Of a stretch of 52,973 bases of DNA, positions 1 to 52,973 are shown piece after piece. Location: the IMG/VR virus record IMGVR_UViG_3300044576_000027, positions 1-52,973 of that record; one strand, given 5' to 3'. The stretch comes from a virus. Position numbers and translations under genes: made by a program. Position 1 is the stretch's first letter. Every line of letters begins with the position of its first letter. The notes beneath the pieces are model-generated. The model searched no databases. It saw nothing but the letters and a program-made list of their open reading frames with translations, and was not told where the DNA came from.

Positions 1-1348
1 GTTCTGTATATGAACCATAAGAAAGCCCAAAAATTAGTTTATTTAAGTCAACAGTAGGTAACTCTTCCATAGAGTATAAAGTACCCATATTTTCAGATTC
101 TGTTACCTTTAAAATCTTGTTGTCCTTATAGCATAGCATTCTTACATCGTTCATGATTTCTTCAAAACGCTTATTTGCCATACCTGGAGTAACAGAGAGT
201 GCCATTGTTTTTATTTGAAGAGCAGATAGCTCTTCGTTTGACACAGAAGCTCTTTTTAGTAAATCATAGATCTCTGTTTGAGGCATAGGTTTTTGAAATG
301 TATTTATGGCTGTCTCTCTTGTTTCTCTGAAGAATTTATATGCCTCCACGACATCATCTGCTGTAACTTTTCCTCTCATATTTAAAAATGCTATAATTGA
401 TGCAATTGATTTGATAAGTGATTCAGCACCTTTGTCATACTGATAACCATCAACCATTTTATTTTTGTTTGCAAAGTCAAATAGATCTTTTTTCACAAAG
501 AACAGTTCATCTTCATACTTGTCATCTGATAGCATGCCTATTGAAACAGTACTGTCATTTGCATAATACTCTTCATTGAATACATCTTCAACTTTTTTAA
601 ACCAACTATCAAGCTGTTTCTTAGCCTCAAATTTGACATATTCCTCTTGTTTTAACTCAACCTCTACTTGACTATCAATAACAATAGAACGTCTAAAAAA
701 TCCAGTGCTAGATAGCTTAATTAATACATTCATTGTCTTCTCGTCAACAGCAGACTTTGACCCCATAACTAATACATTTGTAGTGAAGTCCTTAATCTCC
801 TTTTGTTGAACATCATCTTTGGTTCCCTTGATGACTTTTCCTTTAAATTGTTCATCGTAGCACTCTTTGAGCTTTTGAATCATGGTTTTATACTCAGTGA
901 CATTGTCGAGAAATTCATCTCCACTAATATTAACAGAACCAATGTAGCACTTAGATATTGCATAGATTGTCGCATACAATCCCTCTGCACTACCCTCTGG
1001 AGCAATTTCAAGGTCTAAAGGAATTCTTCTTTTTACGTAATGCATTTCACTCTTTTTGTCATTAAGTTCAAATTCATTGTATCTTTCAAAAGCTTCTGTT
1101 AAAACATCACTGTAGTTTTCAAAAGCTTTTTCAAAATAATTCCTAACAACTTTTAAACTAAACGATTTTCCTGATCCTGAATTCGCATAAGCCATAAAGT
1201 AAAACTTAATTCTTGAACCATCAGGATTCTTGAAGTTGTATCTACTCATAGCAACCGAAGTATAATAAAGAATCATACCCTTTATTAGAAGTGGATCTGT
1301 TGTTCTGTCCGATGACTTCACAATCTCGTTTGTTATTTTTTCTAGCAT
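1..1348 (-). CDS. P-loop ATPase, replication type (3' end outside window)
   Basis: Starts with ATG at 1348 behind an AAGGAG box and stays open for 449 codons to the window edge, so the C-terminus is missing. About 50 residues in there is a Walker A motif reading ANSGSGKS, followed some 90 residues later by a Walker B-like segment ending GDEF, and then a segment with an Arg pair (RRS) before a hydrophobic strand. This arrangement is typical of phage and plasmid AAA/primase-helicase proteins of the DUF3987 kind, which act at the replication fork; that family placement is inference. It is the most downstream gene seen of the minus-strand early/middle arm and sits 12 bp beyond the 136-residue gene. 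It could also be another AAA protein. Confidence 0.65.
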   Translation of the reverse strand, partial: MLEKITNEIVKSSDRTTDPLLIKGMILYYTSVAMSRYNFKNPDGSRIKFYFMAYANSGSGKSFSLKVVRNYFEKAFENYSDVLTEAFERYNEFELNDKKSEMHYVKRRIPLDLEIAPEGSAEGLYATIYAISKCYIGSVNISGDEFLDNVTEYKTMIQKLKECYDEQFKGKVIKGTKDDVQQKEIKDFTTNVLVMGSKSAVDEKTMNVLIKLSSTGFFRRSIVIDSQVEVELKQEEYVKFEAKKQLDSWFKKVEDVFNEEYYANDSTVSIGMLSDDKYEDELFFVKKDLFDFANKNKMVDGYQYDKGAESLIKSIASIIAFLNMRGKVTADDVVEAYKFFRETRETAINTFQKPMPQTEIYDLLKRASVSNEELSALQIKTMALSVTPGMANKRFEEIMNDVRMLCYKDNKILKVTESENMGTLYSMEELPTVDLNKLIFGLSYGSYTE

Positions 1349-1360
1349 ATAAAACTCCTT

Positions 1361-1771
1361 TTATAAGTTGTCGTAGAAATATTTTGCTTCATCTAGGTAC
1401 TTCTGATTTCTTTTTACATACCAATAAAGAGAGAGATAGTGTTTCTCTGGGTTTATTCTCTTTCGTGGTTCATTTAAGATTATTTGTCTCATCATTCTCC
1501 ATGAAGTATTAATGTCTTTTAATTCCTTTTCTGCCTTGGAATAGGTATCTAAAAATCTTAGTCTATTTCCTTTTTCGGTAACATAAGAATAGATTAGCAT
1601 TGCATCTTCTCTTAATTTTAAAGTGATTTCTCCACTTTTAATAAATCCTTTATGTGGATCACCATTTCCAAATCTACTATAGAAATCATAAGCTTTTGGT
1701 GATGTTATGCTTAATGATTTCATATATGAATTTGACTTTCCTATAGAAGTGTTTTTATCTGTTGTTGTCAT
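1361..1771 (-). CDS. hypothetical protein, 136 aa
   Basis: ATG at 1771 with an AGGAGA box five to six bases upstream. The protein is soluble, basic and rich in aromatic residues, with an RRIxxxP-like patch in the last third. I recognise no family. It lies in a tightly packed minus-strand run, one base after the 119-residue gene and 12 bp before the P-loop ATPase, so it is probably cotranscribed with them and may serve replication, but nothing in the sequence shows that. Confidence 0.6.
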   Translation of the reverse strand: MTTTDKNTSIGKSNSYMKSLSITSPKAYDFYSRFGNGDPHKGFIKSGEITLKLREDAMLIYSYVTEKGNRLRFLDTYSKAEKELKDINTSWRMMRQIILNEPRKRINPEKHYLSLYWYVKRNQKYLDEAKYFYDNL

Positions 1772-1772
1772 A

Positions 1773-2132
1773 TTAGTCTCCTATCAAAAATTTAATTGTT
1801 TTCACTTCATCATCATTTAGTTTATTTGATGAAATAATATGTTCTGCATTCTTTCTTGCATCTTTCCACTCATCTGTTTCAATTAATAGTATCTTCAGTT
1901 TAAATAGATCTGATATTTCTACTTCAAATTTATTAGACACATCACACACAATAACTCTATTTTCGATTGATTGTGATTTGCTAGTAAAAAGTAACACTCC
2001 TCTTACATTATACTCATCTTTTGAAATTTCAATTGCTTCATCGAAGCTTGGAAGTCTCCATTTCTTGTGGTTCGATACATATTTTAATGCATCGTTTATT
2101 GTCATTTTTTTCTCTAAAATCTTATACTTCAT
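1773..2132 (-). CDS. hypothetical protein, 119 aa, possible Lcl/DUF1566-like fold
   Basis: ATG at 2132 behind AGGAGA. Near residue 25 is KWRLPSFDEAIEI, which resembles the WRLPT..EL signature of the DUF1566 (Lcl C-terminal) domain. The rest of that domain is not clearly present, so this is a hint rather than an assignment. The remainder alternates strands and helices with no membrane segment. It lies between the SF2 helicase and the 136-residue gene in the same run. Confidence 0.5.
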   Translation of the reverse strand: MKYKILEKKMTINDALKYVSNHKKWRLPSFDEAIEISKDEYNVRGVLLFTSKSQSIENRVIVCDVSNKFEVEISDLFKLKILLIETDEWKDARKNAEHIISSNKLNDDEVKTIKFLIGD

Positions 2133-2153
2133 TTATTCTCCTATATTTTTATT

Positions 2154-3992
2154 TTAGAACGGAATAATATCTTCATCAATATCTATTTCTGGTAATGTTT
2201 TATTGGTTTCATCATTTTCTTGTTTCATGTCCTCAATCTCCTCCAAATGCTTCTTTTCAAGAAACTCTGGAAAGAATCTTAAGGCATAAATACTCTCTTG
2301 AATTTGCTTGTATTTATCTTCAAACTCTTCTGTTGTCACAACACCGTCTTTCAACATCTCAAACTGTCTCATTTTTGAAATATTATACATTTTTGTTTTC
2401 ATAGCTTTAAGCCAATGATCTTTTTTTTCCGGGTATTTTTCAATGACTTTGTAATAAATCTCTAGCAACCATTGAGCTGTTTTTTCATTGTAAAATCCAG
2501 ATACAGTTTTTGTATCATAATTTTGAGACTCATTGTCGTATTTTTTGTAAGTGTATCCAACAGTATCTCTTCCCCATTTATCTTGCATTGGTTCTGAATA
2601 TGCTGTCTTAACAAATGCTAAAAATATCAAGATTAATTCATCAATATTGTCTTCAAGATACCATTTGTCAAGAAGTTGACCTAATCTCATCTCTCCAAGT
2701 CTTAATCCATTAATTGACTCGTTAAACTCTTCGATATTTCTATCTATTGTATCTTGTGTTGATGGCACAAGGTGATGTTTATGGAATAGGAATTTGCTAT
2801 TCTTTAGACCTCTTTTTGCCATATACTCTTTAACCTCTTCATTGGAAGCATCTGGAGGCAATGGAGTAAAATGTTCTTGAAAGTCTCCAAAAGTAACCGA
2901 TGAACCACCGAAATCAATGAAATATTTTGGCATATCTCCATTCTTCCTGGATAGTCTGCCAAAACGTTGGACCGTAGTTGGAAGTCTCTTACTTGGTGCA
3001 GTCATAATTCCAATTTGAATATCGTCAACGCTAAAACCTGTAGTTAACTTATTTACTGACACAAGATGCTTTACTTCTACCTGTTCAATATTGTCAAAGT
3101 TAAAAAGAGTAATCTCTTGTTTAAGAGTAGTATTGTTTCTATATGACTCCATGATTTCACTTGCAAATTTAGTTGAACCATGATAGGCAAATGCATGATA
3201 ACCTCTACTTATTAATTCATTTGCAATTGCTTCACAAGCTTTTACATTTGTTGCAAACCATAGCGTCTTTGTCTCTCGTGGTTCCAAATCTTTTATTTCA
3301 CAGAATTCTTCATATTGGTCAACCATTGTTTTGATTGACTTCTTAGAGTACATTAATGATAACTCTTCATCTGAGTAGTCATTCTCATTTACTGTTGCTT
3401 TGTTTTCAAATCCATTTTGTAAATACAAATTACTAACATAAGTCTCTACATTGGCTACATATCCTCTTTCTATTAGTTCCCTATGCGTAACATTGCTTAC
3501 AATAGTTACGCCATAAAAACCTCTTCCAGATGGCTTATATGGTGTTCCTGATAAACCAACTATATATTCAGATTGAAGTTTACTCTTAATTGACTGAAAT
3601 CTTTTCCCATCTATTCTCACATGAAACTCGTCAACACAAATTAGAGATGCCTTTACCATTGAATATTTGTCGTTTATTCCAGCATAATAAGATGAGTCTA
3701 ATGCAATCTGTATTCTTTCATTTGGATTAAATTTTGCTGGATGTCCAGACAGTATAACACTATAAGAAATATTCATTGACAACAATGTTTCTTCCACCTG
3801 TTCGACTAAATCTGTATATGGAAGTGATATAAAAATTGTTCCATGATACTCTTTACATAATGCAGCGATGATATGGCTTTTTCCGTACGAAACTGAGCCG
3901 TATATACATTGCATTTTAATGTCTTCAAACTCAATATTCATTAATATTTCAGCTAGATCTTTTTCTTGGTAATCTCTCAGTTTTATTTCCAA
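2154..3992 (-). CDS. superfamily 2 DNA/RNA helicase (DEAD/DEAH-like)
   Basis: A 612-residue helicase with motifs in order: LRDYQ near residue 5, Walker A GSVSYGKS (32-39), motif II DEFH (121-124), motif III SGTP (148-151), and motif VI QRFGRLSR (342-349). Together these make a complete two-RecA-domain SF2 core; the roughly 250 residues after it are family-specific. Such enzymes unwind nucleic acid with ATP during phage replication or recombination. The start is TTG at 3992, supported by an AAGGAGA box seven bases upstream and by the Q-motif beginning at once; no ATG fits as well. The 5' end overlaps the preceding gene by 44 bp, which suggests translational coupling. Confidence 0.88.
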   Translation of the reverse strand: MEIKLRDYQEKDLAEILMNIEFEDIKMQCIYGSVSYGKSHIIAALCKEYHGTIFISLPYTDLVEQVEETLLSMNISYSVILSGHPAKFNPNERIQIALDSSYYAGINDKYSMVKASLICVDEFHVRIDGKRFQSIKSKLQSEYIVGLSGTPYKPSGRGFYGVTIVSNVTHRELIERGYVANVETYVSNLYLQNGFENKATVNENDYSDEELSLMYSKKSIKTMVDQYEEFCEIKDLEPRETKTLWFATNVKACEAIANELISRGYHAFAYHGSTKFASEIMESYRNNTTLKQEITLFNFDNIEQVEVKHLVSVNKLTTGFSVDDIQIGIMTAPSKRLPTTVQRFGRLSRKNGDMPKYFIDFGGSSVTFGDFQEHFTPLPPDASNEEVKEYMAKRGLKNSKFLFHKHHLVPSTQDTIDRNIEEFNESINGLRLGEMRLGQLLDKWYLEDNIDELILIFLAFVKTAYSEPMQDKWGRDTVGYTYKKYDNESQNYDTKTVSGFYNEKTAQWLLEIYYKVIEKYPEKKDHWLKAMKTKMYNISKMRQFEMLKDGVVTTEEFEDKYKQIQESIYALRFFPEFLEKKHLEEIEDMKQENDETNKTLPEIDIDEDIIPF

Positions 3993-4374
3993 AACTTATC
4001 TCCTTAATATTTTTTATGCCTATAGAGTAGCCATCACATGACATGTATTTGTAAATATCGGCAATAATATTCACATTAACTTTTCTATTTCTTTTAAAAT
4101 CATTTCTGTTAAAAATAGATAGAAATTCCTTAACCTTATTCTCTTTTATTTTTACCCATGAATGAGTTCTAATATACTCTTTGTCTCCATTGCTGTCAAA
4201 AGTAACAAGAGATGTAAAGAGAATATGTTTTCTATTAGCAATCATTCTATAATTACTAATATTTAGATTTGCATTAATTTCTAATGTCTCAATCGGTTTA
4301 TAATAGTCACTATCTTTATACTTTTTCTTGAACTTGCATTCAAGAATTTCAAGCTCTTTTTTTAACTTAAACAT
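3949..4374 (-). CDS. hypothetical protein, 141 aa
   Basis: ATG at 4374 lies inside the end of the upstream membrane-protein gene (8-bp overlap), and the 3' end runs 44 bp into the helicase gene. The protein is basic (Lys/Arg-rich, ending PRKRSS) with alternating strands and no membrane segment. I do not recognise it. The double overlap argues that it is translated as part of the same operon. Confidence 0.5.
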   Translation of the reverse strand: MFKLKKELEILECKFKKKYKDSDYYKPIETLEINANLNISNYRMIANRKHILFTSLVTFDSNGDKEYIRTHSWVKIKENKVKEFLSIFNRNDFKRNRKVNVNIIADIYKYMSCDGYSIGIKNIKEISFGNKTERLPRKRSS

Positions 4375-4825
4375 GTCTATCTTTGCCTCCTTTGGTTCTT
4401 ATAAAATCAAATAGAAATATTAATCCACCCCAAAATCCAATGGCTACTAAAATTTGTGGTACTTTTACCAATGCAATAACAATTAGAACCACAAAGAAAA
4501 CAGTAACAAATGGATTCATAAAGAATGACAATAATGTGATATTAGATACATCATCAATTGTTTTGCTTGCAGCATTTAATGAATTCATGTTATAGTCATT
4601 ATTGTAACCGTAGAATATCTCTTTTTTAAGGCTATCAATTTTATCAGAATAGTTGTTATTGTGTCTATATATCTTTTCAAATAATAAAACAGAAAGAAGA
4701 TTAATTCTATCTTCTTCAAGTTCAATTTCATAATCATGTAGTCCATGTGCCTTTGCAGAAATCAAAATATCATCTTTAAGGCTCTTAATTCTCTCATTGT
4801 CTTTTTTAGTGTATTCTCTAATCAT
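4367..4825 (-). CDS. small membrane protein, two transmembrane helices
   Basis: The first 90 residues of this 152-residue protein are charged and probably cytoplasmic. Residues about 95-140 form two closely spaced hydrophobic helices with a short turn (the first includes FFVVLIVIALV, the second FWGGLIFLF), and the tail is basic. That topology suits an inner-membrane hairpin. The ATG at 4825 follows an AAGGAAA box. Role unknown; early phage membrane proteins often alter host envelope functions or exclude other phages, but nothing here shows either. Confidence 0.55.
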   Translation of the reverse strand: MIREYTKKDNERIKSLKDDILISAKAHGLHDYEIELEEDRINLLSVLLFEKIYRHNNNYSDKIDSLKKEIFYGYNNDYNMNSLNAASKTIDDVSNITLLSFFMNPFVTVFFVVLIVIALVKVPQILVAIGFWGGLIFLFDFIRTKGGKDRHV

Positions 4826-4827
4826 TT

Positions 4828-5097
4828 TTATTTTCCTTGTTTTGTTTTTATATTGTCATTTTTTAATTTAACTGTAGTGTTAAAAAGTTCTTTTATTTCT
4901 ACATCTAAAACTCTCATACCAGCCTTTACTTGTACCATTACAGAGTCATTATTGTAGTATCCATTTGATCCTAGGTAGAATGGTTTATATCCTTTATTCG
5001 TTTTCCATTCTTCTGTTATGTCTTTTTGGTTCAAAAAATACATCCCAAACTCATCAACAAGGACTGCTCCATTCTCTTTGTATGTTTCATTATTCAT
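4828..5097 (-). CDS. hypothetical protein, 89 aa
   Basis: ATG at 5097 behind AAGGAAA, two bases upstream of the two-helix membrane-protein gene. The sequence is acidic in the first half and ends in a Lys-rich tail; no motif is recognised. It is the first gene of the minus-strand run that lies back to back with the plus-strand gene at 5154. Confidence 0.5.
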   Translation of the reverse strand: MNNETYKENGAVLVDEFGMYFLNQKDITEEWKTNKGYKPFYLGSNGYYNNDSVMVQVKAGMRVLDVEIKELFNTTVKLKNDNIKTKQGK

Positions 5098-5118
5098 GCT
5101 TTTCCTTTATTATTTTGG

Positions 5119-5124
5119 TATAAT
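5119..5124 (+). promoter_or_regulatory. sigma70-type -10 box
   Basis: TATAAT preceded by TTTTGG in a T-rich stretch, about 30 bp before the ATG of the plus-strand gene at 5154. A T-rich run before an extended -10 resembles Campylobacterota housekeeping promoters. No convincing -35 is visible. Confidence 0.55.
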
Positions 5125-5153
5125 TTAATCCACAATAGCCAAAGGAGACTAAA

Positions 5154-5630
5154 ATGGATATAAAAAACTTCATTATAAAAAGAATAAATCAATCAAAATT
5201 CAAGAAAATAAAATATTTTCATAATAAAGATAGACTTACTTTATTTGATAAAAAAAATGAAGTTTATTATAATGGTGTTTTTGGGTTTAATAAAAACACA
5301 ATATACCTCACAGATTTAGTTATAGATTTAAATCTTGAAATAAATGATGTCAAATATAATCTCGATTTACTTGACTCTGTAAAAGGAAGAAGATACCAAA
5401 GAGACTATTTTAGAGACAACATCTACAACAAGATAAAAAAATGGTTCAAAAATAGAAAAATAGAAGATTCTGAACTTTTTGAATCTATCATTATGCTAAT
5501 AATAAACGGTTTCAATATTGAACCAATTTTAAAAGAACTTGATTTAATATATAAGAATGAAAACATTGAGTACTCAATGAAATCACTTCTTATGGCTAAG
5601 TATAGAGTATCAACTACTCTTCAATCTTGA
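5154..5630 (+). CDS. hypothetical protein, 158 aa, lone plus-strand gene
   Basis: ATG at 5154 behind AAAGGAGA with its own -10 box. The protein is very Lys/Asn/Ile-rich, soluble, with a basic N-terminal helix and a helical second half. I recognise no family. It is the only plus-strand gene among minus-strand genes between 1 and 13033, and its last 17 bp overlap convergently with the 66-residue gene at 5614, so the two transcripts could interfere. Confidence 0.6.
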   Translation: MDIKNFIIKRINQSKFKKIKYFHNKDRLTLFDKKNEVYYNGVFGFNKNTIYLTDLVIDLNLEINDVKYNLDLLDSVKGRRYQRDYFRDNIYNKIKKWFKNRKIEDSELFESIIMLIINGFNIEPILKELDLIYKNENIEYSMKSLLMAKYRVSTTLQS

Positions 5631-5814
5631 TTTCAACATACTTAAATTGGTGTCTGAAATCTTCATATACCCAATCTTTCTTTTCTGTATCTGTATAGGT
5701 GCAGAATTCTTCGTAATTTAGTCTTGTAGATGAAGCTAGATACTCTCCAGCATTCATATTGATAATCTCTTCCATTGCATTTGGTTCGTTTCCAGCGATT
5801 ACGATAATTTTCAT
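5614..5814 (-). CDS. hypothetical small protein, 66 aa
   Basis: ATG at 5814 behind AAAAAGGAG with ideal spacing. The protein is acidic and starts with a short hydrophobic strand (MKIIVIAGNEP). No family is recognised. It lies downstream of thyX and the micro-ORF and converges on the plus-strand gene. Confidence 0.5.
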   Translation of the reverse strand: MKIIVIAGNEPNAMEEIINMNAGEYLASSTRLNYEEFCTYTDTEKKDWVYEDFRHQFKYVEIKIEE

Positions 5815-5847
5815 CTATTACTCCTTTTTGTCTTTTTCTATATGTTT

Positions 5848-5910
5848 TTAAAAATATGCAACGATTGTGAACATAAAGCATGTTGCTACAAGTAAAATTA
5901 TACCAAACAT
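5848..5910 (-). CDS. 20-residue hydrophobic micro-protein
   Basis: The thyX stop codon and an ATG overlap as TAATG at 5908-5912, and an AAGGAAG box lies about eight bases upstream inside the end of thyX. The reading frame encodes MFGIILLVATCFMFTIVAYF, a single transmembrane helix without flanking charges. Start, ribosome site and overlap geometry all look like coupled translation. The function is unknown, and the frame is short enough that chance cannot be excluded. Confidence 0.45.
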   Translation of the reverse strand: MFGIILLVATCFMFTIVAYF

Positions 5911-6725
5911 TATTTTGTCTTCCTTTTTTTCTTATCAACAAGCGAAATGTATTTTTCTGGAATATTTAGCTTTATCTCTTTTGCCAACATCTCCATTGGA
6001 TACCAAGCAGCACCAGAATCTCTTAGTTTAAGGAAATTTTTCAAGCTTCTTAGATTAATTGTCCAAATAAGACTAACTGATGTATTTTCTGTAACTAATA
6101 CATGTTTTGCATAGTCACCAGCATTACGTTTAGCTTTTGAGTTCATCAACTTATCCATCTTGTTTTCTATTCTATCATTTGAAAAAATAATTTCAATATG
6201 ATTTTTAGTAAAACATTTCTCTTCAAAAGTCCTCTTGTCTTTGTTGACCAAATGTGATAATCCCAGATACACATAATCTAAATCAAGTGTATTGTTTATC
6301 GTTGCAAATACATCTCGATTATATAACTCTACTAAGTCCTTAAATAGGTAAATACCTCTTCTAGTATTGTATGCAATATAAAATGCATACAAGAGCATTG
6401 ATGATGTGTATCTTGTTGATTTTACGCTATATGAAGCTAGTCTATGTCTTGCTAACTCTTGTAGTACACTTCTAGGTATCATTTTAATTTCAAAAGTTAG
6501 ATTGATATGTTCAATGACACTCTCGTGATGATATGACCATACAAGTTCATCTAGAAGTTTAGATTCATCTACATCACATACACCATAGTATTTTTTATCT
6601 CTAATAAAATCACAATCACTTTTATCAAAGCTATCGTAGCAAGTTCTAGCTGCAACTTCACCAAGAAATAATGGTGTGGCATGTAGTAATGTGACTGATG
6701 GTTCTTTAAATGTATTTTGTTTCAT
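5910..6725 (-). CDS. thyX: flavin-dependent thymidylate synthase ThyX
   Basis: ThyX methylates dUMP to dTMP using methylene-tetrahydrofolate, FAD and NADPH, supplying thymidylate for phage DNA synthesis. The signature RHRxxSxNxxSxR appears at residues 93-105 as RHRLASYSVKSTR, so the usual Asn is Ser. The preceding SVIEH segment (near 69-73) and a C-terminal region with SGAAWYPMEML match the family. At 271 residues it is slightly longer than usual (about 210-250), with extra sequence in the middle. The ATG at 6725 lies 20 bp inside the upstream Rha-like gene behind GAGGAG. Confidence 0.9.
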   Translation of the reverse strand: MKQNTFKEPSVTLLHATPLFLGEVAARTCYDSFDKSDCDFIRDKKYYGVCDVDESKLLDELVWSYHHESVIEHINLTFEIKMIPRSVLQELARHRLASYSVKSTRYTSSMLLYAFYIAYNTRRGIYLFKDLVELYNRDVFATINNTLDLDYVYLGLSHLVNKDKRTFEEKCFTKNHIEIIFSNDRIENKMDKLMNSKAKRNAGDYAKHVLVTENTSVSLIWTINLRSLKNFLKLRDSGAAWYPMEMLAKEIKLNIPEKYISLVDKKKRKTK

Positions 6726-7308
6726 TTTCTTTCTCCTCTGCTAATCTATCTAATACCTTGCAGATCTCGTCTTCATCCCATGCAATAGAATCTTGAATTT
6801 GTTTTCCATACCTATTGTCTATAAGCTCTTTAACATAAGTTTCTCTAGGTACATACTTGACAATACCAATCTTAACTAAATATCTCCATGTTTCTCTTTC
6901 TCCTAAAATATCAGGATAATACATTTTAATAATCTTTCTAAGAGATTTAGTATCGTCAGAGTAAGTAACCAATTTGTGCTTTTGTTGCTCTTCAATAAGT
7001 TTTTGTTGATATTTGATTAGTTGTTCTGTTTGTTCTTCGATAAGTATTAGAAGATTTGCTCTAAGATTATCATTAAACTTGGAAGCAAACAACAAAGCTG
7101 TAAATTTATTCATTACAATAGTTTTATAAGTATTACCTCTTTTTGTTGTAAAGTCACGCTCATCATATGAGAGGAGCGTAAGAATATCTCCTGAAAGGTT
7201 ATCAAGCATCTTATTAAAATCTCTTTTAACATTATCATGTCTTTTACCTGTTGCATCAGCAAACATCTTCAATGTGTATCCGTCTGTTATGGCTGTTAAA
7301 TTATCCAT
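6706..7308 (-). CDS. Rha/BRO-family phage regulator, 200 aa
   Basis: The first 95 residues have the pattern of the Rha phage regulatory domain: a helix-turn-helix-like start with GKRHDNVKRDF, a strand, then MNKFTALLFASKF and a helix. A glutamine-rich coiled coil (about 95-115) follows, then a C-terminal domain that differs from its paralogs. ATG at 7308 with AGGAGA. Its upstream region keeps the outer helix of the leader element seen before the sibling genes but lacks the -10 box, so it may depend on transcription from the gene upstream. Probably a DNA-binding regulator; the target is unknown. Confidence 0.7.
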   Translation of the reverse strand: MDNLTAITDGYTLKMFADATGKRHDNVKRDFNKMLDNLSGDILTLLSYDERDFTTKRGNTYKTIVMNKFTALLFASKFNDNLRANLLILIEEQTEQLIKYQQKLIEEQQKHKLVTYSDDTKSLRKIIKMYYPDILGERETWRYLVKIGIVKYVPRETYVKELIDNRYGKQIQDSIAWDEDEICKVLDRLAEEKENETKYI

Positions 7309-7342
7309 TTAGTCTCCTATTAGTTTATTTTGAAGCAAAAAC

Positions 7343-7386
7343 TTCAATATGCATAAAGAATCGCCAAAAACTTTATACATATTGAA
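7343..7386 (-). promoter_or_regulatory. degenerate copy of the interleaved-helix leader
   Basis: Inverted repeat 7343-7358 / 7371-7386, 16 bp with one difference that becomes a U-G pair on the gene-sense (minus) strand. The loop is TTTTTGGCGATT, the same motif that starts the inner helix in the copies at 8327 and 39022, but its pairing partner is absent and the TATAAT box present in the others is deleted. Confidence 0.6.
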
Positions 7387-7400
7387 ACTCTTGTTGTTGC

Positions 7401-7449
7401 TTTATTCTCGGTGGTTCTTGAATAGATATTAACAGAACCATCGAATAAA
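7401..7449. promoter_or_regulatory. nested GGTTCT/AGAACC dyad
   Basis: TTTATTC (7401-7407) and GAATAAA (7443-7449) enclose GGTTCT (7413-7418) and AGAACC (7434-7439), so two inverted repeats are nested with a 15-base centre. The same arrangement recurs at 8442-8485 and, with a 10-base centre, at 38962-38983 and 39912-39933. It lies between two regulator genes and could be an operator or a transcript-end structure. Confidence 0.55.
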
Positions 7450-7453
7450 AAAA

Positions 7454-8257
7454 CTATAATCCAATTTGCTCTTTATAATATTTAACTTTATCTTCCAGTT
7501 TCTTGATAAAGTCTAATGTTACAGTCACTTCTGGACATCCAGCTTCTTTATATGCATCAATAGCTTTTGCTACAGCTTCAGGTTTAAAATGAGGATTTCC
7601 ATACTTTCTCTCTGCATAACCAATAAAGCCATCTAAGCTTTCAGGAACATCTCTTTTTATTGTTACTTTTGGAGATGTCTCCAAGTATCCATACCATTGA
7701 AGAATATCATTAATGTCTTGTACAGTAAACTCTGTAACGTTTAATAACGTTTTAATGTTTGTAACAGATGTTGAACCATCATGAGCAAATCTCATACCAT
7801 TTTGTTTTAATCTTTCAATCTCAGATTCAAGTTCAGCGATCTTGTCAAGATATTTTGACTCCATCTCAATATACTCTTTTGCTAAAGCTTTATTAAGTTC
7901 CTCTTTCTTTTGAAGCTCAATCTCTTTCTCTTTTACAATTTGTTCCTTAATGAACTTATCACAAGCAATAGCAAAATACTCATTACAATATCTAGCAAAC
8001 GATATAACCAAATCTGGATGGATATAAGTACCCTGTGGTTTTCCCTTTCCAACAACAGTATATTTAAGGTCACTCATATTGAGGGAGCTAAGTTTTGCAA
8101 TTTTTTCTGCATATTCCTTTTCATTTCTCCAATAGTTATCCATACGCTTACCATACTTCTTAGCAACATCAGTCGCGTTAAGCCATAAGCCTTTCGAAAT
8201 AGCAAAAGATACATTCGTATCAAGCAGTGTTGTGTTAGTGAATTTTTGTAATTCCAT
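7454..8257 (-). CDS. KilA-N domain regulator, 267 aa
   Basis: Residues about 20-105 carry a KilA-N DNA-binding domain: LWLNATDVAKKYGKR, then WRNEKEY, then GTYIHPDLVISFARYCN. A coiled coil (about 105-150) leads to a C-terminal domain of about 100 residues shared with the genes at 8679 and 38289; its hallmarks are KVTIKR, then P/S-ES-DGF-G, and a final YYKE. Family knowledge says KilA-N proteins bind DNA and regulate phage or host genes. Transcription probably starts at the TATAAT box at 8421-8426, which leaves a leader of about 155 nt carrying two interleaved helices. Confidence 0.78.
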   Translation of the reverse strand: MELQKFTNTTLLDTNVSFAISKGLWLNATDVAKKYGKRMDNYWRNEKEYAEKIAKLSSLNMSDLKYTVVGKGKPQGTYIHPDLVISFARYCNEYFAIACDKFIKEQIVKEKEIELQKKEELNKALAKEYIEMESKYLDKIAELESEIERLKQNGMRFAHDGSTSVTNIKTLLNVTEFTVQDINDILQWYGYLETSPKVTIKRDVPESLDGFIGYAERKYGNPHFKPEAVAKAIDAYKEAGCPEVTVTLDFIKKLEDKVKYYKEQIGL

Positions 8258-8326
8258 ATAATTCCTTATACTTGTGTGCTAAACAAGATTTAAAAAATGT
8301 AAGTTGATTAATTTATATGTGAGAGA

Positions 8327-8415
8327 TTGGCGATTTCTCACTTAAACAACTTCAATATACCTATTTAGCAGAGAAATCGCCAAAAAACCTCTAAATAGGC
8401 ATACTGAAATTGTTT
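8327..8415 (-). promoter_or_regulatory. RNA leader with two interleaved helices (copy P1)
   Basis: On the minus-strand RNA the order is B (8415-8391), A (8383-8371), B' (8368-8344), A' (8339-8327). B/B' pair over 25 positions with three G-U wobbles and no mismatch; A/A' pair over 13 positions perfectly. The -10 box ends five bases before B, so the transcript should begin at the helix base. Only four nucleotides join B' to A', too few to cross a 25-bp helix, so both helices cannot be fully formed at once. The leader precedes the KilA-N gene. Confidence 0.8.
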
Positions 8416-8420
8416 ACATA

Positions 8421-8426
8421 ATTATA
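8421..8426 (-). promoter_or_regulatory. -10 box for the KilA-N gene leader
   Basis: TATAAT on the minus strand in the context GAGTATAATTATG, five bases before leader helix B. A GGTTCT/AGAACC dyad (8451-8476, nested within ATTCTC/GAGAAT) lies about 25-55 bp upstream. Confidence 0.65.
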
Positions 8427-8441
8427 CTCTATTGTTGATTC

Positions 8442-8485
8442 ATTCTCATTGGTTCTTGAAGAATATTGATAGAACCATCGAGAAT
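8442..8485. promoter_or_regulatory. nested GGTTCT/AGAACC dyad upstream of P1
   Basis: ATTCTC (8442-8447) and GAGAAT (8480-8485) enclose GGTTCT (8451-8456) and AGAACC (8471-8476), with a 14-base centre. It sits 16-64 bp upstream of the P1 -10 box, an activator- or repressor-like position. The adjacent stretch 8486-8678 holds no gene I can support. Confidence 0.55.
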
Positions 8486-8678
8486 AGATTAAAACTTGGA
8501 TAGATAATATTCCAACTGTTCTAGCTACGAACAAAATTAATGTTTTAAAATCAAGAGATAGAGTTTTATGTTTTCTTATCGTTCCATTTACACTTTCTGA
8601 TTCAAATATTGACTGCTCAAATTGAAAAGCCAATAATTAGTTGCTCTATTCCACTTTCATGATAAAATTAATAAAAGA

Positions 8679-9410
8679 TTAAATGTCGCATTGATTTCTT
8701 TTAGCCTCTTCAATCTTTTCTTTATAGTATCTTGAAATTTGTTCAAATTCATCTACAAGTCTTTCATATTCTGATTTTATTGGTTTTTTGTTTTCAACCC
8801 ATTCTTTGTAAACCTTTTCTATAGTTTCTGGTAAAAAAGATGGAGTATTCCATTTCATTTTTCCAACAAATCCATCAAGTTCATCAGGAATTACTCTTTT
8901 AACAGTAACCTTTGCTTCTGTTCTAACAAAACCTTTCCAAACTAAAGCTGTCCAAATATCAGATTCTTTTGGAGCATCTTCATTTTGAAATGATTCCATA
9001 ATACATCTTCTAACTGTTGCGTGACCATCATCATACATTATTGGTTTTCTTGACTCTTTTACAGCTTCTTTCTTCTCTTTTTCTAGCTTTTCAAAAGCAA
9101 AGTTTATAACATTCATTCTCATATTCTCGTCAAATTTTGTCATTAGCCATAACATTGTTCTTAAATCTAGCGTAAATGTATTTATTGTTTCAATCTTTCC
9201 CTTACCTGTTTCTCTTTGTATTTTTTTGGGTACGACCGTAACGTACCCAATATTTTCTTCCGATAGTTTTGATATTGCAAGATTAAATGTTGCCTTCAGG
9301 TCACTGTGCCTTTTTCCATATTTATCTGCAATATCTTTTAATGTCATGGTAATACCTTGATCTGCAAGAAATTGCTCAGTAGGGCTTAGTTCAATTAATG
9401 ATTTACTCAT
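8679..9410 (-). CDS. Rha-family regulator, 243 aa
   Basis: The start chosen is ATG at 9410, which has an AAGGA box; a longer frame exists upstream but runs through the leader RNA. The N-terminal half is Rha-like (LKDIADKYGKRHSDL, then a strand and FTLDLRTMLWLMTKFDENMRM). A Lys/Glu-rich link leads to the C-terminal domain shared with the genes at 7454 and 38289 (KVTVKR, DELDGFVG, KPIKSEYERL, YYKEKIEEA). It is closest to the 38289 paralog. Probably a DNA-binding regulator under the leader at 9464-9572. Confidence 0.75.
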   Translation of the reverse strand: MSKSLIELSPTEQFLADQGITMTLKDIADKYGKRHSDLKATFNLAISKLSEENIGYVTVVPKKIQRETGKGKIETINTFTLDLRTMLWLMTKFDENMRMNVINFAFEKLEKEKKEAVKESRKPIMYDDGHATVRRCIMESFQNEDAPKESDIWTALVWKGFVRTEAKVTVKRVIPDELDGFVGKMKWNTPSFLPETIEKVYKEWVENKKPIKSEYERLVDEFEQISRYYKEKIEEAKRNQCDI

Positions 9411-9463
9411 AGGTAATCCTTTCTGGACATTGAAATGTAATTTGATTTTTGAGTAGTGAAGAT

Positions 9464-9572
9464 GTCGTCCAAAACACTTCACTTCGACATTTAAGTCAAC
9501 TCAGAGTTACCCATACTTTAAGTGTGAGGAGAAAATCTCCTCGAAGTGTCTTGGACGACTCTCAATTGACTT
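9464..9572 (-). promoter_or_regulatory. RNA leader with two interleaved helices (copy P3)
   Basis: Minus-strand order: B (9572-9558), A (9559-9543), B' (9507-9493), A' (9480-9464). A/A' pair over 17 positions with one G-U; B/B' over 15 with one U-G and one mismatch. Between A and B' sits a further hairpin (GAGGAGA / TCTCCTC). The stem sequences are unrelated to P1, yet the topology and the five-base spacing from the -10 box (9578-9583) are the same. Confidence 0.75.
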
Positions 9573-9577
9573 TTATA

Positions 9578-9583
9578 ATTATA
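9578..9583 (-). promoter_or_regulatory. -10 box of the P3 leader
   Basis: TATAAT on the minus strand inside the palindromic TATAATTATA, preceded by GAG as in P1. A single AGAACC half-site (9609-9614 read on the minus strand) remains upstream of it. Confidence 0.6.
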
Positions 9584-9623
9584 CTCTATTGTTGCTTCAT
9601 TCTCATTGGTTCTGGAAAAGATA

Positions 9624-9959
9624 TTAATCTCTCTTCCATAACATTTCTCTATACACTCTCAAATGAAGATACGTTTTAAATCCAAGTTTACGATAGTAAC
9701 TCTCTAATTTATCTCCTAAGCAATTTAATCTAAGATATTGATATTTTCTTTGTAACTTTTTAACAAGCTTTGAACCATCACCTTTCTCTAAAGAAAATAG
9801 TCCATTGATTTGTACTATCTTATTTTTCTGATGATGTAATCCACAATATGCTCCTCCTAATTTTACATACCTGTCACTATATTGATTTTCATCAATAAAT
9901 TCTCTTTTATCTATTTTTTTTAGATGAAATAGATACTCATTTCTAGTTATTGTCTCCAT
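9624..9959 (-). CDS. GNAT-like acetyltransferase, small
   Basis: The protein has 111 residues; the second half reads GDGSKLVKKLQ, a strand (LRLNCLG), then ESYYRKLGFKTY. This matches the end of a GNAT fold, where an acyl-CoA-binding turn is followed by the YxxxGF motif. It is shorter than typical GNATs (140-170), so the N-terminal strands are reduced. ATG at 9959 with AGGAGA. The substrate is unknown. It is immediately downstream of the RNA polymerase gene and its terminator. Confidence 0.55.
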   Translation of the reverse strand: METITRNEYLFHLKKIDKREFIDENQYSDRYVKLGGAYCGLHHQKNKIVQINGLFSLEKGDGSKLVKKLQRKYQYLRLNCLGDKLESYYRKLGFKTYLHLRVYREMLWKRD

Positions 9960-10019
9960 TGATACAAATCTCCTATTTTTTTATTAATATAAAATTGTAC
10001 CAAAATCTCTCTCTTCTCC

Positions 10020-10066
10020 AAAGAAAAAAAGAAAAAAAGAAGTAAGTAACTCCAAAAGGAGTCACT
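10020..10066 (-). terminator. terminator after the RNA polymerase gene
   Basis: Hairpin ACTCC-AAAA-GGAGT (10049-10062), extended by imperfect pairs, overlaps the stop codon of the polymerase gene. On the minus strand a T-rich tract (complement of 10021-10040) follows. Confidence 0.65.
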
Positions 10067-11780
10067 ACTTCATACAGAGTCCTGAAAACTCTTTATTATT
10101 ACCATCATATTCAACAATAACTTTCTTTAAGTCTCTAATCAACTTAGGAGTCTTAGGTGAATACTCAGCTCCAATAGACTTCAAGTAATTTACCAATATA
10201 GATTTACGTTGATTATGCATATCTCTCATGTGTATCTCTGCATTGGTTCTTACATCATCAATTACATGTGGTAATGATAGTACTGCGTCATGCACTGGTA
10301 ATGCAAACTCAATGTCATCAATAGCTGATACAATTCTATCCATAAGTATAGAATCAAGTGAATGAATTACACAGGTGTATGAAAAATTTTGATGTTGTTT
10401 ATAATCTTTAGCTACAATAACATCTGTATTATTGAAGTACTTCATAATACCTGTCTCACTATCAATAGTAAAGTAATCATTCTTTTTACTGTCAATAGGT
10501 TTAGTCTTCTTGACTTCAACTCTAAAAGGTTCGCAATAATCTCCAAGAGACACTGTATATTCACCTTTGCTATTGCAGACTTCATGATACATTGAAGATT
10601 CTTTCAACAATGTATTCATTGCAGTTATAATACCATATCTACCTTTGGTTAATTCACGTTTTAATAATCTAAGTTGCTTATCAATCTCAGTTGTTCGTGG
10701 TTCATCGAAGTTACGATCATATAGTGATGATAATTTCTCTTGACTACCATAGAATGTTGCAGTAGCTAATTTAGCTATAGGTCTATCAACACCATCTATA
10801 TACCAAGGGTCAAGTAGTTTATCGTTATTTATAACATTGCCCCAAGTTAATAATCTCTCATCATTGGTTATTAGTGCAGTTATCGTTGAGAGTGACATAC
10901 TGAAATCACTTTCAAGCACTATATCCCATTCAACAGAACCACAAGCATAAAGAGTATCTAATTTACTATAGATACGTTCTAACCAAATATTTAGATATAA
11001 CTCATCACCAATAACTCTATTTTCATAACATCTCTTACCATCAGCAATTCTGTCTTCAAGATTATCAGTCTTATTACCAACTTCATTACTAATAAAGCAG
11101 TAGATGTTATTTAATGCAGATATTGAGTCTAATGTATATACTACAGGCTCTACTCTCATTAATGCTCTACCAAGTTTATAACCCATAGGATTTAAAATCT
11201 TATTCAAAGCATTTGGTATAGCTCTACCTCTACTATCAGTGTTACAACCATTCATAGAGTATTGCAAGTCATACTCTGCATAATGACCAATGATTGTAGC
11301 AACAACATCAAAGTAAGTATATTCAAACTCTTCAGCATACTCAATATATCCTCTTTTAATCATTTCAGATGCCATTTTATGAACAACATCATCAATGATT
11401 TGAGTCTTATATTTATTGAGCATATCTACATCAAATCTAAATAATTTGTTATATTGTTTAACAAATCCTTTTCTCTTGATACCCATATCTCTTAATCCAC
11501 TTGCAGTTTTAGTTAAGCATTCATCGGTGGTTCTATTATTGAGCATATATTTCTCTAGGTTCATAGCAAATTTTTCATCTTTGAAATATTCTCTAAAAGA
11601 TTCACTAGCTTCAACAGTTGCATAATTATATTTAACTTTAGATACTACTATGTTGTTGGCAATCAATTCTTTTAGGCAAATAATAAAATATTTTTGACCT
11701 AATTCTTTGATTGCATAAGGAGTTGATACAATAAGTCTTGGAGAGTTAATTAGCATATTGTAAAGTTTATTGTTTTTCAT
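10065..11780 (-). CDS. single-subunit DNA-dependent RNA polymerase (T7/N4 RNAPII type)
   Basis: All catalytic landmarks of the T7-like family are present: DSRGR (182-186), motif A with D292 (SDFS), motif B R333xxxK337 followed by YG (344-345), a C-terminal helix segment with HSLDS (473-477), and motif C with H497-D498 (VHDAV). It should transcribe phage middle genes from phage-specific promoters. At 571 residues it is much smaller than T7 RNAP (883). In N4 the equivalent enzyme is two proteins of about 270 and 400 residues; here one chain carries all motifs and no partner is seen in the window. The ATG at 11780 follows AAAGGA, 26 bp after a strong terminator of the upstream gene. Confidence 0.9.
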   Translation of the reverse strand: MKNNKLYNMLINSPRLIVSTPYAIKELGQKYFIICLKELIANNIVVSKVKYNYATVEASESFREYFKDEKFAMNLEKYMLNNRTTDECLTKTASGLRDMGIKRKGFVKQYNKLFRFDVDMLNKYKTQIIDDVVHKMASEMIKRGYIEYAEEFEYTYFDVVATIIGHYAEYDLQYSMNGCNTDSRGRAIPNALNKILNPMGYKLGRALMRVEPVVYTLDSISALNNIYCFISNEVGNKTDNLEDRIADGKRCYENRVIGDELYLNIWLERIYSKLDTLYACGSVEWDIVLESDFSMSLSTITALITNDERLLTWGNVINNDKLLDPWYIDGVDRPIAKLATATFYGSQEKLSSLYDRNFDEPRTTEIDKQLRLLKRELTKGRYGIITAMNTLLKESSMYHEVCNSKGEYTVSLGDYCEPFRVEVKKTKPIDSKKNDYFTIDSETGIMKYFNNTDVIVAKDYKQHQNFSYTCVIHSLDSILMDRIVSAIDDIEFALPVHDAVLSLPHVIDDVRTNAEIHMRDMHNQRKSILVNYLKSIGAEYSPKTPKLIRDLKKVIVEYDGNNKEFSGLCMK

Positions 11781-11805
11781 GGCGATTTTTCCTTTATGTT
11801 ATTTT

Positions 11806-11838
11806 AAAAAAAAATGAGACAGTATTAATACTATCTCA
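11806..11838 (-). terminator. rho-independent terminator
   Basis: TGAGA-x-AGTATTAATACT-x-TCTCA hairpin (11815-11838) followed on the minus strand by nine T (complement of 11806-11814). It ends the 199-residue gene just before the polymerase start, so polymerase expression depends on readthrough or on a start within the hairpin region. Confidence 0.85.
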
Positions 11839-11857
11839 AATAGTTTTTAAACAGATA

Positions 11858-12457
11858 TTAAATCTGTTCTTCTAAAGACTTCATATTGTCTCTAATTGTT
11901 TTAGCTTCAGCAAGTTCATCTTTAGCTTTCTCTAAAGCTTTATCTTCAGCTTTATTCCAAAGTTCAATATCAAACGATTTAGCTTCCGATTTAAGTACAT
12001 CAATAAGAACATCTAACTTTAGATGTTTCAATACTTCAATACTGGCTTCAATAGCTAACTCTTCATCTGGTTCTAAACAATCAAATATCTCTTTAGCAAT
12101 GTCATGTTCATCTTTAACGACAAAACTATAATAACCATTAGATTCACGAACTTCTTCTAGCAATTCTGGATCAATATTGTTAAGTACTTCAAGTTGAGCG
12201 TCATTGTTATCAAGTTGTAAATCAATATCAAACTTTTCATCTTTGTTTTGTGGACGGTTATATGCTCTTGCAATTAACACAAGAAGTCCATAAGTTTTAC
12301 CAAATGAGAATGATTTACTGAATGCTCTAGGTCTAGCACTTAACAATCTAAAGTCTCTTGGTAGTTCCAAATTAGCTACATTGTAAACTTCTTTTGCTAA
12401 GTCAGTTAGTTTATTGAAAGCGTTTGTTTGCTTAATTGTCATTTTAATTCTTGCCAT
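11858..12457 (-). CDS. hypothetical acidic protein, 199 aa, paired with the RNA polymerase
   Basis: The start is ATG at 12457 behind AAAGGA; the frame is open 13 codons further but without a ribosome site. The N-terminal 60 residues are basic and the rest is strongly acidic and helical, ending in a Lys/Glu-rich helix. No family is recognised. It lies directly upstream of the polymerase gene and has its own promoter motif and terminator. A transcription accessory role is possible from position alone. Confidence 0.6.
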   Translation of the reverse strand: MARIKMTIKQTNAFNKLTDLAKEVYNVANLELPRDFRLLSARPRAFSKSFSFGKTYGLLVLIARAYNRPQNKDEKFDIDLQLDNNDAQLEVLNNIDPELLEEVRESNGYYSFVVKDEHDIAKEIFDCLEPDEELAIEASIEVLKHLKLDVLIDVLKSEAKSFDIELWNKAEDKALEKAKDELAEAKTIRDNMKSLEEQI

Positions 12458-12486
12458 AATATGTCCTTTGATAATTGGTATAGTAC

Positions 12487-12514
12487 GAATATGCATAAAT
12501 GAATATGCATAAAT
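12487..12514. repeat. 14-bp direct repeat x2
   Basis: GAATATGCATAAAT occurs twice in exact tandem (12487-12500, 12501-12514), in the leader between the promoter motif at 12547 and the start at 12457. ATGCAT is itself palindromic, so each unit could bind a dimer. Confidence 0.6.
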
Positions 12515-12527
12515 AGAAAGTTGATAT

Positions 12528-12562
12528 AGGTAACACGATTGTTACCTAAATAGATTACACCA
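12528..12562 (-). promoter_or_regulatory. phage promoter motif m1 with 5' hairpin
   Basis: On the minus strand TGGTGTAATCTATTTA (12562-12547) is followed directly by the inverted repeat AGGTAAC/GTTACCT (12528-12547). The same GTGTAATCTATTTA motif occurs before four other small minus-strand genes, which marks it as a promoter class. The gene served here is the one ending at 11858. Confidence 0.65.
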
Positions 12563-12615
12563 AAAGTTTATAGTCTTTATGGATTGGACTTAGGTTACTT
12601 GTCTGCATGGTTCTA

Positions 12616-12768
12616 TTAATATTTGAAACCATTCCAAGATGATTTGAGTTTGAATTTAATGTATATCTTTTTATTCAACTCGTATTGAGTATGGATTACT
12701 AAATTTGGATTGTCATACATAAATAAGTTAACTTCGTTAATGTCATTGAATACTTTATTGATAAACAT
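12616..12768 (-). CDS. hypothetical small protein, 50 aa
   Basis: ATG at 12768 follows AAGGAGA; the frame extends ten codons further upstream but that start has no ribosome site. The protein is Asn/Lys-rich without recognised motifs. It begins ten bases after the stop of the lipoprotein gene and is probably cotranscribed with it. Confidence 0.5.
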   Translation of the reverse strand: MFINKVFNDINEVNLFMYDNPNLVIHTQYELNKKIYIKFKLKSSWNGFKY

Positions 12769-12778
12769 CTGTTTCTCC

Positions 12779-13033
12779 TTAATTATATTTAGCTTCACAA
12801 TATTCAGAAGCTTGTTTTACTCTAAAGTCAATTAGTTCATATCTATCCATATCTGAACTCATTTCAACTTCTAAATCAGTTAACTCATAGTCTTCTATAC
12901 AATTTGCTATTAATTCTGACTTTGTTAATTGTTGCTGATTATCTTCAATTTGTGGTTCTTTAGGTAATGTATTTGAACTACAAGCATTGATTAGTATAGC
13001 AATTATGAATGATAGTGTAAATTGTTTTGACAT
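12779..13033 (-). CDS. small lipoprotein, 84 aa
   Basis: MSKQ, then a hydrophobic stretch and the lipobox INAC, so Cys18 should be lipidated after signal peptidase II cleavage. The mature part is acidic with a helical end containing two Cys. The ATG at 13033 follows AAAGGA, and promoter motif m2 lies about 50 bp upstream. Small phage lipoproteins made outside the lysis cassette often block superinfection by binding outer-membrane receptors; that role is inference here. Confidence 0.7.
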   Translation of the reverse strand: MSKQFTLSFIIAILINACSSNTLPKEPQIEDNQQQLTKSELIANCIEDYELTDLEVEMSSDMDRYELIDFRVKQASEYCEAKYN

Positions 13034-13059
13034 TATGTATCCTTTAATAAAAATTGGTT

Positions 13060-13096
13060 TAGGTAAATATATTTATTACCTAGATAAATTACACCA
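13060..13096 (-). promoter_or_regulatory. phage promoter motif m2 with 5' hairpin
   Basis: Minus strand TGGTGTAATTTATCTA (13096-13081) followed by an AGGTAA...TTACCT inverted repeat, the same layout as m1. It serves the lipoprotein gene. Confidence 0.6.
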
Positions 13097-13252
13097 TTAC
13101 TGGCACGGAAATTGGCTTTTTAGAGGTTAAAATTGTTGTAGTGTAGGTTTGTATTGGAATTGATGTAAAAATGGTTATTTGGTATGTGTATGACATCTGT
13201 GTGGTTGGTATTTTGAAATGTCTATTGATTTGTGGTTGTTGAATGCTTCTGG

Positions 13253-13268
13253 TTCCCACAACTGTGGG
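13253..13268. repeat. short perfect hairpin, TCCCACA/TGTGGGA
   Basis: A seven-base arm on each side of AC, next to a GGTTCC. It is one of few GC-rich spots in 13100-13500, which otherwise carries no gene and is G/T-rich on the plus strand. Confidence 0.45.
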
Positions 13269-13303
13269 ATTTGGAGAGGTTAACAGAATTTAACAGGTGT
13301 TAA

Positions 13304-13349
13304 TTGATTAAAAAATAAGCAGTTTTTTGATTAAAAAATAAGCAGTTTT
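13304..13349. repeat. 23-bp perfect tandem repeat x2
   Basis: TTGATTAAAAAATAAGCAGT plus TTT occurs twice head to tail (13304-13326, 13327-13349), followed by a third TTGA that runs into GAACCAC. Noncoding. Located about 275 bp before the iterons. Confidence 0.7.
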
Positions 13350-13531
13350 TTGAACCACAGATGTTCTATTTTTTCATCAAGTTGTTCATATATACTAGAT
13401 TAATCTATACAGGTAACAATGCTTGTTTTATGGGCTTTAGAGAGGTAGAAAGTTAACGTTTGAAGCAACTTTCTATTTGATAAGTTAATGAATTCGTTAA
13501 CTTTCTAAGAAATTTTTAAGAACCACAAGGT

Positions 13532-13710
13532 GTTATATATATATTAATATATTATATATAAGGGATTAAATTTACCTAAAAATGCTTATTGATACCGAGA
13601 TTGTTGGATTTAAACGTGTTTTTTTACGAACAAGATTCTGTTTCTAAATGGGTAGTTACGAACAAGATATTGTTTCTAGAGTAGTGTTTACGAACAAGAT
13701 TCTGTTTCTA
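13532..13710. other. candidate replication origin: AT-rich stretch and three iterons
   Basis: A pure A/T run of about 30 bp (13532-13562) is followed by three 22-bp repeats of TACGAACAAGATTCTGTTTC+TA at 13625-13646, 13657-13678 (two changes) and 13689-13710. Starts are exactly 32 bp apart, about three helical turns, so bound proteins would face the same side. Each repeat is an imperfect palindrome (GAACAAGA / TCTGTTTC). A Rep-like gene begins 83 bp downstream. The region 13034-13792 has no protein gene I can support. Confidence 0.6.
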
Positions 13711-13739
13711 AATTTACAATGATGTTGACTTTATGAAGA

Positions 13740-13784
13740 CCTTTGTGATAGGATGAAGTTGCAATAATAATAAAATCACAAAGG
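13740..13784 (+). promoter_or_regulatory. 10-bp inverted repeat over the Rep-like gene's start region
   Basis: CCTTTGTGAT (13740-13749) and ATCACAAAGG (13775-13784) pair perfectly across a 25-base A/T-rich centre containing AATAAT. The right arm includes the AAAGGA ribosome site, so either repressor binding or an RNA hairpin could shut off the gene. Confidence 0.6.
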
Positions 13785-13792
13785 ATAACTGA

Positions 13793-14263
13793 ATGAAGAC
13801 AGACAACAATGTATCTGAAATGGAGTATAACGTATTTCCACTTAAACAAAAGAAGAATCGAGGAGCAACAAAAGTGTATCTAACATTGAAAGACAAAGTC
13901 GAAATAATGAAAGAATGTGGTGATGCATCACTTATACTGTTTGATTTTTATTTGACAAAAACATCATATATGAATGGAACAGAGAAAGGTTATGACTATA
14001 TGGATGATGCTAAAACTGCTAAATCACTTGGTTGGAGCAAATTTAAAGTCAGAGACAATAGACAGAAACTCATGAAGAATAATTGGATGAAAATTGTCAA
14101 AGGACGTTATAACAATGGTAAGAAAATCATTAAGACATTTCTTGGTAAAGAGGTCGTTGAGAAAGAATTAAGCTTTGAAAGCAATACTCCAATCAGAGAA
14201 GAAGAAGTAAGTAGCAAAGTCAAAACATTTGCATCAATGTTTCCAAGCATGCAAACTAAATAA
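13793..14263 (+). CDS. Rep-like replication or copy-control protein, winged-helix type
   Basis: The 156-residue basic protein starts at ATG 13793 behind AAAGGA. It has a helix with LKDKVEIMKEC, a central helix-turn-helix-like block (TAKSLGWSKFKVRDNRQKL then NNWMKIVKG) and a Lys-rich tail. The order helix, HTH, beta wing resembles plasmid and phage replication initiators, though no family is certain. Position supports the idea: it follows iterons, an AT-rich stretch and an inverted repeat at its ribosome site, as expected for an autoregulated initiator. It could instead be a transcription regulator. Confidence 0.55.
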   Translation: MKTDNNVSEMEYNVFPLKQKKNRGATKVYLTLKDKVEIMKECGDASLILFDFYLTKTSYMNGTEKGYDYMDDAKTAKSLGWSKFKVRDNRQKLMKNNWMKIVKGRYNNGKKIIKTFLGKEVVEKELSFESNTPIREEEVSSKVKTFASMFPSMQTK

Positions 14264-14290
14264 CAACAGAACCACATCATATAACAAAAC

Positions 14291-14515
14291 TCCTCACCTT
14301 TTAAAGGAAGCTGGTGCGAACATGAAGAGGAATTATTTGTTCCATATTCTTGACGAAGCTCTGCGTTAGCAGAGTGCCGTTTAGCGAACGAAGTGAGTAG
14401 GCATCAAGAATCTGGAAAAATAACTTCTGATGAAGTGTTTCAGCACCAAAGCTGACGTTTAAGATTTTTGCAGATAGCACAACTAAAAACCTCGTAGAGC
14501 CGTCGGAGACATAAC
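14291..14515 (+). ncRNA. candidate structured noncoding RNA
   Basis: This stretch has no reading frame and is visibly more GC-rich than its surroundings. A long stem pairs GGTGC (14313-14317) with GCACC (14443-14447), GAAG (14324-14327) with CTTC (14424-14427), TTATTT and TTCC (14333-14343) with GGAAAAATAA (14414-14423), and ATTCTTGA (14346-14353) with TCAAGAAT (14404-14411). It closes a junction with two hairpins: CTCTGC-GTTA-GCAGAG (14359-14374) and one closed by GCC/GGC (14376-14402) with CGTT/AACG inside. A second domain pairs CTGACG (14452-14457) with CGTCGG (14501-14506). No known class fits. The strand is inferred from the neighbouring Rep-like gene. Confidence 0.55.
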
Positions 14516-14523
14516 ATATTTAT

Positions 14524-14567
14524 AGAACCATTAGGTGTTAACTTCATCTGTGTGGTTCTATGAAGTT
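14524..14567. promoter_or_regulatory. interleaved short inverted repeats upstream of the promoter
   Basis: AGAACC (14524-14529) pairs with GGTTCT (14554-14559), and AACTTCAT (14540-14547) pairs with ATGAAGTT (14560-14567), in crossed order. The block ends 33 bp before the -35 box at 14601. Confidence 0.5.
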
Positions 14568-14600
14568 CATATAAATTTGCATTTTTTTATCAAAAAACCC

Positions 14601-14628
14601 TTGACAAATGTATCAAAAATGTTATAAT
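14601..14628 (+). promoter_or_regulatory. consensus sigma70 promoter
   Basis: TTGACA (14601-14606) and TATAAT (14623-14628) are 16 bp apart, an essentially perfect housekeeping promoter and the strongest in the window. ATCAAAAATGTTATAATTG is nearly repeated at 46708-46727 before the 1465-residue gene. It should act before phage polymerase is made. Confidence 0.85.
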
Positions 14629-14676
14629 TGACTAGTCAATTGACAAGGACGTATGTCCCAATTGTCAACTAGTCAA
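14628..14676 (+). promoter_or_regulatory. stem-loop at the start of the 14601 transcript
   Basis: TTGACTAGT (14628-14636) and ACTAGTCAA (14668-14676) pair perfectly; TGACAA/TTGTCA and GGAC/GTCC (around a GTAT loop) extend the stem with bulges. It overlaps the expected transcription start, so it could be a 5' hairpin or an operator. Confidence 0.65.
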
Positions 14677-14697
14677 AATTTAAAATATTGAATATAA

Positions 14698-14794
14698 GAT
14701 TCTTTTTATGAGCTACCAACTCAAACTCTTGAACACATAGTTTATCTGTGTAGTTCATAAAAGGAATCAATGAGAGTTTAGAAGTTGGTAGCTC
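14698..14794 (+). promoter_or_regulatory. RNA leader with two interleaved helices (copy P4)
   Basis: Order B (14698-14711), A (14710-14720 and 14723-14729), B' (14755-14768), A' (14773-14779 and 14784-14794). B/B' pair over 14 positions with one U-G. A/A' pair as GAGCTACCAAC/GTTGGTAGCTC and AAACTCT/AGAGTTT without error. A small hairpin lies between A and B'. Same topology as P1-P3 but unrelated stem sequence; the gene behind it is now a remnant. Confidence 0.7.
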
Positions 14795-14831
14795 TATAAC
14801 TCCATTAAATTATATTCCTAAGAAAAATTAA

Positions 14832-15071
14832 TTGTTAGATATAATTGAGTTCTCTAAATACGAGAAAACAGTCATTGTTATAGCTCATACAATATATTAT
14901 TCAGGTAAAGGAGTTGTACCTGAAGTTGATTTTCAATGGTCAAATCATCTTGGTTGCAGACTCCATTTACACAAAGATATACTAAAGACGAAGACAAACT
15001 GTTATCTTGAAGTTGAAAAGCTTAGAGGCTATAAAGGTGATGATGTTATTGAACATTGGATGAGAGATTAG
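14832..15071 (+). pseudogene. C-terminal remnant of a RecA-fold ATPase
   Basis: The frame opens right after a stop with TTG and encodes 79 residues: a strand KTVIVIAHT, as found in Walker B to sensor regions of RepA/DnaB-type hexameric ATPases, then SGKG, NHLGCRLHLHKD and KLRGYKGDD. The P-loop half is absent upstream in every frame, and there is no ribosome site. I read it as the tail of a lost helicase/ATPase gene. Alternatively it is a small protein of its own expressed from the strong promoter at 14601. Confidence 0.5.
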
Positions 15072-15175
15072 AACAAATACTAAGTTGATACACTCTCTTT
15101 CATCAGTGGTTCTAAGATTATGTTTCCCTTATAAACCTATTGACTTATGTGTTATGTGCAATAGAGAAAAAATAA

Positions 15176-15201
15176 TAAGTATAATCCAAAAGGACTATAC
15201 T
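15176..15201 (-). terminator. terminator of the 69-residue gene
   Basis: AAGTATA-x-TCC-loop-GGA-x-TATACTT; on the minus strand the odd pair becomes G-U, and TTATTATTTTTTC follows. The stem overlaps the stop codon region of the gene at 15195. Confidence 0.7.
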
Positions 15202-15404
15202 TTTATAAAGGTTAATACTCCACTACGAGTATCTAACTTCTCATATACAGTATTACTAGCTACATGTAATAGTTTGCCATTTGCATTTGTAAAACCTGAT
15301 TTCATCATTAATGCCCAAGCTTCTCTTTTATTTTTTGTATTCGTAGAGATGATGCTAGCTTTACCTGCAATTGTTTGTAATGTTTGTAATTTAATTGTTT
15401 TCAT
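15195..15404 (-). CDS. small hypothetical protein, 69 aa
   Basis: ATG at 15404 behind AAAGGA, with promoter motif m3 about 30 bp upstream and its own terminator, so it is a single-gene transcription unit. The sequence is basic and soluble (KTIKLQTLQTIAGKAS at the start, TRSGVLTFIKV at the end). No family is recognised. A 115-codon frame on the other strand covers it but has no ribosome site. Confidence 0.6.
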   Translation of the reverse strand: MKTIKLQTLQTIAGKASIISTNTKNKREAWALMMKSGFTNANGKLLHVASNTVYEKLDTRSGVLTFIKV

Positions 15405-15429
15405 AATAAGTCCTTTAAATTTAATTTGC

Positions 15430-15445
15430 TAAATAGATTACACTA
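15430..15445 (-). promoter_or_regulatory. phage promoter motif m3
   Basis: Minus strand TAGTGTAATCTATTTA, identical to m4 across 16 bases. It drives the 69-residue gene. Confidence 0.65.
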
Positions 15446-15451
15446 ATATTT

Positions 15452-15491
15452 TGAAAAAAATAAAATACCAACTATCTAATGACAGTTGGTA
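15452..15491 (-). terminator. terminator of the 32-residue gene
   Basis: TACCAACT (15466-15473) pairs with AGTTGGTA (15484-15491). The minus-strand transcript continues TTTTATTTTTTTC. The stop codon of the small gene lies in the loop. Confidence 0.75.
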
Positions 15492-15574
15492 GGAATGACA
15501 TAAATCCGTAGAAGAATTGTACAGAATAGTAAGCAAGTACAGTAGTAAAAAACAGTATGTATAATTGTTTTCAT
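15476..15574 (-). CDS. 32-residue membrane-type micro-protein
   Basis: ATG at 15574 behind AAAGGA, a stop at 15476, promoter motif m4 upstream and a terminator at the end: a complete miniature gene. The peptide begins MKTIIHTVFYY and continues with a hydrophobic Cys-containing helix (CLLFCTILL), so it is probably membrane-inserted. Function unknown. The surrounding signals are stronger evidence than the sequence itself. Confidence 0.55.
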   Translation of the reverse strand: MKTIIHTVFYYCTCLLFCTILLRIYVIPTNCH

Positions 15575-15600
15575 AGCTAATCCTTTATAATATTTTTATC

Positions 15601-15616
15601 TAAATAGATTACACTA
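15601..15616 (-). promoter_or_regulatory. phage promoter motif m4
   Basis: Minus strand TAGTGTAATCTATTTA, about 27 bases before the start codon of the 32-residue gene. Confidence 0.65.
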
Positions 15617-15662
15617 ATGCTCTGAATTGTCTTATCAGATGGTTCTGTTAACTGTGTGTATT

Positions 15663-15698
15663 GTAAAAAAGAATTACCAACAAGTCTTATGACTTGTT
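15663..15698 (-). terminator. terminator of the 89-residue gene
   Basis: AACAAGTC (15679-15686) and GACTTGTT (15691-15698) pair around a loop holding the stop codon; CTTTTTTAC follows on the minus strand. Confidence 0.7.
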
Positions 15699-15956
15699 AG
15701 CTTTTAACTCTTTTAGCTCACGTTTAAGCTTTTCAAGTTCAATATCTGTTTCAAGAGCATCAATCTCAAAATCTTTTTGAACAGATTTCTTAAACTCTTC
15801 AGTATATACTTTTGCAACTGATGTTAAATCTCTAGTAATGTCGATAACGTCATTGGCTAAGTTTAGAGCATTTCTTGCTGTATCAAATACTTCAATAGTT
15901 GTATTTACTACTTCAGTAGTTAGCTTTCTTCTTGGTCGTCTAGTTGTTGTTTGCAT
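15687..15956 (-). CDS. small helical protein, 89 aa
   Basis: ATG at 15956 behind AAAGGA. It begins with a basic patch (TTRRPRRK) and continues as one long amphipathic helix with a Leu-rich heptad pattern and a Lys/Glu end, suggesting a coiled-coil oligomer that might bind nucleic acid. It has its own promoter motif (m5) and terminator. No family is recognised. Confidence 0.6.
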   Translation of the reverse strand: MQTTTRRPRRKLTTEVVNTTIEVFDTARNALNLANDVIDITRDLTSVAKVYTEEFKKSVQKDFEIDALETDIELEKLKRELKELKANKS

Positions 15957-15988
15957 AGTATGTCCTTTATATTTTTATTTGCTTATGC

Positions 15989-16004
15989 TACATAGATTAC
16001 ACTC
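15989..16004 (-). promoter_or_regulatory. phage promoter motif m5
   Basis: Minus strand GAGTGTAATCTATGTA, about 35 bases before the start of the 89-residue gene; one change from m3/m4 in the core. Confidence 0.6.
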
Positions 16005-16220
16005 ATGTTGGTAGTCTGTAGAGTTATGGACTTGTCTATGTATTAGCATGATTGCTGTGTGTTATCTGCATGGTTCTGTAGTTGTAGAGGATTAGATGTA
16101 TGGCTTGTTTAGAACCACAGGTATAGTTAGGTATAGGGGGGGTATTTTTTGGTTTTATAAATCGAGTTTTTTGGATAAGGGGGTCGAAATATTTCTAGTA
16201 GGTTGGGCTGAAAAGTGGGT

Positions 16221-16359
16221 GAACTACCATAATAATATATATGAATACAAGAATATATATGAACCTCCATAATAGTATATACCTACCACAAGAATATATA
16301 CATCCACAATAATATATATTGAACCACAATAATATATTGAAACACAATAATATATATCG
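16221..16359. repeat. AT-rich degenerate tandem repeats, about seven units
   Basis: About seven units of 18-22 bp following GAACCACAATAATATATAT, with variants such as GAACTACC..., GAATACAAG..., GAACCTCC..., CCTACCACAAG... and GAAACACAA... Noncoding. The unit joins the genome-wide GAACCA hexamer to an easily melted TATATA block. The whole of 15957-16448 has no protein gene; its left part (16020-16210) is G/T-rich on the plus strand with two GGTTCT/GAACCA sites. Confidence 0.65.
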
Positions 16360-16448
16360 TAAGAATGATTACTGCAAGAAACAAATAGGTCAAGTTGTTT
16401 AACACTTTAATATTTAAACACTCAACCTACACTGATGTTATGGTTGAA

Positions 16449-16730
16449 CTAATTTTCTATATCTCTAACATTGTATTCAACATACTCTACTTTTATACCA
16501 GAATCAATTAATGATTGTATGTTTGTTTCTGCATGTGTTTTATTAGAACCTTTTGTCTTAGCTTTACAGCGACTATAACAGTGTCCAGTATCAGTTACAG
16601 AACCACTGTCATTCAATATTGTCTCATAATGTTCACAGGTACCACAGATTTTAGAACCACCTGATACACCTAAAAAGAAGTTGTATCTAAAGTTTTCAAT
16701 GCTGTCATCTAATACTTTGTATTTGTCCAT
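16449..16730 (-). CDS. small Cys-rich, probably metal-binding protein, 93 aa
   Basis: ATG at 16730 behind AAAGGA. The pattern CGTCEHY, then GHCYSRC, gives two Cys pairs spaced like a zinc ribbon or small iron-sulfur site; the rest is acidic and helical. It lies 16 bases downstream of the 304-residue gene. Role unknown. Confidence 0.55.
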   Translation of the reverse strand: MDKYKVLDDSIENFRYNFFLGVSGGSKICGTCEHYETILNDSGSVTDTGHCYSRCKAKTKGSNKTHAETNIQSLIDSGIKVEYVEYNVRDIEN

Positions 16731-16746
16731 AGTTTGTCCTTTGTTG

Positions 16747-17661
16747 TTAAAAAAATATAATAGATTTGTTTTCTAAAAATATAGGCATAAATTGATACAT
16801 AACAATAGATGTTTCTTCGTCAACTGGTTCTATTGATGTAATATTGGTATGTGTATCGTTATATGCAATCTTAACCATAACGAGCCTATTAGCAAGAATC
16901 ATATAAGCTTTATCATCTGACTCTATATATTTTTTAATAATTTTATCGTGATTGTTTTTTATTTGAATTACATCTTTTATTTTGATGGATTGAAACTCGA
17001 CATAAACACTTTCATCATCATCTATTTCTCTAGCGTATGGAATGTAATGATCAGATATTCTTGCAGTAACTTCTATTGTATGCTTTGAATACAAGTTTCC
17101 ATCTTTTTGATTTATAGACATATTAGATAACTGATTAATTGATTCAATAGCACGTTTAATGTCAACACCATCAATATCTTCATTGATATACAAAGTTCCA
17201 TATGGATCCCCAACAATGTTATCTAAAGATGACAACATTCTAAGTTCACCATACGACACATAATCAATATATGTCTTGTCTTTTATAGTGATAGTTGAGT
17301 TTCTGGAGTAGTCATCAATATTAAAGTTGCTGTCTGTAATTTTTAATGGGCGTGTACACATATTCTCAACAAATATATCTTTATCTCCATCTTCAATAGC
17401 CATTCTTGCTTTTGCATATACATCGTTACGAACAAATGCCTGAGTCTTTTTTGACTTAAATGTATTGTGTAACACATATTCTAATGGCTCAACAGCAACG
17501 ACATTATCTTTGTCTTCTTTTGAATTAACAGGAATTCCATAGTTATCGAACCATGTGCCATTTAATTTGATGCAAAAATTAAACTTTGGATTACTAAGAA
17601 AATCCATTAGACAATTAAAAGATGCTTCTGATAAGTTAAGTTTCTGATTATTTGGTAGCAT
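16747..17661 (-). CDS. hypothetical protein, 304 aa
   Basis: ATG at 17661 with AGGAGA, 14 bp inside the end of the peptidase-like gene, so translation is probably coupled. The protein is mixed alpha/beta and acidic, with many short strands in the last third. No domain is recognised. It is expressed with the neighbouring peptidase-like gene from the divergent promoter at 18157. Confidence 0.55.
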   Translation of the reverse strand: MLPNNQKLNLSEASFNCLMDFLSNPKFNFCIKLNGTWFDNYGIPVNSKEDKDNVVAVEPLEYVLHNTFKSKKTQAFVRNDVYAKARMAIEDGDKDIFVENMCTRPLKITDSNFNIDDYSRNSTITIKDKTYIDYVSYGELRMLSSLDNIVGDPYGTLYINEDIDGVDIKRAIESINQLSNMSINQKDGNLYSKHTIEVTARISDHYIPYAREIDDDESVYVEFQSIKIKDVIQIKNNHDKIIKKYIESDDKAYMILANRLVMVKIAYNDTHTNITSIEPVDEETSIVMYQFMPIFLENKSIIFF

Positions 17662-18130
17662 AACGTTCTCCTAATTTTTGTGTTGTTGTTAAAATGTTAA
17701 ATAGGTCAACTGGTGATGTTTTGCAGCCAGGTGGAAGCCATTTGTAATATCTTGTTTGTCTCAATGCTTCTGTTATAATTTCTGAACAAAAGAATTTTTT
17801 CTTGTTTTCAAACCTACAGGTATTAAAGATTGAGAACATTGCTCCGAACCAATCATATTTAACTCCAGCATATTTTTTGCAAAAATCATATACAACTTCT
17901 TCTTCATTATCAATAAATGTTCCAATGTCAACTGTGTAGTATTTGCTTTTATCTATTGAGTATTTCTTTAAAAATCTTCCTCTCATTGTTTTTGGTGACA
18001 TAGAGAACATATCTCCATTATTAAACATTAGTTCACAGTGAGAATATCTACCTCTAGAAAAGAAAGCTATGATTTTTGAGAGAGTTATTAATCTATCGTT
18101 TTTGTATGCATCATAGAATAGTATCTCCAT
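17648..18130 (-). CDS. permuted papain-fold (NlpC/P60-like) cysteine hydrolase
   Basis: This 160-residue protein has the order of the circularly permuted NlpC/P60 group (YiiX-like): an N-terminal histidine in RYSHCEL (about residue 31), then a strand-turn, YDWFG (about 95-99), and the cysteine in FFCSEII (about 117). Members cleave peptide or amide bonds, often in the cell wall or lipids. No signal peptide is visible. ATG at 18130 behind AGGAGA. Location outside the lysis cassette suggests a virion or host-takeover role; that is inference. Confidence 0.65.
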   Translation of the reverse strand: MEILFYDAYKNDRLITLSKIIAFFSRGRYSHCELMFNNGDMFSMSPKTMRGRFLKKYSIDKSKYYTVDIGTFIDNEEEVVYDFCKKYAGVKYDWFGAMFSIFNTCRFENKKKFFCSEIITEALRQTRYYKWLPPGCKTSPVDLFNILTTTQKLGERYATK

Positions 18131-18156
18131 TTTTTCTCCTATTTGATACTTTTTAT

Positions 18157-18168
18157 GTATAATTATAC
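18157..18168. promoter_or_regulatory. palindromic bidirectional -10 element
   Basis: GTATAATTATAC reads the same on both strands and so offers TATAAT in both directions: leftward to the peptidase-like gene (start 18130) and rightward to the terminase operon (start 18202). Confidence 0.6.
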
Positions 18169-18201
18169 AATAAGTAACTTTTGAACCACAAGGAGATAGT
18201 A

Positions 18202-19095
18202 ATGAAACAAGATAATGTAGGTGAAAAAAAAGATAACTTTGAAGTGACTAGATTTTCAAGATTAAGCAATGATGCTATAGAGACGCTTAAGCAGAACTTA
18301 CCAAATAAATACTCAGTAGCTTTAACTGATGAGATATACTCTTTAATTGACAAGATGAAAGAAGAAAATTCTATGAATGACTCAGATGCAGTATCATCTA
18401 TATTAGAGAATTTTACATTTGTAAAAGATATAAAGGGATTAACTTTTGATAGATACTGTGTAGCATTAAGGTTTGTGTCATTGGTTCTTAATGGTGTTAC
18501 TCAGATTGATGCCTGGAAGATAATATTTCCTGAAAAAACAAAGCGTGGATACAGTCAAGAACAGATGTTGAAATGGTCAACTGCTTATGCTAATACGAAG
18601 TTGGTTTCAACGTTGAAAGCTAGAATGATGGTATCATTTTCTATACAATATTCACATTTTAGACATGCAGCGATACAAAAAGAGTACGATTTGATGATGG
18701 GAATACCATCTGTTTGTAAGATACCAAAATATAAAAGAACCAAAGATGGAAAGATTAAGCTAGATAAAGATGGTCAAAAGCAAATATTAAGAACGAAACA
18801 TGGAAATATTATGTATGAAGAGGTGTATCAGGTTGTTACTCCTATGGTTCAACATCAAGCTGCTCAAACTATATTGGAGATTACTAAACCTAAAGAAGAG
18901 TCTGAAATTGATATAAATGTTGCAATATCTGTTGATGAAACAAATGAAAAGATGAAAATAAAAAGAACCATGATGGAAATAGCACAGGCACAAAGAGAGA
19001 GACTTGAAAGAGGCGAAAGCATAGATGATGTCCAGAGGATAGGTGATATTATAGAAACATCTCTTGTTGATGACAAGGAGGATGAAGATGAGTAA
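18202..19095 (+). CDS. terminase small subunit, N4 type
   Basis: ATG at 18202 follows AAGGAG; the frame extends seven codons upstream to a TTG lacking a site. The 297-residue protein has a helical N-terminal half with a DNA-binding-like block (VTQIDAWKIIFPEKTKRGYSQEQ) and an acidic Glu/Asp-rich C-terminus that could contact the large subunit. The assignment rests mainly on its place immediately before the large terminase (8-bp overlap) and on length similar to the N4-like subunit. It should recognise phage DNA for packaging. Confidence 0.7.
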   Translation: MKQDNVGEKKDNFEVTRFSRLSNDAIETLKQNLPNKYSVALTDEIYSLIDKMKEENSMNDSDAVSSILENFTFVKDIKGLTFDRYCVALRFVSLVLNGVTQIDAWKIIFPEKTKRGYSQEQMLKWSTAYANTKLVSTLKARMMVSFSIQYSHFRHAAIQKEYDLMMGIPSVCKIPKYKRTKDGKIKLDKDGQKQILRTKHGNIMYEEVYQVVTPMVQHQAAQTILEITKPKEESEIDINVAISVDETNEKMKIKRTMMEIAQAQRERLERGESIDDVQRIGDIIETSLVDDKEDEDE

Positions 19096-22000
19096 AATTG
19101 AGAAAATTGGTGATAAGAAATATTTAGCTACTGCAAATAATGGCAGTACATTTAATTTTGTAGATAAAATACCAAGAACTAAAGATGAAATTAGTTGGGC
19201 AGTAAAAAATAACTATGTAATACCAGCTTTTGAAGCTATGGATATGGAAATAGACTTACTGTTAGACCATGTAGATTTAAAATTAGATTGGTACATCCCA
19301 TCTGTTGAAGCATTCGATTTTATGAACTTCATGAGATTGTGTCTTGGAAGTGAACCAGAAAATTTGAATAGTAAAGCACATTACTTCTTTGTAGATGCAA
19401 TGTTTGGCTCAGAAGAGATTAAGTCATATTTTCAAGTGAGAGGTATAGATTTTGATGAGTTGAGTAGAGATGTTATTATCTTATCTAGCCGAGAATTTTC
19501 AAAAGCTCTTCATTACAGTACTCTTATAGCTACTCCAAGTGGTCCAAAAGAGATTAGATATATAAAAGATGGAGATATGGTAATAAGCAGGACTGGTAAG
19601 CCAACAAGAGTAATCAAGAAATCAAATATGATTATGGATAACACTTTTGAGATGGTTCTTGAAGATGGAAGAAGATTTAAGTCATCTAATGACCATAGAC
19701 ATATATTGTGGAGAAGAAAAAGTAAGTATATTGGATATTATAAAGATGGAAAGAAATGCTCTAAAAAAGATGGTGGAAAAGCATATTTTATAAATGGAAT
19801 GGAAGAAGTTGTTATGACTTCACAGGAGTTGGCAAGTGAAAACATTGTTACAAATAGAACAATAACAGATAATCAAAGAAGAGGCTATGAAAACAAATAT
19901 TATATACCAAGAATGGATAGTGGAATACAGTACGATCCAGTTAATTTTCCAATTGATCCATATACTGTTGGTGTAATTCTTGGAGATGGTTCTGTCTCAG
20001 AGGGAGTTAAGTTAAGTCAAACGAGTATGGCTAAAAAATATAGAAAATCATTGACTAACAATAATCGAAATAGAAGAATGTACAAAGATGATCAAAAGTA
20101 TGGGGAATCAAGAGGTAGAACTAGAATTACATGCCACAAAGACGATGTAGATAACTTGATAAATAATATTCCTTATGAACTTGCAGTAAAAGGATATAAG
20201 TCAAGAAAGAATATAGTAGATTTAATTATGCCAAAAGATATGAATTCTGTTATAGCAGAATATATTGGTTGTGACAATAGTTACACAAAGAAAGTACCAA
20301 AAATTTTATTGAATGGATCAGTAAGTCAAAGATTATCACTTCTTCAAGGTCTAATGGATACAGATGGAACAATCAATAAAAAAGGTAGCACATCTTACAC
20401 CACTGTGTCAAAACAGTTAGCAGATGATATTGTCTATTTGGTGCGTTCATTAGGTGGTTCTGCTAGAATTTCAGAACGTAAAACTAATAGTAAGTTTGGA
20501 AAAGCATATCAAGTTTTAATCTCTATAAATACATATTCTATTTTTAGATTAAAGAGAAAAAAGGATAGAGAAACATATATTCCAGCAAGAGACTATTTTC
20601 CAATAAAATCATTTGAACTTGTTCATAGTGAACCATCATATTGTTTAACCGTTGAGTGTCCAACATCATCGTTTGTTATGGCTGATGGATTGATAACTCA
20701 CAATAGCACTATTACGATATTTTTTATACTTTATATGGCTGCAAGAGGTATTAAGCCAAACTTTGGAAGAGTAAATTATGGAATGTATGTATCAGATAGA
20801 ATGAAAGGTAACGTAAAGGTTACAATGCAGACAATAGAGACAATCTACATGGGAAGTGAATACTTACAGTCAATATTTGAAGAAGTGCATTTCACTGATG
20901 AAGAGTGTTGGTTTATTAGAAAACCACAGACTCAAAAAGAGATTAGAATTTATAATAAAGCCATGGCACAAGGTAAGAAGATTAAAGAGGTGCCTAAACG
21001 TTCAGAGAGAATGTTTAAAATTACTGGACTTGGTTGCTCTGGTGGTCGTGGTTCTCGAAGTGGTTTAGATAGACCTCAATTTGCAATTTTTGATGATATG
21101 ATTGCCAATGAAAAAGATGCTTACTCTAAAGCTATACTTGACTCTATTGACTCTACAATTGAAGCTGATGTTGGTTCATCTTTAAGTGGTAATGGTAATT
21201 TTAGAATATATATTGGTACAGGTTATCATGTTGATGACCCAGTTTGTAAGAGAGTTAGAGAGCTAGCTGGTATCCCAGTAGTATTTCCAAAAGCTGAGGT
21301 TGCTCCACATGGAGATATTTATGATAGTAACGGTGAACTTGTAAAGCCTGCTCTCAAAGAAGAAGATTTTGTATCTGTATGGAAAGATAGACACTCATTT
21401 AAGAACCAAAGAGCAGACTATGCAAAGGCAGAATTAGCATACAAACGTGGAAATCCAAAGCCACTAAAAACGATAAATCAAGAGTTCTATATTAGATTGA
21501 CATCTGAGCATGAAAGACTAATACCAGATAGTTGTATAAAGACAAAAGACTTGTCATATATAAAAGAAAATGCTATGTTCTTTAATTGGCTATTAACAAC
21601 AGACTATACTACCACAGGAAATAAGAACTCAGACTTTTCAGTTGCAATATTGTGGGCTATGGATAGCGAAGAAAATATGTATATGATTGACATTAAAGCA
21701 GAGAAGATGGATTTGACTGAACAGTATCAAAACACATTAAATATGATAAATGACGCTATTAGTTGGGGTGCTTCTTACGTTGAGATTGGTGTTGAGATTG
21801 ATGGTCAACAATCTTTGCATCTTATAGCGTTGGAGAGATTTTTTGAGAAGAATAAAGCTTCGGAGAAGTTAATATTTGCAAAGCAAATTGAGAAGAGTGG
21901 TAAAAAGGTTACATGGGAAGGAATCAAATCTAAAGGAAGTGGTGATAAATTTTGGAGACTTAAGATTACAGCAGATGAGTTTTATCGTGGAAAAATAATT

Positions 22001-22249
22001 ATAAGTAAAGAGTTGGCTGAGAGTGGTTCTACAGATTTTGAGGTATTAATGCATCAGATAAAAAATGTATCGCAAACAGAAATAAAAACTAAAAATGACG
22101 ACTGCCTTGATGGTATAAGCCAAATATCTTTAATAGATAGAGATTTTCCAACAATGTCATTTGAAGAGGCAAGACGTATGCAAGAGGAGATAGGTTATAA
22201 TGATGATTATGAGTATTCTGACTTTGGATACGGAACTATAGAATATTAA
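19088..22249 (+). CDS. terminase large subunit interrupted by an intein
   Basis: ATG at 19088 behind AAGGAGG. The precursor has 1053 residues; removing the 400-residue intein leaves a 653-residue packaging ATPase/nuclease. Rejoined exteins give SREFSK-STITIF, the Walker A region. Walker B is FAIFDD, and an RNase H-type nuclease starts at LLTTDYTTTGN with a late acidic CLDGIS. The enzyme translocates DNA into the prohead through the portal and cuts it. The gene is active only if the intein splices. Strong match to phage TerL by motif; the N4-like subtype is inferred from gene order. Confidence 0.9.
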   Translation: MSKIEKIGDKKYLATANNGSTFNFVDKIPRTKDEISWAVKNNYVIPAFEAMDMEIDLLLDHVDLKLDWYIPSVEAFDFMNFMRLCLGSEPENLNSKAHYFFVDAMFGSEEIKSYFQVRGIDFDELSRDVIILSSREFSKALHYSTLIATPSGPKEIRYIKDGDMVISRTGKPTRVIKKSNMIMDNTFEMVLEDGRRFKSSNDHRHILWRRKSKYIGYYKDGKKCSKKDGGKAYFINGMEEVVMTSQELASENIVTNRTITDNQRRGYENKYYIPRMDSGIQYDPVNFPIDPYTVGVILGDGSVSEGVKLSQTSMAKKYRKSLTNNNRNRRMYKDDQKYGESRGRTRITCHKDDVDNLINNIPYELAVKGYKSRKNIVDLIMPKDMNSVIAEYIGCDNSYTKKVPKILLNGSVSQRLSLLQGLMDTDGTINKKGSTSYTTVSKQLADDIVYLVRSLGGSARISERKTNSKFGKAYQVLISINTYSIFRLKRKKDRETYIPARDYFPIKSFELVHSEPSYCLTVECPTSSFVMADGLITHNSTITIFFILYMAARGIKPNFGRVNYGMYVSDRMKGNVKVTMQTIETIYMGSEYLQSIFEEVHFTDEECWFIRKPQTQKEIRIYNKAMAQGKKIKEVPKRSERMFKITGLGCSGGRGSRSGLDRPQFAIFDDMIANEKDAYSKAILDSIDSTIEADVGSSLSGNGNFRIYIGTGYHVDDPVCKRVRELAGIPVVFPKAEVAPHGDIYDSNGELVKPALKEEDFVSVWKDRHSFKNQRADYAKAELAYKRGNPKPLKTINQEFYIRLTSEHERLIPDSCIKTKDLSYIKENAMFFNWLLTTDYTTTGNKNSDFSVAILWAMDSEENMYMIDIKAEKMDLTEQYQNTLNMINDAISWGASYVEIGVEIDGQQSLHLIALERFFEKNKASEKLIFAKQIEKSGKKVTWEGIKSKGSGDKFWRLKITADEFYRGKIIISKELAESGSTDFEVLMHQIKNVSQTEIKTKNDDCLDGISQISLIDRDFPTMSFEEARRMQEEIGYNDDYEYSDFGYGTIEY
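19505..20704 (+). mobile_element. LAGLIDADG intein in TerL (400 aa)
   Basis: The intein begins at Ala (ALHYSTLIATPSG, block A) and ends HN before Ser (VMADGLITHN, block G), splitting the Walker A lysine from the following Ser. It starts with Ala instead of Cys/Ser; CLTVE in block F and Thr before the final HN are compatible with a class 3 (WCT-type) mechanism, with a Trp near the block B His. Two homing-endonuclease motifs are intact: VGVILGDGS and LLQGLMDTDGT. The endonuclease should cut intein-free terL alleles at this site. Confidence 0.88.
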
Positions 22250-22265
22250 TATAAGGATATAATAT

Positions 22266-22670
22266 ATGACTTGGAGAAGAGTAAAAAGCTTAACAAATTC
22301 ACTTCTTTCTGGTGATACTCCATTTCCGATGGATGATGAAGAAAGTGCGATAGCATTGCTAGAATATGCATTAGAACAAGTAGCAATTGAAAGCTATGTT
22401 TCTATATTGATTAGTGATACTCCAGTGACAAATAACACAATAAGAGTAAATGATGATGGGAAATACGTTAGAAGACCAAATTTACCATCAGATGATAATG
22501 ACATAATAGATATTGACAAAGGACTTGTATTTGCAGTTTGTAGATTGATGGCTTCATATCTAAGTAGAGAAAATAAACAAATTCACTATTTAATTGCAAA
22601 GTCATCTATGGAAAAATATGAAGAGATGATATGTGGAATACGTGAAGCACAAAAGGACGGTATTTTATGA
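22266..22670 (+). CDS. hypothetical virion-associated protein, 134 aa
   Basis: ATG at 22266 after AAGGA. A helical, acidic N-terminal half and a C-terminal helix with a RENKQIH patch. It lies between the large terminase and the appendage genes and overlaps the next gene by ATGA. By place it could be a head-tail joining protein, but sequence alone does not show it. Confidence 0.5.
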   Translation: MTWRRVKSLTNSLLSGDTPFPMDDEESAIALLEYALEQVAIESYVSILISDTPVTNNTIRVNDDGKYVRRPNLPSDDNDIIDIDKGLVFAVCRLMASYLSRENKQIHYLIAKSSMEKYEEMICGIREAQKDGIL

Positions 22671-24379
22671 GTAGTATCTACTTTAAAGAGTTATTTTCTC
22701 CAGATGAGACTGGAAATGTAAATAATGGACCAAAAACTTGTGATAGAATTTTTGCAATAAATAATGCATCAGATTGTGAGTCAAAAAAGAATCTGTTTAT
22801 ATCGCAAGAATTGAATCTTTCAACGATGAAATTTAAAGCAACTCTTGACACTTCAAATGTTCCAAGTGTAGATGCAGTGATAATGTTACATTACATTGAC
22901 GGAAATGGAAATGAAGTTGATGAACAACTAACAAATGGAAAAGAGATTGTATCCAATGTTGTAGTTGAGAATGGAATCATTAAGTCAAATATTGGATTTG
23001 TAATATATAGTTCACAAAATACAAATCAGTGTAAATACATACTAAACATTGAAGAGAATGTTTCTGATGTGTTTACAGTTGGTAAAGACTCTCTTGGCAA
23101 TATAATTATAAATAAAACATTGACAGATAATAACATATCTATAGTTGATGGAACATACTCTTGGAAGTTTAATGGAATAAATATTTCTTCAACTACAAGT
23201 AATTCTGGGATAACAGATTCATACATTAGAGCAAATGGAAATTCAAGCGAGAACCATCTTGTTGCCACTACACCTGTTGGTTCAATAGTTGAGTATAGCT
23301 ATTCGTATAATACTGAGATTTTGGGCATGAGAATAGATACAAATCATGTAATAAATGGAACAACTGTATATTATAATGCAGTTCCTTACGCAAATGATGT
23401 AAATGGTTTTACGTATAAATTGTTTAAGAATAATCAAAAAGTTATAAGTGATGCTTTTACTCAAAACAGTAATGATAAATTTCAATTGGTTTCATTTAAA
23501 ACATCTGATACCAACAATGATGATACAATAGCAGTTTTTGACAGAACAGATTACTCAAAATATTACTCTTTTATTGAAGCAACTATAGATGAATTTAACA
23601 TAAACACAATTCTTTCAAATGGATTTGATTCAGTAGATTCTTCATCAAATAGCATTACAAGTACACTTGATAGTTCAAAGGCTTTTACTGTGTCAAAGAA
23701 GACAACTTTAGAACCACAAGACACATATAGTCTCCAATATACAGTTCCTAGAGATAGAAGATTCTTATCACTAGAGTATAATGGTGACTATTCTTCAAAT
23801 TCAAAAGAGGATTTATTTTACACTGGAAGTGGAGTACTTCAATATAGCGATCATGATGGAATAAAACATGACGTAACTCTTGTTAGAGCAATAGATAAAA
23901 TTGTTGAACTTATTGACCAAGAGCAGACTTTCTCTGCTGCTACAATAGCAGACTTATCTGCAAATCAAGTACTGCCAAATGGTATTACAGCAAACTTATC
24001 AGAGTCTAATGGTTGGATTAAAAGTACTGGATTAACTATTCTAAACAGAACATTTATAAGCACAGAAAATTTAGTTCAAGTTGAATTTGACTATTATGGA
24101 GAACTAATAAACTCACTTGATGCTGGAGTTAAATTTGAGTTCTTTGATGCAAATAATATTCTTATAACATCATCTGAGATTAAAAAGAGATCTGACAATA
24201 CATCATGGAGCATAAAAAACAATTCTATAGTTAGTGTTGTCAATGGAGCACTATTCCATGACAGATTTACAATAAATTTAAATAACTATGCTGATATAAA
24301 AAAGATGGTATTTACATTGCAAGGTGCTGAGAATAATTTTGCAATCAAAGATATAATATTATCGATAAGAACAAGTTAA
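22667..24379 (+). CDS. putative tail appendage protein, 570 aa
   Basis: Long run of short beta strands rich in Asn, Ser, Thr and Asp, no signal peptide and no membrane segment, as in phage tail fibre or sheath proteins. It is the first of five such proteins in a row between terminase and lysis genes. The start overlaps the previous stop (ATGA). No receptor-binding or enzyme motif is visible. Confidence 0.55.
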   Translation: MSSIYFKELFSPDETGNVNNGPKTCDRIFAINNASDCESKKNLFISQELNLSTMKFKATLDTSNVPSVDAVIMLHYIDGNGNEVDEQLTNGKEIVSNVVVENGIIKSNIGFVIYSSQNTNQCKYILNIEENVSDVFTVGKDSLGNIIINKTLTDNNISIVDGTYSWKFNGINISSTTSNSGITDSYIRANGNSSENHLVATTPVGSIVEYSYSYNTEILGMRIDTNHVINGTTVYYNAVPYANDVNGFTYKLFKNNQKVISDAFTQNSNDKFQLVSFKTSDTNNDDTIAVFDRTDYSKYYSFIEATIDEFNINTILSNGFDSVDSSSNSITSTLDSSKAFTVSKKTTLEPQDTYSLQYTVPRDRRFLSLEYNGDYSSNSKEDLFYTGSGVLQYSDHDGIKHDVTLVRAIDKIVELIDQEQTFSAATIADLSANQVLPNGITANLSESNGWIKSTGLTILNRTFISTENLVQVEFDYYGELINSLDAGVKFEFFDANNILITSSEIKKRSDNTSWSIKNNSIVSVVNGALFHDRFTINLNNYADIKKMVFTLQGAENNFAIKDIILSIRTS

Positions 24380-24390
24380 AGGAAAATAAT

Positions 24391-26163
24391 ATGATAGATG
24401 GATACAGTTATTCAAATGGTAGGCTATCTTTGACTGATGGTTCTACGAATGTTGGATATATTGATTTTTTTAAGCAGATAAACTACAGTGACATACCTGA
24501 GCAAAAGAAACATGTAGTAAAAGACTATACAGGCTCAAACAGTGCAGTAAATCTGTATGTAGATGGTTCTGTTGCACTGCTTGCAAATAATGAAGTAAGA
24601 TGTAGGATAAATGGAAAGATTATTGACTCCATAAACCAAGATGTTCAGTATCCACTGATTGTACCACAATATGACAGCTCAGATGCAACACAATATGTGG
24701 ACAATAATTTAGTAGCAAACAATGGTAAGTTGTATTATTTAAAAAATAAGTTGCTTCCAACTCCACCAAGTAGCGTATATAAGTTTATACCAATAAGCTC
24801 AGCAACTGTTAGTAGTTATGTTTTTTTACCTGGTGGTTCAAAAAATATTAAATTTTATAATACAGATGTTTATTCATATCTATCAGATGGAATTTATTAT
24901 CTATATGATAAAAAAGATAATCATACCTTAGTTGTATCATCAAACTCAGATGAGTATTTGAAACCATTTTTTAGTGTATTTAGAGGAAATTCATGGGCTT
25001 ATCTAAAAGACAATCATACTGTGACTGTAAAAAATGATGGTGATATTATGTTTCCATTAACCATATCATCAATATTCACTGATTATAAAAACTTATTTAT
25101 TGCAGATACGTCAAAAAATGTATATAAAGTTGACTCAACAACATTTGAGTATGAAAAAATCTTTACAACAAATATTATATCAAGTGGAGAGATGTACTAT
25201 TTAAATGATATTTTAACAGTTGAGAGCTCAGATAAAACGTTTATCAGAGTTTACTGTGTTGGTGATGGTTCTTATTTTGATGTATCAAAAAGTACATCAG
25301 ACTCGTATATTCCAATTGATGATTCAACATACTATATTGTTGAGAAAAGTGGTGCAAGCAATCAAAGAAAGCAGACTGTTGTACAACGATATTTTTCTGA
25401 AATAAGTGTTGATAAGCTTTTTAAAATTAATGGAAGAAAAGAGATTTTTAGAGAAGTAAAAGGATTCACAAGAAGTCCATCAATAGTTTTCTCTTCAAAT
25501 AATCTTATATCAAAATCATCAACAATAATTGGAAACAATATTTACATACTGAAAGATTTGTCTATAGATAAGATGAATATAAGCTCTGGATTTCAATCCA
25601 TTGATAATAATAGTGTAACTACAAATACTGGATATACGTTGCTAAATAATGCTACAAGTATATATGGATATAAAGATAGACTGTATCAAATGTCAAATGA
25701 GTCAAAAATTATAACATTTATTGATGTAACAAATGGAACCACAGGTCAATATGATTTTAGTGGAATACTTAATGGCACTGGAATAAAAAGTATGTTTGTA
25801 TCTGGAAACAACTATGATGAGTACAGCATACTAACTAACAATGGTACTGTATATACAATTGATATTTTAGGGCTAACAGTGCTATCGACATTTAATGTAC
25901 AAGGTTACCATTATGATACTCAAATAGTTGAATTTTTTGACAATAAAATTTTAGCAACAAATTTGTATTCACCAACTAGGTCAATATATGAAGTTGACAG
26001 AACCACTGGAGAAAAGTCAATTAATGCATACATAGTTCTTCCTTACACTGTTGGTTCAAATGAAAGTACTTTTATATATAACAATATGCTAGTTGCATAT
26101 AACAGTCAATTGGGTGAATACTATATGTATCCAAGAGAAGATAAAGTTAAGAGGGTAAAATAA
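24391..26163 (+). CDS. beta-repeat tail appendage protein, 590 aa
   Basis: Repeated four-strand blocks with motifs such as DGIYYLYDKKD, YKNLFIADTSKNVYKVD and YEVDRTTGE look like blades of a beta propeller, where each blade ends in a Y/F-x-V-D pattern. ATG at 24391 after AAAGGA. It probably forms part of the adsorption apparatus. The stop overlaps the start of the next gene (TAATG), which suggests fixed stoichiometry. Confidence 0.55.
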   Translation: MIDGYSYSNGRLSLTDGSTNVGYIDFFKQINYSDIPEQKKHVVKDYTGSNSAVNLYVDGSVALLANNEVRCRINGKIIDSINQDVQYPLIVPQYDSSDATQYVDNNLVANNGKLYYLKNKLLPTPPSSVYKFIPISSATVSSYVFLPGGSKNIKFYNTDVYSYLSDGIYYLYDKKDNHTLVVSSNSDEYLKPFFSVFRGNSWAYLKDNHTVTVKNDGDIMFPLTISSIFTDYKNLFIADTSKNVYKVDSTTFEYEKIFTTNIISSGEMYYLNDILTVESSDKTFIRVYCVGDGSYFDVSKSTSDSYIPIDDSTYYIVEKSGASNQRKQTVVQRYFSEISVDKLFKINGRKEIFREVKGFTRSPSIVFSSNNLISKSSTIIGNNIYILKDLSIDKMNISSGFQSIDNNSVTTNTGYTLLNNATSIYGYKDRLYQMSNESKIITFIDVTNGTTGQYDFSGILNGTGIKSMFVSGNNYDEYSILTNNGTVYTIDILGLTVLSTFNVQGYHYDTQIVEFFDNKILATNLYSPTRSIYEVDRTTGEKSINAYIVLPYTVGSNESTFIYNNMLVAYNSQLGEYYMYPREDKVKRVK

Positions 26164-27266
26164 TGAGCTATCAATTCAACTACAATTATAAGCAAGAAGA
26201 TTTAACTGCTATAAACTCAATGATTACTGGATTTGCTTTTAATGAACAATCAAAAATACTTATAATATCAAGATATGATGGTACACATGAATATGTAAAT
26301 ATAAGTGATGTGATTTCAGATTTTAGTGAGGCAGATTCAACTAATATTAAATTTGTAAAAAATAAACCATCTGTAAAATTATTCAATACTATATTAGATT
26401 ATACTTCTAGCAGCAATGTTACAAACGGTGATATTGTACTAATTGGAATAGGAAATCAAAGTAAATATTATGTGAACAACAATGGGACATTGAAGCAGAT
26501 TTCTGTATCAAACAGTGATTTAAATGGACGAATTATACTTGGAGAATATGGTGATAGCAAGAACTTTTTTGAAGATGAAATTGTGTTTACTGATGATAAA
26601 AAAATTGTACATTCATTGGGATACTTTAAAAGCGATAACTATACAAAAATAAGTGATAATATTGACTACTATAAACGTGGAAATTTGATCTACCAAGTAG
26701 AAGAGATATTGTCATATGGGCTAGAAGCTTCTTTTAAAACAATTCAATCAGGACTATCATCTGGATTGACTATAAATGATAGATTCTCATTGTTAGCTAT
26801 ATCAGACTTTAACCTATCAACATTTGATGTATATGATTTTTATAACTACTCTGTTGATTTAATAGATCCCAATGGAAACAATATAGGGATAGATGTATCT
26901 AGACTCAATATCCCAGATGGTTCAAATAACTACATATCTATAAATCCAAAAAAACTTTCAAATCCAACATTATTTTCTTGTGACTTTACATTTGCATATT
27001 ATCTATTTGCAAATAATTCATTATTTGGAATTGAAGCAGTTGATAAATCAACAAACAATATTGTTTATAAAGATATTGTATCAATAGTGTCAACTAATGG
27101 CAATGCTGTTAGAACAAGAGTTGACTTATCTGGAACAACTACATCAAACCCTAGTAATGGTACAATTACGTTATCAATAGGAGATTTATCGTCTAATTCT
27201 AATGAGATTGAATATAGACTATATATCAAGTGTGATAAATTGTCAAATATAAATATACAATACTAG
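26163..27266 (+). CDS. putative tail appendage protein, 367 aa
   Basis: Beta-rich, Asn/Ser-rich, starting at the TAATG overlap. The C-terminal 110 residues look like a single immunoglobulin-like or jelly-roll domain (SVDLIDPNGN ... YRLYIKCD). No catalytic motif. Cotranscribed with its neighbours. Confidence 0.5.
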   Translation: MSYQFNYNYKQEDLTAINSMITGFAFNEQSKILIISRYDGTHEYVNISDVISDFSEADSTNIKFVKNKPSVKLFNTILDYTSSSNVTNGDIVLIGIGNQSKYYVNNNGTLKQISVSNSDLNGRIILGEYGDSKNFFEDEIVFTDDKKIVHSLGYFKSDNYTKISDNIDYYKRGNLIYQVEEILSYGLEASFKTIQSGLSSGLTINDRFSLLAISDFNLSTFDVYDFYNYSVDLIDPNGNNIGIDVSRLNIPDGSNNYISINPKKLSNPTLFSCDFTFAYYLFANNSLFGIEAVDKSTNNIVYKDIVSIVSTNGNAVRTRVDLSGTTTSNPSNGTITLSIGDLSSNSNEIEYRLYIKCDKLSNINIQY

Positions 27267-27283
27267 ATAAATGGAGTAAGTAA

Positions 27284-28216
27284 ATGGCTAAAGTTAAAAT
27301 TTTTTGTGACAGAAATATTAGGTATAAAAAACAGGGGCTTCAAAGTTGGAACACAGTACTTGGTGGTATAACAACTGTATTAAATCTTGATTATAATACA
27401 ACATATGAACTAGCTGCTGTTACTGCAACAAGATTGCTTATAGTAGGTGAAGTTGAAAATATAATCATATCAAAGTCAGATTTATCTGACATAAACAACT
27501 CGTTTAAAAATAACTTTTTTCTAAAATCAATAATTATAAACTCTTCAAGTATAATACAAGATGCATCTTATGCTTTTAGAAGCGACTTGAATCTTGAAAA
27601 TATATCTATAACTGGACTAGGAACAAATGCAAATTTGACCGAGATAGCTTTTGGTGTAATTAATGCAAATAGTGCCACAGACATAGTTCCTATTGGAAGC
27701 ACTGGAGTAAAAGATAATGCTCTTGTACTATCAAATGTAATTAACCATGTAAGTAATCTTTATAAAATGCAAGATGTATCTGGCTCAAAAAATGCTATTG
27801 TACCTAATAGTGAGATTGACTTGACTAAATTGGATAGCTCTAGTGATAAAACAAAGTTTCTAATCGGCTCCAATGTATTTGATAATATTGAGATAATGGA
27901 AACTACAGATGGAAATATTCTTAGAAAGAAATACAAAAGCATTTTTGATAAGAGCAAGGATAATAACTATAATATTGAATTAGATTTAAAAAGTCATGAA
28001 TCCGATAGTTATATTGTGAATAATAACACAGATAATAGTAATTTGTTTGACAGCAATCTCAGTGGTTCGTATAATATTGAATTGGATCTAAAACAATATA
28101 AAACTGATAGTTACATTATAAATAATAACACAGATAATAGTAATTTATTTGACAACACTACAAATGCTACATATAATATAGAAATTGATATAATACCTTA
28201 TTACATACTACAATAA
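27284..28216 (+). CDS. tail appendage protein with 34-residue repeats
   Basis: 310 residues; ATG at 27284 behind GGAG. The middle has repeated hydrophobic turns like those of BspA-type leucine-rich or beta-helix proteins. The C-terminus contains two and a part copies of a 34-residue unit (YNIELDLK then DSYI-NNNTDNSNLFD), encoded by 102-bp direct repeats. The last 45 residues of the gene are therefore nearly all repeat. Likely trimeric or receptor-facing tip; inference. Confidence 0.55.
   Translation: MAKVKIFCDRNIRYKKQGLQSWNTVLGGITTVLNLDYNTTYELAAVTATRLLIVGEVENIIISKSDLSDINNSFKNNFFLKSIIINSSSIIQDASYAFRSDLNLENISITGLGTNANLTEIAFGVINANSATDIVPIGSTGVKDNALVLSNVINHVSNLYKMQDVSGSKNAIVPNSEIDLTKLDSSSDKTKFLIGSNVFDNIEIMETTDGNILRKKYKSIFDKSKDNNYNIELDLKSHESDSYIVNNNTDNSNLFDSNLSGSYNIELDLKQYKTDSYIINNNTDNSNLFDNTTNATYNIEIDIIPYYILQ
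27968..28180 (+). repeat. 102-bp tandem repeat (2 copies plus start of a third)
   Basis: TATAATATTGAATT-type unit starts recur at 27968, 28070 and 28172, exactly 102 bp apart. The stretch AATAATAACACAGATAATAG is identical in the two full units, while synonymous and non-synonymous changes mark the rest. Confidence 0.8.
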
Positions 28217-28241
28217 AATAAATATAAAAGGAAAAGCAAGC

Positions 28242-30155
28242 ATGATAAAAGTTTATTCAGATATAAAAATACAGTTGCCAGTTAATGGAGAGTACTCAGT
28301 AGATTCTGGTGTTACATGGACACCTTTGACTGCTAATACACAGGTAATTATTGCTGGTTCATCATTGGCACAAGATGCAGTTGTTAAAGTTAGAAGTACA
28401 AATGCTGTAACAACTCTAGATAAGGTTGGATTTGGATTGCCAACAACTAAATACGATACATTTAATATTAAACAGGCACAAAATGTTACAAATTTAGATA
28501 ACTTTTTTAATGGTGCAATTATTAAAAAAGCAAGAATAGGATCATTGCCTACATTAACATCAATGATTGGCACATTTAAAAATTCAACTTGCAATGACGT
28601 GCTAATAGAATCCAATTCATCTCTAAATAATGTCTCAAACATGTTTGAGACATCAAACATTGAAAGACTTCTTATTAAAAAGCAACAAAATCTAAAAATA
28701 TCAGCATCATTGTTTTACGCAGCAAATATAAAAGAAGTATCATCAATCAGTTTTCCAAAATGTATATCAGGAAATAGTTTTATGAATGGAGCTACGATTA
28801 ATGTATTAGGAAGAATAGATTTAGGATCAGAAGTACAACCGAATGCAACAGATATAAATGGGAATCTTGATTATAGTTATGCATTTAAAAACTTAGATCT
28901 ATATTCTGGTGCAAGTATTGACATAAAAACTTCTTCATACAATGGATATGTAGGAAGTTTTTATGCTACCCTTGATAATGTTAAGTGCCCATACTTACTT
29001 GGTTCAAATTTTAAAGTTGATGCAAAAAGTCAAACCTTAAACTTTGTTTCAAATATTGGCTATTTTATAACAAGAGGTTCAAATTTGAATCCTGCATTTC
29101 AAGATTTAAATTTGGTTGTTGAGTCACAGCAAACTTATGCAGTTGAGAACACTTACTCAATATTTTTTCCTGTTCAAAACAGAAAAAGATTTTCATTATT
29201 TAATTCAATAAAAGTAATTGGATTTAAAGGAAAATATGATTTATTAAATATTAATTCAGTATTTTATGTTGGAAACCAATCTTTTAATGCAGTAGATACA
29301 AGATGGATTGCAAAATATGGAAGCTCATCAATTGTTGAGAATTCGTCAGGATTATTCAATGCTTATACTACTGCATCAGATTATGATATTCAAAAATCAA
29401 TTCCAGAGTTCTATGCAGTAAGAGAATCATCAAACGGTGCTTTAAGCTTAGTAGGTTCAAATGTTTATTTTGGATACGATGGTTTTAAGACTGTTAAGTT
29501 TGAAAATTTAGGTGGAACAATAATTAAAAATGTTACTGATTATGCAGAAAGAATTGAGAATGTAGCAACAAAACTATATTCTGTTGCAACAAATATGCCT
29601 ACCGAAATTGTTTACTTCAGTAGAAATGGATATAAAGCTTGTCTTGATGGAACAAATATAAAACTTTATGATGAGACAGAAACTCTTGTAACGACTATTA
29701 CTGGAATAACAAATTTCAAGGGTGCATATATCCATGAAGATGGATATGCAGTAGGCATTGCAACTGGTGGAGATAAAACTGCTGGTACAACTACTGTTAC
29801 TACCATTAAAGAGTACAAGTGGACAGATGGTTCTGAGATACATCATGGATACGTTGAGAATGCAATTGACGAAGTTGTTGTTGGTATTTATCGCTCAAAT
29901 AGAAATTCTAAACTAAATGTTGTTCAGTCATTATATACTGGTGGAACATTGACATCAAGTACAGTTAAAAACTTTAATGGTTTCAATGATCCAGTAAATA
30001 CTACAACAATGTTGTCACCAAATATGACTGATGGATACTATTCTGAAACAACACAATATCCAGTTGATTATGTAACTAATATATTTACTGAAGATGCAGA
30101 GTTCTTATGTGTAAACAGAACAACTGGTGCCTACATAAGATATTTCACTAGATAA
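28242..30155 (+). CDS. putative tail fibre/appendage protein, 637 aa
   Basis: ATG at 28242 after AAAAGGA. The N-terminal 130 residues align loosely with those of the preceding gene (KVYSDIKIQLP versus KVKIFCDRNI), so the two probably arose by duplication. The centre has BspA-like turns (VSNMF, GSFYATL), and the C-terminus carries a DGTNIKLYDETETL type strand pair typical of propeller or fibre tips. It contains a 24-bp perfect palindrome (28630-28653). Last gene before the lysis cassette. Confidence 0.55.
   Translation: MIKVYSDIKIQLPVNGEYSVDSGVTWTPLTANTQVIIAGSSLAQDAVVKVRSTNAVTTLDKVGFGLPTTKYDTFNIKQAQNVTNLDNFFNGAIIKKARIGSLPTLTSMIGTFKNSTCNDVLIESNSSLNNVSNMFETSNIERLLIKKQQNLKISASLFYAANIKEVSSISFPKCISGNSFMNGATINVLGRIDLGSEVQPNATDINGNLDYSYAFKNLDLYSGASIDIKTSSYNGYVGSFYATLDNVKCPYLLGSNFKVDAKSQTLNFVSNIGYFITRGSNLNPAFQDLNLVVESQQTYAVENTYSIFFPVQNRKRFSLFNSIKVIGFKGKYDLLNINSVFYVGNQSFNAVDTRWIAKYGSSSIVENSSGLFNAYTTASDYDIQKSIPEFYAVRESSNGALSLVGSNVYFGYDGFKTVKFENLGGTIIKNVTDYAERIENVATKLYSVATNMPTEIVYFSRNGYKACLDGTNIKLYDETETLVTTITGITNFKGAYIHEDGYAVGIATGGDKTAGTTTVTTIKEYKWTDGSEIHHGYVENAIDEVVVGIYRSNRNSKLNVVQSLYTGGTLTSSTVKNFNGFNDPVNTTTMLSPNMTDGYYSETTQYPVDYVTNIFTEDAEFLCVNRTTGAYIRYFTR
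28630..28653. repeat. 24-bp perfect palindrome inside a coding region
   Basis: TGTCTCAAAC followed by its exact complement ATGTTTGAGACA forms a 12-bp arm on each side with no spacer, in the fibre gene at the codons for NVSNMFETSN. Confidence 0.85.
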
Positions 30156-30177
30156 TTAAACATGAGAGAGAATAGTT

Positions 30178-30522
30178 ATGCAAAGTAGAGATATTGAAAG
30201 AACATTAATGAAATTGGGAAATGACATGTCAGTTATGGCTTCCCAGCAAGAGCATACAAGTGAAAACATAGAGAAGCTTTCAAATGAGGTATCTAAGCTT
30301 GTTGAGTATATGCATAAAGATACTCAATCAAAAAAAGATTTCTCTGAGGTCTATAGAGATGTTACTAAAAACAAAGAGATGATAATTAAAGTTGATAACC
30401 ATTGTGAAATGAATACATATAGAACAGACAAATTGGAAAAGATTGTTTATGGAACTGTTAGTATATTGTTAACTTCAATCATTGGTTCAATAGCTTATGC
30501 ATTTGTCGGTGTAAAGCAATGA
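30178..30522 (+). CDS. coiled-coil membrane protein, holin-associated type
   Basis: 114 residues: a long coiled coil (about 20-85) and a C-terminal transmembrane helix (about 92-110). The layout is that of XhlA-like proteins that work with holins. The ATG at 30178 lies in a short gap after the fibre gene, and the gene ends ATGA into the endolysin. Probably part of the lysis cassette. Confidence 0.55.
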   Translation: MQSRDIERTLMKLGNDMSVMASQQEHTSENIEKLSNEVSKLVEYMHKDTQSKKDFSEVYRDVTKNKEMIIKVDNHCEMNTYRTDKLEKIVYGTVSILLTSIIGSIAYAFVGVKQ

Positions 30523-31076
30523 TTAGGAATACAAATAAAGAACAGAAACTACTCCTTGAAGAGATAAAGAAGCAAGGAGTAACTAACAAATGGCAAATTG
30601 CATACATAATGGCTACTGCACACCATGAAACAAATGGGACTTTTAAGCCAGTTATAGAAGCATACTGGGTAAAAGATAGGCTTATTCGCAAACACGGCAA
30701 AAAACGTGGATTACAACGTTTCTATAGATGGTTGTCTGCAACAAGTCCAATGAATAGATATTATCCTTATGTTGGACGTGGATTGGTTCAAATAACATGG
30801 GAAAGAAACTATAGGTTTTTTAGTAATGTTCTAACGGATATGTACAGGTCAAACTATATAGATTTAGTAGAAAATCCTGGAATGGCTATGATACCTGAGT
30901 TTAGTAGAAAAATAATTGTATATGGAATGATAAACGGAAGTTTTACAGGAAAAAAGCTAAGTGATTATACTAATGACAATAAAGTTGATCTTGAAAATGC
31001 TAGGAGGATAATAAATGGAAGAGATAAAGCAAAAAAAATCGCAATTATTGCAAGAAGATACTATAAGTCTATATAA
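30519..31076 (+). CDS. endolysin, glycoside hydrolase 19-like
   Basis: 185 residues with HHETNGTF (catalytic Glu near residue 33), then YVGRGLVQITWERNYR, and a helical end. HHExxG and GRGxxQxTxxxNY are hallmarks of chitinase-like GH19 endolysins, which cleave the peptidoglycan glycan strand. No signal peptide, so release depends on the holin. The 3' end contains the holin start (62-bp overlap). Confidence 0.8.
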   Translation: MIRNTNKEQKLLLEEIKKQGVTNKWQIAYIMATAHHETNGTFKPVIEAYWVKDRLIRKHGKKRGLQRFYRWLSATSPMNRYYPYVGRGLVQITWERNYRFFSNVLTDMYRSNYIDLVENPGMAMIPEFSRKIIVYGMINGSFTGKKLSDYTNDNKVDLENARRIINGRDKAKKIAIIARRYYKSI

Positions 31077-31320
31077 AACATTCTTCTATAATGGTTGGAG
31101 ACCAACATTGTATTGGATAATTGTTGCTGCAACAGCCTATTTATTTATTGTGTATCCTATTTTAAATATCTTAAAATCTTATTTTGAATTAAAAATTGAT
31201 ATAATTAAGTTAGATAATGCAGAAATAATATCATTGGTAACACTTATCTTAGGAACCACAGGATTAAGAGGATACGAGAAGTTTAAGCATAAAGAATTGG
31301 AGAATAGGAATGAATTTTAA
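31015..31320 (+). CDS. holin with two to three transmembrane segments
   Basis: AGGAGG followed by ATG at 31015 inside the endolysin gene. After a basic start comes NGWRPTLYW, then a hydrophobic helix (IIVAATAYLFIVYPI), a second (ISLVTLILGTTG) and a Lys/Glu-rich tail. The WRP motif and helix layout fit the three-transmembrane holin family (Holin_3TMs). It would permeabilise the inner membrane at lysis time. Confidence 0.75.
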   Translation: MEEIKQKKSQLLQEDTISLYKTFFYNGWRPTLYWIIVAATAYLFIVYPILNILKSYFELKIDIIKLDNAEIISLVTLILGTTGLRGYEKFKHKELENRNEF

Positions 31321-31627
31321 AATAGCATTTTCTTTAATGAAATATATTCCACTAATATCACTTATTTTGTATTCGTCATATCTATATATTGATAGAGAAT
31401 CTGAAATAAAAAAAAGAGTTATTATTGAGAGTGAAAATGTAGATCTTAGAGAATCAATAATAAAGTTAAAATCTATAAGTACTGAGTGCAAGAATCAATT
31501 TGCACTTAAAGAGGAATACTTTAGCTCTATGATTAGAGACTTAGTTGATAGAGACGCTAATGATATAACAGATATGAACTCAACAACAATAAATGGTGTA
31601 ACATACCATAGATTTGTACTGGAGTAG
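31310..31627 (+). CDS. i-spanin (Rz-like)
   Basis: 105 residues: one N-terminal transmembrane helix (about 10-26) followed by a periplasmic helical region, beginning 11 bp inside the holin gene. The adjacent lipoprotein gene makes an inner/outer membrane spanin pair that disrupts the outer membrane in the last step of lysis. The assignment is by topology and place rather than sequence. Confidence 0.65.
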   Translation: MNFKIAFSLMKYIPLISLILYSSYLYIDRESEIKKRVIIESENVDLRESIIKLKSISTECKNQFALKEEYFSSMIRDLVDRDANDITDMNSTTINGVTYHRFVLE

Positions 31628-31630
31628 AAA

Positions 31631-31942
31631 ATGAAGTATATTATGTTTATAATTATATCTGTTTTGTTGTCTGCTTGTGGTTCAAAGAATAGCAATATAC
31701 AGTTGATTAATTGTGATGATTTTAAAATTAAAGATAAGTTGATTGTTCCGAGGTTTAAATATAAAACAATTGATATACAATGGGGCGTTGATTCAGCTGG
31801 AACGATAGTTGGATTGGACAATGATAAGCTTGTTGACCTAGTAAAACAAAACTACAAGATAAGAAAAGATATTAAAATCATATATAAATATATAGACAAT
31901 TTCAATAAAAGGAGCTATGATGGCAATAGTACCAACAAGTGA
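31631..31942 (+). CDS. o-spanin lipoprotein (Rz1-like)
   Basis: ATG at 31631 with GGAG. Signal MKYIMFIIISVLLSACGSK holds the lipobox LSAC (Cys16). The mature part of about 87 residues is basic and ends in a helix. Together with the preceding gene it forms a spanin pair. The 3' end overlaps the next gene by 23 bp. Confidence 0.65.
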   Translation: MKYIMFIIISVLLSACGSKNSNIQLINCDDFKIKDKLIVPRFKYKTIDIQWGVDSAGTIVGLDNDKLVDLVKQNYKIRKDIKIIYKYIDNFNKRSYDGNSTNK

Positions 31943-32240
31943 GTACAGGGCATCTGAAGCATTTGAGTCTAAGATATACAAGTATCTAAGTGGCTCTGAT
32001 GTTGAACTAGAAATACCATTCGATGGTCAATTAAGTGACCTTGAAGTTAAACTTGATTTCATAAATGAAGCTGATGGATGTGTTAGACTAAAAGGATACA
32101 CATTGGACTTGTCTTCCTTTATGATACCACATGAATTAATTAATAAATTGTACTCTAGAACATCATGCATAATTTCAATAAATAACACAAGTACAAATGT
32201 AAAAAAGATAATAAAGGTTCTGCTTCATGAAGAAAATTAG
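31920..32240 (+). CDS. hypothetical protein, 106 aa, before the portal
   Basis: Two ATG codons in tandem (31917, 31920) follow AAAAGGAG; the second has the better spacing. The protein is beta-rich with an acidic centre (SDVELEIPFDGQLSDLEVKLDF). Not recognised. It lies between the spanins and the portal, overlapping both, and may be a small virion or neck protein. Confidence 0.5.
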   Translation: MAIVPTSEYRASEAFESKIYKYLSGSDVELEIPFDGQLSDLEVKLDFINEADGCVRLKGYTLDLSSFMIPHELINKLYSRTSCIISINNTSTNVKKIIKVLLHEEN

Positions 32241-34611
32241 CCATAAGACAAAAGAGTTACTTAGAAATAAAGATGCAATTTTTAGAATAATAAAAAGTGA
32301 TTATTCTAACTCAATAAATTACTATAGAGAAAAAAATTCATTAATTAGAAAATGGAGAAGAGTATATGATGATATAGAGGGAGATAATTCAAAATCAGAT
32401 GTGTCAACATACAGAAGCAGAATGTTTAAGAAAAAAGTTCGTGAAATGGTGCCAAATATTTCTGAGCCTATTTTGACGAGCCAAAGATTATATGACGTAG
32501 ATATTGTTGCACAAGATGGATATAGTGCAGATGAGACTGAGATAAGTGATATGCTTAATTATCAATTTAAGAGTATCCCTGAGCTGAATAGAATAATTAA
32601 TTCACTTGCAAAATCATTTGTTATTGATGGGACAGCCATACTTAAAACTACATGGGATAGAGAGGAAAAGACAATAGTAACTGGAACTAAAAAGATAAAT
32701 ATATATCCAGAAAGCAAAGATGATGTTGATGATTTTCTTAATAAAATTGACAAAGACAAGAAGAGTAAATTGCTTAAACTTGGATATGATGTTCTTAAGA
32801 AAAAACTACCTATTGGAGAAAAGGAAGTTAACATTGAAGTAAAAAAGGTTGTAAAGAATAGACCAATGATCAGAGAGGTCGATTCTATCAGGATAATGAC
32901 AGATCCTAATGCAAAAGGTATCTTTAGTAATTCAAGATTTATAATTGAATTTGTTGAGACAAATTATGCATCATTGCGTTCAAGTGGAAACTACTTTAGT
33001 CTAGACAAGGTAAAAAAAGAAATTGATGACAATGATTCACCAATATTTGATCCTGTTTTATTTTCTGAGCTTTATCTCGGTGGTTCATCAACATATTTAA
33101 GTGAAGATGAGTATGCAATAATGTTTGACTTTGATGATAAGGCTAGAAAGAGATTAAATATTGTTGAGTATTGGGGTGAAGTACCAATTGATGGTTCAAC
33201 TGGTGAATTGGTACCTATAGTAGCTTCATGGATAGGGGATACCCTTATAAGATTGGAAGAGAATCCTATGCCACACAAGACAATGCCGTACTCAATACAA
33301 TCCTATGAGCCAGTAAAAAATAGAATATTTGGTGAATCAGATGCAGAAATTGTTGCAGAAGACCAAATTGGTTCAACTTTGGCTATGAGAAATATGCAAG
33401 ATATTACTCAAAGAAATCATAGAAATCTAACACAGGAATTTATTGAGAATGGCTTCTTGCCTGATATAACTCAAAAAAACAACTACAAGAATGGAAAGAC
33501 TGTTTTTTACAGAAAAGGTTCAGATCCACGTCAAGCAATATACAGAAGAACGATTGATGAAATTCCACAAGTTGTATTCCAATTAAAAGACTTGTACGAT
33601 AATGAGATTGAAAAATCAATTGGAACTGTATCTGCAATTGACACTGAAAAAGCTGATATTAGAGATGGTGTTGACAATCGTATGCACAGTATAATTGAAA
33701 GATTTTCTGACATCTTTGTTGATTGTGGTTCAAAGATTTTGCACATGAATACAAAGTTCTCACTAGATAGTGACTTCTATAAAGTTAATAGGAAGATTAG
33801 AAAAGTAAACACATCAATATTAAAGAGCATAGATAGCTTTGCAGTGGAAGTAACTACTTCAGCAAAAAATGCAAAACAGATAAGAGATTTAATTGGGTTA
33901 ATGAATACTAGAAGTGCAAATATGTCTGAAGAGGTTGCTGCTATTCACTATAGCAAGATTGCATTGTTGTCTGGAATGAAAGATCTGTCAAATGAAGTTC
34001 TCGACATGACAATAAATAGAGAACCATCAGAGTTTGAGAAACAACAACAGCAATTAGAGATGATGAAAATTCAATTAGACTTAGAGAAAACAAAACTTGA
34101 AATTAAACGAATCGACACTGAAGCAATGCTTAATATTGCTAAAGCTGAAGAGGCTAAGATTAAGTCAATTGAAAAACAAGAAGCTATTGATACTGGAATA
34201 ATTGAATCACAAGCTTCTCTAAATAGAGCTAGAGCTTATGAATATCTAAGCTCAGCAGAAAAACTTGAAGCTCAAACTGGACTATTTAATCAACAGTTTG
34301 ATTTAGAGCAATCTGGAGAAAAAAGAAGAAGGGAAGAGTTAGATAAAGAGTTTGCACATGAAGCTAATCTTGAAAGAGAGAATATTAGAACTGAAAGAGA
34401 GTTGACTATGCTAGAAAGGAAAAAGGACGCAAATCATGATGGTGTAGTAACAAAACAAGAGTCTGATGACTTCTTGTTAAACTACATAAAAGATGGTACA
34501 CTAAACAATGATAGTTATGATGCAGTTGGAGATGTATATAGAAATATACTTGAAAAAGGATTCTATGATGAACCAATAGCACAAAACGATGATAAAAATA
34601 CACAGGAGTAA
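32227..34611 (+). CDS. portal protein, N4-like
   Basis: 794 residues, close to the N4 portal (about 763). It has a basic N-terminus, a central alpha/beta part with DPNAKG and MPHKTMPYSIQSYEP stretches (typical of podovirus portals), and a long helical crown from about residue 590 rich in Glu, Gln and Lys. Twelve subunits form the DNA entry ring that docks the terminase. The start lies 14 bp inside the preceding gene. Gene order (portal, two small, scaffold, capsid) agrees with N4. Confidence 0.78.
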   Translation: MKKISHKTKELLRNKDAIFRIIKSDYSNSINYYREKNSLIRKWRRVYDDIEGDNSKSDVSTYRSRMFKKKVREMVPNISEPILTSQRLYDVDIVAQDGYSADETEISDMLNYQFKSIPELNRIINSLAKSFVIDGTAILKTTWDREEKTIVTGTKKINIYPESKDDVDDFLNKIDKDKKSKLLKLGYDVLKKKLPIGEKEVNIEVKKVVKNRPMIREVDSIRIMTDPNAKGIFSNSRFIIEFVETNYASLRSSGNYFSLDKVKKEIDDNDSPIFDPVLFSELYLGGSSTYLSEDEYAIMFDFDDKARKRLNIVEYWGEVPIDGSTGELVPIVASWIGDTLIRLEENPMPHKTMPYSIQSYEPVKNRIFGESDAEIVAEDQIGSTLAMRNMQDITQRNHRNLTQEFIENGFLPDITQKNNYKNGKTVFYRKGSDPRQAIYRRTIDEIPQVVFQLKDLYDNEIEKSIGTVSAIDTEKADIRDGVDNRMHSIIERFSDIFVDCGSKILHMNTKFSLDSDFYKVNRKIRKVNTSILKSIDSFAVEVTTSAKNAKQIRDLIGLMNTRSANMSEEVAAIHYSKIALLSGMKDLSNEVLDMTINREPSEFEKQQQQLEMMKIQLDLEKTKLEIKRIDTEAMLNIAKAEEAKIKSIEKQEAIDTGIIESQASLNRARAYEYLSSAEKLEAQTGLFNQQFDLEQSGEKRRREELDKEFAHEANLERENIRTERELTMLERKKDANHDGVVTKQESDDFLLNYIKDGTLNNDSYDAVGDVYRNILEKGFYDEPIAQNDDKNTQE

Positions 34612-34614
34612 AAT

Positions 34615-35025
34615 ATGCCAGTAAGTTACGCAGATATTGAAAAAAAGAGATTGGGTGAATTAGCAATGGCTAATCAAAAGGCACAGGAATTGATTGCAAA
34701 TGAAGCTGAACAGGCTAGAATTCAAAACAACATTGCAGAACAACAAGTATCGGATGAAGACTCTAAAACACAGGAAGCTATGGATGCAATAGACAAAATG
34801 CACCAAGTTGAAGCAAATGGTGGAAATCCACTTGAAGTTGTACAATCATTACCAGAGGATTTGCAAATAAGAGTTGCTTCGATAATGAAAAGTGAAATTG
34901 AAAAATCTAAAGGAAATAATCCTGATGTAAATTCTGATTCTATTGGTATTGAGCCAAGCAATGAACCAGTTGGTGAGCAGAACAGCGATACAATACCATC
35001 AATAGCACAAGTAAATAAAGCTTAG
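34615..35025 (+). CDS. acidic helical protein, 136 aa
   Basis: ATG at 34615 after CAGGAG, three bases after the portal stop. A helical coil (about 8-65), then an Asp/Glu/Ser/Asn-rich unstructured tail. It holds the place of a small protein between portal and scaffold in N4-like phages. Function unproven. Confidence 0.55.
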   Translation: MPVSYADIEKKRLGELAMANQKAQELIANEAEQARIQNNIAEQQVSDEDSKTQEAMDAIDKMHQVEANGGNPLEVVQSLPEDLQIRVASIMKSEIEKSKGNNPDVNSDSIGIEPSNEPVGEQNSDTIPSIAQVNKA

Positions 35026-35031
35026 CTGTTG

Positions 35032-35037
35032 TATAAT
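35032..35037 (+). promoter_or_regulatory. internal -10 box of the capsid genes
   Basis: TGTTGTATAATTTTAC just after the stop at 35025, 35 bases before the next start: an extended -10 promoter that could raise scaffold and capsid expression above that of the portal. Confidence 0.55.
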
Positions 35038-35071
35038 TTTACTAACAATTAACAAACAGGAGACTAAACAA

Positions 35072-35596
35072 ATGGCACAATTAAAAGAAATTCTTGACGA
35101 TACAAAATATGAATTAATCTATCTTATTGGAGATGGTTCTGATGAAAATGAAAGTTATTCTGAATCTGAACTTGATGAGTTCAAGGAGAAGCACTACAAC
35201 AGTATTGCAGAAGCTGGATATGGATTAAAAGAGCTAAAAGAGTCAATTAAAGAGGATAAAGAGCTTCTTAAGAGATTTTATACTCAAAAGTCAGCATACG
35301 AATCACTATTAAAGCTAACAAAAAACAAAGACTTTATTAATGTTATTGCATACTACTTTAATGATGAAGTAAAAAGAATATCTGAAATTTTAACATCACC
35401 ACAGTCGTTTGATGCTAATTCAAAAGATGAACTCATTTCAAAGATTAACTCTGTAAGACATTTCAAGCTATTTCTGAAAGCTCTAGCATCGAGTGGAATT
35501 GAGGCTAAACAAGAGATTGAGATGAAAGAGATTAACATTGAAATTGTTAACAAAATCATTGAAAATAAAAAATACGACAATGGAGGTAAGAAATAA
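35072..35596 (+). CDS. helical hypothetical protein, 174 aa
   Basis: ATG at 35072 behind AGGAGA. The protein is acidic, almost entirely helical and Lys/Glu-rich, with no known motif. Its stop overlaps the scaffold start. It may be an assembly or capsid accessory protein. Confidence 0.5.
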   Translation: MAQLKEILDDTKYELIYLIGDGSDENESYSESELDEFKEKHYNSIAEAGYGLKELKESIKEDKELLKRFYTQKSAYESLLKLTKNKDFINVIAYYFNDEVKRISEILTSPQSFDANSKDELISKINSVRHFKLFLKALASSGIEAKQEIEMKEINIEIVNKIIENKKYDNGGKK

Positions 35597-36783
35597 TGGC
35601 TACCGAAGAAGTTGTAGAAAACGTTGTTGAGACAGAAGAAGAGTTTGAGGCTAGAATTGCCTCTATTGAGAGTGGTTCAAATCCAATCGAACAAATTGAA
35701 AAGAACCACGGTGCAGACAAGATGGATATTCCAGAAGATGATAAGCAAAATGAAAGCGACAATACTAAAGACGATAGTGATGATGTCAAAGAAGAGCTAG
35801 ATGATAAAAAGGCAGAAGATGTCAACAGTGGAACTGATGACGTTGTAGATGATGATGATGGTTCTGATAATGACTATCAAGAAGATATTAAGGAAGATGA
35901 TGATAGTATTGAAGAAGATGAACATGGTGAGGATATAAATAAATCCAATAATGTTGACAACGAAGTATTAGGTAAGTTTGGAATAAAAGATGAAAATGAG
36001 TTAAAAGATATTTTATCTGAACTGAAGAGAGCAAATGTCATTTTAGAAGACAATAAAAAATATATTGAAAACGGAAAACTGCTTGACAAAGCTGAAATAT
36101 CAGATGAAGATCTTGGAATGCTGATTGCAATCAAAAATGGAGATAAAGCAACGGTACTAGATCTAGTGAAGAAAATGAATATTGATATTAATGATGTTCC
36201 AGATGAAAAAGTTGAGCCTAAAAAAATTGACATAGAAGAGTTTAAACAAAGTGATTTTGATAGAAAACTTGATGACTTTATTGCGACTGCAAAAGTTATG
36301 AGTGTTGACACAAACTCATTGAACAGCATTGTTCAGAACTTTGACGAAGACTCAGTTATGAGATTGCTTGATGAACCAGATAGCCAAAAAGCATTGCTAG
36401 AAAATTATAGAGATGGTACATATCAAAAGGTTCATGAAAAAATTAAAGAGATTGAAGACCAGGATTACCTTGGAAGATTCTCAAAAAAAACAGCATACGA
36501 AAAATATGCAATTGGATTAAAAGCTCTCAGAGATGAAGAAGCTAGACAGGAGCAACAAAAAGTAGAAGATGTTCCAAAACAAAAGCCGACTAAAAAAGTT
36601 ACCAAGCAAAAAAAGGTAACAAAGGAAACAAAACAAGAGGTTGTTGAAGATGATAACATTAGTTCATCATTTGACACTAAAGCAAATTCACCAGAGATTC
36701 CTGATAATGTACAAGTTGCATCTACTGAGAATATGGACGATGATGAATTTGATGAATATATTAACAATATTTTAAATTCGTAG
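35596..36783 (+). CDS. putative scaffold protein, 395 aa
   Basis: The first 140 residues are extremely acidic (runs of D/E/S/N), the middle is helical, and residues about 325-350 form a basic patch (KPTKKVTKQKKVTKETKQ), followed by an acidic end. Such charge segregation is usual for capsid scaffolds. ATG in a TAATG overlap after GGAGG. It is directly upstream of the major capsid gene, the place of N4 gp57, which has similar length. Confidence 0.6.
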   Translation: MATEEVVENVVETEEEFEARIASIESGSNPIEQIEKNHGADKMDIPEDDKQNESDNTKDDSDDVKEELDDKKAEDVNSGTDDVVDDDDGSDNDYQEDIKEDDDSIEEDEHGEDINKSNNVDNEVLGKFGIKDENELKDILSELKRANVILEDNKKYIENGKLLDKAEISDEDLGMLIAIKNGDKATVLDLVKKMNIDINDVPDEKVEPKKIDIEEFKQSDFDRKLDDFIATAKVMSVDTNSLNSIVQNFDEDSVMRLLDEPDSQKALLENYRDGTYQKVHEKIKEIEDQDYLGRFSKKTAYEKYAIGLKALRDEEARQEQQKVEDVPKQKPTKKVTKQKKVTKETKQEVVEDDNISSSFDTKANSPEIPDNVQVASTENMDDDEFDEYINNILNS

Positions 36784-36804
36784 TAAAGAGCAAAAGGAGT
36801 AATT

Positions 36805-38103
36805 ATGCCAACTACACCAATTCAATTTAACACTGGATATACAACATCAGATATGGGACCTCAAATTACCCAATATGATATGCAAAGAATTGCCGTTCAA
36901 GAGGCTAAAAAGAACATTCGTTTTTCACAAATGGGTATGTTACAAAAGATTAAACCGAACCATGGTGATGAGTTAAAAAGATACAGAGAGTATCCAATTT
37001 TACATGACAGCAACGTAAACAACCAAGGTTTAGACGCACAAGGTGCTGAACTACTTGCAAATAAGTGGTATGCCTATAAGGCTGATGGTTCACGAACAGT
37101 ACATATTGATGAAGCTTCTGCAAGAGCTGTACTGGGAGTAGTTAAAGTGCTCAAAGGTGGTGGAGCTTTATATGCTGGTTCACGAGATTTTGCACTTCAA
37201 AATGACAACTTTCCTTTAATTGGTGAAATCGGTGGTCGTGGAAATAGAGTAGGTTTAACTCGTGAAATTCTTACAGCAAAAGTCAAAAAGTATGCAATTA
37301 ACATTGAATACACAGCAGATGCATTAAAGTTTGATTCTCAACCAAAACTAAACATCAAATATGCACGTGAAATTGGTAGAGCTTATTCAGAGCTAAGAGA
37401 AGCAATTGTACGTAACCAATTGATTACTGAGGGTCTTGTTAATGCTGCTTATGGTGGTTCTGCTACAACTGTTATTGAAGTAGATGAAACTTCTGGTATT
37501 ACATACCCATCATTGAGACGTATGCAAACTTCACTTGACTTAGCTAGATGTCCTTATGACACAAAGGTAATCAGTGGTTCAAAAAATATTGATACAGTTA
37601 CAGTTTCTGCATCACGATACGTTTACATTCCAATTGAACTTGAATCTGAAATCGAAGATTTAACTCATAATGGTAGAGCAATGTATTCTGATTGGGCTTC
37701 TTATGCTGCTGCTGGTGGAACATCTTACGCACAAGGTGAAATCGGTAAAGCTGGTAAATTTAGATTCATCTCTGACTTTGACTTCCCAATTATGAAGGGT
37801 GCAGGAGCAGATGCTACTAATGGTCTAGACGCGAATGCAAATGGAATTGAAGATGCTGGAGAAGGCAAATCAATTACAAATGGTCATTATGACGTTGCAC
37901 CATTACTATTCGTAGGTAGTGAATCGTTTGAAGTTATTACAACTGAAAAAGATGGATTTGTGCTTAATGAGTCTGCTCCTAAAGTAACTCCAGGTGTTGA
38001 CAACTATGCTGACTTAGGTGTTGTATCTGTTAAGTGGCACCAAGGACTCATGGTGAACAAGGCAGAACACATCCGTTGTTTACTCGTTAGCTTCAACAAA
38101 TAA
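36805..38103 (+). CDS. major capsid protein, N4 gp56-like
   Basis: 432 residues; ATG at 36805 behind AAAGGAG. The start (TPIQFNTGY, then AVQEAKKNIRFSQMGMLQKI) and the GDELKRYREYPIL block resemble the N4 gp56 capsid family, and the remainder fits a HK97-fold A-domain/P-domain alternation. Codon use differs slightly from neighbours (more GGT, CGT, AAC), as expected for a highly expressed gene. A terminator follows immediately. Confidence 0.85.
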   Translation: MPTTPIQFNTGYTTSDMGPQITQYDMQRIAVQEAKKNIRFSQMGMLQKIKPNHGDELKRYREYPILHDSNVNNQGLDAQGAELLANKWYAYKADGSRTVHIDEASARAVLGVVKVLKGGGALYAGSRDFALQNDNFPLIGEIGGRGNRVGLTREILTAKVKKYAINIEYTADALKFDSQPKLNIKYAREIGRAYSELREAIVRNQLITEGLVNAAYGGSATTVIEVDETSGITYPSLRRMQTSLDLARCPYDTKVISGSKNIDTVTVSASRYVYIPIELESEIEDLTHNGRAMYSDWASYAAAGGTSYAQGEIGKAGKFRFISDFDFPIMKGAGADATNGLDANANGIEDAGEGKSITNGHYDVAPLLFVGSESFEVITTEKDGFVLNESAPKVTPGVDNYADLGVVSVKWHQGLMVNKAEHIRCLLVSFNK

Positions 38104-38105
38104 TT

Positions 38106-38132
38106 CTAAACCCCTAAATATAGGGGTTTTAA
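38106..38132 (+). terminator. terminator after the major capsid gene
   Basis: AAACCCC-TAAATATA-GGGGTTTT with trailing TTAAT just after the stop codon. It separates capsid transcription from the inserted regulator genes. Confidence 0.8.
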
Positions 38133-38197
38133 TCTACTATCAAACATCAAATCATAAAAAATTACAGAATATAAGTCGATTCAAAATGAAATCATGG

Positions 38198-38203
38198 TAC
38201 AAT
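38198..38203 (+). promoter_or_regulatory. -10 box before the late-region regulator
   Basis: GGTACAATTCATT parallels GGTATAATTCATT at 39010 and stands 20 bp before the hairpin at 38223; homology between the two leaders continues to an AAACAAC tract and then stops. Confidence 0.5.
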
Positions 38204-38222
38204 TCATTACAAAAACAACATC

Positions 38223-38287
38223 TTAGAGGTTACCAAGCCAGACTTCTGGTTACTTCTGCGTCTCTCTGACAACGAGGTAACCTCTAA
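38223..38287 (+). promoter_or_regulatory. leader hairpin (copy P5, one helix)
   Basis: TTAGAGGTTACC (38223-38234) pairs perfectly with GGTAACCTCTAA (38276-38287) across a 41-base loop holding CCAG/CTGG. It ends one base before the TTG start. Only one of the two interleaved helices of the other leaders is kept. Confidence 0.6.
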
Positions 38288-38288
38288 A

Positions 38289-38945
38289 TTGAAAGAGGTT
38301 GCAGATAAATATGGAAAGCAAAACAAGAATCTTTTGCGAGATTTTAACAACATGGTTGCAGAATTGTCAGAGAAAAATTTTAACCAGCTCAGATTTGAGC
38401 CTGTTAAATATATTGACAAGAAAAACGAAGAAAGACCAACAGTGATGGTAGATTTTAAGACTCTTGTTTGGTTTGTAACCAAATTTGATCACAACCTCAG
38501 ATTAAAAGTTATTAATGAAGCTTTTGCTAAGCTAGAACAACAAAAAGAACAAGAAAAACTTGAAGCTGTAAAACAAGCTAAACTTCCAAAAGTATATGAC
38601 AATGGATATACTTCTGTTCGTGGTGCAATTAGTTCTCATTTTGAAGACATAAAAGATGATGTAAATGAAAGTGATGTTTGGGATGCTCTAGTCAGTCAAG
38701 AAGTAGTTGTAACAAGAGCAAAGGTAACAATTAAACGTGAACTGTCTGAATCATTTGATGGATTAGCTGGAACAGCAAAACATAATATGGCTGTATTTGA
38801 TCCACAATTAGTTAGAAACTGTTATGAAAAATGGATTGAAGCTGGTAAACCTATTAAATCAGAGTATGAAAGATTAATAGAAGAGTTTGAACAAATATCT
38901 GAGTACTACAAGGAAAAGATTGAGGAAGCTAAGAAAAAATTATAA
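38289..38945 (+). CDS. Rha-family regulator, 218 aa, late-region copy
   Basis: The best start is TTG at 38289, but similarity to the paralog at 8679 (LKEVADKYGK against LKDIADKYGK) continues upstream into the leader hairpin, and no ATG exists there. The N-terminus may therefore be truncated or use a rare start. The domain order matches: Rha-like half, Lys/Glu link, and the shared C-terminal domain (KVTIKREL, ESFDGLAG, KPIKSEYERL, YYKEKIEEAKK). Inserted after the capsid terminator, so a separately controlled moron-type gene. Confidence 0.65.
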   Translation: MKEVADKYGKQNKNLLRDFNNMVAELSEKNFNQLRFEPVKYIDKKNEERPTVMVDFKTLVWFVTKFDHNLRLKVINEAFAKLEQQKEQEKLEAVKQAKLPKVYDNGYTSVRGAISSHFEDIKDDVNESDVWDALVSQEVVVTRAKVTIKRELSESFDGLAGTAKHNMAVFDPQLVRNCYEKWIEAGKPIKSEYERLIEEFEQISEYYKEKIEEAKKKL

Positions 38946-38961
38946 CTACCTCTCCATCATT

Positions 38962-38983
38962 GGTTCTCATAATATCTAGAACC
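38962..38983. promoter_or_regulatory. GGTTCT-N10-AGAACC dyad
   Basis: GGTTCT (38962-38967) and AGAACC (38978-38983) lie 28 bp before the -10 box at 39012, matching the dyad at 39912-39933. Confidence 0.6.
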
Positions 38984-39011
38984 ACAAAGATAAGATTAAA
39001 CTACAATAAGG

Positions 39012-39017
39012 TATAAT
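39012..39017 (+). promoter_or_regulatory. -10 box of the P2 leader
   Basis: AAGGTATAATTCATT, four bases before helix B of the leader and 28 bp after a GGTTCT-N10-AGAACC dyad (38962-38983). Confidence 0.65.
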
Positions 39018-39021
39018 TCAT

Positions 39022-39114
39022 TTAAACAACTTTTATATGCTCAGTTATGAAGTTTTTGGCGAGGCTTTCTGCATGGCTGAGTATATGAAAGTTGTTTAAG
39101 TGAAAGCCTTGCCA
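39022..39114 (+). promoter_or_regulatory. RNA leader with two interleaved helices (copy P2)
   Basis: Order B (39022-39044), A (39057-39069), B' (39077-39099), A' (39102-39114). B/B' pair over 23 positions with two wobbles; A/A' over 13 with one wobble; no mismatches. The copy is related in sequence to P1 on the other strand: it shares TTTTTGGCGA, GTTGTTTAAGTGA and AATCAACTTA with it, while many stem bases differ and stay paired. It leads to the frameshifted gene at 39181. Confidence 0.8.
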
Positions 39115-39180
39115 TCTTTCACACAAAAATAATCAACTTAAAATTTTAAAATCTTATTTGCTATAAATATAAGGATTATT

Positions 39181-39895
39181 ATGCAAAGCGATATTATCAA
39201 ATTAGATAACAATGGTGCTGCTTATGCAGTTGTAAAAGATATAGCTGAGTATTGTGAGGTAGATGTTAAAGCTACAAGACAATTGGTTTTAAATCATATT
39301 GATGAGTTCAATGATGTTACAAATAAGTTGCAAAATAAAATTGGTGGCATTTCAAATGGTGCTTCCAAAGATTCGTTTAAGGTTCCAGAATTGAAACTAA
39401 TTAAAAAAAGAGGAACATCAAGAGATGAAGTTGATTGGTCAAAAACAAAACTTTATCAACCTCACATAGAATTGTTGCTTATGATGATGAAAAAATACAA
39501 AGATAGTTAGAAGTCATAAAGTTGACGTTATTGTCGATCTATTTGCCTCAAAATTTGAACTAATACAAACAAAACTTGAAAATCAAAAACTACTAATTGA
39601 AAAACAAAATACTGAGTTAGTTTTACTTGAAAATAAAGTTAATCAACTTGAAACTGATAAATTTTATGATTGGGAAGAAGAGTACTCATCTGTATCAAGA
39701 TTTATCAAAGAAAATAAACTAAAGATTACATCTACTGAATTACTTGATAAACTTGAAGAAGCTAAGCAAATTGAAACTAAGCAAATTACTAGGATGGTTA
39801 GATTTTTAACAGAAGAATCTGATGGTAGAGTTTCAAAGAAAGGTACATTGTTGTTTAAGAATAGTTTACTCAAAAAATTATCTGACACTATCTAA
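39181..39895 (+). pseudogene. Rha/BRO-like regulator broken by a frameshift in an A6 run
   Basis: The first frame (39181-39510) encodes 109 residues with a Rha-like beginning and stops soon after LLLMMMKKYKDS. A second frame, shifted by +1, continues without a stop to 39895 and encodes KNTKIVRSHKVDVIVDLF, a coiled coil and a C-terminal domain ending SLLKKLSDTI. Dropping one A from the run at 39490-39495 joins both into about 237 residues with the usual Rha order. This is a real mutation, slippage-controlled expression, or a sequencing error; the gene counts as broken as written. Confidence 0.7.
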
Positions 39896-39911
39896 CTCAT
39901 TTTTAATCATT

Positions 39912-39933
39912 GGTTCTCAAAATATCGAGAACC
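39912..39933. promoter_or_regulatory. GGTTCT-N10-AGAACC dyad
   Basis: GGTTCT (39912-39917) and AGAACC (39928-39933), with ACAAAGATAA after it, the same as at 38962-38993. The -10 box of the next gene (39956-39961) lies 22 bp downstream. Confidence 0.6.
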
Positions 39934-39955
39934 ACAAAGATAAAACAAACTATGC

Positions 39956-39961
39956 TATAAT
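39956..39961 (+). promoter_or_regulatory. -10 box of the 120-residue gene
   Basis: TATGCTATAATAATATC, 22 bases before the start codon; no leader RNA is present here. Confidence 0.5.
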
Positions 39962-39983
39962 AATATCAATCAAGGAGTAACAG

Positions 39984-40346
39984 ATGATAAATCCGGATAA
40001 AGAAGAAGGTTTACTTGAAGCAAGAAATTTAACTGCTGTAAAAAATATGAGTATTATGGAAAACTTAGTTGAACATTGGCATTTGGGTCCTAAAGTTGCT
40101 TATGATAATCAACAAAAAAATGATGAGTTTTGGGAGTCATTAGCTAAGGTAATGTTTGTAACTGTAGATGAAGCAAGGAGATACAGTTGTGCTAGTTGTA
40201 AATATGGAAACATTAGACCTGAATTTTTAAAAGAAATGGAACATATTCCATATAATGATCTAGACAAAGATGGTGGAATTAGAGTTTGGTGTGATAAATT
40301 TGATTTTATTTGTCATACTACTAGAGTTTGTCAAGCATATATCTAA
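39984..40346 (+). CDS. Cys-rich small protein, 120 aa, probably metal-binding
   Basis: ATG at 39984 behind AAGGAG. The Cys pattern CASCKYG (about 62-68), then CDKFDFIC and CQAY, gives four to six Cys suited to a zinc or iron-sulfur site; the GIRVWCDKF block resembles small Cys-cluster proteins of unknown function. Follows the regulator pair and shares their upstream dyad type, so it probably belongs to the inserted module. Confidence 0.55.
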   Translation: MINPDKEEGLLEARNLTAVKNMSIMENLVEHWHLGPKVAYDNQQKNDEFWESLAKVMFVTVDEARRYSCASCKYGNIRPEFLKEMEHIPYNDLDKDGGIRVWCDKFDFICHTTRVCQAYI

Positions 40347-40522
40347 GTTTTTGTTTTGTATAATAAATATGTTACTGCTATCAATTTTTATTTCTCCTAT
40401 AAAAGTTTAGTCTCCTATAAGCAAAAAAAGATTTAGTTTTCATTGTATTGGTGGCAGTAACGCCTTATTTCAAAAAAAATATGATAAAATATATAAAAAT
40501 AAAAACACTTTGGAGACAAAAT
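40347..40522. other. intergenic stretch with inverted repeat and twin TCTCCTATAA
   Basis: GTTACTGC (40371-40378) and GCAGTAAC (40454-40461) form an eight-base inverted repeat 75 bp apart. Between them TCTCCTATAA occurs twice (40393-40402, 40411-40420); on the minus strand these read as the AGGAGA ribosome sites of left-arm genes but have no frame behind them. A -10-like TATGAT lies near 40480. No protein gene is seen. Confidence 0.4.
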
Positions 40523-41137
40523 ATGGAAAACACAGATTTCAAATCAGAAGCACAACTTAGAGTTATGAATGAAGAAAAGCTAGTTGAATTACTAGAAAAA
40601 GACTTTGGTATTTCAACTCTTCCAACGCAACTTAAGAACGATAAGAAAAAAATGAGAGAAGTTTATTTAAAGTTGATTGACAATGGAGGAGATGATTCAT
40701 TTATTTACGATATTTATGATACAACTTTGAAAGAAGCACCTAAAGCAAATATCAACAAAAAAGAAACACTTGCTCAAAAGCGAAAACGATTAAAAAAAGA
40801 ATTGTTTGTTTTGTTTAATGTAACAATCCATGATAATAATCCAACTGAAACACTTGAAAACGACGAGCATGTTAGAGTTAGATTTGTATCTTGGGGTAAT
40901 GATGTTGTTGGTCACTATACAACAAAAGTTATTATGGATCATCCAGTATTTGTACATGAGGGAGCTTTGAGAAACTTAAGAGCAGTAACGTATAGAAAAA
41001 CTTCAACTAAAAAAGGTGAATCTGGTATTAGATATTCAAAGCCTCTTCCACGCTATACAATTACATACAACGAGGTAACACAAGAGTTTATTGACAATCT
41101 TGCTAAAAAACAAGCACTAGAAGAAATTAATGATTAA
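40523..41137 (+). CDS. putative virion protein, 204 aa
   Basis: ATG at 40523 with TTTGGAG; the frame is open 25 codons further upstream but without a ribosome site. Helical acidic N-terminal 100 residues, then a beta-rich domain (VRVRFVSWGNDVVGHYTTKV, then an acidic end). By place it corresponds to N4 gp55, the gene after the capsid gene in N4. Function unknown. Confidence 0.5.
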   Translation: MENTDFKSEAQLRVMNEEKLVELLEKDFGISTLPTQLKNDKKKMREVYLKLIDNGGDDSFIYDIYDTTLKEAPKANINKKETLAQKRKRLKKELFVLFNVTIHDNNPTETLENDEHVRVRFVSWGNDVVGHYTTKVIMDHPVFVHEGALRNLRAVTYRKTSTKKGESGIRYSKPLPRYTITYNEVTQEFIDNLAKKQALEEIND

Positions 41138-41150
41138 TATGGAGTAATTT

Positions 41151-42377
41151 ATGCCTATAGTAACAAATCACTCAAATTCTGAAACGGATGTAACCATCAC
41201 TGGTGGTTCTGTTGTTGTTGATTCAACCTTTATAAATGATGTATTGACGCAGATAAAAAACTTAAAAAATGATGTACAACAGCTTAATACAGGAACTGAT
41301 TACAAGGAGATATATAACGACTCAACACTTGATAACGGTGGAATAGTTGGTGATTTGTTACATCTAATGAGAGTCCATATTAATGACTCGATAAGAAAAG
41401 GCGAGTTATCTAAAGATATGTCTGGTCAAGCTTATGTCGCAGCAATATCTGAAGCTGTACAAGCCTCAATACAGATATATACAGTTAAATCTGATTCAAG
41501 ATTTAAGTATTTAGAAAACAAACTTAAGCTATTTGATTCACTCATTGGTTCTTATACAAATCTTATGTCTATGAACCAGACAGAGATAGATGCTAAAATA
41601 AAAGAGTTTACGTTAAAAGAGCTTATGCCACTTGATAGGGAACTTAAAAAAGAAGATATTGAGTATAAACATAAGAGCCATTCTCTTCTTGATGAACAGA
41701 TTATAACTGAGCAAAAAAGACATGCTCAACAAGATGTTGATAAAAATATAGCATCGTACAATCTTTCAGATATGCTACCAACCGAAAAACTTCTAAAGGT
41801 TGAGCAAAAAAACGATCTTATAAAACGTGCAGCATTAACTCAAAAAGAGATAGATTTAAAGTCTTACGAATTGACGAATATTTATCCACAAAAACTACTT
41901 GAATCTACAGCAGTTAGACAGTTAAAAGAGAAGCAACTTGATTTTGAATCATATAAATTCACCAATATGCTACCATTGGAGAAAATTAAACTAACACATG
42001 AAGTTGCATTGTCTGATGCACAGGCATTATTGATGGGTGTAGAAAAAGATATAAAATTATATTATAAGACAGATATTCAACCAGAAGAGAAAAAACTTGC
42101 ACAGTCAAAAGCAAGAATTGAATCTATTAATGCAGCTCTTGGTGGAAATGTTATAGACTCGTTACCAGCAAAAAGAATGGCAGTCATTGATAAGCAATTA
42201 TTGGTTTATGATAAACAAATAGCACACTATGCAGATCAGAAAGATTTAGATCTATTAAAAATGATGACATCATATCAATCAATGATTTATCCAGACTTAA
42301 CTGGTACTAGCCAAGCTATATTTTCATTTGCAAATAGCACAAATGCATCTACTGTATTTAGTAGATTGAATAACTAA
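41151..42377 (+). CDS. helical repeat virion protein, 408 aa
   Basis: ATG at 41151 behind TGGAG. From about residue 145 a motif recurs: FTLKELMPLDRELK, YNLSDMLPTEKLLK, YELTNIYPQKLLE, YKFTNMLPLEKIK, YKTDIQPEEKKLA, and a weaker IDSLPAKRMAV. The spacing is about 33-50 residues, each a short helix-breaking Pro between long helices, indicating a solenoid or long coiled bundle. Probably a tail or internal core protein; inference from place and from lack of enzymatic motifs. Confidence 0.6.
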   Translation: MPIVTNHSNSETDVTITGGSVVVDSTFINDVLTQIKNLKNDVQQLNTGTDYKEIYNDSTLDNGGIVGDLLHLMRVHINDSIRKGELSKDMSGQAYVAAISEAVQASIQIYTVKSDSRFKYLENKLKLFDSLIGSYTNLMSMNQTEIDAKIKEFTLKELMPLDRELKKEDIEYKHKSHSLLDEQIITEQKRHAQQDVDKNIASYNLSDMLPTEKLLKVEQKNDLIKRAALTQKEIDLKSYELTNIYPQKLLESTAVRQLKEKQLDFESYKFTNMLPLEKIKLTHEVALSDAQALLMGVEKDIKLYYKTDIQPEEKKLAQSKARIESINAALGGNVIDSLPAKRMAVIDKQLLVYDKQIAHYADQKDLDLLKMMTSYQSMIYPDLTGTSQAIFSFANSTNASTVFSRLNN

Positions 42378-42398
42378 TTTTCTATTGGTGGTTCAAAG

Positions 42399-45077
42399 AT
42401 GGGTTTATTTGGTGGTTTATTTGAGTCTAGCTATGAGACACACGTAGGTTTCCAATATGTTGATCTTGGACAATCATCAGTTGATTCATACTATAAATTT
42501 AGAAGAGGATTATTGTTTGCATCAAATGGTAATGTTGATTTTTATCAAGAACAGATGTTCAAGTTTAAGCAAAATTATAGACATAAATATAGTCATAAAA
42601 GATTAAATTCATTAGGATTTGGTCCAGAAACAAAAACTATACCAAAAAATACATACAATGATTTTATTTCAACATCAAATATACCAAGCAATACAAAAGC
42701 CATAAATACAAACACAATATATTCTCCATTGCAGCATTCAAAATCATATTACTATTCAACATTCTCAGATGAAGATATGGCTGTAATATATGCAATAAAT
42801 AATATACCAGGAACCTACACAACATTATATAAAAGAGATAACAATGTTAATTTCTCTAATGTCCCAAATTACACAAATGATGGGAACCACACGTATCTAA
42901 GGTATGAAGTATCTGGTGGACACTCAATACTTAGAGATTCAAAAAACTTTATATATGAAGTTTCACTATATGGTGTAAAAAAATATGAAGTTACATCATA
43001 TACATATATATTGTATTCTGCATTATTAGTTTCTGGTGCAACATACTCATCTACAAATCAACAGGATGTAGTTAATTGGATTCAAGCAAATAAAGCTCCA
43101 AATGAATCGGCTGCTGTAAATGAAACATACATAACAGCTTATAACCCTGAGACAATAACAACTATTGGAAATGTTACATATACAATTCCAGATGAAGAGA
43201 TATATTATCATGTTAGAGCTTTATCCGATAGTGGTTCAAATTTCAATATTAAAATATTAGATATGTTTAATACAAGAGGATATTTACATGATGTTTCTCA
43301 ACCAACAGTTACACTTCAATTCGCACCACTAATACCATTAAAGGAGAATAATAGTTCTGTTTTAGAAGAGAAACGTAAAAAAGCATTAAAAGAGTTTTCG
43401 TTAGATGAGAAATCTATAAAACCATATATAAATAATGGAAATATAGATGACTTTTATTTAACATTATCAATAGCACCAGAAGATGCACTTAGAAGTAGAG
43501 AATTATCAAAATTATTATGGAATACATTAGATTCACTTGCTCCTTCAACTACAGATTTTCTTGGTGCAGAAGATAGATACACAATAGATATGTCAATCAA
43601 TACACTTAGTGCAAGTACATCTTTCAGCTTATCTCAAAATATAAAAACAGGAGTTCTTAGTTCAATTTATCCAAATATTAAAAAATGGAGAGTAGTTATA
43701 AAGCAAAATATAACGAACCAACAGAAATACTATAATGAAGTACTTTCAGTTTATAATAGTCTTGGATTTAGTGGACAAACAACAACTGCAGATATGTACG
43801 ATAGAATTTTTAATGACAAAATATATGTAGATGAAAATAATGGTACCTATGCAAAGGATTCACATCCATTAAGAGGTCAATTGCCAAGTAGAGATGCTAG
43901 AAACAATAGGAAACCAAAAAGATACTACTATATTTATTGTACTGAATCTGAAATACCATCAAAGGTTGATAGTTACCTTAGATATAAAGGTAATATTATA
44001 TCATCAATATTAAGCTACAACGAAATAAATGCAAATATAGAACTATCTAAGTATTATTCAACATCATCTACTGTTGAAACATTGACTTATGATTCAAATG
44101 GTTATCCAATTCTAACAGCATCTCCGAATGTTAGTGTTACTGTGATGAAGCAGATAACTCCAACAACTTACAAATCATACACAATATACAATGGAACAAC
44201 TACGTACAATCCAGTTTCATCTATTCCAGCAACAAAGGCATGGGATAGCTTAAATGGTTCCTTTAGAATTCCAGTAAAATTTGATGCACTTGAAGGAAAG
44301 CCATATTTCGAAACAATTGAACTGTACGACCATCTATCATGTGGTGTTATTTTTACAGAAGTAGTTGTTGAAATTAAGTGGTATCAAAAGGGATGGTTTA
44401 AAGTATTCATACAGATAGTTGCAGTAATAATAGCAGTTGTTATAACATACTTCTCTGCTGGTGCTGGAGCTGGAATAGGTGGTGCAATAATTGCAACAGC
44501 AGAAACAGCAGCAATTGTTTATGCAGTATCAGTAGTTGTTGAACAAATACTTATTGCTTTCGATATAGATCCAAAATATGCAAAATTAATATCAACAATA
44601 ATTATAGCAGCTTATACTGGATATGTTGATACGAATACTATTTTTAAAATAGCAAATGAAGCTTTAGAAATATATATGGAGAGTGAAACTGAGAAAATTC
44701 AAGATGACGCAAAAAGATTAAAAGAGGAATCAGATAATTTTTATAGAAAATATAATGATTTAAGAAAAGACCTTGAAGCATCAATAAATGGAACTCCACA
44801 ATCAAGGACAAAAGATGAAATAATTGCCAACATAATAAATAGAGATTTACTATATACTTCAGATGGAGATAGAATTTTTAATGATTCATCATCGTTGCAT
44901 ATTGAACCTGATTCTATTGACGAGTATGATGACAAAAGTTGGATGGTGCCACCTGTACCAAAGTTTTCATTGTATCCAACAAATACATTGCCTGAGAAAG
45001 GTCAAATAAAAGATATAAGAATAGAATTACCAAAAATAAACATATCACTTGGTATAATTGATAATACATTCATTTAA
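42399..45077 (+). CDS. large virion protein with membrane-active segment, 892 aa
   Basis: Starts MGLFGGLFES at 42399 without a good Shine-Dalgarno; GGTTC occupies its place. The first 640 residues are beta-rich, with repeated Tyr/Asn/Thr patches like tail proteins. Residues about 660-725 are strongly hydrophobic (IVAVIIAVVITYF, then GAGAGIGGAII and a further helix), followed by a helical acidic tail. Such segments occur in ejection proteins that insert into the host membrane. Likely part of the tail or internal core. Confidence 0.55.
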   Translation: MGLFGGLFESSYETHVGFQYVDLGQSSVDSYYKFRRGLLFASNGNVDFYQEQMFKFKQNYRHKYSHKRLNSLGFGPETKTIPKNTYNDFISTSNIPSNTKAINTNTIYSPLQHSKSYYYSTFSDEDMAVIYAINNIPGTYTTLYKRDNNVNFSNVPNYTNDGNHTYLRYEVSGGHSILRDSKNFIYEVSLYGVKKYEVTSYTYILYSALLVSGATYSSTNQQDVVNWIQANKAPNESAAVNETYITAYNPETITTIGNVTYTIPDEEIYYHVRALSDSGSNFNIKILDMFNTRGYLHDVSQPTVTLQFAPLIPLKENNSSVLEEKRKKALKEFSLDEKSIKPYINNGNIDDFYLTLSIAPEDALRSRELSKLLWNTLDSLAPSTTDFLGAEDRYTIDMSINTLSASTSFSLSQNIKTGVLSSIYPNIKKWRVVIKQNITNQQKYYNEVLSVYNSLGFSGQTTTADMYDRIFNDKIYVDENNGTYAKDSHPLRGQLPSRDARNNRKPKRYYYIYCTESEIPSKVDSYLRYKGNIISSILSYNEINANIELSKYYSTSSTVETLTYDSNGYPILTASPNVSVTVMKQITPTTYKSYTIYNGTTTYNPVSSIPATKAWDSLNGSFRIPVKFDALEGKPYFETIELYDHLSCGVIFTEVVVEIKWYQKGWFKVFIQIVAVIIAVVITYFSAGAGAGIGGAIIATAETAAIVYAVSVVVEQILIAFDIDPKYAKLISTIIIAAYTGYVDTNTIFKIANEALEIYMESETEKIQDDAKRLKEESDNFYRKYNDLRKDLEASINGTPQSRTKDEIIANIINRDLLYTSDGDRIFNDSSSLHIEPDSIDEYDDKSWMVPPVPKFSLYPTNTLPEKGQIKDIRIELPKINISLGIIDNTFI

Positions 45078-45089
45078 AAGGAACAATAA

Positions 45090-45581
45090 ATGCAAGACAA
45101 TAATTATAGCTTCAGTGACTATCTAGATAAGAATTATAGTATAGCTGATGCGTATGGATATAGTGGTAACAAGTCATCTGATAATGGACTACTAGGTGGA
45201 CTATTTGGTGGTAAGACCAAATCTTCATCTGGTGGTTCTGGATTTGGTTTTAATTCTGGAACTTTAAGTACTGGACTCAATACATTGAAAATTGTAGGTG
45301 ATCTATGGCAAGGATATAACGCTATAAAAATCGGTAATGAGCAAAACAAGCTAAATAGAGAAGCTTTTGAATTTAACAAGAAATTGAGTACAGACAATTT
45401 CAATTTGGCAAAAGATTCTTATGATAGAAGAGTTAAACGTTCTGAAAATATTTCTAAACAATTCGCAAATGCATATCAAAATTATCGAAACGATCTGAAA
45501 ATTGCTAATGTAAATAACAATAAGCAAAATATTAGCAAGCCAAATAAAAATAATAGAGATAAAGGAGATATTTATGGCTAG
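45090..45581 (+). CDS. internal virion protein, small, 163 aa
   Basis: ATG at 45090 after AAAAGGA. A Gly-rich flexible start (LLGGLFGG, SSSGGSGFGF), then a helix NKLNREAFEFNKKL and a heptad coil ending in a basic Asn-rich tail. The layout is common in small ejection or internal core proteins of podoviruses. The stop lies 8 bp inside the next gene. Confidence 0.5.
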   Translation: MQDNNYSFSDYLDKNYSIADAYGYSGNKSSDNGLLGGLFGGKTKSSSGGSGFGFNSGTLSTGLNTLKIVGDLWQGYNAIKIGNEQNKLNREAFEFNKKLSTDNFNLAKDSYDRRVKRSENISKQFANAYQNYRNDLKIANVNNNKQNISKPNKNNRDKGDIYG

Positions 45582-46659
45582 TGATGCATTTCAATGGAGA
45601 GGTGCTGGTCAGCAAATATCTGCACCTAGACTATCAAATTATGGTATCTTTACTGATGCTAGAAAACATATAGATCAATATCTGCAAGAGCAAGATAAAG
45701 CAAAGAAACTTGAAGAAGAGAGAGCTAGACAAGACAAGCTTATTGCTAATGATAGGGCTTTTAAAGAGCTAATGCAGAGAAAAAGATTTGGTCATGACGA
45801 ACAATTAAGGAGAGACAATCAAGCATTTCAAGAAAACATGTTTAATAAGAAATCTGATTTTGAAAAAGATTTGCAGAAACAAAAAATTGGTCATGACGAG
45901 CAGATGCAAAAAGATAGAATAAATGGTCAAATAACCCTAGAGAATCTAAGATATTCACATAGTTTGGGAGAGATTGGTGCTAGAGCGTCCAAACAGAAAG
46001 AAGTTGCTAGATATAAAGCTGGTCTAAATAAACCCATAAAAGGTGAAAAGGTTGGTGGTATTGATTTATCTAAACTTGTTAAATATGACGTTTTGGGAAC
46101 CACCAAGAAGAAGATAATTGACGAAAGTATTCCACTAGGCGATGATTACAAAAACAAAGTAAATGAGGCTAGTAAATATTTTGGTGATATTAAAAACTAC
46201 AAAGATAAGTTAAAAGAAAAAGGCTTATCCAATAGTGAACGTAAATCATTGGAAAGAAAAATAAGCCTAACAAAAGCAAATGCACTAAATTCAGATTCAC
46301 TAGAAGAGTACAAAAAGAAACTTGCTGATAAAATTAGGACTAGAGAAGTTGTTGTTCCGACAAAAACAAGATTGAATATTGAAGAGACTACAAAAAACTT
46401 TTCAAATTTATTTGTAAACAGCAACTTAAAAGGTCCACAGATAAAAGCAGCACAGGATTATTTAAAGAGACTATCTAAAGAGCAAGATGATACATACAGC
46501 AATACATTAGAGGCTACAAAAAAGGCTTTAGATTCAAACGTAAAGAATGCACAAAGTTACCATGATAGCCTAATTAAAAATGGAGTAGATCCTAAAACTG
46601 CTGAAAGTTCAACGAAAGAAAAATTTAAATCTGCTGCAAGATACGTACAGTTTTACTAA
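45574..46659 (+). CDS. coiled-coil internal virion protein, 361 aa
   Basis: ATG at 45574 with AAAGGAG. Residues about 35-130 are a continuous charged coiled coil with two near repeats, RFGHDEQLRRDNQAF and KIGHDEQMQKDRI; the rest is helical and basic. No enzyme motif. Probably an internal or ejection protein packed with the DNA. Followed by a hairpin and a promoter for the giant protein gene. Confidence 0.5.
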   Translation: MASDAFQWRGAGQQISAPRLSNYGIFTDARKHIDQYLQEQDKAKKLEEERARQDKLIANDRAFKELMQRKRFGHDEQLRRDNQAFQENMFNKKSDFEKDLQKQKIGHDEQMQKDRINGQITLENLRYSHSLGEIGARASKQKEVARYKAGLNKPIKGEKVGGIDLSKLVKYDVLGTTKKKIIDESIPLGDDYKNKVNEASKYFGDIKNYKDKLKEKGLSNSERKSLERKISLTKANALNSDSLEEYKKKLADKIRTREVVVPTKTRLNIEETTKNFSNLFVNSNLKGPQIKAAQDYLKRLSKEQDDTYSNTLEATKKALDSNVKNAQSYHDSLIKNGVDPKTAESSTKEKFKSAARYVQFY

Positions 46660-46666
46660 AAAATAA

Positions 46667-46693
46667 CTATTCTCCGAACCACAAGGAGAATAG
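46667..46693 (+). terminator. hairpin after the coiled-coil gene (weak terminator or processing site)
   Basis: CTATTCTCC (46667-46675) and GGAGAATAG (46685-46693) pair perfectly around GAACCACAA. There is no T-run, so it may attenuate or stabilise rather than terminate. Confidence 0.45.
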
Positions 46694-46719
46694 AATTACT
46701 CAAATAAATCAAAAAATGT

Positions 46720-46725
46720 TATAAT
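46720..46725 (+). promoter_or_regulatory. extended -10 promoter before the 1465-residue gene
   Basis: TGTTATAATTG with AATCAAAAAA upstream, nearly identical to the strong promoter at 14611-14630. It lies 31 bases before the start codon. Confidence 0.6.
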
Positions 46726-46755
46726 TGTTAAAAACAAATATCAAGGAATATAAAT

Positions 46756-49700
46756 ATGTCACTATATGATAAAATGTATGCAGAGAATAGAGCATTAGGC
46801 GTAGCACAAGATGTTAAAGATAATGAATTCAAGACAGCAAGAGAAAGAGATAAACTTGATACTATTGCATACAATGAATATCTTAAGAATGGTGAAATAT
46901 TGTATAATAATGGCAATCCTGTATCAGATGATCCACGAAATGAAATAAAACTTGATAGTAATGGTAAGCCATATAATACTGGAGCAATAATTGGTGGGCT
47001 AAAAGAAGCTTCAAATTTTATTGTAGATAATCTAGCACCAGATAGTTTAAAGTCAGATTTACATTCAAATATATATAAAGATGGAAGAATTTATGATACA
47101 TCAAATAAATCTGATTCTGGTATATTTTCAAAATATAGTGCCTCAAAAATGAAAGATTTTCTTGAAAATGTTGAAGATGATCCAAATGCAAAAGGTACAC
47201 TTTATGCAGAGAGAGTCTTTGCTGGTCTTAATCCCGATGGTTCGGAGAAGTATTATATTAAATATGGATACTCAAAAGATGGTTTAGTTGAGAGACAAGC
47301 ATCAAATAAAGGACTTGCCACAGAGATATTATGGCAAAAAAGATTTGCTAATGCAGAACAGGCTGAGAATAGAATAAATCAATTGAATTTTGAAGCAAAT
47401 AACAACGTTTATGATGTAGGTAATGGTAAGGTATCAGGCTTTGGTTCTGGATACTCTGAGATAGCAAAGAATGATATTTTAGGTATGTTAAATGTGAACC
47501 AGACAGACGAACAATTGACTGCAAACTATAATAAGAGTCTTGAAGATGCAAATAACTATAAATTTCAAAGAAAAGATGCTGATAAAAATAATACATTCTA
47601 TGAAAAATATGTAAAACTTGGTGACTATGGTGATGCATTGCAATACGGTGGCGTAAAACTTGTAAATGATTTGGCAGATACTGCTCTAACTGCTGTTGGT
47701 GCATTAGGTAATTATGTTGGACTTGAAAATGATTTAAAGAATAATATATTCGACAAATGGAGTAATAACGCTGCAAAAATAACTGGTTACAATGAAGCAG
47801 ACTTTAATGCTGCCATAAAAGAATCTGTTGGAAGATTTAAAGGTGGAGACTATTTTGGTGCAATAACTGGAGATTTTTCAACATTAGCTGAATCAATATT
47901 CTCTTCAGCTCCAGATATGGCTTTAATGTATGCTTCAGGTGGAGCTTCAATATTATCAAAATCAAGCAAAGGTAAAAAATATTATTCCTTGATTAAGAAA
48001 TCTGAAGAGGCACTAAAAAATGGAAACAAAAATCTAGCAGATAGTTTTTTATCTAAAGCTAACAAAATAAAAGACGATATTATAAAAACAGGCACAAATG
48101 CAGAGAAGGAATTTACTAATCTAACTGGAGAAATTAGCTCTATAAGAGATATAGCTTCAACTATAGGTAAAGACTATGGGTTTAATGCTATTGTTGCAAA
48201 ACAGACAAATGATGTTGTTGAGCAAAGAATAGCTAATGGTGACAAAGATATAACTGTAGGCGAGGTTGCTTCAATAGCTCTATCTCAATATTTAGCTTCA
48301 TCACTTGACAAACTTGCACTAGAAGAAGTTTTAAAGGCTCCAAAGACTATAGGAGTATTAAGAAAAGCTGTATCATCTATAACTGATAAAAGCAAGATTG
48401 CTTCTATTGGTGCAAAACTTCTTCAAAAGTCAATAGATGTTGTAAAAGCTTCTGGTGTAGAAGCTGGACAAGAGTATTTGCAAACATGGACTGAAGTTCT
48501 TGGAGCAGATGTTGGTGTAGATGGAAAAACACTAATAGAAGCATTAAAGGATGAATCAAACAATGATGAAGTACTTGGTGCTATGTTAGCTGGTGGTGTA
48601 TCTGGTGGTTCTGTTCATGGTATATCAAGTGCAGTAAACATTGTAACAGATAAATCTTTAGGTGCCATAGACACTGTAAAGCAAAATAGAGCAAATAGTA
48701 TAGATACTGCTTATGTAGAAAGACCAATGGATGATACATATAAAACAATAGTATCTAAAGAAGACTTTGATTCTCCAGAGCATACTGCTGAAGATAAACT
48801 GTATAGCATAAAAGAATTTCTTGACAATGATAGTGAGCATGACATTGAAGAAGATATAAAAAAAGAGTTACCAAAAAAGATAGTAGAGGTATCAATTGAG
48901 AATGCTATAGATAAAAAAGATCCTAATATTGCATCTCAAAACTTATCATCAATGCTGTTGAATATAAAGTCAAGTGATGTTAATAATAAAGAAAATATGA
49001 TAAGTGACTTGATAAGAATATCTAAAGAACATGGTGTTGATGTATCAAATGACATTCTTGAAACAGATGCAATTGATGACATGTTTAAAGCGATGTACGG
49101 TGCATCATCAAATAAAAAAGGTTCATCAATAAGAGAACCACAAACAGAAGATATAACAAATAATCCTATAGATTTTTCAGTAAACAATGAAGCTAGATCT
49201 GTTAAAAATAGGATGTATGGAAAATTAGATGACTCAATATCTTTAATGAGAAAAAAGATAGGTAGATATTCTAAACTTGGTCTAGACATAGCTCCATTAA
49301 CAAATGCATTAAAAACATTAGAAAAGTACAACAACACTAAAAAAATAAATGGAAATATAGGTTCAAAAGACATAAGAGATGTCTCAAATGAGATAAGTCA
49401 AATAGGTTTTATCTCCGATGATGGTTCACTAATTGCACCATCTATATCTGCTTATGATAAATTTTTACCAATGCTATTTGATCCATCTTCTTCAAAGAAT
49501 ATAGGTCCAATAAGAAGTGGATTTGTAAGCTTAAAGGGTTTTGATAGCTTCATTAGAAGTAGATATTCTCATATGTCTTCAATTGAAAACAATGAAGACT
49601 TGTTGATACAGAAACTAAAAGAATTAGATGAGTTGTCCGATACAATATCAAAAACAAACTCATCTATAGTGTCATCAGAATCAATATCAGATAGCAATAA

Positions 49701-51153
49701 AGCATCATATTCAAGTAAAATGATAGAGTTGCAAGATATCGTTAATGCTACAAGAAGTAGATTTTTTGACAAACTTGTAAATAGAAATATATCATATAAC
49801 ATTGCAAGAAAAGCAAACAGTGATCTTGACTACATTCCAACAGAAGAGATAGATAAAGCAATTCAAGATATAAAGAGTAATTCTTTAGACAAGAATTATA
49901 TAATGTCTAAATTTAAAGAAATAGCAAATAATGGATACATCTCTCCATCTGATGCTTCCAGGCTAATAGATGCTTCAAATATAACATATAGCAGTGATAG
50001 TACATTTGGTGGTTCAAAAAGTAATGTACAATCGGATATTAAAAAGGATGATGTATCCAAAAAAATAAATGATTTTGTTATAAAATTTCAAGCAAGTCAA
50101 AAGAATAAAAATGTGTCAAAGACAATAAGCGATAACGATTTTGATAAAGTTATGGCTGGCATGTTAAAGGCAATAAGCAATAATAGAACTGATGAAGTAA
50201 GTTTATTGTCAAAAGCTATTTCTGCTAGAAAATTAAGTGTTGAACAGATAAAGAAACTTTTTGCAATCGTAAATGCAAACAATAATTTTAGTCGTAAGGC
50301 TAAACAACTAAAAGAAGCAAAAGAACTTGAACTAGCTTCACTTGATGCTAAATCAAAAATAGCAATGCTTAAGAAATTTAAAAATGATTTAAATAAGGAA
50401 TTTAAAGACAGTAATCATTTTACAGTTTCTGATACAAAAGAATTTTCATCTGCTATTGGAATAATTTACAATGAATTATCAAAAGAAATAGAAGATACAT
50501 ATAATGAGATATTAAGCATATCTAGCGAGATTGACTATGTAAAATCAAATAGACTAGACAAGTCTAAAGATGCACAAAAAAAATCAAGTTCAAAAAAAAT
50601 AAGAGACAAGATAGGTAAAGCAATAAAAAAGTTCATATCGAGAATTTCAATTTTAAAAGATAGATTAAAAAAGGTAAAAGCTAAAAACAGAAATGATTTA
50701 AGAGATAAGAACTCACTTGATAAAATAATATTCAAAATACTGGGAGAGTCAAAAAGAAGTCATCAGAGAAAAGTAACAGAGAACAACTATAATGAAATAC
50801 TGTCACAAATAAACAAGACAATTTCATTGCTAAACGATAAAGGTAACAATAATGCGAGTGAACAAATAGATTCAAATATAAACGAAAAAAGAACCACAAA
50901 CACAGAAAGCACAAAAGGAAATATAGAAAGTATTGGTAAATATAGTAAAGTAAATGTAACTGATGGTTCAAAAAATATTGATAACAATATTACAATTATA
51001 AACAAAGATGATATAATTACTAAAATAAGTGAAGAACTTGTCAATTCGTATCCAGGTAAAGTTGATAATATAATAAATAATTTATTGAAAATCAAGGACA
51101 AAGATAAAGCAAATAGAATGCTGGAAATATTAAACGAATTCTCAAAATGTTAA
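46756..51153 (+). CDS. giant internal virion (ejection) protein, 1465 aa
   Basis: ATG at 46756 with AAGGAA. The first 170 residues are soluble; about 300-480 contain hydrophobic-amphipathic helices (GDYGDALQYGGVKLVNDLADT, then PDMALMYASGGASIL). Residues about 540-640 carry ALEEVLKAPKT, GVEAGQEYLQTWTE and a Gly-rich AMLAGGVSGG segment, as in large polyvalent and ejection proteins. The last 700 residues are helical and Lys-rich. No polymerase or lytic motif was found. Neighbour of the vRNAP-like gene, so probably co-ejected with DNA. Confidence 0.6.
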   Translation: MSLYDKMYAENRALGVAQDVKDNEFKTARERDKLDTIAYNEYLKNGEILYNNGNPVSDDPRNEIKLDSNGKPYNTGAIIGGLKEASNFIVDNLAPDSLKSDLHSNIYKDGRIYDTSNKSDSGIFSKYSASKMKDFLENVEDDPNAKGTLYAERVFAGLNPDGSEKYYIKYGYSKDGLVERQASNKGLATEILWQKRFANAEQAENRINQLNFEANNNVYDVGNGKVSGFGSGYSEIAKNDILGMLNVNQTDEQLTANYNKSLEDANNYKFQRKDADKNNTFYEKYVKLGDYGDALQYGGVKLVNDLADTALTAVGALGNYVGLENDLKNNIFDKWSNNAAKITGYNEADFNAAIKESVGRFKGGDYFGAITGDFSTLAESIFSSAPDMALMYASGGASILSKSSKGKKYYSLIKKSEEALKNGNKNLADSFLSKANKIKDDIIKTGTNAEKEFTNLTGEISSIRDIASTIGKDYGFNAIVAKQTNDVVEQRIANGDKDITVGEVASIALSQYLASSLDKLALEEVLKAPKTIGVLRKAVSSITDKSKIASIGAKLLQKSIDVVKASGVEAGQEYLQTWTEVLGADVGVDGKTLIEALKDESNNDEVLGAMLAGGVSGGSVHGISSAVNIVTDKSLGAIDTVKQNRANSIDTAYVERPMDDTYKTIVSKEDFDSPEHTAEDKLYSIKEFLDNDSEHDIEEDIKKELPKKIVEVSIENAIDKKDPNIASQNLSSMLLNIKSSDVNNKENMISDLIRISKEHGVDVSNDILETDAIDDMFKAMYGASSNKKGSSIREPQTEDITNNPIDFSVNNEARSVKNRMYGKLDDSISLMRKKIGRYSKLGLDIAPLTNALKTLEKYNNTKKINGNIGSKDIRDVSNEISQIGFISDDGSLIAPSISAYDKFLPMLFDPSSSKNIGPIRSGFVSLKGFDSFIRSRYSHMSSIENNEDLLIQKLKELDELSDTISKTNSSIVSSESISDSNKASYSSKMIELQDIVNATRSRFFDKLVNRNISYNIARKANSDLDYIPTEEIDKAIQDIKSNSLDKNYIMSKFKEIANNGYISPSDASRLIDASNITYSSDSTFGGSKSNVQSDIKKDDVSKKINDFVIKFQASQKNKNVSKTISDNDFDKVMAGMLKAISNNRTDEVSLLSKAISARKLSVEQIKKLFAIVNANNNFSRKAKQLKEAKELELASLDAKSKIAMLKKFKNDLNKEFKDSNHFTVSDTKEFSSAIGIIYNELSKEIEDTYNEILSISSEIDYVKSNRLDKSKDAQKKSSSKKIRDKIGKAIKKFISRISILKDRLKKVKAKNRNDLRDKNSLDKIIFKILGESKRSHQRKVTENNYNEILSQINKTISLLNDKGNNNASEQIDSNINEKRTTNTESTKGNIESIGKYSKVNVTDGSKNIDNNITIINKDDIITKISEELVNSYPGKVDNIINNLLKIKDKDKANRMLEILNEFSKC

Positions 51154-51166
51154 CAAGGAATACTAT

Positions 51167-52973
51167 ATGCCAAACAATTGTGATTTAAGTAGTGCTTTAG
51201 AAGAGCTGTCAAAAATTGGACTTTATTCGAAAGAAAATGATGCCTTTAGAGATATTATTGTTGAGATATCAAAGTCAAATAAAACACATCCATTATCTAA
51301 AAGTAACGATTTGGAATTTATAAAATCAAGAACAATTAGTGAAATAGATAACTCATTTGAATCAATTGATGGAATCAATAGCTCATTAAAGAAGTCAATA
51401 GAAAACAAAATAGATTCACTTAAGACATCAATATTAAAAGATTTTAATAGTATAGAGAAATATAGAAAAGAAAATATATATTTACATTACAAGCGTAGCA
51501 GTATAAAATACCTAAGAAGCATTCTTAAAAAAACTAAAAGCGATAGAGAAAAACATGGCAAGCACTATCTAAAATTAAAAAAAAATAATGATATTGCAGT
51601 AAAAAGAAATATTGAACTGTCAAAAGATTTATTAATATTAGAAAAAGAACTTAATCGTGAAAATAGTAAAATTGATGCCAACAACAAGAGAGGTGTAAAA
51701 TCTTACTATGAAAAGTTAAATGAGTTAACAAACAAGATCAATGAGATAAAAGAAGAAATACATAAAAATGATGAACACATAAATAGATTTAACATATATG
51801 ACAAAAATGATATCGATCTAAAGTACTCTGAGAAAATAAAAGATTTAGAGTACAAAATAGGTACACTCTCTGAAAATACAACTGGAGATAAAAGTTCTCA
51901 TGCTGAGAATGTATTAAATACAATAAAATCAAAAATATTAAATGTATTTAAGTATATAAGAGAAAAAATAAAAAATATATCTAAAAAAAGAGAAGACGTT
52001 AGGTACCTAGAATCATTAATTGATAAACTTGAAAATGGACAAAATTTATTAGATATTGATAATGATAGATTGAAACTAGAATTTAAAATAACAAGTGGAG
52101 AGTATATTGATGATACAGTCAAAGAATCCTATGATAAATTAACAAATAGTAATGAAAATATTAAGAATATTGTTGAAATAAAAAGTACACCACTTACAAA
52201 AGCAATTGATATAATGATTAGAATGAGAGACAAAGGCACAAAAGAAGTCTTTTCTACTATATCAAGACTGCAAGGTCATAATGTAAATATTGGAAAAATA
52301 AGCAGTGATGATATAGATATACTATCAAATATTTCAAGAAAAATTGGATTTTCAACATTAGACATTAATAAAGCTGTTGGTTCAACAAAAATAAAAGAAG
52401 ATACATCAATTGATAGTGGAAACAATGTATTTTATGTTTTAAATGACATTTTTAAAACAGAAAATGGTTTGTTAGGTAAAACTCAAATGATGGCTATAGC
52501 TATAGGTGTATCTGACGCTATCTCAAATTGGTCTATAAGAGCCAACAATCTTAGGAGAAAAGATGTTGACCAGTTATCAAAAGATACTGGGATATCACTT
52601 GAAGATGCAATGATTTTAAAAAGCCATCTTGAATCTGGAAAAATACCAACAAGACTAATGATAAAGGAAACTTCTCAGTTAGTAATGGATTCAATTGGAA
52701 TATCTGTAAAAAAAGATGTTGATCACAAAACAAAGGATATTATTGAATCTGGAATAGAAGCTTTAATTTTGGCTCAATTAAAATCATTCATTGGCAAACA
52801 AAATAAATCATCAATGTCAACAGAAGTTGTGGATATTGGGACTAAAAAATACACAATGATTTCGTTGAATGAGAAGTATATTGAAGATATTTTGGGATAC
52901 AAGATAAATGACATATCAAAGTCGATAAGAAACTTCTCATATATTGATGAAAATAGGTTAAAAAATACTGTAT
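51167..52973 (+). CDS. virion RNA polymerase-like protein, N-terminal 602 aa (truncated by window)
   Basis: ATG at 51167 behind AAGGAA; the frame is open to the window end. The first 300 residues are a charged coiled coil. From about 430 the pattern KTQMMAIAIGVSDAISNWSI, DVDQLSKDTGIS, SGKIPTRLMI and EALILAQLKSF follows the order seen in the N-terminal domain of N4 mini-vRNAP (AVLAGLQWRLTATS, DVAAITGI, GIPTAMAAEILAAF). The catalytic motifs would lie beyond the window. Place (last gene after the internal proteins) agrees with N4 vRNAP, an ejected polymerase for early genes. Moderate confidence. Confidence 0.6.
   Translation, partial: MPNNCDLSSALEELSKIGLYSKENDAFRDIIVEISKSNKTHPLSKSNDLEFIKSRTISEIDNSFESIDGINSSLKKSIENKIDSLKTSILKDFNSIEKYRKENIYLHYKRSSIKYLRSILKKTKSDREKHGKHYLKLKKNNDIAVKRNIELSKDLLILEKELNRENSKIDANNKRGVKSYYEKLNELTNKINEIKEEIHKNDEHINRFNIYDKNDIDLKYSEKIKDLEYKIGTLSENTTGDKSSHAENVLNTIKSKILNVFKYIREKIKNISKKREDVRYLESLIDKLENGQNLLDIDNDRLKLEFKITSGEYIDDTVKESYDKLTNSNENIKNIVEIKSTPLTKAIDIMIRMRDKGTKEVFSTISRLQGHNVNIGKISSDDIDILSNISRKIGFSTLDINKAVGSTKIKEDTSIDSGNNVFYVLNDIFKTENGLLGKTQMMAIAIGVSDAISNWSIRANNLRRKDVDQLSKDTGISLEDAMILKSHLESGKIPTRLMIKETSQLVMDSIGISVKKDVDHKTKDIIESGIEALILAQLKSFIGKQNKSSMSTEVVDIGTKKYTMISLNEKYIEDILGYKINDISKSIRNFSYIDENRLKNTV

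Follow-up and report, generated by a model that had tools for sequence, protein, structure and literature searches.

A few temperate phages are known to use antisense immunity RNAs such as c4. KilA-N and Rha genes are abundant in phages but poorly understood. In the C4 RNA of phages P1 and P7 (RF01695; targets a1b1, RF03163, and a2/b2), an outer stem encloses the antisense segments. In the phage P1 record, the target a2 starts 4 nt past the end of c4 and b2 is located at the icd ribosome-binding site. The C4 operon encodes an antirepressor, and c4 represses ant (PMC8546580). IsrK of Gifsy-1 (RF01394) is a leader RNA that is both a part of the mRNA and trans-acting on its own mRNA (PMC4825925); it activates translation via the coupling of orf45 and anrP. 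The phage P1 a1b1 leader 5' of c4 (L162 731-812) weakly resembled isrK in Rfam (35.1 bits, E 2.7e-4), a hint from sequence that isrK and c4-a1b1 may be related. In phage P4, the CI RNA with seqA and seqC is an antisense RNA that is made from the operon leader and base-pairs with stretches of that leader complementary to it (PMC4825925). In contrast to the leaders described below, the P4 RNA has a complementary copy on either side, and it acts by termination.

The window analyzed here is the whole stretch of an IMG/VR virus record, 52,973 nt long. Its portal is of the SU10/N4 type (PF23899, 1.5e-55), its terminase contains an intein and is closest to those of Vibrio N4-like phages at about 30% identity, and its ThyX is nearest to those of Campylobacter phages (32%). 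The intein in the terminase large subunit (19064-22249) carries LAGLIDADG/Hom_end endonuclease domains, an arrangement shared with several Vibrio N4-like phages. A sequence-only reading of the window had proposed four leader RNAs with two interleaved helices in the order B-A-B'-A'. The four copies and their order were verified in gene-sense orientation. The two-helix layout was right for B and A-A' but incomplete, as a third helix, hairpin C enclosing A', was present in all four copies. The features identified in the window were as follows.

8416-8319 (-): leader P1, order B-A-B'-A'
8421-8426 (-): predicted -10 box TATAAT of P1, 4 nt 5' of B
8391-8416 (-): 5' arm of helix B of P1, 26 bp with 8343-8368 (23 Watson-Crick and 3 G-U pairs, zero mismatches)
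8343-8368 (-): 3' arm of helix B of P1 (B')
8371-8383 (-): segment A of P1, UUGGCGAUUUCUC, in the B loop, 13 perfect bp with 8327-8339
8327-8339 (-): segment A' of P1, partly in the loop of hairpin C and partly next to it
8319-8341 (-): hairpin C of P1, GUGAGA[aaucgccaauc]UCUCAC
7454-8257 (-): KilA-N gene 3' of P1 (PF04383, 6e-14)
9572-9455 (-): leader P2, order B-A-B'-A'
9578-9583 (-): predicted -10 box TATAAT of P2
9558-9572 (-): 5' arm of helix B of P2, 15 positions with one G-G, which is common to R5b
9493-9507 (-): 3' arm of helix B of P2
9526-9542 (-): inner hairpin D of P2, GAGGAGA/UCUCCUC, with an equivalent in R5b
9543-9559 (-): segment A of P2, 17 bp
9464-9480 (-): segment A' of P2
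9455-9483 (-): hairpin C of P2, AGUGAAG[..]CUUCACU
8679-9410 (-): Rha/antirepressor-like gene 3' of P2 (PHROG 8235, 7e-6), orthologues found, start ATG assumed at 9410
14698-14806 (+): leader P3, order B-A-B'-A'
14698-14711 (+): 5' arm of helix B of P3
14755-14768 (+): 3' arm of helix B of P3
14710-14721 (+): segment A of P3, 12 perfect bp, with a second block 14723-14729 pairing with 14773-14779
14783-14794 (+): segment A' of P3
14769-14806 (+): predicted hairpin C of P3, AAUGaGAGUU[..]AACUcCAUU, a shorter alternative being the one scored
39021-39122 (+): leader P4, order B-A-B'-A'
39012-39017 (+): predicted -10 box TATAAT of P4
39021-39049 (+): 5' arm of helix B of P4, 29 bp (24 Watson-Crick and 5 G-U pairs)
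39072-39100 (+): 3' arm of helix B of P4
39057-39069 (+): segment A of P4, in the B loop, 12 Watson-Crick and 1 G-U pairs
39102-39114 (+): segment A' of P4
39100-39122 (+): hairpin C of P4, GUGAAAG[ccuugccau]CUUUCAC, p=0.0025 against shuffles, also obtained from RNAalifold
39181-39510 (+): ORF 3' of P4, no family match, early stop of the frame
7336-7393 (-): P5, B hairpin alone, loop UUUUUGGCGA as in P1 and P4
38198-38310 (+): P6, a likely sixth leader, in which only B is certain (UUAGAGGUUACC/GGUAACCUCUAA at 38223-38234/38276-38287)
7413-7439, about 8447-8482, 38961-38984 and 39911-39934: inverted repeats GGTTCT..AGAACC or GAACCATC..GGTGGTTC, also upstream of R3-R5 in contig L132

The leaders had been placed upstream of Rha/KilA-N genes, which held for the family but not for P3, followed by a short ORF only with no recognizable regulator, nor for the ORF behind P4. 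In the latter region (39181-39895), coding potential was observed beyond the early stop in another frame; the ORF may be broken by a frameshift, or two genes may be present. The region 7343-7386 had been taken for a decayed fifth copy. This sequence (P5) indeed has no A', C or -10 box, but its helix B is intact, with 23 bp, 4 G-U pairs and zero A-C; it is located 27 nt 5' of a Rha gene (6706-7308, PF09669, 1.3e-7). P6 is homologous to Q2 and R2 of other phages and overlaps the start of a Rha ORF (38289-38945), and its promoter GGTACAATTCATT resembles that of P4. The inverted repeats, present 5' of most regulator modules, are perhaps terminators of the preceding gene. Three direct repeats, about TTACGAACAAGATTCTGTTTCTAAA, were noticed in a gene-poor stretch at 13610-13710.

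Single-protein and terminase scans of viral contigs revealed no close relatives of the window, genome-collection scans no encoded relatives, and DNA patterns derived from the loop and from P6/Q2 no matches outside the same contig. The contigs recovered with a portal profile were all distant N4-like ones (at most 29% identity), and the leader descriptor matched none of them. A profile of two Rha paralogues identified orthologues (51% identity) in contigs G001 (9,760 nt) and G002 (58,956 nt), and a KilA-N profile identified contig G003 (76,293 nt), whose 3,626-aa ORF encodes an N4-type virion RNA polymerase (phrog_2206, 5e-142). Leaders were identified in these contigs by inspecting the DNA upstream of KilA-N/Rha genes: S1 in G001, Q1, Q2, Q2b, Q3, Q4 and Q5 in G002, and R1-R4, R5a and R5b in G003. 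The family extends past the window to about 18 copies, including those of the three further phage contigs; in 14 copies, belonging to four phages, the B-A-B'-A' order is accompanied by hairpin C. The genes behind the leaders encode KilA-N proteins or match PHROG anti-repressor/Rha profiles. Contig L124 contains a KilA-N gene without a leader.

Leaders of orthologous genes were often mutually unrecognizable in sequence, the layout being nonetheless retained. Three alignable homology groups were found: P1/P4/Q1, P2/R5b (with a common G-G mismatch in B and a common inner hairpin) and the TTAGAGG group P6/Q2/R1/R2/R3 with Q2b/Q3. Tandem leaders preceded one gene in two cases, Q2+Q2b (L098 about 11360-11680) and R5a+R5b (L132 about 6780-7046 (-)), and in each the first leader has a B hairpin but shows no clear A-A' pairing. 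Two group I introns (RF00028; 98.5 and 52.7 bits) were detected in contig L100 (G001) at 4997-5889 (-), in or beside a split major capsid gene. One KilA-N protein (L098 11676-12347) is fused to a T5orf172/MUG113 (GIY-YIG-like) domain, which suggests homing-type mobility of such regulator genes.

Hairpins before free-standing endonuclease genes prevent expression from read-through transcripts. The leaders could similarly insulate inserted selfish regulator genes, their folds blocking expression from late-operon read-through. The modules are indeed located between structural genes (after the capsid and virion RNA polymerase genes), with predicted promoters of their own, several have a terminator-looking hairpin on the 5' side, and one encodes the above-mentioned fusion. 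However, the whole leader would be present in read-through and own transcripts alike and masking of the ribosome site is not conserved, making such a role highly improbable.

The conserved helices are three in number. Helix B is a hairpin of 10-29 bp with segment A in its apical region, often adjoining an inner hairpin. Hairpin C, 3' of B', displays in its loop A', the complement of A, roughly 40-70 nt upstream of the start codon and away from the ribosome-binding site. Due to the divergence of the three homology groups, too large for a joint alignment, swap tests took the place of a covariance model. Pairing of A with its own A' scored 435 in comparison with 225 +/- 20 after swapping A' among the copies (p<2e-5; maximum of 355.5 in 50,000 permutations), the copies being not all independent and P3, P6, Q2, Q4 and Q5 the weaker cases. 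This is in line with the sequence-independent covariation in both B and A claimed before. No convincing A-A' pair was present in Q5, R5a, P5 and probably Q2. In P1 and P4, which are 75% identical overall, A and A' diverged together, and each leader thus recognized its own A' about two times better than that of the other. In the phages examined, no complement of A of at least 13 nt was found elsewhere in the same phage, except its own A'.

The arms of hairpin C also matched each other better than swapped ones (p<2e-5, and 8e-5 with close relatives removed) and exceeded shuffles (Fisher p 2e-4). RNAalifold applied to the P1/P4/Q1 alignment recovered B and C unprompted, with 9 pairs altered on both sides. 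Among 131 base pairs compared in homologous leader pairs, registered by hand and with helix ends partly set by eye, 40 were double-changed and retained, 9 were changed on one side and 10 were broken. Moderate support was obtained for a further helix E, formed by the B' tail and the segment directly after C (own versus swapped p=0.009). Dinucleotide shuffles of the same leaders (P1, P2, P4 and relatives from other phages) gave the interleaved score in 0 of 120 trials. A descriptor composed of the -10 box, B, A and C recovered true leaders in the four phages, with one weak match in six shuffled genomes and 0 matches in other contigs totaling 1.35 Mb, the majority from phages and with many N4-like contigs among them; being tuned on these same copies, it gauges rarity and not discovery power. 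Each leader would fold into two hairpins with complementary loops, maintained copy by copy by compensating mutations.

The imperfect stem positions of P1-P4 included about 10-12 G-U, depending on the helix ends, zero A-C and one G-G, which agreed with the previous count. In the top helices, scored symmetrically with G-U and A-C of equal weight, gene-sense G-U prevailed over A-C by about 37:5 in B and 42:8 in B and A tallied together, supporting the proposed selection on gene-sense RNA structure; the ratio was 54 to 28 over all helices, poor ones included. The asymmetry stemmed from B, as helix A alone gave 5:3 (not significant). Such data bear on the possibility that the palindromes are DNA elements bound by phage regulators or used in recombination, with an incidental RNA fold. 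In favor of it, the arms form inverted repeats and the genes encode members of DNA-binding families, but one strand tolerates G-U and not A-C, which nearly refutes this explanation. Moreover, orthologous genes have unrelated leader sequences while the single-strand topology and loops are conserved. The DNA-site explanation was rejected on strand asymmetry and is scarcely credible.

A TATAAT/TATACT box ended 3-9 nt 5' of helix B in nearly all copies, so that, as judged from these boxes, transcripts probably start at or near the base of B, as had been proposed. The predicted position of B at the transcript start, together with the retention of B without A' in P5 and R5a, would also suit a purely structural 5' end, in which B and C shield the mRNA from 5'-end-dependent decay or antisense pairing and the loop complementarity serves dimerization or packing. 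This explanation leaves the strict copy-by-copy co-variation of A and A' unaccounted for, and it is considered improbable.

The helices had been described as mutually exclusive and joined by about 2-4 nt. The link between B' and A' was 1-4 nt in P1, P4 and Q1, but longer in P2 (about 12 nt) and P3 (14 nt). As B comprises 22-29 bp in P1, P4 and Q1, the long rod with the short link makes A unreachable for A' in cis unless B opens; a complete B and A-A' cannot coexist in cis in P1 and P4, and an H-type pseudoknot, with both helices together in one molecule, is excluded by geometry in P1, P4 and Q1. Coexistence in cis is possible only with a short B and a long link, e.g., in Q3 and Q2b. The exclusivity did not amount to a uniform switch, since the energies varied: in constrained folding, B was favored over the A state by 9-16 kcal/mol in P1, P4, Q1, S1 and Q4, whereas in eight other copies the A state equaled B or surpassed it, by as much as 16 kcal/mol. 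As B is in most copies too long, and the link too short, for A to meet A' with B intact, the helices would be either mutually exclusive in cis or paired between transcripts.

These energies also weigh on a switch acting in cis, in which B forms first, A' invades from the loop and A-A' replaces B-B', the freed B' pairing, as helix E, with the segment directly 3' of hairpin C, and the two states setting regulator transcription or translation. The eight copies with a favorable A state, the overlap of A with the top of B in R2, R3, R4, Q3 and P3, and the possible helix E speak for it. Nevertheless, in P1, P4, Q1, S1 and Q4, B is more stable and the first to form, so that an additional factor would be needed, and no consistent terminator or masked Shine-Dalgarno sequence in the folds separated the two states. 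Because the energetics differ among the copies, a single cis switch cannot account for the whole family, whereas inter-molecular pairing would be possible for all. A uniform cis switch was ruled out on these grounds, and switching in cis as the general explanation seems rather unlikely.

The layout itself had been considered undescribed; this was not upheld, since phage P1 c4 has the B-A-B'-A' order, but no described sequence or structure family matched the leaders. As in C4, one transcript carries the outer stem and, immediately behind it, the target (14 leader copies); by their profile matches, the genes behind the leaders are candidate antirepressors. Unlike C4, which has a' and b', the leaders contain a single A segment, A' belongs to a small hairpin that lies 40-70 nt ahead of the start codon and not at the ribosome-binding site, the RNA would start at the promoter, and several copies occur per genome in N4-like phages. 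The Rfam C4 model (RF01695), which gave 68.8 bits for phage P1 c4 as a control, showed no match up to E 5 in window 7000-9800 and L098, none up to E 0.5 in L123 and L100, and none at gathering in the whole window. No match to isrK (RF01394) or any other Rfam model was detected in the leaders searched; matches at E<5 were microRNA-like hairpins far below gathering and were judged to be due to chance. IsrK yields a short form, whereas neither a terminator nor a processing site that would free B as a small RNA was identified in the leaders. The best reading is that the leaders work like C4 in layout without being C4 members, and form a new leader family along the lines of C4/IsrK antisense autoregulation.

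Structured leaders were also observed upstream of KilA-N genes in unrelated phages, with interleaved or ribosome-binding-site-masking hairpins.

L149 (Pseudomonas phage D3), 1340-1438: KilA-N leader
L148 (Helicobacter pametensis prophage), 1370-1480: KilA-N leader
L150, L153 and L156: further KilA-N leaders

In phage D3 and the H. pametensis prophage, an outer stem and an inner segment complementary to a downstream site were present, as in the family described here, but the complementary site is the ribosome-binding region, and in enterobacterial phages the long stem itself extends to it. None of these leaders showed sequence similarity to the present ones, and the interleaving was significant for the H. 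pametensis prophage (p=0.008) and not for D3 (p=0.36). They are a lead only. Weakly and below gathering, L148 resembled Rfam sRNA-Xcc1 (33.8 bits) and L149 the int-alpA RNA (23.6 bits). In the open literature, subscription papers being outside the scope, nothing was found on KilA-N leader RNAs, Schitoviridae with KilA-N, or kissing loops with antirepressors.

The favored explanation, with chances slightly below even, is that every copy forms the 5' end region of the mRNA for a single regulator and brings together an antisense element and the target it recognizes; the result would be RNA feedback specific to that gene, by the logic of phage P1 c4 RNA and Gifsy-1 IsrK. By sequence, transcription probably starts at the foot of hairpin B; B displays A apically and is followed by a short linker, hairpin C with the A' loop and, some 40-70 nt on, the KilA-N/Rha start codon. 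As A has no other complement of at least 13 nt in its own phage, its natural partner would be another copy of the same transcript. The stable B hairpin, within the mRNA or cut out, may recognize the A' loop of such a copy; the loop-loop pairing could spread into the stems, open C and alter expression of the downstream gene. In effect, each gene would possess its own private feedback, sensing dose through RNA, and in R2-R4, Q3 and P3 the same pairing could also run in cis by strand exchange. We infer the regulatory outcome, the processing and the sign of control; by analogy only, repression is more likely than activation. The position of A' off the ribosome-binding site, with no visible route from pairing to expression, speaks against antisense feedback, as do the failure to find a site that would free B, the non-significant asymmetry of helix A and the copies short of a convincing A-A' pair. 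Since N4-like phages are normally virulent, a role in lysogenic immunity as in phage P1 is doubtful.

In its broader and more tentative form, which we would not yet favor over its negation, the proposal is of a new class of regulatory RNA in which the regulator genes of an N4-like phage would each have a loop-loop address that is private and orthogonal. Through it, transcripts from one gene would count each other, and compensated mutations would diversify the addresses, avoiding cross-talk between paralogues. Each regulator gene appears to have its own private RNA recognition switch. The c4 architecture appears again here, several times within phages of the virulent N4-like type and with no sequence relationship detected, and the copy-by-copy covariation marks loop-loop recognition as the selected function. 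The leaders offer natural, mutually orthogonal RNA pairs ready for testing, and the findings suggest that KilA-N/Rha genes may commonly be under leader-RNA control.
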